From NCBI GenBank assembly GCA_021781115.1, contig JAJXXL010000507.1, positions 1 through 41,943 on the forward strand: a DNA stretch of 41,943 nucleotides, read 5' to 3'. Source of the stretch: Planctomycetota bacterium. GTDB lineage: Bacteria > Planctomycetota > Planctomycetia > Planctomycetales > Planctomycetaceae. A model generated the notes under the pieces. That model searched no databases. It saw nothing but the letters and a program-made list of their open reading frames with translations, and was not told the DNA's origin. Shown here piece by piece: positions 1 to 41,943 of this stretch (position 1 is the stretch's first letter; every line of letters starts with the position of its first letter). The position numbers were made by a program, and so were the translations under genes.

Positions 1-1
1 C

Positions 2-469
2 CGAATCGGCCTGGCGCAGGCGCTGATCAACGACCCCGAGCTGATTCTGCTCGACGAACCGACCAGCGGTCTCGACCCGATCGGCTCGCGCGATATGAAG
101 GACATGATTGAAAAGCTCAGGGAAGAGGGCAAAACGGTGGTTATGTGCAGCCACCTGCTGGGCGACGTGCAGGACGTATGCGACCGAATCGCGATTCTCG
201 ACGGGGGCGAACTCAAGGTGCTGGGCAAAGTCGAGGATCTGCTGGCCGATCAGGGCGTGACGCAAATCAAGGCCAGCTCACTGTCGGCGGCGGCGATTTC
301 CGAAATCGAAGCCGTTCTGGCCCGCCACGGGGCCCAGGTGCTGGAAGTCGGGCACCCGAACACGACCCTCGAAGACCTGTTCGTCAAAACCGTGCGTGAT
401 GCGGCGGCCCGGCCCGGCCAGCGGTATGTGCCCGAAGCCCCGGCGGCCAAGGCGCCCGCCAAGGCCTAG
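2..469 (+). CDS. ABC transporter ATP-binding protein (C-terminal part)
   Basis: The frame is open from base 2, so the gene begins before the window and only its last 155 codons are visible. The visible part opens at the end of the ABC signature region (RIGLAQAL), followed by Walker B and D-loop ([13 protein letters not shown]) and the H-loop (VVMCSHLL). This is the nucleotide-binding subunit of an ABC-2 type exporter. The last 60 or so residues form the accessory C-terminal domain seen in many ABC-2 ATPases, and the protein ends in an Ala/Pro/Lys tail. The permease gene follows 105 bp downstream on the same strand, so the two very likely form one transporter. The substrate cannot be told from the sequence. 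The Walker A motif lies outside the window. Confidence 0.93.
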
Positions 470-574
470 TGGTTGCCGGCCCGTTTTCGTGGTGCAACGG
501 TCCTGCGGCGTGATTTGGCCGCGGGCGTTCAGCCTTTTCAGCTTTTCGACGTGCGATGACAACGCTGGTGCAGC

Positions 575-2173
575 ATGGATTTTGACCCGGTTCCCTACGA
601 CTTGGTTGGCGCGACGACATTGTGGTGCCTGGGGTTGCTGATCGTTTCAGCGATTACGCTGGTCACCCTGACCATCACGTCGATTTTGACGGTCGGCGCG
701 ACGGGGCCGTTGCGGGTTCTGGCCGAGATCCGATCGTGTGCCGGCGATTGGTTCGGCACCTCGCCGCGGCGGCTGGGGGCGCTGGCGCTGCTGACGATCC
801 GCGAGTCGATCCGCCGCAAATCGCTGTTTGTGTTCGTGGTGTTCGCGGTGCTGTTTCTATTTGCGGGCTGGTTCATGCGGGGGCTGCCCAACGATTCGAC
901 GTTTCATGTCAACGTGTACGTGAGCTTTGTGCTTCGCACGATCAGTTGGCTGACGCTGGTGGTCATGCTGCTTTTGGCGTGCTGGGGCCTTCCCGAAGAC
1001 ATCAAGGCCCGCTCGCTGCACACCGTAGTGACCAAGCCGGTGCGCAAGAATGAAGTGGTGCTGGGGCGGATCCTGGGTTACGCCGCCGTGGGTGGCCTCG
1101 TGCTGCTGGTCATGGGGGTCGTGGGGTACTTCTGGATTTTGCGGCAGTTGCCGGCGCAGCAGCGGTCGCGGCTGGTGGCGCGGGTGCCGGTGTACGGTGC
1201 GCTGACCTTTCTTGACCGCGAAGGAAGCCCGGCCAAAGAGGGCGTGAATACGGGCGACATCTGGATGTTTCGCAGTTACATTGAGGGAAACACCAAGGCC
1301 CGCGCGATGTGGGATTTTCAAAACATTGACCCGGCTCGGCTGCAAACGGCCGGGGGCGGTGCGCTCAGGCTCGAATCCAACTTTCAGGTGTTCCGCACCT
1401 ACAAGGGCAACATTGAGCGCGGCATCTTGTGCCAGTTCGTGTTTGTGAACGAAGCCCGCAAGATCCGGGCCCCCGTGCCGGCGTTTGAAGTGCAGGAGTT
1501 TCGCGAAAACCTGCATACGATCGCTCCCGAACTGACCGACGAGGCAGGCAAGCCGGTGAACCTGTTTACCGACCTGATTCAGGACGGCAACCTGAAGATT
1601 GAGGTGCGGTGCCTGTCGGGCCAGCAGTTTCTGGGCGTGGCCCGCCCCGACCTGTTCATTCGCCTGCCCGACCGGACGTTTGCCGAAACCTATTTCAAGG
1701 GCGTTCTGGGCATCGGCCTGATGCTGTTCCTGGTCATCGTGCTGGGGGTCGTGGCCAGCAGCTTTCTGAAGGGGCCGATTGCCACGATTCTGGCCGTGTT
1801 CGTGCTCATCGTGGGGCGGATGGCGCGGCCGTTTCTCGAGTCAATGACGGCGGGCGAAATCCAGGGCGTCGGCGCGCTCGAATCGCTGTACAAGATTCCC
1901 GCGCATATCAACCCCTCAGTGCAGCTCGACCCGTCGGCAGGCGTCAAAATCACGCAGGCGATCGACTCGGCCGAATTGAACCTGTTGTGGGCGATCAAGT
2001 TCCTGTTTCCTGAGTTCAAGTATTACGATATGGCGGAATATGTGGCCAAAGGGTACGACGTGCCCTGGTCGGCGGCGATTTTGCCGAGCCTGGCGATTAC
2101 CGTCGGCTACGCCCTGCCCTGGATCCTGCTCGGGCATGTGTGCCTGAAACTGCGCGAACTGGAGTCGAAATGA
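575..2173 (+). CDS. ABC-2 type transporter permease
   Basis: This 532-residue inner-membrane protein is the likely permease partner of the ATPase just upstream. Hydrophobic segments are visible near residues 14-40, 80-100, 118-138, 165-190, 375-410 and 500-525. Between the second and third pair of segments lies a polar stretch (about 190-365) that should be an extracytoplasmic domain. The cytoplasmic loop with LHTVVTKPVRKNEVVLGR is typical of ABC-2 permeases, which carry a T-x-P-x-x-R/K-type motif between membrane helices. The stop codon overlaps the start of the next gene in an ATGA arrangement, which suggests translational coupling. The exported substrate is unknown. Confidence 0.9.
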   Translation: MDFDPVPYDLVGATTLWCLGLLIVSAITLVTLTITSILTVGATGPLRVLAEIRSCAGDWFGTSPRRLGALALLTIRESIRRKSLFVFVVFAVLFLFAGWFMRGLPNDSTFHVNVYVSFVLRTISWLTLVVMLLLACWGLPEDIKARSLHTVVTKPVRKNEVVLGRILGYAAVGGLVLLVMGVVGYFWILRQLPAQQRSRLVARVPVYGALTFLDREGSPAKEGVNTGDIWMFRSYIEGNTKARAMWDFQNIDPARLQTAGGGALRLESNFQVFRTYKGNIERGILCQFVFVNEARKIRAPVPAFEVQEFRENLHTIAPELTDEAGKPVNLFTDLIQDGNLKIEVRCLSGQQFLGVARPDLFIRLPDRTFAETYFKGVLGIGLMLFLVIVLGVVASSFLKGPIATILAVFVLIVGRMARPFLESMTAGEIQGVGALESLYKIPAHINPSVQLDPSAGVKITQAIDSAELNLLWAIKFLFPEFKYYDMAEYVAKGYDVPWSAAILPSLAITVGYALPWILLGHVCLKLRELESK

Positions 2174-3537
2174 ACACGCTGACCTCGCTGCAACGCAAGG
2201 CGATTTACGTGGGCGGAATCATTCTGTTGATCATTCCCGTGATCTTTCTGGGCATGCCCGCCGCCCCCGCCGGCTCAGGCAACGCCTCGGGCAGCGCCGG
2301 TGGGCTGCTGGTGCGGTTGCGGGCGGCGAACGACCTGGGCGAAAGTTCACTGGGCAAGGTCGACCCGGCCAGTGCCACGATGAACCTCGTGCTGCTCGGG
2401 CAGCGGGGCCTGGCGGCGTGCCTGTTGTGGATGGACTGGGACGAACAGCAAAAGACGAAGAACTGGGGCAAGCTGCGCTCGACGACCGAATCCATCATTT
2501 TGCTGGAGCCGCATTTCACAAAGGTCTGGGTGCACCAGGGCTGGAACCTGGCGTTTAACGTTTCTGCCGAGTGGGACCGGGTCGACGACCGGTACTACTG
2601 GGTCAAAGAGGGTGCGAAGTTCCTGCAAAACGGCGTGCTGCTGAACGAGCGTTACCCTGAGTTGTACTGGTATTCGGGCGATTTTCTGGGGAAGAAGATC
2701 GGGCGCTCTGACGAATGGAAGCAATTCCGCCACTTCTTTCGCGATGACCCCGACAAAGAGCATTACCCCAGCGGCCTCGACCCGCGAATCAACCCCGAAG
2801 GCAAAGACAATTACCTCGTGGCCCGCGGGTGGTTCAAGCAGGCCAACGACTGGCTCGACAACCCGCGTGGCAAGGAACAGCACGTGATGGCGAAGATTCT
2901 GTTCCGTTCGTACCCCACACGGGCCTTGCTCGACTTCGCCTCGACCTTGCAGCGTGAGGGCATTTTCGAAGAGGTCTGCCGCAAAGCGTGGGAAGACGCA
3001 TTCCAGGAATGGACGACCGTGTACGGCGCTGAAAAATATGAATCAGACGCGGGCCTCGTGCACCTCGAAGTCTCACGCGAGGAAGAAGCCGACCTGACCA
3101 AAGCCGAAAAAGACATTTCCGATGTGCGGAAAAAAATCAGCTTCTGGGTCGGGCGATACCAGGACATGACCAATTACCGTTACTGGCGCACCCGGGCCCT
3201 GGCCGAAGGCGAACAGAACACGGTCGAGGCCCACCGCGAATTGTACACCGGCGAGCGGGCTTATTTGCAGGGCAACTTCACCGAGGCGAAACAGTTGCTC
3301 GTCAGCGGCATGACCAAGTATGAAAAAATGGTGAACGATTATCCGCCGCTGGCCGACGACGACGAAACCATCGAAGAGGGGCTGATGGGCCAACTCAACT
3401 GGCGGGCCTGCCTGCTGCTCGACCAAGAGCCGGTGCCTGAAACGTACCCGCTTAAAAAGATGTGGACGGAAAAACAATCGCACATGCAGCGCGTCGAAGA
3501 CGACTTCAAGCGCCGCCGCCGCAACGCCTCACGCTGA
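2170..3537 (+). CDS. Membrane-anchored helical protein coupled to the ABC transporter
   Basis: I do not recognise the family. The product has 455 residues. Its start is placed at 2170 because this ATG overlaps the permease stop (ATGA) and has a GGAG ribosome site five bases upstream; an in-frame ATG at 2140 lies inside the permease gene. Residues 11-28 form a single membrane segment, followed by a Gly/Ala/Ser-rich linker. The rest is soluble, rich in Trp and Tyr, mostly helical, and looks like TPR-type repeats (LLEPHFTKVWVHQGWNLAFN; later GERAYLQGNFTEAKQLLVSG). The C-terminus is strongly basic (KRRRRN). Most likely it sits in the membrane with a large extracytoplasmic helical domain and assists the ABC exporter. 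Role inferred from position only. Confidence 0.85.
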   Translation: MNTLTSLQRKAIYVGGIILLIIPVIFLGMPAAPAGSGNASGSAGGLLVRLRAANDLGESSLGKVDPASATMNLVLLGQRGLAACLLWMDWDEQQKTKNWGKLRSTTESIILLEPHFTKVWVHQGWNLAFNVSAEWDRVDDRYYWVKEGAKFLQNGVLLNERYPELYWYSGDFLGKKIGRSDEWKQFRHFFRDDPDKEHYPSGLDPRINPEGKDNYLVARGWFKQANDWLDNPRGKEQHVMAKILFRSYPTRALLDFASTLQREGIFEEVCRKAWEDAFQEWTTVYGAEKYESDAGLVHLEVSREEEADLTKAEKDISDVRKKISFWVGRYQDMTNYRYWRTRALAEGEQNTVEAHRELYTGERAYLQGNFTEAKQLLVSGMTKYEKMVNDYPPLADDDETIEEGLMGQLNWRACLLLDQEPVPETYPLKKMWTEKQSHMQRVEDDFKRRRRNASR

Positions 3538-3597
3538 ATACCGCACCGGAGGTGAGTTGGCCGGGGCGCTGAAAAACAAAGTCAGCAGTAGTCGCCA

Positions 3598-3616
3598 CCG
3601 GCCGAAAAGCGGCCGG
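3598..3616. terminator. GC-rich hairpin after the ABC operon
   Basis: A perfect 7-bp inverted repeat (CCGGCCG and CGGCCGG) surrounds a five-base AAAAG loop, 61 bp after the stop of the membrane-anchored gene. It is followed by a T-containing but not uniform stretch. It is a plausible transcription end for the plus-strand ABC operon, although the U-tract is weak. Confidence 0.4.
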
Positions 3617-3641
3617 ATTCGTTATTCCCTACGCGATCGCT

Positions 3642-3661
3642 CAATTGCCGATCGGCAATTG
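3642..3661. repeat. Perfect 20-bp palindrome between convergent operons
   Basis: CAATTGCCGA is followed immediately by its reverse complement, giving a 20-bp dyad with no spacer. It begins nine bases beyond the stop codon of the last gene of the minus-strand cassette. The position fits a minus-strand terminator or a protein-binding site; no clear U-tract follows on either strand. Confidence 0.45.
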
Positions 3662-3670
3662 TAGTTCACC

Positions 3671-4183
3671 TTAGACTTGCATGTCATTCGGCCGGTAACG
3701 ATCGGCGTCTGTTGGCTCTTGAAACGGTCCGATGACATCCCGATTCGAAACAAGATTAGCCATGCCCATCGCCCAATCTTTGATCCGCCGCTTCGCCTCC
3801 AAATCGTTGTCATAGCTGGCCCTGTTAATCTCAGGGACAACGCAGTGCGCCCAAGGCGCGCCAAACCTGGCGTCAAGTGAATCCGCAGTAGAACGAAAGC
3901 TCAGCCCCTGAAAGCCCGAGTCCGAGGGAAGTAGCTGCATTCTTGACGAGTTCACGATTGCAAGTCGAAACCGCACCTCAGGGTTTTCGAGGCGAAATGC
4001 AGACCAGATCTCCGTTCGGAGCCGGCTGCGAATGAAGGAAAGGCCATCGGTGTCATTGTTGGCAGGCAGGAACCTCGATTGGTGCACCGGAGGCGTTCGA
4101 GCGGGATCGAAATAGATCGGGTTTCCGCGCGGCCCGATTTGACGATACAGGAGTTCGTCTGCATGAACATCGGGCATTGTCAT
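3671..4183 (-). CDS. TIGR04255-cassette protein, third gene, function unknown
   Basis: The product has 170 residues, with no signal peptide or membrane segment, so it is probably cytoplasmic. It opens with MTMPDVHADELLYRQIGPRG and then has PANNDTDGLSFIRSR; I associate this layout with small proteins that travel with TIGR04255 genes, but this is memory of a pattern, not a search. A His-Cys pair (WAHCVV) sits near residue 112. The start could be 4183 or the second ATG at 4177, and neither has a clear ribosome site. It lies 42 bp after the second cassette gene and in the same reading frame; only one TGA separates the two frames. No catalytic motif was recognised. Confidence 0.72.
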   Translation of the reverse strand: MTMPDVHADELLYRQIGPRGNPIYFDPARTPPVHQSRFLPANNDTDGLSFIRSRLRTEIWSAFRLENPEVRFRLAIVNSSRMQLLPSDSGFQGLSFRSTADSLDARFGAPWAHCVVPEINRASYDNDLEAKRRIKDWAMGMANLVSNRDVIGPFQEPTDADRYRPNDMQV

Positions 4184-4225
4184 GTAGCTGGGCTCTGCAT
4201 AGACCTGAATTCGCGGTCGACGACG

Positions 4226-4672
4226 TCACGCACCTGCCGCCTGCGGACGCTGAGGGATCGGAACGATTTGCAGGATCCGGCCATCGACGTAGTCGGTACG
4301 TTCGGCGTTGGCAGTGTTGTAGAAGGTCAATTCCCAGACCCATTCACGCCCATCTGGCAGAGTTGCTCGTCGCTCAACAATTACTCCGCCCGCTGGTTCA
4401 GGGACAATGCAAGTAGGCGGCTCCCAGGGAGCTTGCTTTCTAAGAAAATTCAGCCAGGCAATTGCAGCCTCGATTGCTGAACGATTCGGCGGTGGATCAC
4501 CAATTGCCGATGGCGCATATAATGTCTGAAGTAGTGCGTCAAGACATTTGTTCCATTCAGGACTTTCCCTTGGCTGGGCTTCTGTATCAATGCTGTCCAG
4601 CCGCACGAATGGTGCGTCAGAAACCGGGCCTGTCTCTTCCCAGCTCGCGATTTTGTCAGTCGAGATCGGCAT
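4226..4672 (-). CDS. TIGR04255-cassette protein, second gene, function unknown
   Basis: This 148-residue protein has no signal peptide. The start is placed at 4672 because it is preceded by GGAG at a good distance; an in-frame ATG at 4738 would lie deep inside the upstream gene. The reading frame overlaps the end of the TIGR04255 gene by 17 bp, indicating co-translation. The middle has a helical stretch (AIEAAIAWLNFLRKQAPWEP). After it comes a beta-rich part with GGVIVERRATLPDGREWVWE, a form I associate with small proteins encoded beside TIGR04255 genes. The function is unknown. It is probably a partner or regulator of the upstream protein. Confidence 0.75.
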   Translation of the reverse strand: MPISTDKIASWEETGPVSDAPFVRLDSIDTEAQPRESPEWNKCLDALLQTLYAPSAIGDPPPNRSAIEAAIAWLNFLRKQAPWEPPTCIVPEPAGGVIVERRATLPDGREWVWELTFYNTANAERTDYVDGRILQIVPIPQRPQAAGA

Positions 4673-5510
4673 GTCGTCTCCATGCGCTTTTGGCAAGGTC
4701 CGATGCGATTCCGTCAAATGTACGCACGATCCACTCATGCCCGCGACCTATCCCGGATTCAATGGGATCAATACCAGAATCTTTTGCCGTCCCGGAATCA
4801 GCGCCAATTGGGCCTCGGGCGGTCAAACTGAGCAGCAGAACATCCTGGTGCGGTTCCCCGACGGAACGCCCAGGCTTTGACTCGACGAAAAGCCGTGCGG
4901 GGGGATCGGTCAATTCCCAGATCCACTGCCCTTGAAACCCCCGCAACTCAGCGCCTTCCGACGCGGCAAAGCCGCCCCCCCAGAGCCCGGGAAAAATCTT
5001 CGGCCAGTCGCTCGGCTCGCTCCAAAGGTTGTATTTCGGGACTCGGTTGACGTATGTCAGTTCCCAAAGGCGTGATTTGGGGGGCACTATTTTATAATCG
5101 CCGAGGAATGCCTGCCATGCTTGCCAAGCATCCCGAAAACGATCCCATGTAACACCAAACCGCGGGTAATCTTTGGTTCGTTTTCTCCAATTGAAGACGA
5201 GTCGGTTTCGTTGAACCTGACACATCCACTGATCGTCGGCCGATGTCATCTGGAGTCGACAATCAGGTTCACTCGTCAATGCCAATTGCAACGACGGCGA
5301 CAGCCATTGGCCCTGGCTGCCAAAGTCTTCGTTCGTCATGGCGATGGGCGGCATGGCGCGGACGTTAGGCAGGGTTTCCCTTTGCGTGACCCAAAACGCG
5401 CCAAGGTGGGCCTGATTCAGACCCTTGGGAGGATCAAACTGAACCGACATCGCCACCTCGACAAGTGGCGGCGCTTTGTAGGTAATGGAAGACGAAAGCT
5501 GCGGACCCAA
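4656..5510 (-). CDS. TIGR04255 family protein
   Basis: The product has 284 residues and resembles the family named TIGR04255, which is sporadically distributed and of unknown function. The hallmark is near the N-terminus: YKAPPLVEVAMSVQFDPP, then LNQAHLGAFW. Further matching features are LVFNWRKR in the middle and a WELTYVNR strand near residue 155. No signal peptide or membrane segment is present. It is the first gene of a three-gene minus-strand cassette whose downstream genes overlap it or lie close to it. The cassette looks less GC-rich than its neighbours by eye, which fits acquisition by transfer. A weak promoter candidate, with a TACAAT-like -10 at 5672-5677 but no good -35, lies upstream. 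Confidence 0.82.
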   Translation of the reverse strand: MGPQLSSSITYKAPPLVEVAMSVQFDPPKGLNQAHLGAFWVTQRETLPNVRAMPPIAMTNEDFGSQGQWLSPSLQLALTSEPDCRLQMTSADDQWMCQVQRNRLVFNWRKRTKDYPRFGVTWDRFRDAWQAWQAFLGDYKIVPPKSRLWELTYVNRVPKYNLWSEPSDWPKIFPGLWGGGFAASEGAELRGFQGQWIWELTDPPARLFVESKPGRSVGEPHQDVLLLSLTARGPIGADSGTAKDSGIDPIESGIGRGHEWIVRTFDGIASDLAKSAWRRHADLD

Positions 5511-5786
5511 GGTTCACTCCCGTGTTCGACGCTGATTCCTTGTAAGTCGGCGGATCTGGCCGAAGGCTCCGCTCAATTTCGGCTCGTTCAGTGCAGCTCG
5601 CGGATACGGCCAAGCTCACACCATCGTGGCCCGCGACAAAAGAATGTAGGGTGATTCGCATACCGTTCTGTATTGTATCCCCAGAGGCCTTTTTTTCACA
5701 GTTCAGCCGGGCAAGTCGAAACCCATTCCACCTGACAATATCGCGGGCGACAGGCAACACGCCCGGAGGCGGGTTGGCCCCCGCGT

Positions 5787-7367
5787 CTATTTCGGTTTCG
5801 GTGGGGCGGGCTGGTCGGGGGGGGTGGCTTCGTCACCGAGCGCCTTGGCATCGGCCCGGGTGTCGGCGTCGATCTTGCGCAGTTCGTCCATTTCCTCTTT
5901 GAGTTGCCGCAATTTGTCAGCGTCGAGGTACTGCTTGATCAGGGCCGTGGTTTCGTCGCACAGCTTTTGGATGCGGCCTTCGGCGGCGCGGTCTTTGGCC
6001 GATTTGGCTGCCTGCACCGCGGGCAGGCGAATGGCATCGACGGCACTCGCGTAGGCCGTACTTTTGGGCAAGTCGGCCAACTGTTTGAACAAGGCGTCGA
6101 CTTCGGCCCATTGCCCGAGTTTGGCGCGGGCGCGAATCGTGGCCGAAATCACGGCCCGGCGGGCCACCGTATCGACAAGATCAGCCTGGAGCAGTGAAAT
6201 ATCGCCTTCGACGGCCAGGCGCAGGGCGTCGTCGGGCAGTTCGACCGATTCGTCGCTGTGCACGCCGGGCACGAGGGGCAGGCGGGCCAGCAGCACCTGC
6301 CCGCTGCGCACCGACAGCCACACCAGCCGCCGATCTTCACCCACCGGGATCCGGACGGCGCCCTGGCGGTCGCTGATCAGCCGCACCGGCTGTTCGCGAG
6401 CGTCGTGCGCCACGTCGACTTCAACTCCCGCCAGCACCTTGGGCGACGGTGGCCGCGCGCGCAGGACGAGCCGCGTTTGCGGCGATTGCGGGTGGACCGT
6501 GAGGGCCACAGTTTCGATTCGCCGGCGGGTCCACAGCGGCGACCGCAACCCGGTAACGACGGTGCACGCTGCCCCGGCCCGCGCCGGGCGATCGACCACG
6601 AACCAGGTCCACGGAACCCGTTGGATCCGCTCGACCGCGCCTGCTTTGTCGAAGTGGCGGTAGTAGGGTTCGAGTTGCCGGCCCGCGCGCAGCGGGGCCC
6701 AATCGGGGTCGGGTGGGGCCAGCCACGCGGCCCGCCCGTGCAATACCACCGCCCCCGCTCGCGTTTGTTCGACGCCCGCCGTCGGGCGAAACAACTCCTG
6801 CATCAGCGCCATGCAGCCGGGGGGAATATCGCGCCGTTCCTGCACCACGCGGTCCTGGGGCAGACTCCACTGGCTGGTGGCCGTGTCGAACTCGCGGCCC
6901 TGCAACCGGTAACCGGCCCCCTGCGATTCGATTGCCAGCAAGAAAACCTTGTCGAATCGATCGCTGGAAAACCGAGCCTGCGCATCGGCGACGCTCAAAC
7001 GCCTGAGCGCCGCGGCCGCATCAGGCAGAGGCGACTCGTCTTCTGCGACTTCGGTCTGCCACATCGCACCAGCGCATCGCACGGTGTTCGCCCGCAATTC
7101 CTCAAGCAACGCGCCTCGCTGCCCCGGCAAGAACTGGGCCGCTGCACTGAACGACACAACGACCCGCACCCGGTAGGGCATCAGCTCGAGGGGAACGGCA
7201 ATTTCGAATTCACCCGCGGGGGCCGCGGGGGCGGGAGTCGCTGAGTGCGTTTTGGCCGCGTTGGCCGCCAGGCACGCCGCACACGCGGCCCAAACAACCA
7301 GCCGACCGAATCGATGCGGCGGGAAGCGGCGAAAGCCGGCGGCGAATGATGCAAAACCCACAATCAT
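5787..7367 (-). CDS. Exported protein of unknown function, third gene of the FHA/PQQ operon
   Basis: I do not recognise the family. The product has 526 residues. An N-terminal signal or anchor (about residues 20-42, VVWAACAACLAANAA) indicates export. After it comes a mixed region with many beta strands. Around residues 310-370 is a segment reminiscent of a small Ig-like or carboxypeptidase-regulatory-like domain (VEVDVAHDAREQPVRLISDR). The C-terminal 120 residues are charged and helical, probably coiled coil, and end in a Pro/Lys tail. The start overlaps the upstream stop (ATGA), so it is co-translated with the solute-binding-like gene. Likely envelope-located; no catalytic motif was seen. 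Confidence 0.82.
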   Translation of the reverse strand: MIVGFASFAAGFRRFPPHRFGRLVVWAACAACLAANAAKTHSATPAPAAPAGEFEIAVPLELMPYRVRVVVSFSAAAQFLPGQRGALLEELRANTVRCAGAMWQTEVAEDESPLPDAAAALRRLSVADAQARFSSDRFDKVFLLAIESQGAGYRLQGREFDTATSQWSLPQDRVVQERRDIPPGCMALMQELFRPTAGVEQTRAGAVVLHGRAAWLAPPDPDWAPLRAGRQLEPYYRHFDKAGAVERIQRVPWTWFVVDRPARAGAACTVVTGLRSPLWTRRRIETVALTVHPQSPQTRLVLRARPPSPKVLAGVEVDVAHDAREQPVRLISDRQGAVRIPVGEDRRLVWLSVRSGQVLLARLPLVPGVHSDESVELPDDALRLAVEGDISLLQADLVDTVARRAVISATIRARAKLGQWAEVDALFKQLADLPKSTAYASAVDAIRLPAVQAAKSAKDRAAEGRIQKLCDETTALIKQYLDADKLRQLKEEMDELRKIDADTRADAKALGDEATPPDQPAPPKPK

Positions 7368-9847
7368 TCCTTTGAGTACCAGGCATCGACCTTCCAGCGT
7401 TCAATGTGCTGGTATGCCGCCATGGGGCGCTGCGGAATGCCGCGCACGGTTTTGCGCGCCGCGAGAAACTCGCTGAGTTCCCACAGGGGAATCAGATGTA
7501 CCTCGGCCCAGAGTTCCTTATGCAGCCGGTGCAGAATAGCCGCGGCCGACTGGCGATCGCCCGCTTGATCGAGGCTGAGCAGCTCATGCCGCAGCCACGC
7601 CGGAACGCTCGTCAGCGATTCGACATCGGTGGCGCCGTCGGGCGTCAGGCAGGGCCAGATTTCAACCAGGGGTTCGGCGAGGCTGACGACACCCCAGGCG
7701 AGATCCCAATCGGCTTCGTGCAGCGGGCCGCGTTCGGAATCGCCCGGCACAACCACCCCGGCGGTCACGCCGATTTTGCGCCAAGAGTCAACCACCTGCT
7801 GCGCGGCCTGTTCGATCAGCGGGTCGCGCGGGCACAGCAGCTTCAGCGCGGGAATATCGTGTCCCAGTTCCTTCTTGGCGGCAATTGCCAGCGACAGCCC
7901 CAGTCCGGCGTCGAATTTGTGCGGCTCGACGAACGAATTGTAGGCGTAACTCGTGGTCGGCACGGGTGACGAAGTCAGGCGGCCCAGCCGCCCTGCCGGA
8001 CCGCGCAAGAACACCGTTTCCAGAATCCGCCGCCGATCGAGGCCATAGACCAAGGCGCGGCGCAACGTGCGGTTCGCCAGCGCCGCGCGCTGCGGGTTGA
8101 ACCTGATGAGGTGCGTTTGCGGTAGCGCGTATTCGCGCGTGATGAAATCGGGGTGCGCCGCGAGTTGGGGCACGTGCCACGCGGCGACATGCGGCAGCAA
8201 CGACACCTCGCCCCGCAACAGCCCCTGGACGGCGTGCTCGTCAGACTCATAAACGGTTTCGATGACCTCAGCGATGTGCCGATCGACGAACGTGGCCGGT
8301 TCGGGAAAGGCGCGGCGATACACGGCGTGGTGCTCGTCAAGCGCCTGAATCTGAAACGGGTACCCCGCTCGTTCGGCAGGCGCATCGACCGCAGGGCGGG
8401 CCGGAAATGCGAACAGCGCTTCAGGGCGCAGCGGGGCGGCGGCGAACCGCACGCTGAGTTCGAATGGCGAATGCACAGTCACCCGCTCGACGAAACTGGC
8501 GAAGCGTTCGTCGAAGTCGGGGTGGTGCGGGTCAATGCGGGCCGCGATCGTGTCGGCCAGCACCCCGGCCGTCGCCACCAGCGGCGATTCCCACTGGGCG
8601 CGGCGGCGGCGCAACTGAAACAGCAGGCCGTGCCCAAGGTCGGTCGGTTCCCATTCGTCGAACAGCGGCGTTTCGTACCGCACCATTTGCTCCTCGACAC
8701 GCGCTGGCTGAAACAGATCGACCTGGGTGAACTGGTGCTGCCGGCGGTCGGCCGGCGCAGGAAACAATCGCGAAGGCCGGCCGCGCGGAACATCCGACAC
8801 GCCGGCACGCAACCGCGGGTACCGCGTGGCCGCATTGCGAAACCCGACTGGCAGGTCGGCCAGATCGGGCCAGATCAGCGCCGCCCGTTCGGCCAGGTCG
8901 AGCGCCTGGTCGGGCGGGCCGGTGCGAGCCGTTTCGGCCGCTCTGGCCAGCAATTGGCGGGCGTCGTCTTCGAAACGCTGGCTCCACCGGGTGACGACGC
9001 CATGCTTGGGCTCGAGCTGCCGCAAGCGCTTGAGAAAATGCCGTGCCCGGCGGTAATCGGCAGCGGTCGCCGCAGCGTTGATCAGGTGCTCAGCGACGGT
9101 GCCAAGCTCGTTCAGAAGCCCGTCGTAATCGCGGTTGCGGTGGTGCAATTCTTCAAGCAGGACCAGGGCCGCCTCCCAGTCGTTCTGAGCGCGGCGCACG
9201 GCGGCTTCGATAAACAGCAACCGCTGCTGGCGTTCGGCGAGGCCGGCCCAATGCGGTGCCCGCTGATGCAACGCAATCAGCAGATCGTACGCTTCACGCG
9301 CCCGGCGATCGTCAAGCAGGCGATCGATCCTGCGCAACATCAGGTCTTCGAAATAGATAATTTCCCGAATCATGCGCACGGCAATTTTGAACTCGCGCGC
9401 GTCGCCTTCGAGCAGCGTGATCGGTAAATTGGCCAAGGCTTTGCGGCGGGCCTTGCCCTCCTCGTTTTGCGCGGGCAGCCGAAATGTTTCCTTGACCTGC
9501 CGCTCAATGTCTTCCAGCGTGCCCGGCCGCGGGTGCAGCGGTTCGACTTCAATGACACGCTGCGTCTTGAGCACGAGCCAATCCATGGCCGGGCCCTGCA
9601 ACAGCCGCTCGAAACTCGGCAGAGGCATCTCGTCGAGCTTGGGCAATTCGGCCGAGTCGCCCTCGTCGTCGTCGGGTTTGGCTGCCGCGTCGGTTTTCGA
9701 TTCGGCGGCTCGTGGCGCCGCGGCCTTCTTTGGCGGTTGCGCGAATGCCGAAAACGTGGTGGCGAGCAGCACGCATGCGCCGAGGCACGTCCAGGCCAGT
9801 GGGAGGCGAAATGCGGCCGTCGATACCAGGTGCGGGCCATTGATCAT
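7364..9847 (-). CDS. Family 5 extracellular solute-binding-like protein with helical N-terminal half
   Basis: The product has 827 residues. The start at 9847 is chosen because its ATG overlaps the upstream stop (ATGA) and begins a clear signal peptide (VLLATTFSAFA, cleavage near residue 33); a longer frame to 10123 would run through the upstream gene. After a Lys/Ala-rich linker comes a helical TPR-like region to about residue 370. The C-terminal half resembles SBP_bac_5 peptide or oligopeptide binding proteins of the OppA/DppA type (TLRRALVYGLDRRRILE; FNPQRAALANR). No ABC permease or ATPase is adjacent, and the sizeable helical N-terminal half is not typical of transport-dedicated binding proteins. 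It may therefore be a sensing or scaffold protein rather than part of an importer. Confidence 0.86.
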   Translation of the reverse strand: MINGPHLVSTAAFRLPLAWTCLGACVLLATTFSAFAQPPKKAAAPRAAESKTDAAAKPDDDEGDSAELPKLDEMPLPSFERLLQGPAMDWLVLKTQRVIEVEPLHPRPGTLEDIERQVKETFRLPAQNEEGKARRKALANLPITLLEGDAREFKIAVRMIREIIYFEDLMLRRIDRLLDDRRAREAYDLLIALHQRAPHWAGLAERQQRLLFIEAAVRRAQNDWEAALVLLEELHHRNRDYDGLLNELGTVAEHLINAAATAADYRRARHFLKRLRQLEPKHGVVTRWSQRFEDDARQLLARAAETARTGPPDQALDLAERAALIWPDLADLPVGFRNAATRYPRLRAGVSDVPRGRPSRLFPAPADRRQHQFTQVDLFQPARVEEQMVRYETPLFDEWEPTDLGHGLLFQLRRRRAQWESPLVATAGVLADTIAARIDPHHPDFDERFASFVERVTVHSPFELSVRFAAAPLRPEALFAFPARPAVDAPAERAGYPFQIQALDEHHAVYRRAFPEPATFVDRHIAEVIETVYESDEHAVQGLLRGEVSLLPHVAAWHVPQLAAHPDFITREYALPQTHLIRFNPQRAALANRTLRRALVYGLDRRRILETVFLRGPAGRLGRLTSSPVPTTSYAYNSFVEPHKFDAGLGLSLAIAAKKELGHDIPALKLLCPRDPLIEQAAQQVVDSWRKIGVTAGVVVPGDSERGPLHEADWDLAWGVVSLAEPLVEIWPCLTPDGATDVESLTSVPAWLRHELLSLDQAGDRQSAAAILHRLHKELWAEVHLIPLWELSEFLAARKTVRGIPQRPMAAYQHIERWKVDAWYSKE

Positions 9848-12800
9848 GGGGCGCTGTCCAACCACGTGGTGATCGAAACGAGGCTGCCGTCGAGCGTGCC
9901 GACGACGACCTGCTCGCCGATTTTTCGCGGCCCCCAGGCCAGCGTCTGTTCCAGGTCGGCGGTTCGCACTGGCTTGCCCGACTGCCTGTCGAGCAACGCC
10001 AGCCGGCCGTCCTGCAACACGAGCAACAATTGGTCCTTCCAAGGCAGCGGCGCACCGGCGGCTGGCGCGCCGGCCAGGGGGCAGTCCCACAGCTTTTCGA
10101 GTTTGGCTGCCGCGTCGAAGCATGCAAGGCGTTCGCCGCCCAGCTCAATCAGCAAATGGTTGTCGATCAGCCAGGGCGACTGCGTGGCGGGCAGGTCGAG
10201 CACGCTGGTGGCGAGCGGCTCGAGCGAACTCGCATCGAGCATGGTCAACCGTTTCGTCGAATCGGCAAGAAAAATCCGTTCGCGGGCCGCCAGCACCGGC
10301 AAATCGACGGGGGCGGGCGACTTCCAGCGGGCGACTTCGGCCAAATGCGCAACCGGGTCGGTGTGCATCGCTACTCGAAACAGGCGCCCCGCAGCATCGA
10401 GCGCCACCGCCTGTGTGTCGTCGATCGACGCCAGTGACTTCCACGCCACCGGCGCAGCCTGCTCCATGGGGGCGCGAAAGTCTTCGGCGGGCTTGACGCT
10501 CGCGGCAAACGCCTGGTGCACCAGGCGGCCGGGTGTCGGCAGCAGCAGCCCGCCCGCGAACAGCACGGGGGCGGCTTCGAGCCGCTGCGCGGGCTTGAAT
10601 TCGTGCTGCACGAGCAATTGGTCGTCGATGACCCACACGCGCGGCTGATTGCCCCCGCACGCCACGGCCAACCGGCCGTCGGCCAGGCCCGTAGCGATCA
10701 GCGGTTCAGGCAAATCGTCGAGCAGCGGCAACTGGGCGGCAGTTTGCACTTCGAACCCGCCCGCCACCAGCCGGGGCAGACCGACATGAAACAGGTCGCC
10801 GAGCGCATTGACGCAAATCACGGAGCCATCCTTGGCAGCGGGCCGCGTACATTCGAGAACAGCCGCCCCGAGCGCCACTTGCCACTGCCCGATCATTTGT
10901 TCGCGATCGGCCCGCATGAACAGCACGGCCCGGCTGAACGGCAGTCGCCGGCCGGCGAACAGCGCGCCAGCCGTTGCTTGCAGGGGCTGGGCGGCCAGGC
11001 CCAGGGCCAACTGCTTCTTGTCGAGCCGAAAGCTATCCTTGGTCAATTGAAACCGGCGCAGCGCAGCGCCGGCCAGCCAGAGTTGATCATCGGGGCCAGC
11101 AGCCAGGTACAATGCCCCGCCGGGCGAATCCTTGACACGGTGTGTTGCGATTGGAGTCAGCACGTGTGTGTCGTCGGTTTCGGCAACGGTCAGGGCCGAC
11201 ACGCGTTCGGGCGTCGAGGCCACAAACAGTTCCTTTCCGCGGAGCACCGGCGCGTCATGAACCTGCCCATCGACGCGGGCGGCGGCGATTTCGCGCAGGG
11301 GTTGGTCTTCAGGCACGGTGCGAAACACGCGCAGGCGGCAACTTGTGAGACGGTCGTTTTCAGCCACCAGCAGGTAATCGCGCAGCATCAGCAGGGGTGC
11401 CGCCACTCCACCCGGCGCATGCCCCATAAACAACACCTGCTCGCACGCCAGTGGCCTGCGGGTGAGGACGTACAGCAGGTCCTGCCGCCCCGCGACATAC
11501 AACCGGTCGCGCGAGGGCGACAGCACGGGCGTGCCGGCCAGCGGCTGCGTGAACACAAGTTGAGCTGAAAGCCGGCCCGTTTCCAGATCGATTTGCAGCA
11601 GCTTGCCCGATTGAGTCGCCAGAAAAATCTGCCCCTCGTGGACCAGCGGGGCGCCGCCCGGGCGATCTTCGACCGTTTGCCGCCACCGCAATTGTCCCGT
11701 GCGGCGCACGACGAACTGCAGTTCGCGCTGGTGGGCGTCGTACACCAGCAAGCCGGGAATTCGCGCGGAGACCGCCATCGGAAAGAACGGCGTCGCCGGG
11801 CCGATCACTCGCCGCCATTGTGGTTCGCCCGTCACCGTATCGACTCCGTAACAGCACTCTTCGGCGACGGCAAACACTGTTTCGCCCACCGAGGCTTCGT
11901 CAGACCGGGTGCGCGTGCGGCGGTCGAGCGACAACCAACGCAGCCCCAGCGAGGGCCTTTCGGCGGTTTCGGCGTCGCGCGGCTGCTCCTGCCGCACGGT
12001 GAGCTGCTTTTCAAGATTGAGAATCTTCTTCAATCGGTCTTGCAGCGGACGAAACCGGGCGAGGTCGGCGTATCGCCCCAGAAGTTGCCGTTGCAAATCG
12101 AGCGCCGTCAGCGTTTTCTGATCGGCAAGGGCGGCGTCGATTTCTTTAGCGGCCAGATCGAACGCATCCTGACGCAGGATCGACGCTTCGGCTTCGCGAA
12201 CCGCGGCCGCGATTTCATCGAGCGCTGCGGCCGGCGGCAAATCGGCGGGGCTGTAATGTTCGAGCACTTTTCCGGCCTCAGCCGAAATGGCCAACAGCGC
12301 GGCCTGATGCGCGCTGCCTGCGGTTTTCGCAGCGCCCAGGGCAATTCGCGTTGCTGATTTGATGGCGAACCGCCGCTCCTCCGATTGCGGGTCGTGAAAG
12401 CCGTCGGTGTCGCGCACCTGCTCGATAAAGCGGTTCAAGGCTTCGAGGCCCCGATCCCACGCGGGAACAGCGCCGGCCGTTGCCTGGTCGACGCGCGCGG
12501 TCGCCAGGGCAACTTTTACCGACGCGGCTTCCTTGTGACGCGGGTGGTCTTTGAGAAACTGTTCGAGCAATTCAATCGCCTGCGCATACGCACCGGCGCT
12601 TTGCGCCGCCAGTGCTGTGTCGAGTTGCCGCTGAGTCGATTCGCGGCTCATGATCAGCCACAATGTCGCCGAGCCCAGCAGCAGGAACAGCACTGCCCCG
12701 GTCAGCCCCAGCACGAGCGGCGAGCGAACCGCCTCCTGGTCGCCGGGGCGCAACGGACGGCCCTTACCCCACGCGCGGGCGGCTGCGGGCGCCGCAGCGC

Positions 12801-13455
12801 CGGCGCTGCCGGCGGCCGGTGCTGCCTCAGGGGCTGACGAACCTCGCCGCTTCAGCACGATGCCAGGCGTCGCTTCGCGCATCGGCTCTTCATCGGGCAG
12901 AATTTCCAGCTCTTCGGAAACGTCGCCGCGGGGCGGTGGGCGGTCGTTGTGCGGCGGATTTGCCGTCGAAGTGGCCGGCGTTTGCGGGGCGGGCGACGAT
13001 TCGCGGCGGCCGAGCGGCACCCACAACTTCTCCTTCGAGTCGGGCTTCAGCACGACCTCGCCGCTTTCAATCAGTGGCTTTTCGCGGGAAACAGCAATCT
13101 TGTATTCGTCGTCAGGTTCGGGCGAGCGCGGCCGCTTGCGCTGCGACGCGCGGCCGACTTCGGCCTGGGCCTCGGCGCACAGCACGAGTTCGACCTCGCC
13201 GATGCGCACCGTGTCGCCCGGCGAAAGCAGCGCGCTGCGCACGACACGCCCGTTGTACATGACACCGGCGGCCGTAGCCGCAACGACTTCAAACCCCAGC
13301 TTGTTCCAACTGAACCGGCAGTGCACGGCGGCAATCGCTTCGTCGTCGATACGAATATCACTCGCCGCGTGCCGCCCCACGAGCAGCGGGGCGGTCTTAG
13401 CAAGTTCTCGGGTTTCGGTCGGTCCCGCACCGCGGCGGATTTCCAGGAACGGCAT
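9844..13455 (-). CDS. FHA domain and PQQ-like beta-propeller membrane protein
   Basis: The product has 1203 residues. The start is set at the ATG beginning MPFLEIRRGAG (13455), just ahead of the FHA domain; the frame remains open to 13524. Residues 22-95 form an FHA phosphopeptide-binding domain (LLVGRHAASDIRI, then MYNGRVV). A disordered Pro/Ser-rich linker follows. A single membrane helix lies near 247-269 (LGLTGAVLFLLLGSATLWL). Next is a helical, TPR-like region to about 500, then a long series of PQQ/WD-type propeller strands (GQIFLATQSGKLLQIDLETG). The topology suggests a cytoplasmic FHA sensor with an extracytoplasmic propeller. It is the first of three overlapping genes. An FHA domain implies a partner Thr kinase, but none is adjacent. 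Confidence 0.88.
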   Translation of the reverse strand: MPFLEIRRGAGPTETRELAKTAPLLVGRHAASDIRIDDEAIAAVHCRFSWNKLGFEVVAATAAGVMYNGRVVRSALLSPGDTVRIGEVELVLCAEAQAEVGRASQRKRPRSPEPDDEYKIAVSREKPLIESGEVVLKPDSKEKLWVPLGRRESSPAPQTPATSTANPPHNDRPPPRGDVSEELEILPDEEPMREATPGIVLKRRGSSAPEAAPAAGSAGAAAPAAARAWGKGRPLRPGDQEAVRSPLVLGLTGAVLFLLLGSATLWLIMSRESTQRQLDTALAAQSAGAYAQAIELLEQFLKDHPRHKEAASVKVALATARVDQATAGAVPAWDRGLEALNRFIEQVRDTDGFHDPQSEERRFAIKSATRIALGAAKTAGSAHQAALLAISAEAGKVLEHYSPADLPPAAALDEIAAAVREAEASILRQDAFDLAAKEIDAALADQKTLTALDLQRQLLGRYADLARFRPLQDRLKKILNLEKQLTVRQEQPRDAETAERPSLGLRWLSLDRRTRTRSDEASVGETVFAVAEECCYGVDTVTGEPQWRRVIGPATPFFPMAVSARIPGLLVYDAHQRELQFVVRRTGQLRWRQTVEDRPGGAPLVHEGQIFLATQSGKLLQIDLETGRLSAQLVFTQPLAGTPVLSPSRDRLYVAGRQDLLYVLTRRPLACEQVLFMGHAPGGVAAPLLMLRDYLLVAENDRLTSCRLRVFRTVPEDQPLREIAAARVDGQVHDAPVLRGKELFVASTPERVSALTVAETDDTHVLTPIATHRVKDSPGGALYLAAGPDDQLWLAGAALRRFQLTKDSFRLDKKQLALGLAAQPLQATAGALFAGRRLPFSRAVLFMRADREQMIGQWQVALGAAVLECTRPAAKDGSVICVNALGDLFHVGLPRLVAGGFEVQTAAQLPLLDDLPEPLIATGLADGRLAVACGGNQPRVWVIDDQLLVQHEFKPAQRLEAAPVLFAGGLLLPTPGRLVHQAFAASVKPAEDFRAPMEQAAPVAWKSLASIDDTQAVALDAAGRLFRVAMHTDPVAHLAEVARWKSPAPVDLPVLAARERIFLADSTKRLTMLDASSLEPLATSVLDLPATQSPWLIDNHLLIELGGERLACFDAAAKLEKLWDCPLAGAPAAGAPLPWKDQLLLVLQDGRLALLDRQSGKPVRTADLEQTLAWGPRKIGEQVVVGTLDGSLVSITTWLDSAP

Positions 13456-13589
13456 GGTGCTGCGTCGTGAAGGACATTGAAGTGGAATCACATCAGTTTG
13501 GCGAAGCCCCGTGCTGTCTGGCAAGGGCTTCGGCCGCGCGGCGCGGCGTTTTTCTGTTTTTTCTCAAGCAGCGACCGATTCGGCCGGGT

Positions 13590-14618
13590 TCACTCGACCA
13601 CGACGACGACCTTGCCGAGTTGCTGGCGGCTTTCGAGGTACTGCTGCGCCCGGGCCAATTCGGCCAGCGGAAATGTGCGGTCGACAACCGGGCGCAGCAG
13701 CTTGCGATCGAGCAGTTTAAGAACTTGCAGCAGTTCGCCCCTGCGGCCCATAAACGCGCCGATGACTTCGATTTCGCGTATGAAGAAAAATCGCAGGTCG
13801 AGCGCTACTTGCGGGCCGGTCGTGGCCCCGCAGGTCACAAGCCGCCCGCCGTGGGCCAGGCACTTCAGCGAATCCTTCCAGACCGCTTGGCCAACATGTT
13901 CGATCACCAGATCGACGCCGCGTCCCTGGGTCTGGTCCTTGACCACTTCGGCAAAGTTCTCGTGCTGCGAATTTACCACGACGTCGGCCCCGAGTTCGCG
14001 TGCCAGGCGGGCTTTGAGGTCGGTGCTGACCGTGGTGAAGACCCGCGCCCCGGCGAGCTTGGCGATTTGAATCGCCGCCGACCCCACCCCGCTGGCTCCG
14101 GCTTGTACAAGCACGTCGTCGCCCGGCGCAACGCGACCGTGCCGATGCACCATGCTGAATGCGGTTAAAAAAGTGAGGGGCGTGGCCGCCCACTGATCCA
14201 GCGACCAGGCATCACTCAAGGGAATCACGTGCCGGGCCGGGGCCCGTGTGAACTCGGCAAACCCGCCGGGCGCGTGCTCGCCAGGAATGATATATTCGCG
14301 GCACGCCGGGTCGTCGCCCCGGGCACACGCCGCGCAGCGCCCGCAGCCTTGCCCCGGCGCCACCAGCACCGCCTGGCCGATTTCCAGCCCGTGCACGCCA
14401 GAGCCGATATCAGCGACGCGCCCCACCGCCTCGCACCCGCCAACGTGCGGAAACCGTAGCGACTGGGGCAGTCCCTGGCGGACCCACAAATCAAGATGAT
14501 TCAACCCGCAGGCGCTCACGCGAATCAGCACGTCATCGGTGGCGATCGGTGGAACGGGCAAATCGAGCGGTTCGAGAACTTCGATTCCGCCGGTGCGGGC
14601 GAAGGCCATGGCGCGCAT
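13590..14618 (-). CDS. Zinc-binding medium-chain alcohol dehydrogenase family oxidoreductase
   Basis: The product has 342 residues, the usual size for the family. It would oxidise an alcohol or reduce an aldehyde, ketone or quinone with NAD(P). Visible features in order are the catalytic-zinc Cys region (SACGLNHLD), then the structural zinc lobe with four cysteines in CGRCAACARGDDPAC, and the Rossmann motif (GASGVGSAAIQIAKLAGA). The C-terminal part has the usual LAHGGRLVTCGATTG. The start at 14618 has a GGGAGA ribosome site; an in-frame upstream ATG at 14756 lies inside the preceding gene. It follows the small membrane protein gene by 68 bp. The substrate is not predictable. Confidence 0.92.
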   Translation of the reverse strand: MRAMAFARTGGIEVLEPLDLPVPPIATDDVLIRVSACGLNHLDLWVRQGLPQSLRFPHVGGCEAVGRVADIGSGVHGLEIGQAVLVAPGQGCGRCAACARGDDPACREYIIPGEHAPGGFAEFTRAPARHVIPLSDAWSLDQWAATPLTFLTAFSMVHRHGRVAPGDDVLVQAGASGVGSAAIQIAKLAGARVFTTVSTDLKARLARELGADVVVNSQHENFAEVVKDQTQGRGVDLVIEHVGQAVWKDSLKCLAHGGRLVTCGATTGPQVALDLRFFFIREIEVIGAFMGRRGELLQVLKLLDRKLLRPVVDRTFPLAELARAQQYLESRQQLGKVVVVVE

Positions 14619-14686
14619 GAGCTGGTCTCCCGGCCCAGGCCTGGCCGCGCTCTGACCGAGTGCGGCGGCAGCCGGGCGACAACGGA

Positions 14687-14956
14687 TCAGACGGGGGGGG
14701 CGGGGTCTTCCGCTGCCGCGTCTTCGTCGCGCAGGCCCGATAACCACCAGCCCCACACGACATAATGAAACGCGGCCAACCCGCCCACGAACAACACGAC
14801 AAGTACGACGCCGAAGAATAAAATCCCGAACGTGAGCGTTCCCAGAAAGGCAAGCAGCGCCAAGCCGATCGCCCCCACGCCATACAGTGCCAGGTAGGTC
14901 GCCGCGTTTGAATCGCGGCTGACGGGGCGTTCGGGGATTTCGACGCGCTCAATCAT
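14687..14956 (-). CDS. Small two-helix membrane protein
   Basis: This 89-residue protein starts at 14956 with MIERVEIPERPVSRDSN. Two hydrophobic segments follow (LALYGVGAIGLALLAFLG and ILFFGVVLVVLFVGGLAAFHYVV), then a short acidic and Pro-rich cytoplasmic-looking tail. The frame remains open upstream to 15178, but that stretch lies inside nusB and has the composition of a shadow frame. The gene is 22 bp after nusB and likely shares its transcript. I do not recognise a family; the function is unknown. Confidence 0.72.
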   Translation of the reverse strand: MIERVEIPERPVSRDSNAATYLALYGVGAIGLALLAFLGTLTFGILFFGVVLVVLFVGGLAAFHYVVWGWWLSGLRDEDAAAEDPAPPV

Positions 14957-14978
14957 GATGCGCTCAACAGAATTCGCG

Positions 14979-15443
14979 TCAATCGGTTGCGCCCGGTTCC
15001 GCAGGTTCACCCGGTTCGTCGGGCGGTGCATCGGGCGAACCGCTGCGATCGGCCGGCATGAGGCGGTCGAGCACGCCGTTAACGAATTGCGACGACTGGG
15101 CAGTGCCGAACCGCTTGGCCAGTTCAAGGGCCTCGTCGACCACGACGCGGGGCGGGGTGGTCGTGTGCAGCAATTCAAACGCCCCCAGGCGCAGCACGTT
15201 GCGGTCGGTGGGGGGCATACGCTTCAGCGACCAGTTTGAAGCCAGCGATTCGAGCCGCGCGTCGAGTTCGGGCCGGCATTCCATCACGCCGGCGAACAGC
15301 CGCCAGGCAAAGCGCGCCAACGACTCGTCGGGCAACCGTTCCTGAATCAGCTCAAGCACGGTTTGCGCCGGCATGTCAGGATTGAGGTCTTGCTGATACA
15401 ACATTTGCAGGGCCGTTTCACGAGCCCGACTGCGGCGCGACAT
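14979..15443 (-). CDS. nusB: Transcription antitermination protein NusB
   Basis: The product has 154 residues, normal for NusB, and acts in the antitermination complex with NusE (S10) on rRNA operons. The N-terminus [19 protein letters not shown] matches the conserved R-x-x-A-x-x-x-L-Y region, and the C-terminal half has [17 protein letters not shown] and the FVNGVLDRL motif. A Pro/Glu-rich tail extends past the conserved core. The gene is downstream of ribH (83 bp), a pairing common in bacteria, and upstream of a small membrane protein gene. Confidence 0.96.
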
Positions 15444-15526
15444 AACCTGGGTATACCTTCACGTGGCAGGGGGCTGCCGCGTTGTGAATTTCGAAATCGC
15501 ACCCGCAGCGTGCGGGGCCCCTGTCA

Positions 15527-16015
15527 TTATACGCCCGCGCTGCCAGAGTGGGGAAGCTGCGTGAGCAGGTCGGCCGTTTCGATGGCGGCCAGCGCCGCCT
15601 CAGCCCCCTTGTTGCCCGCCTTGCCTCCAGCGCGGTCGAGCGCCTGTTCAAGCGAGCTGCAGGTCAGCACGCCGAACACCACGGGTACGCCGCTGTCCTG
15701 GCTGGCCCGCATGATTCCCGCGGCAACCTGCTGGTTGATGTATTCGTGGTGCGATGTCTGGCCCTCAATGACCGCCCCGAGGCAGCAGACTGCGGCATAC
15801 GCGCCGCTCCTGGCGAGCCGGTCGGCAATGAGTGGAATCTCAAACGAGCCGGGTACCCAGACGACGACCACATGGTCGTCGTCCACGCCATGCCGACGGA
15901 AAGCGCCCAACGCCCCGTCAAGCAGCCGCCGCGTCACCAAGTCATTAAACCGGGACACAACGACGGCGAAGCGTTCGTCGCCCGCACGGAGCCGGCCTTC
16001 GATGTACTGCGTCAT
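15527..16015 (-). CDS. ribH: 6,7-dimethyl-8-ribityllumazine synthase
   Basis: The product has 162 residues and would catalyse the penultimate step of riboflavin synthesis. It condenses 5-amino-6-ribitylaminouracil with 3,4-dihydroxybutanone 4-phosphate in an icosahedral or pentameric enzyme. Family marks are [18 protein letters not shown] at the start, PGSFEIPL, the phosphate and active-site loop [14 protein letters not shown], and [18 protein letters not shown]. The usual Phe after the active-site His is His here (SHHEY). The start lies nine bases after the rho stop, so both are co-transcribed. Confidence 0.96.
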
Positions 16016-16024
16016 GGAACGGCG

Positions 16025-17527
16025 CTATCCGAGGTTCATGCTCAACAGGAATTCTTCATTGGTCTTCGTGCGCTTCATGCGGTTGACGAGCAGGTCCATC
16101 GCTTCGACGGGGTTCATGTCGTTCAGCACGCGGCGAAGGATCCACACGCGGCGAAGCTCGTCTTCGCCCATGAGCAGTTCTTCGCGGCGGGTGCCTGACT
16201 TGTTGACGTCGATCGCCGGCCAGATCCGCTTTTCGACCATGCGGCGGTCGAGGTGCAGTTCCGTATTGCCGGTTCCCTTGAACTCTTCAAAAATGACTTC
16301 ATCCATGCGGCTGCCGGTGTCGACCAGAGCCGTGGCAACGATCGTCAGGCTGCCGCCTTCTTCGACGTTGCGGGCCGCCCCGAAGAAGCGTTTGGGGTGC
16401 TGCAGGGCGTTGGCGTCGACGCCGCCCGACAGGATTTTGCCCGAATGCGGGACTTCGGTGTTCCAGGCGCGGGCCAGCCGGGTGATCGAATCGAGGAAAA
16501 TGACGACATGATGGCCGTATTCGACCATCCGCTTGGCTTTTTCGATGACCATTTCCGAAACCTGGATATGCCGGCTCGACGGCTCGTCGAATGTGCTGCT
16601 GATGACTTCACAATTGCGACCTTTGACGTGCCGCTCCATTTCGGTGACTTCTTCAGGCCGTTCGTCAATGAGCAGCATAATCACATAGCTGTCGGGGTGG
16701 TTTTTGAGCACCGCCTTGGCCAGTTGCTGCAGGAGAATGGTTTTGCCAGCACGTGGGGGCGACACGATCAGCCCGCGTTGCCCCATGCCGATCGGCGCTA
16801 CAAGGTCGACAATGCGCGTGCTGAGCAGTTCGGGGCCCGCCTCCAGCCGCAGCCGGCGCTCGGGGTGCAGCGGGGTCAGGTCATCGAAGGAGACTTTTTC
16901 GGTGAGCAGGTTGGGGTCTTGACCGTTGATCGCCTCGACCCGCAACAACGCGAAATACCGCTCATTTTCTTTGGGCGGACGAATCTGCCCGGCCACGGTT
17001 GCCCCGGTGCGCAACCCGAACCGGCGAATCTGGCTGGGCGAAACGTAAATGTCATCGGGGCAGGGCAGGTAGTGATAATCGGGGCTACGCAGAAACCCGA
17101 ACCCGTCAGGCAGGATTTCCAGAGTGCCTTCGCCGAACATCAGCCCGTTCAGCTTGGTCCGCTCCTTCAGGATTTTGAAGATCAGGTCTTGCTTCTTGAG
17201 CCCCGTATAGTCGCTGAGTTGCTCTTTGCGGGCTTGCGCCAACAACTGCGGCATCGTCATTCGCTGGAGTTCGGCGATATGAATTTCACCCCGCTTGATT
17301 TCCTCGTATCGGTCGTCGGGCGACAGCCCCGTCATGCGCCCGCCCGCATCGTGGTCGATTTCAAACTCGTGCTCGTCATCGGGCAGACTGTCGTCGTCGT
17401 GGTTCGTGCGGTTTTCGACCTCCGCGAGCGCCGTATCGACATCCTGGGGTGCGTCGGTCTTGGGCGTGTGCTGTTTTCCAGGTTTGTTCATGGCACGAGC
17501 TTTCTGAATCAACGAACTCGGAATCAT
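16025..17527 (-). CDS. rho: Transcription termination factor Rho
   Basis: The product has 500 residues (488 if translation starts at the ATG at 17491, MNKPGKQH). Rho is the hexameric RNA-DNA helicase that terminates transcription. Domains in order: an acidic, low-complexity N-terminal extension of about 75 residues; the Rho_N segment ([18 protein letters not shown]); the cold-shock RNA-binding domain ([18 protein letters not shown]); and the RecA-like motor with Walker A ([12 protein letters not shown]), [12 protein letters not shown], Walker B ([16 protein letters not shown]) and the Q/R loops ([13 protein letters not shown]). All catalytic motifs are intact. Neither start has a strong ribosome site. 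The gene heads the rho-ribH-nusB run. Confidence 0.97.
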
Positions 17528-17701
17528 GGAGATAGCGGCAATCGTTTTGGGAGGAAATGTCGAGCGACCGCATTGCGGCCATTACTGAAAAAGAAACCGG
17601 CGATTTCGCGGCCGCCACCCCGAGGGCGGTATCGGCCGTCAGCACGACGGAATAGGGTCTGAAGCGCGCCGCGGCCGGAATCACGAACGACCGCAGTGAA
17701 A

Positions 17702-18388
17702 TCAGGGCTTTGGGAGTGAGTCTGATTCAGGCGGGCCGACTCGCTGAGCCGACCCGCCACAGGGCAAAAGGTTTCGAATGATCTGTTCCAGCCGGGCCAG
17801 CGCTGCTTCGGCCGAACCCGAGTTTTCAACAACGTAATCGGCCGCCTGGCGCTTGGCCGACAGCGGCAACTGGGTGTCTTCTCGCGATTGTAAGTCGGCG
17901 GCCGTCCACCCGCGGGTGGCCCGCACACGCGCTTGGCGCTGTTCCAGCGGCGCGTCGACGAATACCACCACATCGCAATTGTCGCGCCAACCGGTTTCGA
18001 GCATGATCGCCGCGTCGAGAACGACCGCCAGCAGGCCAGGCCGCACGCGGGCAGCAGCAATTTGTTCAGCCAGGATTTCCTTGATTTGGGGGTGAACAAT
18101 CGATTCGAGCGCGGTCCGCGCGGCTGTCGCCGCCGTACCGGCGCCAAACACAACTTGACTCAGTTTGCGGCGGTCAACCGCGCCCGACCGGTCAATCACC
18201 GACATGCCGAACCGTTCGGCAATCCTGGATTTGACTTCAGGTCGCTGCAATACCTCGTGACCCGCCAAGTCGCCATCGACCACAGCGATCATTCCCGATT
18301 GCTCGAGGCCGCGGGCTAAATAGCTCTTACCGGAACCGATCCCTCCGACCAGCCCGACGACCGGAATGTGGCCAATGTGCTCAACCAC
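17702..18388 (-). CDS. coaE: Dephospho-CoA kinase
   Basis: The product has 228 residues, slightly longer than the roughly 200-residue family norm because of a C-terminal Pro/Ser-rich tail. It catalyses the last step of CoA synthesis, phosphorylating the 3' hydroxyl of dephospho-CoA with ATP. The P-loop is GLVGGIGSGKS. The substrate region has AVVDGDLAGHEVLQ, then LESIVHPQIKEIL, a typical CoaE segment, and the lid region QRQARVRATRGWTAADLQSR. It lies 174 bp upstream of rho on the same strand. The neighbourhood polA-coaE-rho makes sense as a housekeeping block. Confidence 0.95.
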   Translation of the reverse strand: MVEHIGHIPVVGLVGGIGSGKSYLARGLEQSGMIAVVDGDLAGHEVLQRPEVKSRIAERFGMSVIDRSGAVDRRKLSQVVFGAGTAATAARTALESIVHPQIKEILAEQIAAARVRPGLLAVVLDAAIMLETGWRDNCDVVVFVDAPLEQRQARVRATRGWTAADLQSREDTQLPLSAKRQAADYVVENSGSAEAALARLEQIIRNLLPCGGSAQRVGPPESDSLPKP

Positions 18389-18760
18389 CGGAAACCAAGC
18401 GGGGCAATATCATGAACTGAAAACAAACAACAACGTGCAAAACGTGGAAGAGCAACGAAGGGGTTGATGTGGGTGGGTGCGTCTTGGGAACGAATCGTGA
18501 TGCGACGCCCGGGGCGTTCGAAACGTCAATCGAAATTTGCGGCTTGACTGCGCCGCCACTCGATCTCATGAATCCAGACAGACGATTCTAACTTATGGCT
18601 CCATCATGAAATAGCCGCGCCGATTTCGCAAGGGTAAACTTGATTTTGTCTTCTCTCCTACGAAACCGGGGAGACGAATAATGAGCAATTGCTGCTTGAG
18701 ACGGGCAACCTCTACATGTGCCGATTTCGATTACGAAGCTTTATTGGATTGCGAAGACTT
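18389..18760. other. Intergenic region between polA and coaE
   Basis: This 372-base stretch has no gene I can support and is less GC-rich than its surroundings. It holds a short dyad around 18507-18519 (ACGCCC and GGGCGT flanking one base). No convincing terminator for polA and no clear promoter for coaE was found by eye. A plus-strand frame beginning at 18681 runs into polA and is rejected. Confidence 0.5.
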
Positions 18761-21481
18761 TTATGCCCCAGACTCTTTGTCCTGCCGGGGCAGTTCTATC
18801 GGCTCGACGTTCAACCAGTTGATGCCGGCGGCCAGATCGACTTGGAGCGGCACGTTCAACTTCAGGGCGTTTTCCATTTCTTCCTGCACCAGCCGCCCCA
18901 GGTCGTCCAGGCGACCGGCGGGCGTTTCCAGCACGAGTTCATCGTGGATCTGCAGCAGGATTCTTCCAGGGTGATGCTCGCGGCGCAGCCGGTTGTCGAC
19001 GTTGATCATCGCCTGTTTGATCAAGTCGGCCGCCGAGCCTTGAATGACGGTGTTGATGGCTGTTCGTTCGGGGGGAGTTCGCTGCGGGCCGCCGTGAGAA
19101 CGAATTCCCGATATGGCGCGCCGCCGGCCCAGTATGGTTTTAGCATAACCTGAGTGCTCACAGTCTGCCAGTAATTTCCGTAAAAAACGATCGACGCCGG
19201 AAAACCGGCAAAAGTAGGCGTCAATGAACTCCTCGGCCCGCTCGCGGCTGATGCCCAGGCTTTGCGCCAGCCCGAACGGACTTTGCCCGTAAATCACGCC
19301 GAAGTTTACCGCTTTGGCCGCGGTGCGCATCGACGCGTCGACCGCATCGAGGCCGACGCCAAAAATCTCGGCGGCTACCGCCTGGTGCACATCTTCACCG
19401 CGGGCGAACGCCTCGCAGAGCGCCGTGTCGCCACTGTAATGCGCCAGGATCCGCAGTTCGACCTGCGAATAATCGGCGCACAACAGCCGCCACTCGGGGT
19501 TTTCAGGCAGAAATGCCTCACGCACGCGGCCGCCCTCTTCAGTTCGAACGGGAATGTTTTGCAGGTTCGGATCGCTCGAACTGAGCCGGCCCGTTGCCGC
19601 GACGACCTGGTTGAACGACGCATGAATTCTGCCTGTTGCCGGGTGCACCAGTTCGGGCAGCGCGTCGAGGTAGGTCGATTTCAACTTTCGCAACCGGCGA
19701 TGCTCGATCAGTTTTGCCGGCAACGGGTGCAAGCCGGCGAGTTGTTCGAGTACGTCCTGATCGGTGCTCGAGCCGGTTTTCGTTTTACGCACAACCGGCA
19801 GGTTCAACTCCTCAAACAGCACCGTTTGCAGTTGCGCGGGTGAGTCGATGTTGAATTCACGTCCTGCCAGGGCATAAATCTGGGTTTGCAGCAGTTGCAG
19901 CTTTTCGCCCGCTGCGCGGCTCTGTTCGCGGAGCAGCCTGGCGTCGACGCGAATTCCCCGGTGCTGCATTTCGGCGAGAATGCCAATCAGCGGGCGCTCG
20001 AGATCCCAATACAGGTTCCACAGGTCGGCCTCGCGCAGGGCGGCTTCAATGCGCCCCGTCAGTTCCCACGCGCAGGCCGCCTTTTCAACGGCATGCCGTG
20101 CCACACGCCCCGCATCGACTTCGTGCAGGTCGGCCTGAAACAGCCCTTGGCTGGCCGCGACGGGGCGCGGCGTCAACTCGCGGTCGAGATATTTGCGGGC
20201 CAGCTCAATCAGCCCGTGACTGCGGGCGCCGGCGTCGAGCAGGTAATCGCCCACCATCGCGTCGAACCCCACGCCGCCGGGCTTAATGCCCGCCCGCCGC
20301 AGCGTCAGGAGAACCTGCTTGACGTCGTGACCCGTCAGCCGGATTTCAGGCCGCTCAAGCAGCGGCCGCAACGCGTCTGCGACAAATTGCGGGTCGAGCG
20401 CCGCCTGACCGGGCGGCGCCAGAACCGGTAGGTACCACCCCGTTTCGGCCTGCCAGCTCAACGCCCAGCCCACCATGTCGGCGCGCATCGGGTCGGCCCC
20501 CGTCGTTTCAATGCTCAGCGATAACGTGGTCTGCCCGCGCAGGGCCTCTTGAAACGGCTCAAAGGCCGCAGCGTTGTCGACGATGGTGCAGGTCAGCCGC
20601 TGTTCTGGCGCGGGTGTTTTGGCAACGAGCATTTCGCGAAACTCGTCGGCCATTTTTCGGAACCCATACCGCGTGCAGAGGTCGAGCAAGTGCGCGGCGT
20701 CAATTTGGCCAGCCTGCGCCGCCTGCCAATCAACGTTGAGCGGCAACTGCCGGTTGAGTTCGACAAGCGTGCGGCTCAACCGCGCCTGGTCAGCAAACTG
20801 TTTGAGGTTTTCACGCAGCTTGGCCCCGGGCGCCGCATCGGCGTTGGCCAGAACCCCGTCGAGCGTGCCGAACTGCTGCAACAGCGCCGTCGCCTTTTTG
20901 GGGCCGATCAGCGGCACGCCGGGCACATTGTCGACACTGTCGCCCACGAGCGCCTGAAAATCGACAACCTGGTCGGGCCGCACGCCCCAGTCGTCGAGCA
21001 AACCCGCTGCGTCAAGATACGAATCCTTGCGCACCAGGTAAATGCGCACACGTGGCCCGAGCAACTGTCTTGCGTCTTTGTCATTCGTGACAATGATGAC
21101 ATCAATGTCACGGTGCGTCGCCTGTTCGACGACTGTGGCGATCACGTCGTCGGCCTCCCACCCGTCATGTTCGATCAGGGGAATTCCAAACCCCTCGATC
21201 ACCTCGCGAATCAGCGGTATTTGCGGCTTGAGCTCCTCAGGCATTTCCTTGCGGTTCGCTTTGTACGCGGGGTACAAACCTTCCCGCACACCCGGCCCCT
21301 TGGAGTCGAACGCACAAATCCAGTGCGAGGGCTGTTTTTGTCGCAAAATGTTCAGCAGGTCGCGTGTGAACCCGAAGAGTGCGTTCGTTGGTTCGCCCCG
21401 TGGGCTGGTCATTTCAGGAACAGCATGAAACACCTGAAATACCAGAGAAAACACGTCGATCACGTACAGTTGCTGGGTCAT
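18761..21481 (-). CDS. polA: DNA polymerase I
   Basis: The product has 906 residues. The start at 21481 overlaps the upstream HAD gene stop (ATGA) and begins MTQQLYVIDVFSLVFQ, with the first metal-binding Asp of the 5' nuclease. The N-terminal 5'-3' exonuclease (1-290) keeps its acidic residues (EADDVIA; VTNDKDARQLL; GDSVDNVPG). The polymerase domain has motif A (DYSQVELRILAHYSGD), the O-helix (RTAAKAVNFGVIYG, with Phe at the sugar-discriminating site) and motif C (LLQIHDELVLE). The middle 3'-5' exonuclease fold is present, but its metal ligands are altered: SIET replaces DTET near 323-326, Val replaces the Asp near 390, and Lys the Asp near 467. Proofreading is therefore probably lost, as in Taq-type enzymes. 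Confidence 0.97.
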   Translation of the reverse strand: MTQQLYVIDVFSLVFQVFHAVPEMTSPRGEPTNALFGFTRDLLNILRQKQPSHWICAFDSKGPGVREGLYPAYKANRKEMPEELKPQIPLIREVIEGFGIPLIEHDGWEADDVIATVVEQATHRDIDVIIVTNDKDARQLLGPRVRIYLVRKDSYLDAAGLLDDWGVRPDQVVDFQALVGDSVDNVPGVPLIGPKKATALLQQFGTLDGVLANADAAPGAKLRENLKQFADQARLSRTLVELNRQLPLNVDWQAAQAGQIDAAHLLDLCTRYGFRKMADEFREMLVAKTPAPEQRLTCTIVDNAAAFEPFQEALRGQTTLSLSIETTGADPMRADMVGWALSWQAETGWYLPVLAPPGQAALDPQFVADALRPLLERPEIRLTGHDVKQVLLTLRRAGIKPGGVGFDAMVGDYLLDAGARSHGLIELARKYLDRELTPRPVAASQGLFQADLHEVDAGRVARHAVEKAACAWELTGRIEAALREADLWNLYWDLERPLIGILAEMQHRGIRVDARLLREQSRAAGEKLQLLQTQIYALAGREFNIDSPAQLQTVLFEELNLPVVRKTKTGSSTDQDVLEQLAGLHPLPAKLIEHRRLRKLKSTYLDALPELVHPATGRIHASFNQVVAATGRLSSSDPNLQNIPVRTEEGGRVREAFLPENPEWRLLCADYSQVELRILAHYSGDTALCEAFARGEDVHQAVAAEIFGVGLDAVDASMRTAAKAVNFGVIYGQSPFGLAQSLGISRERAEEFIDAYFCRFSGVDRFLRKLLADCEHSGYAKTILGRRRAISGIRSHGGPQRTPPERTAINTVIQGSAADLIKQAMINVDNRLRREHHPGRILLQIHDELVLETPAGRLDDLGRLVQEEMENALKLNVPLQVDLAAGINWLNVEPIELPRQDKESGA

Positions 21482-22176
21482 GGGGTTCGCCGGTCGCTGT
21501 TCTTTCCGGCGGCGATCAGCGTGGGCAGGTCGAACGTCGTCAGATCGCCGATGCGCGCAATTTCGACGTCGGGTGCGGGATACGCGGCGAGCGCGACCGC
21601 GTCGTGGGCGTAATGCCCCTGGCGGGGAAAAACTGTCGTCAATCGCGTTCCCCAAATGTGCTTCACGGCTGTCAGAATGCGGAGCTTGTCGTCGATGAGC
21701 ACGTAGTGTTCGGCCGGAAATCGCCGCTCGACGTCAGCCAGGTCCTGCTCCTTGTGAATGTAAATCAGCACGCGCCCGGCGACCGCTTCAAACAGACCCG
21801 ACCGTTCAATCTTGCGGGGCTGAAAGACGACGTCGCCGTCGGAAAGGATGACGGTTGGCCCCCACGCCCCGAGGTGTTCCAACGCATCAATCGACCCGGG
21901 AAACAGCCGGTTCGCGAACGGATAGTCGAGCAGGTAGAACGACGTCTGAAGGAAATGCGCGTCGTGCGGGTTCTCGGCGCGGTATCGCTGCAATGCGCCA
22001 AGATAATCAGCGTAGCCCAATTCGTCGCGCAGCCTTTCAAAGATTGCCCAGTACCTGGCCTGGCTCTCGCTGCCGAACGCTTGCGAAAGGTGACGCTTCA
22101 AATCGACAATCACGCGATCGTTGTCAAGCAGCGTGTTGTCGACATCGATCAGAAATACGACCGGTGCAGGCGTCAT
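21478..22176 (-). CDS. HAD family hydrolase
   Basis: The product has 232 residues. Motif I is FLIDVDNTLLDND, with both catalytic Asp residues. A helical cap follows, then motif II (TVILSDGD), a Lys (RKIERSG) and motif IV (HYVLIDDKLRILTAVK). It should be a phosphatase or phosphotransferase acting on a small phosphorylated metabolite; the substrate cannot be told. A GAGG ribosome site precedes the start. The stop overlaps the polA start, so it is probably co-translated with DNA polymerase I. Confidence 0.9.
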   Translation of the reverse strand: MTPAPVVFLIDVDNTLLDNDRVIVDLKRHLSQAFGSESQARYWAIFERLRDELGYADYLGALQRYRAENPHDAHFLQTSFYLLDYPFANRLFPGSIDALEHLGAWGPTVILSDGDVVFQPRKIERSGLFEAVAGRVLIYIHKEQDLADVERRFPAEHYVLIDDKLRILTAVKHIWGTRLTTVFPRQGHYAHDAVALAAYPAPDVEIARIGDLTTFDLPTLIAAGKNSDRRTP

Positions 22177-22403
22177 GACGAGAACCTCGTATTCATCGGT
22201 TAGCCCCCCAGACAGTACTTGCCGCCACGCCAGGTCTACCCAAGACCGCGGATTGGCTTTCAGTTTTCAGCGACGATATCGGCAACGCATCCAATTTGAC
22301 ACACCGGCCGGAAAGCCGCGCACCACGAAAACTGTGGTTTACGCAACAGTTCCCGCACGAAGCATGCCAACTCCAATCATCCGTTGGTGATTGTGCTCGC
22401 AGC

Positions 22404-23699
22404 TCAGGCCGGGTCGGCCTCGGCAAACCGGCGAGCCTTGTCGGAAATGTCGTGGCGGCACCAGGCGCCGTCCCACCGGATGCACTTCACGCCCTGGTAC
22501 GCTCTGAGTTTCGCTTCGGCCAGCGTGTCTCCCAGCGCCGTCACGCCCAAAACGCGGCCCCCGTTTGTGACAACTTGCCCATTTCGCAGCGCTGTGCCCG
22601 CGTGAAAGACCTTCAATTCCGGCACCCGGGCCGCGTCGTCGAGACCGCGAATCGGGCAACCCTTGTCGTAAGCGTCGGGGTAGCCCGCCGCCGCCATGAC
22701 GACGCACACGGCGGGCCGCGGCGTCCAGTCAATTGGGGGCTGATCGGCCAGCCTGTTTTCAGCGACGGCCAGCAGCAGTTGGGCCAGATCACCTTGGAGC
22801 CGCATGAGCAGTGGTTGTGCTTCAGGGTCGCCGAACCGCACGTTGAACTCAAGCACCTTCGGCCCCTGGTTCGTGATCATCACCCCCGCGTACAGAATGC
22901 CCTTGAAAGGCCGGCCGCGTTTCTTCATGGCGTGCACCGTCGGCACGAGGATCTGGCCGATGATTTGATCCATGAGCGGCGGAGTGATCAGCGGGGTTGG
23001 GCTGTAGGCCCCCATGCCGCCCGTATTTGGCCCCTGATCGTCGTCGAACGCCGCCTTGTGATCCTGCGATGCCTCAAGCGGTACGATCGTGCTGCCATCG
23101 GTCAGCGCCAGAATGCTCGCCTCCTGGCCGTCGAGCCGCTCCTCAATGACCAACCGGTTGCCCGCGTCGCCGAATTCGCGCTGTCGCATGATCCGCCGCA
23201 CGGCCTCGAGCGCCTGCGCCTTGTCAGCGCAAACCACGACCCCTTTGCCCGCGGCCAGGCCGTCGGCCTTGACGACCAGGCGTGCCTGTTCGCGGTCGGC
23301 AATGTAACTTTCGGCCGCCGCAAGATCGACAAACACTTTGGCCTCGGCGGTCGGAATGGCAGCCTGCCGCATGACATCCTTTGCGAACGCCTTGCTGCCT
23401 TCGAGCTCAGCGGCGAGTTTCGAAGGGCCGAACACAGGCAAGTGTGCGGCGTCGAATGCGTCGACCAAGCCGCCTACGAGTGGCGTTTCAGGGCCGACGA
23501 CAGTCAAACCAATTGCCTCTTGCCTGGCGAACTGCAATAACCGGTCGAAATCCAACGGGTCAATGGCCACGTTTTCGCCATCGCTCGCCGTGCCAGCATT
23601 GCCTGGCGCACAAAACACATGTGAGACAGATGGCGACTGCGCAAGTTTCCAGACCAAAGCGTGTTCGCGGCCACCCTGCCCGATCACCAGAACCTTCAT
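22404..23699 (-). CDS. purD: Phosphoribosylamine-glycine ligase
   Basis: The product has 431 residues, the normal length. It joins phosphoribosylamine and glycine with ATP to give GAR, the second step of purine synthesis. The N-terminus ([19 protein letters not shown]) and APGNAGTA are diagnostic of PurD. The ATP-grasp core shows [17 protein letters not shown], the acidic metal site shows [17 protein letters not shown], and the C-terminal subdomain is complete. A promoter is proposed at 23835-23862 and a structured leader at 23753-23796. An insertion sequence lies directly upstream of this promoter. Confidence 0.97.
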
Positions 23700-23752
23700 A
23701 TTTCTCTAATCCTCGAGAATCTTAAAAAGCGCGCCGATGAACGAGCACTGGC

Positions 23753-23796
23753 CTTCGCCGCGCCCTCGGCATAGCCGCGCTTCCCGCGCGGCGAAG
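23753..23796 (-). other. Long hairpin in the purD leader
   Basis: Perfect 11-bp arms (CTTCGCCGCGC and GCGCGGCGAAG) enclose 22 bases that contain a smaller stem (CGGC-ATA-GCCG, 23767-23777). On the purD transcript this structure lies 54-97 bases before the start codon. It matches no riboswitch I know. It may be a regulatory leader, or a mobile palindromic repeat of the REP kind. Confidence 0.4.
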
Positions 23797-23834
23797 ATTG
23801 GGGGCGAGCATTCGCAACCACCTCCCGGAAGGCC

Positions 23835-23862
23835 ATTGTAGCATTCGCCAACAAGCGGCCAA
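23835..23862 (-). promoter_or_regulatory. Candidate purD promoter
   Basis: Read on the minus strand, TTGGCC is followed 16 bases later by TACAAT, a good -10 with a fair -35. The -10 ends 135 bases before the purD start codon. The adjacent insertion sequence begins about 64 bp upstream and leaves the promoter intact. Proposed from consensus only. Confidence 0.4.
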
Positions 23863-23925
23863 GACCCACCAGCAAATCCCCACGCTGACAATTAAAAAGA
23901 CACCCATTTTTATTGACAGAGCATC

Positions 23926-23945
23926 GACACGTGCGACAAAAGTCG
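23926..23945 (+). repeat. Left terminal inverted repeat of the insertion sequence
   Basis: This is a 20-bp sequence starting GACACGTGCGACAAAA whose exact reverse complement is at 25800-25819. It lies outside the transposase gene, on the side of its stop codon. Confidence 0.85.
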
Positions 23946-24002
23946 ACGCGTGGGTTTTCGCGGCGCGGGTCGGTTGCAGGCTCGACGGTCCAAAGTCGAA
24001 CG

Positions 24003-25736
24003 TCAGGCCGCCAAAATTGTCGGGGCGTGCCTGGCAGGGCTGCCTGAATCGCAAAGAAGCTGCCCAAACTGCCCAGTCGCGCCGGATTTGGCGAGTTTTT
24101 CGAGCAATGAACGCACCGACGCCGCGCGCAGCAGGTTCCAGCCGGCGACTTTCAGCAAGACGCTCATGAACACGGCCGGTTGGCCGCGAACTCGTAGTCG
24201 TCCCAGGCCCGTCACCCGTTTTAAGAGACTGTTGGTCGACTCGATTCCGCTCCGCATGCGGTACTTCGATTTGAACTCTTCGGTCTGTTCGCGGCGTCGG
24301 CGGGTGATCAGCCGGACCTGCTTGCGATTGATGGTGACTTTCGACCAGCCGTCTGCAATTCGTGTCGGACACTTCGAACGCAGGGGACAGCGGGCACAGA
24401 CCTGCGGATCTTGAACGATCGTGATCTGGTCGGTGAAGGCATCATAGGACGATCGATGCGGCTCGAGACCGGCTGGACAGGCAATGCATTTGGGGTGGGG
24501 CTCGGCCAATCCCCAGGCACCGATTCGCGCGCCCTCTTCGACCACGAAATCTGCGGCCGTCAGGGCGTCGTCAGCGACATGATTCTCGGGACACTTTCCC
24601 GATGTCGGGGAGATCAGATCGATCCCCATCTGGCGGCAACGGCAGTGATTCTCGTCTCCACCATAAGCGGTATCCGCCGTAAGTTGCGATGGCAACAAGT
24701 TCTGATTCTGCAGGTCGTCGAGCACATCTTTCAGCGCTGCCGAGTCGGTCTGACAGGCGGTTTCGGGTATGGCCGACAGGATCAATTGAACTTCGTTGTC
24801 GGGACTGCAGGTTTCTGAGAGCTGCACCTGGTAGCCCGAACCTTTATGGCCGTCCAGAGTCGCGTCGGGATCAGACGGATTGCAGACGATGTCGCCCCCC
24901 GGCTTGCTCCGCACCACCACGCGATCCCCCGTGAGTTCGCATTGCTGCTCGAACACTTTGGCCAGCATCGCGTAAGTGGACCGGCTGGTGTGGTTCTCGT
25001 TGCGGCGAGAGCGCTCCACCAGATAAGCGAGGTCTTCCGCGACGCTTTGACGCAACGCGGTGACACCGTCGTCATCGAGAGTTTTCCAGCCGAAGATCGC
25101 ACCGCTCGCCGCTTCATACCGCTCACGAACTGTGCTGAGAATCTGGGAGTAGCTTTCCTCGTCGTGACGCTTCACCTGCGTCAGAAACCGGCGAATGGCC
25201 GTGCTCATCAGCCTGATCCGGCCAAACTTGGCCAGATTGGATTCGAGGTGCGTGGAGTCCAGACGCTGCTCGGAAACATCTAGTTCCAGCAGTGTCACCA
25301 GTTCCGCCGTCACGTCGTGCATGATCTCCTGGGCCAGATCATCTTCACGAAACAGCGCGATGGAGCGCTCGATCGTCCGACGGCAGAGACTCTGCTGCTC
25401 CGGTCTCAGATTCAGTGCGTATTGAACGTCCACGTTGAACATGTACGCGTCGGCGGCTTCTTCGTGAGTCCAGTCGCGAAACTCCTTGATAAACAGCAGG
25501 CCGGCCATTGAGTACAACTCTTTGGTCGGACGGCCGATTACCGGGTGAAAGTGATCGGCCAGCTTCCCGGCAGGCAACCGCTTCAAAATGGCCAGCCGAA
25601 ACAGATGCTGCCATCCGCTTCGCAGCTTCCGGTAAGCGACCGGCGACAGAATGTCGGCAAACAAGTCAAACAGATCGGTTTGTCGAGGATCATCCAGATG
25701 CCGCACAACGTCGCTCCTTCTGTAAGTGCCGAGCAA
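24003..25736 (-). CDS. IS1182-like family transposase
   Basis: The product has 577 residues, within the normal range for this group. The N-terminal DUF772-like region has a helical stretch with RPTKELYSMAGLLFIKEF and RDWTHEEAADAYMFNVD. The DDE active site is visible: RLDSTHLESN supplies the first Asp, LTADTAYGGDEN the second, and RSGIESTNSLLKR the Glu. Between the last two lies a Cys-rich zinc-ribbon-like part (KCIACPAGLEPH; CARCPLRSKC). There are no frameshifts or internal stops. The start codon lies 83 bp inside the right inverted repeat. Confidence 0.9.
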   Translation of the reverse strand: MLGTYRRSDVVRHLDDPRQTDLFDLFADILSPVAYRKLRSGWQHLFRLAILKRLPAGKLADHFHPVIGRPTKELYSMAGLLFIKEFRDWTHEEAADAYMFNVDVQYALNLRPEQQSLCRRTIERSIALFREDDLAQEIMHDVTAELVTLLELDVSEQRLDSTHLESNLAKFGRIRLMSTAIRRFLTQVKRHDEESYSQILSTVRERYEAASGAIFGWKTLDDDGVTALRQSVAEDLAYLVERSRRNENHTSRSTYAMLAKVFEQQCELTGDRVVVRSKPGGDIVCNPSDPDATLDGHKGSGYQVQLSETCSPDNEVQLILSAIPETACQTDSAALKDVLDDLQNQNLLPSQLTADTAYGGDENHCRCRQMGIDLISPTSGKCPENHVADDALTAADFVVEEGARIGAWGLAEPHPKCIACPAGLEPHRSSYDAFTDQITIVQDPQVCARCPLRSKCPTRIADGWSKVTINRKQVRLITRRRREQTEEFKSKYRMRSGIESTNSLLKRVTGLGRLRVRGQPAVFMSVLLKVAGWNLLRAASVRSLLEKLAKSGATGQFGQLLCDSGSPARHAPTILAA

Positions 25737-25799
25737 AACATAGCGCGAAACGATTCAAATGACCAGGGCGGGGCCAAGAAAAACGCCGGATTTTCGTCG

Positions 25800-25819
25800 C
25801 GACTTTTGTCGCACGTGTC
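25800..25819 (-). repeat. Right terminal inverted repeat of the insertion sequence
   Basis: This is the exact reverse complement of 23926-23945 and marks the upstream end of the transposase gene. A perfect hairpin (25834-25852) begins 14 bp outside it. Confidence 0.85.
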
Positions 25820-25833
25820 ACTTTTTTTTCAAG

Positions 25834-25852
25834 TTGCCGAAACCTTCGGCAA
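25834..25852. repeat. Hairpin next to the insertion sequence end
   Basis: TTGCCGAA and TTCGGCAA flank a three-base ACC loop. A run of eight T lies on the plus-strand 5' side, so on neither strand does a U-tract follow the stem. It is therefore not a standard terminator. It could be an insertion target feature. Confidence 0.4.
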
Positions 25853-25938
25853 ATCGTGGGGTTTAAATAAGAGAAAACGTGGCGAGTCGCTGTCGGGCCA
25901 CGATACGTTCATCGCGGCAAGTTGCGGGCCGCATGGTT

Positions 25939-25988
25939 AAGATCGCGAGAATTGCGATCTTGACGCTGTGGGTTGCACCCTGTAATCT
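25939..25988 (+). promoter_or_regulatory. Candidate promoter with overlapping dyad
   Basis: AAGATCGC and GCGATCTT (arms 25939-25946 and 25954-25961) form an inverted repeat with a seven-base loop. It runs straight into a TTGACG -35 (25960-25965). Seventeen bases later is TAATCT (25983-25988), a partial -10. The layout resembles a promoter with an operator over its -35 and could drive the operon starting at 26261, about 270 bp on. The 440-base gap 25820-26260 holds no gene I can support. Confidence 0.35.
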
Positions 25989-26260
25989 GACAGAGCAGAC
26001 GTTTGAATCCCACCTGAATGGGTGTGCCTTTGGTGGCAACACTCCCCGCCTTAAGAAAGTCCCTCCCCAAATGAGGCCGTCGCAGGTTGCGGCCTTGGCC
26101 GATGCGTCGCCAGTCTACGGTGCCGTCGTCGGATCGTGCCTGCATGAGCGTCGAAGTCGATGCGCAATCTGCTGCGGGTCGCAAGGGCCTGCCAAGGCGA
26201 CGCACAACGTGTGCGGCCGTCGTGCGTTGCGAGCGGCGAATCGGCGCGAAAGGAAAAACC

Positions 26261-26440
26261 ATGTCTTCAGTGTTTGCGTATTTCGACCCCGGTTCAGGCA
26301 GCCTTTTGTTGCAAGCACTTGTCGGCGGCAGCGCCGGCCTGATTGTCTTTGGCAAACTGCTGTGGGAATCGGCGCGGGGTTGGCTGCTGGGTTCGAGCCT
26401 CGAGCACCACGAGCCTTCGGCAGTTGCCGAAAGGGTCTGA
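26261..26440 (+). CDS. Small DPGSGS-motif membrane protein
   Basis: The product has only 59 residues. The start at 26261 is chosen because AAGGA lies just upstream and the product begins MSSVFAYFDPGSGSLLLQAL. The YFDPGSGS motif followed by one hydrophobic helix (VGGSAGLIVFGKLLW) recurs, as I recall it, in small proteins encoded beside surface-polysaccharide or phosphatase-superfamily genes. A short polar C-terminus follows. The methyltransferase gene starts 21 bp downstream. Likely a membrane subunit or anchor for the enzymes encoded next to it; the biochemical role is unknown. Confidence 0.75.
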   Translation: MSSVFAYFDPGSGSLLLQALVGGSAGLIVFGKLLWESARGWLLGSSLEHHEPSAVAERV

Positions 26441-26461
26441 CAAGCATGGGGCCGCCTGCCG

Positions 26462-27853
26462 ATGTTCGAGCCGGGTTCCTATCGCGACGCCACGAGCCGG
26501 GTCTTTTACGACGCTGGTGATGTGTACCGGGTATTGAACGCGACGGCGTTCGCCGATTGGCAAGCGTTGGCGGCATCGGAATTCGGGCGACGGCGGATGG
26601 CCGATGGCGGCCTCGTGCCGACTGAGCAGGTTCCCCCAAGCGAGATTCCCGCCAAAGTCGATCAGAGCGCATGGGCCGCGGTGCTCAAACACCAGACAAT
26701 TCCCTGGGTGTCTTATCCCTACGAATGGTCGTTTGGCATGCTGCGCGACGCGGGGTTGCTCACGCTCGAATTGCTCGACGACGCCCTGCATGAAAACCTG
26801 TCGTTGAAAGACGGGTCGGCATACAACGTGCAATTTGTCGGTGCGAAGCCGGTGTTTATCGACATTCCGTCGTTTCACCGCCTGTCGCCCGGCGAACCAT
26901 GGATTGGTTATCGTCAGTTTTGCCAGTTGTTTTTGTATCCCCTGTTTTTGCGGGCGTATCGCAACGTGCCGTTTCAGCCGTGGCTGCGCGGCAATCTTGA
27001 TGGCATCGACCCCGTGGCGTGTCGAAACCTGATGTCGCTGCGCGACCTGTTTCGCCCCGGCGTGTCTACGCACGTTTTTTTGCATGCTCGGCTTGATTCG
27101 CGGTTTGCCGACGCCGACCGCAGCCTGAGGGCCGAATTGCCCGCGGCAGGGTTCCAAAAGTCGCTGATCCAGGCGAATGTGCGGGGCCTGATCAAAATCC
27201 TGCGCAAACTCGAATGGCGGACGGCCAAAACCACTTGGTCTGACTACGCCCAGTGCAACTCCTACACGGCGGACGATCGCGCGCGCAAGGAGGCATTCGT
27301 GCGCGGCGTGGCGCAGTCGCGGCGGTGGCGCCGGGTGTGGGACCTGGGTTGCAACACGGGCGTGTTTTCGCGCATTGCGGCCGAGCACGCCGACTACGTC
27401 GTGGCGATGGACGGCGACCCGCTGGCGATCGAGCGACTCTATGCCGCACTGCAAGCCGAACGCAACCTGAAAATCCTGCCGCTGATCGCCAACGTTGCCG
27501 ACCCTGCCCCTAACCAGGGTTGGCGCGGTCGCGAGCGCAAGTCGGCCGCCGAGCGCGGCCGGCCCGAGTTGACGTTGTGCCTGGCGCTGCTGCACCACCT
27601 GGTGATTGGAGCCAACATTCCGTTACGCGAGGTGCTCGACTGGTTGGCCGATCTCACGCCAGGCCTGATCATTGAATTCGTCACAAAGCATGACCCCATG
27701 GTGCAGGTCCTGCTCCGTAACAAGCCCGACATTTACGCCGATTACGAACAGGAGCCGTTCGAGCGCATGCTCGCCGAGCGGTTTGAAATCGTGCGGCGTG
27801 AAACGTTGCAATCGGGCACCCGTACCCTGTATTTTGCGGTGGCGTACACGTGA
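26462..27853 (+). CDS. SAM-dependent methyltransferase of a surface-polymer operon
   Basis: The product has 463 residues. The N-terminal half (1-270) is a substrate or partner domain with conserved-looking blocks: FEPGSYRDATSRVFY, NVQFVGAKPVFIDIPSFH and IGYRQFCQLFLYPLFLRAYR. The C-terminal half is a class I methyltransferase. Motif I is VWDLGCNTGVFSRIAAE, the acidic loop is VVAMDGD, and motif IV is replaced by CLALLHHLV. I recall this two-part layout from proteins annotated as NoeA-like in nodulation and polysaccharide loci, but I have not checked it. The stop overlaps the next start (GTGA), so the two are co-translated. The methyl acceptor is probably a glycan or lipid-linked group. Confidence 0.84.
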   Translation: MFEPGSYRDATSRVFYDAGDVYRVLNATAFADWQALAASEFGRRRMADGGLVPTEQVPPSEIPAKVDQSAWAAVLKHQTIPWVSYPYEWSFGMLRDAGLLTLELLDDALHENLSLKDGSAYNVQFVGAKPVFIDIPSFHRLSPGEPWIGYRQFCQLFLYPLFLRAYRNVPFQPWLRGNLDGIDPVACRNLMSLRDLFRPGVSTHVFLHARLDSRFADADRSLRAELPAAGFQKSLIQANVRGLIKILRKLEWRTAKTTWSDYAQCNSYTADDRARKEAFVRGVAQSRRWRRVWDLGCNTGVFSRIAAEHADYVVAMDGDPLAIERLYAALQAERNLKILPLIANVADPAPNQGWRGRERKSAAERGRPELTLCLALLHHLVIGANIPLREVLDWLADLTPGLIIEFVTKHDPMVQVLLRNKPDIYADYEQEPFERMLAERFEIVRRETLQSGTRTLYFAVAYT

Positions 27854-30114
27854 GCCTGTGGGGTCAGTTCCGTTCGTGGGTAGCGCTGCGGCTGCGCGCC
27901 GCGGCTGAATGCAGCGCGGCAGCGGCCATTCCGGGCTGGGGCGCAGCGCTGCACGTCGTCGTGCTGCTCAGTTTTGTCGTGTCGGGGCCAATGTATCAAA
28001 ATCTTGAACGCCGATCGGCATTTCTTACCGACCACGGGTTCGGAGCGGCCGGCCTGATCGCGATCGTGTTTGTGTTATCGCTGCTGCTGCCCGCGGTGTT
28101 CCTTGCGGCTGAAGCCGTTGCCGGCCGCATCGGGCCGCAGGCCCGGGCTTTGCTGGACGCGGCCTTGATCAGCCTGTTGATCCTCGGTATGGCCTGCTTG
28201 ACTGCGAACCGGGTCGTAGCACCAGCCGACGGTTTGGCGCATTCGATGAGGGTGTTGGGGCTCGCAGTAGCGCTGGGTGTCGGGGGCGTTTATAGTTATT
28301 GGAAATTCGGGAAGATGCGGCAAGTGGTCAGCGTCGCCGCACCGGTCGTCGGGCTGTTTCCTGCGCTGTTTCTGATGCATCCGACGAGCACGGCACTGAT
28401 GTTCACGCCCGTCGTGGAATACGTCGAGGCGCGCAACCCGGTGCCGGTTGTGATGATTGTATTTGACGAGTTCTGCGGGATGACGCTGCTCGATGAAGAC
28501 CATGCGATCGATTCGGTACGATACCCGAACTTTGCCGCCCTGGCTCAAGGCGCGACGTGGTTTCGCAACGCGACGAGCGTGCACCCCCGCACCGACAATG
28601 CCGTGCCGGCGATTCTGACGGGCAACTACCCGCGGGGCGTCGATCAGCGGCTGCTCCTCGCGCACCATCCGCAAAATCTGCTGTCGCTGCTGTTCAAAAC
28701 GGGCCAGTACGAGCTGGTGGCATTCGAACCATTCACGCGGCTGTCTCCCCCCGACCGCGAACAGGGGATCGTGGAACAGTTGACTCTATTCCAGCAATTG
28801 CGCGCGGTGTTCGCGATTCTGCCCCGGGCATACCTGCACGACCTGCTGCCCAACGATTTGCCGTTCGTCAGCTTGCCGGAGGTGCCGCTGACCTGGTTCG
28901 GCGTACGGGCATTTCTGAAGGCCGAGAACGACAAGACGCATGGCACGTTTCACCCCGGATGGAATTTGAATCGCGACGAGCAATGCAACGATTTCCTGCG
29001 ACTGTTACGCCCGCCCGACAGGCCCCGCCTGCACTTCATGCATGTCGTGCTGCCCCATTTTTCGTGGGTGTTCCTGCCCTCAGGGCGGAAATACGAAAAG
29101 GACGACCGGCACGTCAGGCAACCGGCGATTTTCGGGGCCGAAAACGAACTGGGCGAAGACTACCGCGGCGACGAACTCGCCGCGCTGCATGGCCAGCAGC
29201 GGTATATTCTGCAGGTTCAGTTTGTCGACCGGTTCATCGGGCGGCTGATCGACCGGCTGAAAGAGGTGGGACTGTACGACCGCTGCCTGCTGGTGGTAAT
29301 GGCCGACCACGGCTGCGCGTTTCGCGCGAACTCGTCGCGTCGGGCACCCGGCAAAACGAACCTGGCCGATATTCTGTCGATTCCAATGTTCATCAAGCAG
29401 CCGGGTCAGAAAACGGGGCAGGTCAGCGATCGCAATGTGCTGTCGATTGACGCCTATCCGGCGGTCACCGATGCGTTGGGAATTGCACTCGAACAGCCGA
29501 TCGACGGACAGTCGGCCCTCGATGAAAGGCTTCCAGAACGGAAGGAAAAAGTGTACGTCGATGGTGGCCGAAAGTTCACCGTCGATGCGCATTTCTCCGC
29601 CAAGTACGAAACGCTGGAGCTGATGCTGTCGCGGTTCGGGTCGGGCCGCAAGCCGGGCGGGTTGTTCCGGATCGGCCCGCACGCCGAACTGGTTGATCGC
29701 CCCGTGGCCGAACTGAACCTCGGGCCGCCAGCCGATTTTCAGGTGGGGCTGATTCAATATGGCGATACGCTCAGCGAAGACCCGGCAGAGGTCGTGCCGT
29801 GTTTCATGATCGGCGGCGTCGCCGGCCGCGAGGGATGGCACCCCGGCAACGGGCGGCCAAATTCATTGCCCGAACTGCCGGTGAATCTGGCGATTGCCGT
29901 TAATGGCACAGTGCGGGCCGTCACCCGCACCTTTCAGGACGCCGAAATTCGCGACACTTGGGAGGCAATGCTGCCTGAATCGGCGTTTCACGTCGGCAAG
30001 AATGACGTGCAGATCTACGCAGTCGGCAACAATGCGGGCCGGCTGACCTTGCGTCCCTGCCCCACGCGACAACTCAGGCACAGTGAACAGCGGTCGTATG
30101 TGCAACCACCATGA
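27850..30114 (+). CDS. Membrane-anchored sulfatase/alkaline phosphatase superfamily protein
   Basis: The product has 754 residues. Translation starts at GTG 27850, overlapping the methyltransferase stop. The first 190 residues hold about five hydrophobic segments, so the enzyme is embedded in the membrane with its catalytic part outside. The sulfatase-like core begins at VVMIVFDEFCGMTLLD (first metal Asp), with the probable nucleophile region at HPRTDNAVPAILTG. Further on are HVVLPHFSW and the metal-binding VVMADHGCAF. The nucleophile position shows Thr rather than the Cys/Ser of the sulfatase signature, so it may be a phosphoethanolamine- or glycerophosphate-type transferase. A roughly 200-residue C-terminal extension is of unknown role. 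Confidence 0.84.
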   Translation: MSLWGQFRSWVALRLRAAAECSAAAAIPGWGAALHVVVLLSFVVSGPMYQNLERRSAFLTDHGFGAAGLIAIVFVLSLLLPAVFLAAEAVAGRIGPQARALLDAALISLLILGMACLTANRVVAPADGLAHSMRVLGLAVALGVGGVYSYWKFGKMRQVVSVAAPVVGLFPALFLMHPTSTALMFTPVVEYVEARNPVPVVMIVFDEFCGMTLLDEDHAIDSVRYPNFAALAQGATWFRNATSVHPRTDNAVPAILTGNYPRGVDQRLLLAHHPQNLLSLLFKTGQYELVAFEPFTRLSPPDREQGIVEQLTLFQQLRAVFAILPRAYLHDLLPNDLPFVSLPEVPLTWFGVRAFLKAENDKTHGTFHPGWNLNRDEQCNDFLRLLRPPDRPRLHFMHVVLPHFSWVFLPSGRKYEKDDRHVRQPAIFGAENELGEDYRGDELAALHGQQRYILQVQFVDRFIGRLIDRLKEVGLYDRCLLVVMADHGCAFRANSSRRAPGKTNLADILSIPMFIKQPGQKTGQVSDRNVLSIDAYPAVTDALGIALEQPIDGQSALDERLPERKEKVYVDGGRKFTVDAHFSAKYETLELMLSRFGSGRKPGGLFRIGPHAELVDRPVAELNLGPPADFQVGLIQYGDTLSEDPAEVVPCFMIGGVAGREGWHPGNGRPNSLPELPVNLAIAVNGTVRAVTRTFQDAEIRDTWEAMLPESAFHVGKNDVQIYAVGNNAGRLTLRPCPTRQLRHSEQRSYVQPP

Positions 30115-30220
30115 CGGGTTTGCCGGACGGTGGCAGTGCACCCAAGAAAACGCGTGCATTCTCACCGTGCGACAGGGGCAAGGGAACGGGCCAAATCCGG
30201 TACAATGTCGGCGAGGCGCG

Positions 30221-30958
30221 TCAATGATCGGTGGCGACGTTCGCGATTGCGGTCATAAGATCGGTTGAGAATCGTTCGGCCTCGGCGCACGCCCCGCGCA
30301 CACCCGCCCAGGACGCGATCATGTCGGCTTTTCGGTCTGCATAGCGCGAAACATTTTTCTTAGGGCGGATTTCGCCTGGGCGGTAGCGAACGAGGCGTTG
30401 GCCAGCGGGTTTGGCTGCGAGTCGCACCGATGCGTCATCGTGACATTCAACATCAGGGTGAATCGACGCAGGATCGTCAGGATACAGGGCGACAAGCACC
30501 CACGTTTCGGTGTTGCGCGACGGCGTGCACGGCACAACGCGATCTGGCCAATTTGGCGAAGCGATCCAGCGCAAAATGACGCGGCGGAGCGCATCGGTCG
30601 TTGCCGAACAAGGGGGGCAGGGGCGTTCGCACGGAAGGTCGTGAACCGTCTCGGCGATGTTACCGCTGCCGTAGGTTTTTCCGGCTACATCGGCGTCCAA
30701 ATGAATGACGAGCAAGTCGTGAAAATCGAACAAGACATTCGACGCGATCGCCCCGCGTCCCTGCGCCACCGCTTGACGGCACCATCGATAAACGCCGGTC
30801 CAGCCACCACCGCGTTGACCGAACGACTCAGTGGATTCAGGTTGCAATTGCGTGACGACGAAGTCGCGGCTGGGCACCAGGGCGGCGACGATTGCCTCGA
30901 TCACGATGCGGTCCGTCGGGCCTTCCGACACGATCGCGAGACGGATTGGATCAGACAT
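30221..30958 (-). CDS. TOPRIM-like protein paired with an ATPase (possible defence effector)
   Basis: The product has 245 residues and starts at 30958 (MSDPIRLAIVSEGPTD), overlapping the upstream ATPase stop by eight bases. The N-terminal EGPTD motif after a beta strand, plus LLVIHLDADVAG, gives the Glu and Asp-x-Asp pattern of TOPRIM folds. The family appears close to DUF4276, and PSRNTETWVLVAL is the conserved E-x-W segment of such proteins. No membrane segment is present. In known AAA/TOPRIM pairs such as PARIS and OLD-type systems, the TOPRIM part is a nuclease released or activated by the ATPase; here that is inference. Confidence 0.78.
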   Translation of the reverse strand: MSDPIRLAIVSEGPTDRIVIEAIVAALVPSRDFVVTQLQPESTESFGQRGGGWTGVYRWCRQAVAQGRGAIASNVLFDFHDLLVIHLDADVAGKTYGSGNIAETVHDLPCERPCPPCSATTDALRRVILRWIASPNWPDRVVPCTPSRNTETWVLVALYPDDPASIHPDVECHDDASVRLAAKPAGQRLVRYRPGEIRPKKNVSRYADRKADMIASWAGVRGACAEAERFSTDLMTAIANVATDH

Positions 30959-32135
30959 TTGCCACGCCCCCCAAATGCCCCATGACCCACAACCGAGACA
31001 ATGTCCAGCCGTCTTTCGACAGCTTTTGCAAGCGATTGTCAAACGTGACCCGGCTGACGACGGTTCTTCCGGACGTGGTTCGCGATACCGTGAACAACCG
31101 CACGCGATCATCCTGGAGTTTCAGACCATCCAGCGCCAGCGGGTTGTGCGTCGTCAGCAGGATCTGCGGCGGCAAATCAGACGAAATTACCCAGTCGCAG
31201 AGATTACGCATCAACTGACAGGTCAAGCGCGGATTTAGCCCATGATCGACATTGTCAATGGCGAACAGCGACGGCGAGTTTGGACTCGCCGCTAAAACCG
31301 CTGTAAACAAAACGTACAGGGCGCCTTCGCTGGCGTCGTACCCCGACAGGAGGTTGTGTTTCTCTTTCATGAAGCGGTCGCGAAACCTGATGACGTGTCG
31401 GGCGCCGCCCGCCGCATTCGACACGGGGACCGTACTCGACGGCGAGGCGGTAATTGACTTTGCCCAGTCGATCATCGCAAGCGCGTCGTTTGAAATCTGC
31501 CGCGCCTGCGCGCTCTTTGAGCGTGACCATAACACCTTCAACACGGCCGCGGTCAGCCCCCCGCCTGAAAGCCCTATGGGCTCGCGCATTTGCTGATCGG
31601 GAACGAGCCCGCGCAACGTCGGTGTAGTGGGCGTGAAAATCGCGTAATCGCGGAGTGCGTCGAGCAATTGCAACGCAGGGTCACCAGGACTGCGCTCGAC
31701 CGCCTTCAGCGCGGCCAGGCCCGCTTCGGGATTGGGCAGTGGCTTTGACCGATTCGACCTCCCCACAATTCGATGTCCCTGAGATTCCCAAGTTTCGGTA
31801 TGGTAGCTCCATGCCGGCTTGGGGTTGCTCGTCGGGTTGAATAACGCGACATCGTACCGGGAATCCTCGGATTGGCCGCTGAAAAAGATGTGTGGCGGCT
31901 GGTTCGTGTGGGCAAATGAAGTTTTGAATAACTGCGGCAACCCCGGGCGCACGCCGCGCCGCAGCAGGCTTTCATCGTCAACGCGACCGCTCGCCGCCGC
32001 CGAAAGCACGCCGATCGCCTCGAGCAGATTGCTCTTGCCGCTGCCATTGGCGCCAATGAATACATTCAGCAGCCCGAGGTCGAACTCCAGCGACTCGATG
32101 GACTTGAATCCACGAATTTGAACCTTGGTGAGCAT
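30951..32135 (-). CDS. AAA (ABC-like/OLD-type) ATPase paired with a TOPRIM-like protein
   Basis: The product has 394 residues. The start at 32135 begins MLTKVQIRGFKSIESLEFDL, the usual opening of RecF/OLD-type ATPases; a longer frame to 32216 is less likely and overlaps the HAD gene. Walker A is FIGANGSGKSNLLEAIG. A long helical insertion follows, then a signature-like GYDASEGALYVLF. Walker B is SLFAIDNVDHGLNPRL, where the usual catalytic Glu after the Asp is Asn. The H-motif is LLTTHNPLALDGL. It lies 40 bp after a HAD gene on the same strand, and the TOPRIM-like gene overlaps it. As the sensor or scaffold of a two-gene phage-defence-like module it would hold or gate the partner. Confidence 0.85.
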   Translation of the reverse strand: MLTKVQIRGFKSIESLEFDLGLLNVFIGANGSGKSNLLEAIGVLSAAASGRVDDESLLRRGVRPGLPQLFKTSFAHTNQPPHIFFSGQSEDSRYDVALFNPTSNPKPAWSYHTETWESQGHRIVGRSNRSKPLPNPEAGLAALKAVERSPGDPALQLLDALRDYAIFTPTTPTLRGLVPDQQMREPIGLSGGGLTAAVLKVLWSRSKSAQARQISNDALAMIDWAKSITASPSSTVPVSNAAGGARHVIRFRDRFMKEKHNLLSGYDASEGALYVLFTAVLAASPNSPSLFAIDNVDHGLNPRLTCQLMRNLCDWVISSDLPPQILLTTHNPLALDGLKLQDDRVRLFTVSRTTSGRTVVSRVTFDNRLQKLSKDGWTLSRLWVMGHLGGVANV

Positions 32136-32175
32136 TGTGTGAACCAGCCCCATTCCATCGGCAGGAACGCCGCGT

Positions 32176-33015
32176 TCAGGAAGTGCGATAGCCCATGAGC
32201 CGCAGCAGGGGTGCACTGTCGCGATAGTCGGGAATGATCACATCGGCGCCCGCGCGAATCAGCCGCGAGCGCTTCCATTCATTGATGCCGGTCCGGTGCT
32301 TTTCGTCGCTGGCGACCCCCACGGCGATGCCGCCGGCGTGTTTGACTTCTTCGATTTCGACGTATCCGTCGCCGAAGCCGAGCAAGCCGCCGGGGCCCAG
32401 GTGGTTTTCACGGACCAGTCGTTCAATGACCATCTTCTTGGAAAAGTTCTTGTAGTCGTCGAGCGCTCCGGCGACGCGCGGGCCAAAGAATTTTGCCAGA
32501 CCGAGGGCGTTGAGTTCGTTCTGCACGAACGCCAGGTCGGTGCCGCTGGCGAGGTACAAATCGCAGCCCAGGGCCGCCAGGGCCGCCAGCAGCTCGCGCG
32601 AACCGGGCACGGTAAGCAGATCCTGATCGACGCGGTTTTCTTCAAGGTCGGCGACGCGGCTCTCGATTCGCTGCCATAGCAAATCGTGGTATTCGCGCTT
32701 GTAATCGAGCGGGTCGCGCGGGGTTCCGCCGCGATGGCGAATTTCGTCGGCCAGTTGGATCATCTGGTAGATCGTTTGTTTGCCGTTCAAGCGCATCACA
32801 AATTCTTCGACCTGGTTGGCCAGGTCAGCCCGGGTTTCGGTTGTGGGCGTCGCCTCCAGGTGTTTGACCATCATGGGGATCATGACTTCCGGCCACCCCT
32901 CGCGGACGAGCGACAGCGTGCCGTCGAAATCGAACAAGACCGCTCGAGGCCCGGCGGCCGGTGCGGCCTGAAGTTCGGGGTTGATGATTTCAATGCGCGT
33001 ACCAGGTAAAAACAT
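32176..33015 (-). CDS. HAD family hydrolase (phosphoglycolate phosphatase-like)
   Basis: The product has 279 residues. Motif I is AVLFDFDGTLSLVREGW, motif II is LYLASGTD, the Lys is in KKMVIERL, and motif IV is LLGFGDGYVEIEEVKHAGG. The cap region is helical (GKQTIYQMIQLADEIRHRGG). All catalytic residues are present, so it should be an active phosphatase on a small phosphorylated molecule; the substrate is unknown. It starts 63 bp after the LUD-domain gene and is followed closely by the ATPase gene. Confidence 0.9.
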   Translation of the reverse strand: MFLPGTRIEIINPELQAAPAAGPRAVLFDFDGTLSLVREGWPEVMIPMMVKHLEATPTTETRADLANQVEEFVMRLNGKQTIYQMIQLADEIRHRGGTPRDPLDYKREYHDLLWQRIESRVADLEENRVDQDLLTVPGSRELLAALAALGCDLYLASGTDLAFVQNELNALGLAKFFGPRVAGALDDYKNFSKKMVIERLVRENHLGPGGLLGFGDGYVEIEEVKHAGGIAVGVASDEKHRTGINEWKRSRLIRAGADVIIPDYRDSAPLLRLMGYRTS

Positions 33016-33078
33016 GGCGTTTGCAGGCGAAGAGGAGGGGAAAGGACACCGCAGTGGCGAATGGGTTGCACTGCGAAT

Positions 33079-33759
33079 TTATTCGACGACAAGCAGCGTG
33101 ACATCGCCGGGGCCGTGCACGCCCGTTGTCAACTTGAGTTCGATATCGCCCGTCTTGCTGGGGCCGGTAACGAGTGTAATGTTCGAGGGCAACTCGGGCT
33201 TGCACGGTTCGATCCGTTCGAACAGGTCAAACAGGTCGGGCACAATTTGTCCTGGTTCGACAATGGCGAGATACCCAGGCGGCAACAGGCTGACGGCCCG
33301 GCCCTGCCCAGGCCCCGCACACAGCGCCAGCGAGCCGGTTTCGGCCACTGCCCAGTTGACGCTTGTAATGCCAACGTCGGCGGCAAGGGCCGCGGGCCAG
33401 CGCTCGCCCGGCGTGCGGCGCTCCAGGTCGTGGCTGGTCAGCAGGGCCACACCCCGCGCGTCGAGCACGGCGGCGACGTCCAATTGTTCGAGCAGCGGGT
33501 GGTTCCATATCAGTGCGCTGCGCGCCACGCAGCGATCAAGCCACTGACCGATGAATTCTCGCGCCGCTACTGCCCCCGCGACGCGCAGGCCGCGCCCGCC
33601 AGCGGCAGTCCATTCGGCCAGCAGCGTGCCGACCGGGTCGGCCCCCCCGCCGACGTAGGCGGCCGCGGCCGTTGCTTGAGGGTTCACGGCGACGCGGTGT
33701 GCTCGGCCACGCGCGGCTTGTTCGCGAATCTGGTTGAGAAACGTGTTGCGGTCGGCCAC
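33079..33759 (-). CDS. LUD-domain protein (LutC/YkgG-like)
   Basis: The product has 226 residues and resembles the LutC subunit of the L-lactate oxidation complex (LutABC), a family defined by the LUD domain. Visible marks are DVGITSVNWAVAETGSLALC and the following PPGYLAIVEPGQIVPDL, plus the closing PSKTGDIELKLTTGVHGPGD. LutA and LutB are absent from the window, so it may work alone or with partners encoded elsewhere. It starts 12 bp after the carA stop on the same strand. Confidence 0.9.
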   Translation of the reverse strand: MADRNTFLNQIREQAARGRAHRVAVNPQATAAAAYVGGGADPVGTLLAEWTAAGGRGLRVAGAVAAREFIGQWLDRCVARSALIWNHPLLEQLDVAAVLDARGVALLTSHDLERRTPGERWPAALAADVGITSVNWAVAETGSLALCAGPGQGRAVSLLPPGYLAIVEPGQIVPDLFDLFERIEPCKPELPSNITLVTGPSKTGDIELKLTTGVHGPGDVTLLVVE

Positions 33760-33771
33760 GGCGGGCGCCTG

Positions 33772-34896
33772 TTAACGGATCATCTTGACGAATTCGTGGA
33801 AAAGGTAATGGCTGTCATGTGGGCCGGCCGAGGCCTCGGGGTGATACTGCACGGCAAAAGCCGGCGCGTCGCGCAGGCGAATGCCTTCGACCGTTTGGTC
33901 GTTGAGATTCAGATGCGTGACTTCGACATTTCCCGGCAGCGATTTGGCGTCGAGTGCAAACCCGTGATTTTGCGTGGTGATTTCGACACGGCCCGTGCGA
34001 CGGTTTAACACCGGCTGGTTCGCGCCCCGGTGCCCGAACTTCAGTTTGTAAATCTCACCGCCGGCCGCCAGCCCCAGCAGTTGCTGCCCGAGGCAAATGC
34101 CAAACACCGGTTTTTTGCCGAGCAGGTTGCGAATCGTGGTGATTGCGTAATGCAGCGGCCGCGGGTCGCCCGGGCCGTTTGAAAGAAAAACGCCATCGGG
34201 TTCGTGCGCCAGAACCTCGTCGGCCGAAGACGTACCGGGGACGACCGTTACCCGGCACCCCAGCGACCGCAAAAACCGCGGAATGTTCCACTTCATTCCG
34301 TAATCGAGGGCAACCACGTGCGGCCGGCCAAGTCCGGCGGTTTTCTCGGCAGGGGGGGCGTCGCCGCGCCACTCGATGAGGCCTTCTTGCCAGTCGAACG
34401 ATTCACTGGGCACGACTTCGCGCACCAGATCGCGATCGACCAGGCCGGGGCTGGCCTGCGCCTTGGCCACGAGCGATCGGTCGTCAAGGTCGATCGACGA
34501 AATGATGCCCTTCATCGCGCCCCGCATCCGAATGTGTCGCACGAGTGTGCGGGTATCGACTCCTTCGAGGCCGATCACGCCAGCCTCGGTAAGATACCGG
34601 TCGACTGATTGAGCCGAGCGAAAGTTGCTGGGCTGACGGCACAACTCACGCACGATGAACCCCTGGACATGCACGCCGCCGCTTTCGGCATCACCCGGGT
34701 TGACCCCGTAGTTGCCAATCAGCGGGTAGGTCATCGCCACGATCTGGCCGCGGTACGAGGGGTCGGTCAGGATTTCCTGATAACCGGTCATGCTCGTATT
34801 GAACACGACCTCGCCCGCGACTTCGCCCGTGCCGCCGAATGCGAATCCGGAAAATACCTTGCCATCTTCCAAGGCCAGTTTGCCGGCGCAGTTCAT
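33772..34896 (-). CDS. carA: Carbamoyl phosphate synthase small subunit
   Basis: The product has 374 residues, the normal length. It hydrolyses glutamine to supply ammonia for carbamoyl phosphate synthesis (arginine and pyrimidine pathways). The start at 34896 begins MNCAGKLALEDGKVFSGFAF; the frame stays open upstream to 34998 but lacks conserved sequence. The N-terminal domain shows TSMTGYQEILTDPSY. The class I glutaminase shows the nucleophile (FGICLGQQLLGLA) and the His/Glu pair (QYHPEASAGPHD). The large subunit gene (carB) is not in the window. The gene heads the minus-strand run toward the LUD, HAD and ATPase genes. Confidence 0.96.
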   Translation of the reverse strand: MNCAGKLALEDGKVFSGFAFGGTGEVAGEVVFNTSMTGYQEILTDPSYRGQIVAMTYPLIGNYGVNPGDAESGGVHVQGFIVRELCRQPSNFRSAQSVDRYLTEAGVIGLEGVDTRTLVRHIRMRGAMKGIISSIDLDDRSLVAKAQASPGLVDRDLVREVVPSESFDWQEGLIEWRGDAPPAEKTAGLGRPHVVALDYGMKWNIPRFLRSLGCRVTVVPGTSSADEVLAHEPDGVFLSNGPGDPRPLHYAITTIRNLLGKKPVFGICLGQQLLGLAAGGEIYKLKFGHRGANQPVLNRRTGRVEITTQNHGFALDAKSLPGNVEVTHLNLNDQTVEGIRLRDAPAFAVQYHPEASAGPHDSHYLFHEFVKMIR

Positions 34897-35729
34897 GACG
34901 GTCCAATCCTCGTGCGTGCGTGGCAGGTGGGGCCTGCCGACAGAGTTTGTGTAGCGATGCTCAGGGCCGCGGACACTGCGGGGAGCCAGCGCGGCCACCC
35001 GGTGGAGGCGTCCGCACCCACCTCAATCCGATTCGTGTGTGCTCAGCGAAGTCACTGCGCCGGCCCTGGCCTTTTGCGTGCTGACAGGCCCGCCGCCAAC
35101 CCGCCACGGGGACGGCGCACAACGGCGATTTTTCTGCGCCGTCGTTTGCTGCTCGGGCCGAGCGTCGACAGGTCCACAACCAATGGTTCCGTCGATTACT
35201 TGTAGCAAACTTAGCCGTCAAGTTAAAGCCGCCCCAAGCTCAAAGGGGCAAAATCACGAATCAGATACCCGAGATTTTGTGCATGGCGGCATTTGGCCGG
35301 TCGCCATCGGGCTGGAACGATGCCTCAGTTCGCCGATTCGCACGAAACTGAATGCTGTCGCCATCAACCTGTGTCGAAACGGCATTGTGGTCGGGGCAAA
35401 AACAAATCCGAAAAGCGGTTTGTCTTGGTTCGCGTGAACTGAACGAAGTCAGCGGCAGGATTTCAGAAACATCGTCAGGAATAACTTGTTATTCCATAAA
35501 TCGTTGCGGAATGGATGCCGCTGCGGTGTCAGCCAGGGGTGGGGCTTGGGCCCCGGCGGCTGTCGCGGGAATCAATCGCGGTTTATGCATGTCGTGTTTT
35601 GGCGGTTGTTCTGGCTGGCCCGGGGGAGATGTCGCGTCGCGCGGGGCGATATTGTATTATGTGCGGCACAAGAGTGGGCGCTGGTGATGCGCCGCGCGGG
35701 TTTCAAGGTTTCGCCACGAAAAGACTGAC
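34897..35729. other. Intergenic region between carA and the M50/HlyD gene
   Basis: This 833-base divergent gap has no gene I can support. Short frames such as 35039-35437 (+) and 35352-35687 (+) have no conserved motif and no clear ribosome site. It should contain the promoters of carA (minus) and of the M50/HlyD gene (plus), but none is convincing. The palindrome at 35478-35495 is the one clear feature. Confidence 0.5.
35478..35495. repeat. Near-perfect 18-bp palindrome
   Basis: GGAATAAC and GTTATTCC are exact reverse complements separated by TT. It lies about 235 bp before the M50/HlyD start. The AT-rich sequence inside a GC-rich genome suggests an operator or binding site; there is no U-tract to make it a terminator. 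Confidence 0.35.
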
Positions 35730-37952
35730 ATGAGCAGTGCGGCTTCCAACCTGTTGCCCTCGTCGCAGCGGCCCGTGCCGCTCCTGATGCGGGCTGATCT
35801 GAAAATCGAGCGCATTCCGTATCAGAAGGCAAGTTCATGGGTTATCAAGGATCCGATCACGCTGAAGTATTACCGGTTTCAGCCTGAGCAGTATCGCATT
35901 CTCGAACTGCTTGACGGGCAACGAAACTTGGAACAGATCCGCGATGAATTTCATCGCGATTTTCCGGCAGCGAACCTGACACTGGAGGAAATTCAAAGCC
36001 TGATCAGCGACCTGTACCGATCGGGGTTGGCGTACAGCAACCGCCTGGGGCAGGGCGCAGCGCTGCTTAAGCAGAAGCGCGAACAGATGGTCAAAAAACT
36101 TCTGGGAACGCTACGAAACATTCTTTACCTGCGTGTGCCGGGCTGGGATCCAGAACGTACGCTGACGTTTCTGCACCCCTATTTTCAGTGGATGTTCAGC
36201 CCCTTCGGGGTGGTGCTGGCAGTGGGCACGGCCCTGGCCGCCGGCGGATTGCTGGCCGTGCAGTTCGACGAATTTCAACATCGGCTGCCTGAATTCCGAC
36301 AGTTTTTCGGCTGGCCGAACCTGCTGTACATGTGGCTGGTTCTGGGCGCCGCGAAGATCATTCATGAGTTTGGGCATGGACTGACGTGCAATCATTTCGG
36401 AGGCGAATGCCACGAAATGGGGGTGATGCTGCTGGTGTTCAGCCCCTGCCTGTATTGCGATGTTTCCGATTCGTGGATGCTGAAAAACAAATGGAAGCGG
36501 ATCATGATCGGGGCCGCGGGCATGTACATTGAAATCTGGTTGTCGTCGCTGGCAATTTTTGCCTGGTGGTTCACGCAACCGGGGCTGGTGCACCACTTGT
36601 GCCTGAACCTGTTTTTTGTGTCGACGGTCACGACTGTCATTTTCAACGCCAACCCGCTGATGCGGTACGACGGCTACTACATGCTGGCCGATTGGCTGGA
36701 AATTCCCAATCTGCGCCCCAAAGCCGACCGCCTGATGCGCGAAACGTTCGCCTGGTACTGCCTGGGCATTGAAGCCCGGCCCGACCCGTTTATGCCCCAA
36801 CGGGGCAAGGGCTGGTTTATTCTATTTGCGATCGCTTCGGCGATTTACCGGTGGTTCATCCTGTTTGCGATTACCCTGTTTTTTTACACCTTTTTGAAGC
36901 CGTACGGTTTACAAAGCATCGGTGTGGCCATGGCAGTGGTTTCGGTCGTTTCGATCGCCGCATCGCTGGTGTACACGGTGTATCAGCTCATTTCCACCCC
37001 CCGGAGAGACCCCATGAGCACCCGCAAAGTCAGCGTTTCACTGGTTCTGCTCGCCCTGCTGGTGGGGGCGGGACTGATGATTCCCTTCCCGTGGAGCCTC
37101 GAGGCGGCCCTGGTCATTGAGCCGCACGACGTTCAATCGGTGTATGTCGTTACGCCGGGGCGGCTGGTCAGCCTGCATGTCAAGCCGGGCCAAACGGTCA
37201 AGCGGGGCGACCTTCTGGCCAAGTTGACCAATTTTGAAAAGGAGCAGGAGTATCGCCGCCTGCAGCGCGAGGCCGCGGTGCAAAAGATCGAAATTGAATT
37301 GCAACATTCGCTGCAGGAACGGGCCCGCGAAAAGCTCGCCCGCGAAAAGCTGCAAACCATTGAAGAACAGTTGGCCGATTATGCAGACCAGTTGGCCAAG
37401 CTCACGATCGTGGCCCCCTGCGACGGTGTGGTCGTCAGTCCGCCGCGAACCCCCGAACCGAAACTCGACCCGATGCGCGCGAAACTGCCGCGGTGGCATG
37501 GAACGCCGCTTTCTCCGCGAAATCGCGACTGTTTCCTCGAACCGCGAACGCATTTGCTCAGCATTGCCCCCGATGGCAAATTCCAGGCGGTGCTGCTGGT
37601 CGATCAGGCCGACCGCAACGACCTCAGCGAAGGCCAGAAAGTACGGCTCAAGCTCGATCACCTGCCCGAACGGACGTTCAAGGGAAAAATCGCCGACATT
37701 TCCATCCGCCACGTCGATTTCGCACCCCGCGAACTCTCGAACAAGTACGAGGGCGATGTCCCCACAGTCACCGATCCAGAAGGTCGCGAAAAACTGACCA
37801 GCCCCGCCTACCAGGCGTCTGTCGTGCTCGACGAAGATGTGGATCTGTTTCGCTCGGGATTTCGCGGGCGGGCCAAATTTGTCGTGGCGCATCGTTCGGC
37901 AGGAGACTGGCTCGCCCGCTACCTCCGCCGCACGTTTCACTTCCGCCTGTGA
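35730..37952 (+). CDS. PqqD-like, peptidase M50 and HlyD-like fusion membrane protein
   Basis: The product has 740 residues. The N-terminus (about 25-100) resembles a PqqD-like winged helix (ITLKYYRFQPEQYRILELLDG). Then comes a site-2-protease-type membrane domain with HEFGHGLTCNHFGG at about 212 (zinc His, Glu, His) and NPLMRYDGYYMLADWLEI near 310 supplying the third ligand. Several further membrane helices extend to about 425. The last 300 residues form a HlyD-like half: a membrane helix, a biotinyl/lipoyl-like segment (VVTPGRLVSLHVKPGQTVKRGD), a coiled coil, and a beta barrel near 590-740. This combined form is known from planctomycete genomes. It may link protein processing to export. Confidence 0.92.
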   Translation: MSSAASNLLPSSQRPVPLLMRADLKIERIPYQKASSWVIKDPITLKYYRFQPEQYRILELLDGQRNLEQIRDEFHRDFPAANLTLEEIQSLISDLYRSGLAYSNRLGQGAALLKQKREQMVKKLLGTLRNILYLRVPGWDPERTLTFLHPYFQWMFSPFGVVLAVGTALAAGGLLAVQFDEFQHRLPEFRQFFGWPNLLYMWLVLGAAKIIHEFGHGLTCNHFGGECHEMGVMLLVFSPCLYCDVSDSWMLKNKWKRIMIGAAGMYIEIWLSSLAIFAWWFTQPGLVHHLCLNLFFVSTVTTVIFNANPLMRYDGYYMLADWLEIPNLRPKADRLMRETFAWYCLGIEARPDPFMPQRGKGWFILFAIASAIYRWFILFAITLFFYTFLKPYGLQSIGVAMAVVSVVSIAASLVYTVYQLISTPRRDPMSTRKVSVSLVLLALLVGAGLMIPFPWSLEAALVIEPHDVQSVYVVTPGRLVSLHVKPGQTVKRGDLLAKLTNFEKEQEYRRLQREAAVQKIEIELQHSLQERAREKLAREKLQTIEEQLADYADQLAKLTIVAPCDGVVVSPPRTPEPKLDPMRAKLPRWHGTPLSPRNRDCFLEPRTHLLSIAPDGKFQAVLLVDQADRNDLSEGQKVRLKLDHLPERTFKGKIADISIRHVDFAPRELSNKYEGDVPTVTDPEGREKLTSPAYQASVVLDEDVDLFRSGFRGRAKFVVAHRSAGDWLARYLRRTFHFRL

Positions 37953-38071
37953 CGCAGCGTTGCGGGGTCGGCAATGCCAGCGTCTGGGGCATTTGGGGCG
38001 GCGTCCGCCGCTGGCCGGTCACGTTGCGCGGGTGGCGAGGCTGTACGTTGCATGAACTGCTTGAGGTCGAG

Positions 38072-40051
38072 ATGAAGCCAGCAACGTTCGTCAAAGCGGT
38101 CATCCTCATCGTGGCAGGTTGCGCGCACTCCGTTTGCCATGCGCAAGCGATCGTGAACACCGATTTTTCGAAGGGCAGCTTTGAGGCGCAAGGCTGGAAG
38201 CCGCAGGGCGCCTGGGACGTGTTCACCTACCCGCCGCCCGCCGTCCCCAACCCCGGTCCGGTTGCAAGATTCGCTGCGAATCAGCCCGAGGGTTCGCTCA
38301 CAAAAACGTTCGATGAAATCCGAAACCCTGCAAGATTGACGCTGTCGCTCGACTACGGTTGGGGTTGGGGCGACGCCGGTCAAGCGGCTGACGCGGTGGG
38401 GCTGATGCTGCTCGACTCCCGCGGTCACGGCTACATTTTTGAAGTCCACCGGTGCCGGGCAAAATGGGCGGTGCAATGGGCCCGGGTCGAAGACCGCCAG
38501 CCTCCCGGCGACAAAACCTGGGCAACTGAGGAAATTGACGCCACGCAAGCCGCGGTTCGCGACGGGGGTGGCTTGAGCCGCTTGGTCATCACCCGCGAAT
38601 CCGACGGAAGCTGGAGCATCAGCAACTCTGCCTGGAACAAGGGCTCCGGTGGCAGCGTGCGGTTCACCGACACTTCGACAACCTCATTCAGCCAGCTTGT
38701 GCTGCGGGGCACGCACAATTTCGACGAACAGGTCTTCAACAAGATTGTGCTCGCGACCGGCAATCGCGCGGCGGCAGCAGCGACCACCGCAATTCCTGTG
38801 GGAGACTTTCTGAGCAGCCTGGGCGTCGTCACGACTTTTCCCGACCGGGGGCAACCGCTCGCCAACACGATCAGCATGATCCAATACGCGGGGTTTCGTT
38901 GGGTCAGGGGCGGCATCGAGGGGCTGTCGACTTCGGGGCCCACCACGGTGCAGACGTTTCTCGACTTGCACCGGCAGACCGGCGTGCGATTCAGTTGGGG
39001 GCTGGTGAGCGGGGGGACGGACCTCGACAAGCTCCTCACAACCGCCCGGCAACTGGCAACTGCCGACGCCCTGCTGGCCTTTGAAGGGAACAATGAACCC
39101 AATAACTGGGGCGTCACGTACCAGGGCGAGCCGGGCGGGGGCCGCGCGCCATCATGGATGGCGGTCGCGAAGTTACAACGCGATCTGTACCGCGCTGTCA
39201 AAAGCGACCCGATGTTGAACAAGTACCCCGTTTGGTCGATCAGCGAAGGGGGCGCCGAGACGGACAACGTCGGATTGCAGTTTTTGACCATTCCCGTCGG
39301 GGGCGGCGCCCGGCTGCCCGACGGTACGCAGTTTGCCGACTACGCCAACGTACACAACTACATTTACCACCCTGGCGCCCCCGGCCTGGCTGACAACAAA
39401 ACCTGGAATGCCGCCGACCCGACGGCGGCGTGCAAGATCGATGGCCTGTACGGCAATTACGGCGTCACGTGGGGTCGGCATTTTCGCGGTTATTCAGAAA
39501 CCGAATTGCTGACTTTGCCACGCGTGACCACCGAAACCGGCTGCACGATCGCCGACTCGATTACCGAGGAGATCCAGGCGCTGAACCTGCTGAGCATGTA
39601 TCTCGACCAGTTCAAGCGGGGCTGGCGGCATACGGCGGTGTACCTGTTGCGCGACCGCACCGACGAAGGCGGCAATCAGAGCTTCGGATTTTTCAAGCCC
39701 GACTATACACCGCGCAAAGCCGCTCTGTATCTTCACAACCTCACGACGATTCTTGCCGATGCGGGCGCGACAGCCACGCCTGGCCGGCTGAATTACGCGC
39801 TGTCAGAACAGCCTGCCACCGTGCATGAAATGCTGTTGCAAAAGAGCAATGGCGTGTTTCAGCTTGTGGTTTGGGGTGAGCGGCTGAAAGGCGGCGACGA
39901 CATTACGGTGCACTGGGGCGGCGTGCGTGCGGCAGTGAAGGTTTACGACCCGACGCGCGGCACCGACCCGGTTCAAACGACAGACCGGGCCGAGTCGCTG
40001 CAATTGACCGTATCCGACCACCCGTTCGTCATCGCCATTGTGCCCGAGTGA
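38072..40051 (+). CDS. Secreted glycoside hydrolase-like protein
   Basis: The product has 659 residues. The start at 38072 is supported by GAGG just upstream and by a signal peptide (VKAVILIVAGCAHSVCHA); the same frame is open further upstream through the M50/HlyD gene and is not used. Residues 30-220 form a beta-sandwich like a carbohydrate-binding or LamG-type module. The central part looks like a TIM-barrel hydrolase of the GH-A clan: FEGNNEPNNWG offers the acid/base Glu and RVTTETGC the nucleophile Glu. The C-terminal 90 residues form a beta domain. The substrate is unknown; no LPXTG or sortase signal was seen. Confidence 0.8.
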   Translation: MKPATFVKAVILIVAGCAHSVCHAQAIVNTDFSKGSFEAQGWKPQGAWDVFTYPPPAVPNPGPVARFAANQPEGSLTKTFDEIRNPARLTLSLDYGWGWGDAGQAADAVGLMLLDSRGHGYIFEVHRCRAKWAVQWARVEDRQPPGDKTWATEEIDATQAAVRDGGGLSRLVITRESDGSWSISNSAWNKGSGGSVRFTDTSTTSFSQLVLRGTHNFDEQVFNKIVLATGNRAAAAATTAIPVGDFLSSLGVVTTFPDRGQPLANTISMIQYAGFRWVRGGIEGLSTSGPTTVQTFLDLHRQTGVRFSWGLVSGGTDLDKLLTTARQLATADALLAFEGNNEPNNWGVTYQGEPGGGRAPSWMAVAKLQRDLYRAVKSDPMLNKYPVWSISEGGAETDNVGLQFLTIPVGGGARLPDGTQFADYANVHNYIYHPGAPGLADNKTWNAADPTAACKIDGLYGNYGVTWGRHFRGYSETELLTLPRVTTETGCTIADSITEEIQALNLLSMYLDQFKRGWRHTAVYLLRDRTDEGGNQSFGFFKPDYTPRKAALYLHNLTTILADAGATATPGRLNYALSEQPATVHEMLLQKSNGVFQLVVWGERLKGGDDITVHWGGVRAAVKVYDPTRGTDPVQTTDRAESLQLTVSDHPFVIAIVPE

Positions 40052-40337
40052 GCGTACGCCGTACACGCGGTGATCGGGGCCTGCCGTTCTCCATCGCGCG
40101 CCAGCCACGTTTGAAATTTGTGCAACAGGCATTGCCGCGGGTGGGGCGGGCAGATAACCTGAAATTAGCGGCTGCATGTTTCGCGATACCGGGGGCGTGC
40201 CGCACCTGGTCGGCGGTCAACAAATTCAGCCGCGCTCGCAACCCGGCTTGCCGGGCCGAGTGCACGTCGGACTCCGTCGAATTCCACCCCAGCAGACAGA
40301 TTGAGTCAGTCGCCGCAGGCGCGGCGCGGGTCGAGCC

Positions 40338-41024
40338 ATGAACAAACACAATTGTCCCGCGCCAGAATCGGTCGTGACCGAAGCGCCGGCGGGCGAAGGT
40401 GAAGCGGCGCCCGAACTGATCAATCGCATCATTCACGGAGACCGCCAGGCGTTAGCCGAGTTGTTTTCGCAGTATCGCCCGCGGCTGTGGCGGATGGTCA
40501 ATTTTCGACTCGACCCCCAGTTGCAGGGGCGGGTCGACGCCGATGACGTACTGCAAGACGCCTGGCTGAATGCGGTCGACCGCATCGGCTACTTTCTGCG
40601 CGATGCGTCGCAGTCGTCGTTTATCTGGTTCCGGCTGATCGTGCAGCAGACGCTGATCGAACTCCATCGCCGACACCTCGGGGCCGAAAAACGCAATGCT
40701 GCCCGCGACCTGTCGATTCACCATAGCGGCAGCGGCTCGACTTCGACCTGCATGGCGTTTCATTTGCTCGGGCGGTTTTCTTCGCCCAGCAGCGCCGTCC
40801 GCCGCGCCGAATTGACCAGCCAGCTTGATGCGGCCCTGCAAACGCTGAATGCCATCGACCGCGAGGTGCTGGCGCTGCGACATTTCGAGGAGTTGACGAA
40901 CAGCGAAACAGCCCGCGTGCTGCAAATGTCCGAACAGGCGGCCAGCATGCGTTACGTTCGCGCCCTGGGCCGGCTGAAGCAGGTGCTGGAGCAGGTTCCC
41001 GGTTTCAAAGAACCGCCCGCATAA
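40338..41024 (+). CDS. ECF RNA polymerase sigma factor
   Basis: The product has 228 residues. An N-terminal extension of about 30 residues precedes region 2 (ALAELFSQYRPRLWRMVNF and GRVDADDVLQDAWLNAVDRI). A loop with Gly/Ser separates it from region 4 (LNAIDREVLALRHFEELTNS, then a helix-turn-helix). The RLDPQLQGRVDADDVLQ block resembles planctomycete ECF sigma factors. No anti-sigma gene is adjacent; the neighbour is a Ser/Thr kinase 69 bp downstream, so kinase-linked control is plausible. A small hairpin (41015-41031) covers its stop codon. Confidence 0.92.
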   Translation: MNKHNCPAPESVVTEAPAGEGEAAPELINRIIHGDRQALAELFSQYRPRLWRMVNFRLDPQLQGRVDADDVLQDAWLNAVDRIGYFLRDASQSSFIWFRLIVQQTLIELHRRHLGAEKRNAARDLSIHHSGSGSTSTCMAFHLLGRFSSPSSAVRRAELTSQLDAALQTLNAIDREVLALRHFEELTNSETARVLQMSEQAASMRYVRALGRLKQVLEQVPGFKEPPA

Positions 41025-41093
41025 GGCGGGCCGGCTTTCGGGCCGAATGCCCGCGCCGCATCGAACGCCGCAGTACGCGGCGTCAAGCCAGTC

Positions 41094-41943
41094 ATGAATG
41101 AACAGCAGCCGCCGTGCGACGTCGAACTTGATGGCTTTCCCGTCGCGAATGGCGGCGCCAGGACCGCGGCCGATCAAACGCTCGACGGCCTGCTCACGCA
41201 ATTCACCAGCGCATTGCGGCGCGGCGAAACGCCGCAGGTCGAAGACTACCTCCGCTCGTATCCGCATTTCGCCGAGGAAATTCGCGAGCTGTTTCCGCTG
41301 GTGGCGACACTCGAAGGGTGGAAGTCCGACCGCATGGTCGAAACTCTGCGGCGGAGCGTGCCCGACGAATTCTCGCTCAAGCGGCTGGGGCCGTTCCGGC
41401 TGGTGCGTGAAGTGGGGCGGGGGGGCATGGGGGTGGTCTTCGAGGCCGTGCGCGACCGCGGAAGATACGCAGGCAAGCGGCTGGCCGTCAAATTGCTGCC
41501 TTGGCGCGTCCCCGGCGATTTGCTGCCGTGGAAGGCCCGGTTCCATCGCGAAGCGGCGACGATCGCCCGGTTGAGGCACCGCAACATCGTGCGCGTGTAT
41601 GCGTTCGGAACGCATCAGGGCTATTGCTATTACGTGATGCCGCTCATCGATGGCACGGGGCTCGATACCATCATTCGCCGCCTGCGGAGCTACGTGGGTA
41701 GCGGGCCCGCGGCCGACGGTCACTTGGCGGAAGTCGAAGAGGGCGGTGAACTGGCACCCGTCGCGACCTGTCGCGACGACGCGCTATGCGGCCTGCGTCG
41801 CGATTCGTGGCGGCGATTTGCCGAAATCGGCGTTCAGGTCGCGTTGGCGCTCGGTTATGCACATGTCAACGGAGTTGTGCACAATGACGTCAAGCCTGCC
41901 AACTTGCTGTTGACGAAGGGCGGCGAGGTCATCGTGACCGATT
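41094..41943 (+). CDS. Serine/threonine protein kinase (N-terminal part, runs off the window)
   Basis: The first 283 codons are visible; the gene continues beyond the window. The start at 41094 reads MNEQQPPCDVELDGF. Residues 30-85 form an N-terminal helical region (RRGETPQVEDYLRSYPHFAE) that I recall preceding many planctomycete kinases. The kinase domain shows the Gly-rich loop (VREVGRGGMGVVFEA), the Lys (LAVKLLPW), the helix C Glu (FHREAATIARLRH) and the catalytic loop (VVHNDVKPANLLLT). Here Asn replaces the usual Arg of HRD, so it is a non-RD type. An insertion of about 40 residues precedes the catalytic loop. The DFG motif is just reached when the window ends. Probable partner of the upstream sigma factor. 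Confidence 0.92.
   Translation, partial: MNEQQPPCDVELDGFPVANGGARTAADQTLDGLLTQFTSALRRGETPQVEDYLRSYPHFAEEIRELFPLVATLEGWKSDRMVETLRRSVPDEFSLKRLGPFRLVREVGRGGMGVVFEAVRDRGRYAGKRLAVKLLPWRVPGDLLPWKARFHREAATIARLRHRNIVRVYAFGTHQGYCYYVMPLIDGTGLDTIIRRLRSYVGSGPAADGHLAEVEEGGELAPVATCRDDALCGLRRDSWRRFAEIGVQVALALGYAHVNGVVHNDVKPANLLLTKGGEVIVTD

Follow-up and report, generated by a model that had tools for sequence, protein, structure and literature searches.

A three-gene cassette of the order P1-P2-P3, headed by a gene of the TIGR04255 family, is horizontally mobile and in some cases carried by phages, and an apparently intact copy of it occupies positions 3671-5510 of the window, that is, of the whole 41,943-nucleotide stretch of DNA analysed here (contig C62; the assembly totals 5.74 Mb). 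The second and third genes form a near-obligate pair, and the first gene is exchangeable, its place being taken by TIGR04255, DUF3467-like or other proteins. TIGR04255 is an uncharacterised family of sporadic distribution, and a subgroup of it that travels with two unnamed families across phyla offers a shared, testable role for all three. The best explanation, to which we give somewhat less than an even chance, is that the cassette is a tripartite module, phage-borne and serving as a toxin-antitoxin or defence system in a manner like CmdTAC, with P3 as its effector. It is likely a tripartite mobile module that recurs in Planctomycetota and is absent from the defence catalogue searched (PADLOC-DB 2.0.0).

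The cassette in the window

The three minus-strand genes described in the earlier note, with P1 overlapping P2, are all present as open reading frames (ORFs), and are flanked by a plus-strand gene that ends at 3537 and by one on the minus strand at 7367-5787. The features of the block are as follows.

5511-5786, no strand assigned: upstream intergenic region, probably the promoter region of the cassette
5510-4656, minus strand: P1, TIGR04255 family, 284 aa, first gene of the cassette
4226-4672, minus strand: P2, about 148 aa from the likelier start, an ATG at 4672
4183-3671, minus strand: P3, 170 aa, last gene, with a predicted ADP-ribosyltransferase-like fold
3598-3616, plus strand: GC-rich, terminator-like hairpin from a consensus scan, between the cassette and the flank gene that converges on it

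P1 begins with a TTG codon preceded by GGGAG and scores 52.6 bits against the NCBIfam model TIGR04255 (cut-off 30); at the profile level it aligns to positions 2-153 of 252 alone, and in a quick tree of P1 proteins its nearest relatives are Planctomycetota. The longest ORF for P2 spans 4226-4738, but the ATG at 4672, with GGAG just upstream, appears from the sequence to be a likelier start than 4738, and with it P1 and P2 overlap by 17 nt (family median, -19). P3 starts 42 nt beyond the end of P2. A promoter-like site on the minus strand (5699-5672) matches by consensus alone (9/12), terminator-like sites in the region number 7 against 2.5 expected, and neither trustworthy bounding repeats nor a tRNA were found at the cassette.

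The impression that the block is less GC-rich than the genes around it was borne out by measurement: its GC content is 0.560, where sliding windows of the same size average 0.619 (rank 4 of 402), and GC at third codon positions (GC3) is 0.60 in P1, 0.50 in P2 and 0.60 in P3, compared with 0.76-0.81 in five flanking genes, so that the composition of the block differs from that of its flanks. Elsewhere in the window, 35100-37000 is a second, equally GC-poor block (0.557) with no clear long gene, and a 577-aa ORF at 24003-25736 (minus strand) looks transposase-like by eye, its sole match being a PHROG of unknown function (phrog_8928, 1e-12).

A conserved triad with an exchangeable first gene

A five-protein profile of P1 was run against the genome collection, and the best 80 of 88 confirmed matches gave 79 loci, which span eleven phylum-level groups. 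Profiles of P2 (12 seeds) and P3 (11 seeds), built from the proteins behind P1 in other genomes and in the window, were then searched against the full set of 5474 ORFs in these loci. P2 lies directly behind P1 in 77 of the 79 and P3 follows in 74, with one match each, and because the P2 and P3 matches fall solely directly behind P1, always in the order P1-P2-P3, the triad is a real unit, far beyond chance. The five loci in which it is incomplete (L100, L106, L135, L140 and L152) are all at contig ends, and in L106, also recovered as L186, a truncated P3 can be recognised by its start (E 0.006). Another set of five among the 79 (L085, L086, L106, L108 and L145) coincide with seed contigs and are therefore not independent. 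With longest-ORF starts, the P1 and P2 ORFs overlap in 71/77 loci and the gap between P2 and P3 is at most 60 nt in 71/74. The identity matrices of P1, P2 and P3 correlate (Spearman 0.62, 0.64 and 0.56, with 0 of 500 permutations as high), as expected of a co-inherited unit. One locus (L009, G013:C54) is perhaps a decaying copy: a TAG stop interrupts its P1 gene, and P2 and P3 still follow.

Within the phylum, 66 of 392 genomes have TIGR04255 proteins and 20 of 294 have P1-like ones. Among the best-scoring TIGR04255 matches of the phylum, P2 and P3 are found in 4 of 30 loci, some of which are cut by contig ends, and for this reason the triad marks a TIGR04255 subgroup and not the whole family. 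Hence, the conserved triad considered in the earlier note holds for P1's subgroup, in which homologues of each partner gene stand next to other TIGR04255 genes, but does not extend to the family at large, most top-scoring members of which, unlike P1's subgroup, do not carry P2 and P3.

The search from P3 found it in 24/294 genomes of the phylum, with a P2 gene directly upstream in every one of the 30 loci returned, which represent 28 distinct places; the P2 gene was entered in the profile by eye for L172 and L179, and that of L182 is a weak match (E 0.008). The first gene is of the TIGR04255 type in 19 of these places and none is detectable in 9. Searched from P2, P3 is present at 28 of 30 loci and absent in 2. 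P2-P3 are thus a near-obligate pair, and since they stand without a TIGR04255 gene in 9 of 28 places, it is P2-P3 and not P1 that forms the constant part of the system. In L220 and L228, the first gene is DUF3467-like (PF11950; 90% probability in a profile comparison), whereas the small first genes of L222, L227 and L229 gave no DUF3467 match (3.4%, profile comparison). In two further loci the P2 domain is part of a fusion with a long N-terminal region, and P3 follows (L218:5152-6276, minus strand; L219:2852-4870, plus strand), a two-gene form of the system; the N-terminal region of the L218 fusion matches no family. P2-type domain genes were also seen without a detected P3 (L221-L226), some of them behind other small unknown genes.

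Outside Planctomycetota, P3 was found in 9 of 289 genomes of the class to which the Pelagibius genome belongs. Thirteen additional P3 loci, comprising 9 from that class besides L311 and 4 second copies, have a recognised P2 in 9 cases; L337 and L340 lie at the ends of contigs, and in L333 and L341 the P3 homologue lies behind a gene that the P2 profile fails to recognise, so that among these 13 loci P3 lacks an upstream partner gene at contig ends alone. L341, from another class, has a small first gene at 2593-3009, a gene in P2's place at 1922-2596 and P3 at 1456-1986, all on the minus strand.

Mobility and genomic setting

That the cassette might be a discrete mobile system was one suggestion of the earlier note, and it is upheld by the patchy distribution of the triad, the conflict of the P1 tree with taxonomy, three phage or prophage gene clusters that carry the triad, and a plasmid on which it lies beside a relaxase gene. 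In a quick tree of 74 P1 proteins, Planctomycetota require 12 label changes, at least 4 of them forced by well-supported branches, and one P1 protein from Acidobacteriota pairs with one from Phycisphaerales (support 99). The window's P1 clusters with those of L075-L077 (support 100). The triad of L076, whose P1 is 63% identical to that of the window, has a terminase gene (phrog_38, 4e-35) on one side and a portal gene (phrog_21, 4e-64) on the other, a head/protease gene comes next, and L076 is thus a prophage or phage contig; in L075 a DDE_3 transposase lies at 269 nt. The whole triad is also present on two IMG/VR contigs, with an integrase-like gene on one side and terminase- and portal-like genes on the other in L343, and surrounded by tail-like genes in L345, all named by eye. 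On a Mycobacterium paragordonae plasmid, the sole plasmid record with P1, a MobF relaxase gene is directly followed by TIGR04255, P2 and P3 genes; PLSDB types this plasmid as non-mobilizable, despite the relaxase gene. Phage records in INPHARED gave no P1 match, nor did a viral scan with the window's P1 as sole query; the P3 relatives L201 and L213 gave no match in plasmids, and L201 none in phages.

Presence of the triad inside phage gene clusters (L076, L343 and L345) would also be accounted for if it were phage anti-defence or host-takeover cargo that was later stranded in chromosomes, but the whole triad has long been retained in many phyla with P3 residues conserved, which suggests a benefit to the cell, and this explanation is very unlikely.

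Composition and context agree with mobility. In the 58 of 74 P3-bearing loci with at least four neighbours, the GC3 of P1 is below the neighbours' mean in 52, with a mean difference of -0.122. The genes that flank the cassette in the window were found in 30/30 and 25/30 relatives, never adjacent, and the cassette sits at a synteny break, since in the eight genomes with both flank genes on one contig these are separated by 0.5 Mb or more. This comparison with 30 relatives revealed no simple empty site, and none of four window flank genes is present in the 79 P1 loci.

The scan for defence islands, made without a control set, covered 112 nearest-neighbour proteins out of 127, the other 15 being mostly short. 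The families are mostly metabolic, among the first 25 listed for the 112 proteins, and defence neighbours are few (two DrmA-like, and one each of type I methyltransferase, mads_2 and type III restriction). An ordinary metabolic operon of the chromosome would suit the mostly metabolic character of the commonest flanking families, and is nonetheless highly improbable given the patchiness of P1 in the phylum, the low GC3, carriage on phages and a plasmid, and the lack of a fixed neighbourhood, with flank genes shared by nearly all relatives yet not adjacent.

The metabolic neighbours bear as well on a different proposal, that P2-P3 is a classical toxin-antitoxin pair with a third subunit, which serves the maintenance of lysogeny or plasmids (addiction) and has no anti-phage role. 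P2-P3 has the layout of type II systems, being adjacent and co-directional with the putative antitoxin first. This antitoxin-first order, the carriage of the cassette at differing places on phage and plasmid contigs, the occurrence of P2 without P3 (2/30 P2 loci; L221-L226) and the restriction of partnerless P3 to contig ends all speak for such a module; most copies, however, are chromosomal and beside metabolic genes, and we consider it rather unlikely.

Predicted folds and possible roles

The AF2 model of P1 (pLDDT 87.3) has two beta-alpha-beta(n)-alpha repeats, and VIA places it nearest to guanidino kinases (Z 9.9 at rmsd 4.2 for 193 residues, identity 5-8%), with the protein arginine kinase McsB at Z 8.1, and, lower in the list, to TBP (Z about 6). 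In Foldseek the sole match under 0.001 is an AdoMetDC prozyme (TM 0.25), guanidino kinases not being significant. An alignment of 16 P1 sequences has 16 invariant columns, among them E18, R85, Q98, Q100, N107, E150, R206 and R232. The cassette could accordingly be conceived as a mobile accessory module in which P1 is the active part, a ligand- or nucleotide-binding protein of guanidino-kinase-like fold, P3 is not an enzyme, and P2 and P3 are regulators or structural partners. The Z scores for guanidino kinases and McsB and the invariant residues argue for it, as do the 26 of 30 top-scoring loci where TIGR04255 genes occur without P2 and P3, which imply that P1 can act alone; against it stand the Foldseek result, the low identity, and the places in which P2-P3 occurs without any TIGR04255 gene, and it seems improbable. 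TIGR04255 has no mention in the main text of the open-licence PMC papers searched.

P2 and P3 match no family in Pfam, NCBIfam or PADLOC. P2 matches DUF6446 at E 0.15, below its cut-off, and members of the first P3 (15 rows) and P2 (18 rows) alignments gave only scattered weak Pfam matches, including zinc-ribbon matches in one P3 member. No model of a known anti-phage system in PADLOC-DB 2.0.0 matches P1, P2 or P3 at E up to 5. The AF2 model of P3, from a 72-row alignment, has a pLDDT of 92.7 and no significant match in Foldseek (best E 0.6). In a second look with VIA, the titles of rows 1-8 name ADP-ribosyltransferases and that of row 9 an NADase; the best match, 9lda_A, has a Z of 6.3 (91 residues, rmsd 3.1), a value within the range of chance arrangements, and the next have Z 3.3 and lower. 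The list appears notable because its top rows are uniform, not because of the Z of 6.3. The matches listed in VIA for P1 and P3 include no SecB, DarT or RES fold. A viral fold library yielded no match, and sequence searches of solved structures no useful one. The structure set 9lda is titled RNA 2'-phosphotransferase (Tpt1/KptA, PF01885), which P3 resembles by eye in the order of strands and helices, and from which it differs in lacking profile similarity (1.8% probability, 4 sequences) and the N-terminal lobe and in its other conserved residues.

ADP-ribosyltransferases have the catalytic sets R-S-E or H-Y-E. Across 72 family members and 22 divergent sequences, P3 conserves S49 (94/94), H113 (91/94), R14 (85/94) and F38 (84/94), and a 39-row alignment that covers all contexts shows no variation at S49 or H113. 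Going by strand order, not superposition, we take R14 and S49 to stand at the Arg and Ser places of the R-S-E enzymes, and H113 presumably near that of the Glu; P3 therefore has the Arg and Ser of the set, with a His as the third residue and the glutamate missing. With moderate support, P3 may be assigned an ADP-ribosyltransferase-like fold.

The nearest working parallel is CmdTAC, described as a tripartite toxin-antitoxin-chaperone system, whose ADP-ribosyltransferase toxin acts on mRNA, has an H-Y-[E,D,Q] triad, and is restrained by an antitoxin and a SecB-like chaperone until freed at phage infection (PMC11618068). Like CmdTAC, the cassette consists of three small co-directional genes, is mobile, has a defence-type setting, and includes one protein (P3) with a predicted ADP-ribosyltransferase fold. 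Unlike it, P1 has no SecB match and P3 conserves Arg-Ser-His (R14, S49, H113). By sequence, P1, P2 and P3 have no SecB match in Pfam at E up to 5, and the window's genome has none either; because both the SecB match and the HY-[EDQ] triad are lacking, the cassette is not a TAC member.

Gene order, P2-P3 linkage, the exchangeable first gene, carriage on phages and a plasmid and the possible fold of P3 fit together in the reading of the cassette as a tripartite toxin-antitoxin or defence module. P3, small and with an unusual conserved Arg-Ser-His set on an ADP-ribosyltransferase-like fold, would be the effector; P2, translated just ahead of it, would be its antitoxin or folding partner; and the two-lobed alpha/beta protein P1 would be the exchangeable third part, sensing a signal or keeping the pair inactive, a place that DUF3467-like or other unknown proteins would fill in other bacteria. 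P3 might then be set free by a trigger such as a second infecting phage, and would modify its target or consume it with NAD+. The defence or toxin role raised in the earlier note thereby gains from the weak fold match of P3 and from phage and plasmid carriage, but is weakened by the lack of a PADLOC model and the mostly metabolic neighbours. A bolder version, doubtful though of some weight, is an undescribed phage-borne immunity system in which a constant P2-P3 pair with a new Arg-Ser-His active site is served by exchangeable first subunits as sensors or keepers; if true, TIGR04255 and two nameless families would thereby gain a role. That the first gene is swapped while P2-P3 stays constant suggests separate sensing and effector parts.

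DUF3467, mentioned in one unrelated paper among the open-licence PMC papers searched, supplies alternative first genes and is absent from the window's cassette, and the same genome (G000) has three matches to it on two other contigs, C217 and C160.

Follow-up and report, generated by a model that had tools for sequence, protein, structure and literature searches.

The window, the whole 41,943-nucleotide stretch of DNA analysed here, contains a planctomycete copy of the NoeA/NoeB pair and is, as judged from sequence, host to a gene set of an already known kind. Three open reading frames lie in tandem on the + strand, encoding a 59-residue membrane microprotein of an unnamed family (26261–26440), a 463-residue NoeA homologue (26462–27853), and a 754-residue NoeB-like protein (27850–30114). 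The microprotein gene has an AAGGA ribosome-binding site just upstream of it, at 26250–26254. A 21-bp spacer (26441–26461) separates the first two genes, and the second and third overlap in a GTGA start/stop sequence at 27850–27853. The reading frames and their coupling match the earlier note exactly, and their assignment to one coupled operon and one functional set is strongly supported. In the reading preferred here, which is given a probability of roughly 45%, the microprotein would tether to the membrane a WbdD-like NoeA that phosphorylates and methylates, and NoeB would act outside on the phosphorylated product.

The NoeA homologue shares 34.8–35.6% identity over 98% with annotated rhizobial NoeA proteins and 35% with S. 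meliloti NoeA. By homology it is a full-length planctomycete member of the NoeA family, and its AF2 model (pLDDT 92.7) contains both domains. The C-terminal class I SAM methyltransferase domain (about residues 259–463; 27236–27850, + strand) carries a DLGxNxG motif and is delineated by a domain match, alignment, and Foldseek, which matches it to NodS and WbdD. The N-terminal atypical kinase-like domain spans about residues 1–215 (26462–27106, + strand). Its R23, D117, N122, and D134 are invariant in an alignment of 49 sequences, with a PKA-like D-to-N spacing of 5. These residues match the set published for the NoeA/Lani_1194 family, in which an R in place of K72 and the equivalents of D166, N171, and D184 are conserved (PMC9758233). 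Used as a profile query, the kinase-like domain gave no match in PDB or Pfam, hhalign showed no significant similarity to an ordinary Ser/Thr kinase, and the Foldseek output for the protein is filled by methyltransferase matches. The case for kinase activity therefore rests on the published modelling and the invariant residues. The protein had earlier been described as a two-domain methyltransferase, which holds for one domain; the other is kinase-like, as in the NoeA-family fusion (PMC9758233). A defence role was rejected, since only Mad2 matched, at 21 bits and within the methyltransferase region.

The same architecture, a kinase-like domain followed by a methyltransferase, is found in Legionella Lani_1194, whose conserved neighbours are Lani_1193 and Lani_1195 (alkaline-phosphatase fold). 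Proteins of this family have been proposed as effectors, Lani_1193 is present in 65% of the neighbourhoods, and the conserved neighbourhood of a NoeA/NoeB-type pair has been reported (PMC9758233). E. coli O9a WbdD likewise joins a kinase and a SAM methyltransferase in one chain, and the methyltransferase folds match. However, WbdD has the order methyltransferase, kinase, and coiled coil (PMC3482155), whereas the kinase-like domain is N-terminal in the NoeA homologue, and the likeness lies in domain content and the methyltransferase fold. A divergent NoeA homologue sits with Wzt/Wzm-type exporter genes, the kind of export system served by WbdD, and was counted for the WbdD-like reading.

The third protein is identified as NoeB-like by its alkaline-phosphatase fold, its position adjoining noeA, and its alignment with S. 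meliloti NoeB (15% identity over the alignment, with catalytic columns common to both). It scores 72 bits against the Pfam Sulfatase profile, its AF2 model has a pLDDT of 86.3, and its full-length Foldseek matches include PbgA/YejM. The protein is sequentially composed of five predicted transmembrane helices (residues 29–184 from AF2 secondary structure; 27934–28401), a putative exoplasmic catalytic domain (about residues 200–560; 28447–29529), and a β-rich C-terminal domain seen in the alignment and the AF2 model (29542–30102), all on the + strand. The last domain is missing from S. meliloti NoeB, which has 553 residues. Alignments and column counts place the catalytic residues at D206, T248 (nucleophile position, 28591–28593), H398, H403, D486, and H487.

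T248 is located in the sequence TDNAVPA, with no Cys/Ser motif of the form C/S-x-P-x-R, and its column is Thr in 77 of 82 letters. The Thr rules out a formylglycine sulfatase and points to a phosphotransferase or phosphodiesterase type. The earlier label of a membrane protein of the phosphatase/sulfatase superfamily thus keeps its membrane and superfamily parts and loses the sulfatase, which would have Cys or Ser as nucleophile. Like LtaS, EptA, and PbgA, the protein places five helices before an exoplasmic domain and has Thr at the nucleophile position and Asp and Asp-His ligand columns. Unlike them, it belongs to a separate family, scoring far under the curated NCBIfam values for LtaS (24.1 versus 970 bits) and YejM (15.8 versus 825).

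The microprotein gene is real and conserved by the measure of its sequence record, because at least 11 phyla have homologues next to noeA, and codon changes between rhizobia fall mostly at the third position. The family has no match in Pfam or NCBIfam and no name found in the literature searched, and no natural fusion to NoeA or NoeB was seen. The planctomycete protein has the hallmarks of the family, namely a YxD(P/A)G(S/T)GS motif, one predicted helix, a basic end, and an adjacent noeA. Its motif, YFDPGSGS, occupies residues 7–14 (26279–26302, + strand). Among 95 microproteins, Y1 and D3 of the motif occur in all 95, G7 in 85, and S8 in 86. A G/A-rich helix face is evident from the alignment, column counts, and hydropathy in the predicted single transmembrane segment (residues 15–31; 26303–26353, + strand). 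It is followed by a predicted cytoplasmic juxtamembrane K-x-x-W segment and tail (26354–26437, + strand). K or R occupies motif position 26 in 86 of the 95 proteins, and the net charge after the helix is positive in 94. In relatives, either an AxA signal-peptide site or a minimal N terminus precedes the motif. The predicted topology therefore has the N terminus and motif outside, one helix, and a basic cytoplasmic end.

The earlier note proposed to seek the three families together in other phyla and named their failure to co-occur as a refutation; they do co-occur there. Of 101 distinct loci from at least 11 phyla, 94 have the microprotein gene next to noeA, and six of the seven exceptions are contig ends. 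Gene order varies among phyla while this adjacency is kept. Among 246 Planctomycetota genomes, the microprotein is present in 19 and noeA in 23; all 19 microprotein genomes have noeA (p = 8e-25). This degree of association makes it barely credible that the microprotein is a neutral operon passenger outside the NoeA/NoeB pathway, a view that no tool result directly favours. Three IMG/VR contigs carry noeA, microprotein, and NoeB-like genes. The set has no match among annotated phages and three contigs are too few, so a phage origin was rejected.

Loci in which noeA and NoeB are parted bear on whether the microprotein serves NoeA or NoeB. The microprotein stays beside noeA where NoeB lies elsewhere, for example 145 kb away in one genome (G025), and in another (G099), a NoeB is present without it. 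Microprotein sequence distances also follow those of NoeA (partial r 0.46, p 5e-4) and not those of NoeB (0.01). This tracking may reflect tight linkage and not contact. These data argue against the view that the microprotein chiefly serves NoeB, as a transmembrane subunit or regulator, and is next to noeA through joint inheritance only. That alternative is improbable, but three of the five microprotein copies away from noeA adjoin a NoeB gene (L154, L155, and L156), so the microprotein is not tied to NoeA alone. Also in favour of the NoeB alternative, the motif and the NoeB catalytic domain are predicted to face the same side of the membrane, and NoeB resembles PbgA/YejM, to which the single LapB helix binds. 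One NoeB–microprotein pair adjoins phosphonate genes for PEP mutase, TPP decarboxylase, and Fe-ADH, which was counted for the preferred reading of NoeB. The description of the microprotein as an anchor or adaptor stays the best guess, given its predicted N-out helix, its near-constant place beside noeA, and its evolution with noeA.

NoeA and NoeB are known genetically for a role in host-range nodulation, which is linked to lipo-chitooligosaccharide Nod factors (PMC9758233, PMC4053727). The S. meliloti nodL-noeA-noeB operon belongs to nod box n5 (Ardourel et al. 1995, as cited in PMC9758233). This operon also holds the microprotein, as a 71-residue protein annotated "hypothetical" between nodL and noeA, and all 61 Medicago-rhizobial noeA plasmids found show the same placement. 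The planctomycete set has the NoeA and NoeB homologues in the same order, with the microprotein directly before noeA, but lacks an adjacent nodL. The rhizobial microprotein begins with a complete signal peptide, whereas only six residues precede the conserved Tyr in the planctomycete one.

Sequence homology, gene adjacency, joint occurrence, and the conservation of catalytic residues were observed directly, whereas the chemistry, the substrate, and the following steps are inferred. NoeA would work at the cytoplasmic face in the manner of WbdD. Its kinase-like domain would phosphorylate a sugar substrate that is amphiphilic and probably lipid-linked, after which the methyltransferase domain would methylate the product, perhaps on the phosphate itself. 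As the membrane subunit of NoeA, the microprotein would expose a short outer N terminus with YxDPG(S/T)GS, cross the membrane as one helix, and dock NoeA near the substrate through its basic aromatic inner end. The five-helix NoeB, with its Thr nucleophile, may then act on the phospho-ester after its exposure outside, as a transferase or phosphodiesterase.

The genomic surroundings bear on the substrate. In Gram-negative and Gram-positive phyla alike, the three genes stand as a unit of their own, and the genes flanking them are unrelated and mostly housekeeping. No conserved glycan pathway surrounds the set in the window and its relatives; glycosyltransferases make up 4 of 102 flanking ORFs in the window and close relatives. 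Modification of a surface polymer, as earlier suggested, is plausible from the relatives that lie in glycan or exporter loci but is not borne out by the flanking genes. The stand-alone layout would suit a substrate present in every host, for example a polyprenyl phosphate or a phospholipid head group, instead of a strain-specific glycan. The set acting on a common membrane lipid of this kind is nevertheless doubtful, given those same relatives and the Nod-factor-linked genetic role. It is far less probable that the microprotein is itself an outer-face acceptor or obligatory co-substrate, with NoeB attaching the NoeA-made phospho-sugar to a motif Ser/Thr. The near-invariant Ser at position 8 and the mostly Ser/Thr position 6 are membrane-adjacent and predicted on the outer side, but position 6 is A in 15 of 95 proteins, position 8 is G in 7 of 95, and the literature searched holds no precedent. 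If true, bacteria from planctomycetes to the alfalfa symbiont would share a new type of surface phosphoglycan that is anchored by a microprotein.

The classical operon of noeA and noeB, known as host-range nodulation genes since 1995, thus contains a further gene. It encodes an unnamed membrane microprotein that all Medicago-rhizobial noeA plasmids found, and nearly all noeA loci, have retained. The 71-codon rhizobial gene offers a clean genetic handle in a standard symbiont. The misleading labels "sulfatase" and "methyltransferase" give way to testable assignments, a putative Thr-nucleophile phosphotransferase and a kinase-like protein with a methyltransferase. A plant-symbiosis gene set is thereby widened to a general bacterial membrane module.

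The three genes lie between positions 26261 and 30114 of the window, within a draft genome of 5.74 Mb, and are placed and spaced as the earlier note had described. The microprotein gene (26261-26440, +) encodes 59 residues beginning MSSVFAYFDPGSGSLLLQALVGGSAGLIVFGKLLWESARG, and an AAGGA site stands 6 bases ahead of its ATG. It is separated by 21 bp from the second gene (26462-27853, +; 463 residues), which overlaps the third (27850-30114, +; 754 residues) at a GTGA. We conclude, with a probability of roughly 95%, that the set is a NoeA-NoeB module and that the microprotein genuinely belongs to it.

Pfam assigns a weak methyltransferase domain to the second gene product and nothing else. A translated search revealed full-length homologues (98% of the length, ~35% identity) in plasmids, comprising 57 Sinorhizobium, 3 Rhizobium, and 1 Ensifer records, several annotated as NoeA. 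The S. meliloti operon runs nodL, a 71-residue 'hypothetical protein', noeA, and noeB. The Legionella Lani_1194 family was described as an atypical kinase domain that precedes a SAM methyltransferase, with NoeA and NoeB named as homologues; among 816 neighbourhoods, the neighbours Lani_1193 and Lani_1195 were conserved in 65% and 38%, respectively (PMC9758233). R23, D117, N122, and D134 of the window protein, equivalent to the kinase residues listed in that work, are invariant in 49 NoeA-family sequences from many phyla, as are the methyltransferase residues G296, N298, and D319. The protein had been described as a two-domain methyltransferase; the methyltransferase domain stands, and the other domain is kinase-like. 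Sequence comparison gave no independent proof of the kinase fold, so kinase activity is something we infer. With the AlphaFold2 model (pLDDT 92.7), the top Foldseek match was NodS, a Nod-factor methyltransferase, and WbdD came third, both through the methyltransferase domain. The model is also matched over its whole length by a Mimivirus LCMiAC01 protein (BFVD A0A481Z196; 496 columns, TMq 0.62, 14% identity), which suggests a kinase-methyltransferase fold in a giant virus.

The earlier note proposed a search for the three families together in other phyla. The NoeA search returned at least 80 genome loci and at least 584 confirmed relatives. Among the matches listed, the loci are assigned from their record titles to Planctomycetota, Binatota, Alpha- and Gammaproteobacteria, Acidobacteriota, Actinomycetota, Spirochaetes, Bacteroidota/Ignavibacteria, Calditrichota, Chloroflexota, Myxococcota, and Armatimonadota; three IMG/VR contigs also carry relatives. 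In a microprotein profile search, the microprotein adjoins noeA in 94 of 101 distinct loci among the matches listed, one of the 94 (L097) being a weak match lacking the helix. Six of the other seven end at a contig end on that side, and the seventh (L016) is an outlier at 28% identity. The fetched region contains NoeB-like genes at 80 of the 101 loci, on either strand and either side. All 61 rhizobial noeA plasmids carry the microprotein, and the S. meliloti and Rhizobium genes differ mostly at third codon positions.

Of 246 genomes from the window's phylum, 19 contain the microprotein, 23 noeA, and 17 NoeB. Wherever the microprotein occurs, in all 19 genomes, noeA is present too (Fisher p = 8e-25, a statistic that ignores kinship), and 16 of the 17 NoeB genomes likewise have noeA. 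Of the four noeA genomes lacking the microprotein, two are weak matches, one is the divergent G018, and the last reflects a contig end. Five microprotein copies lie away from noeA, exclusively in noeA-bearing genomes. Three of them (L154, L155, and L156) adjoin NoeB; at L154 (2324-10693), the microprotein occurs with two NoeB genes around phosphonate-pathway genes for PEP mutase/cytidylyltransferase, TPP decarboxylase, and Fe-ADH. The remaining two stand alone, and one is in the window's own genome (L105 6599-6808, contig C590; 70 residues), flanked by genes for a Ser/Thr kinase and an M19 dipeptidase. Over 67 three-gene loci, microprotein distances track NoeA when corrected for NoeB (partial r 0.46, p 5e-4), but do not track NoeB when corrected for NoeA (partial r 0.01). 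Linkage may contribute to the former.

The microprotein family has no model in Pfam or NCBIfam, and its motif, Y-x-D-(P/A)-G-(S/T)-G-S, was not found in this sense in the literature searched. In 95 microproteins, the Tyr and Asp are invariant, and Ser8, Gly7, and Gln12 are conserved in 86, 85, and 77, respectively. The motif is preceded by an A-x-A-like signal-peptide site in 41 and by a very short N-terminus in 49, as judged from script-chosen start codons that may be wrong in single cases; two proteins begin Met-Tyr-Leu-Asp. The net charge after the helix is positive in 94 of the 95. From these N-termini and this charge, the motif is predicted to lie on the outer face, followed by a single helix, with the inner end basic. 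A 122-residue member (L090 5174-5974) bears a cytoplasmic zinc-ribbon-like C-terminal extension (CPTCG...CQYCG). A Novosphingobium member (L020 5771-5998) keeps the signal peptide and helix, with YLDAASAS replacing YLDPGSGS.

The third gene product matches Pfam Sulfatase at 72 bits. In the model (pLDDT 86.3), it has five transmembrane helices and an exoplasmic domain of the alkaline-phosphatase type. Structural matches include PbgA/YejM, which aligns across both the helices and the catalytic domain, along with numerous sulfatases and phosphonate monoester hydrolases. The protein can be aligned with S. meliloti NoeB, and the two share D206, T248, H398, H403, D486, and H487. At the family's nucleophile column, 77 of the 82 letters are Thr. 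Formylglycine sulfatases require Cys or Ser at this position, and LtaS/EptA-type phosphotransferases and nucleotide phosphodiesterases use Thr as their nucleophile. Thus, of the earlier description as a membrane-embedded phosphatase/sulfatase-superfamily protein, membrane and superfamily hold, and a sulfatase is ruled out.

In close relatives of the window, the set is a stand-alone unit, since any further gene family recurs in at most 7 neighbourhoods and glycosyltransferases account for only 4 of 102 flanking ORFs. Glycan links appear instead in more distant relatives: the Nod-factor operon, polysaccharide genes in Novosphingobium, a glycosyltransferase in Smac51, and, at L160 (4707-9250), exporter genes of the Wzt and Wzm type beside a divergent NoeA-like gene without the microprotein. 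In one natural S. meliloti strain, noeA is truncated; this strain is unable to nodulate many Medicago truncatula genotypes, and the authors suggested noeA as a possible cause (PMC4053727). Directly upstream of the window set is a DDE transposase gene (24003-25736, -; PF13751), which may point to a mobile region. Downstream, an AAA_21 ATPase gene and its partner (30221-32216, -) match the PADLOC candidate defence system PDC-M31 (A, 519 bits; B, 230 bits).

WbdD phosphorylates a terminal mannose and then methylates that phosphate (PMC3482155). At the inner face, NoeA would phosphorylate and methylate an amphiphilic sugar substrate in an analogous way; the microprotein would keep NoeA at the membrane, and NoeB would act outside on the phospho-ester. 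Family membership, gene adjacency, and the conserved residues are directly shown, and the folds and topology are predictions. We hold this whole picture tentatively, at a little under even odds.

Both the enzyme pair and the conservation of its neighbourhood had been reported before. Lani_1193 is possibly the same microprotein (PMC9758233), in which case its conservation had been seen already, and its anatomy had not. The analysis adds a near-universal third component, the microprotein, for which a definite topology is predicted; it places this gene in the classical nodulation operon and corrects the sulfatase label.
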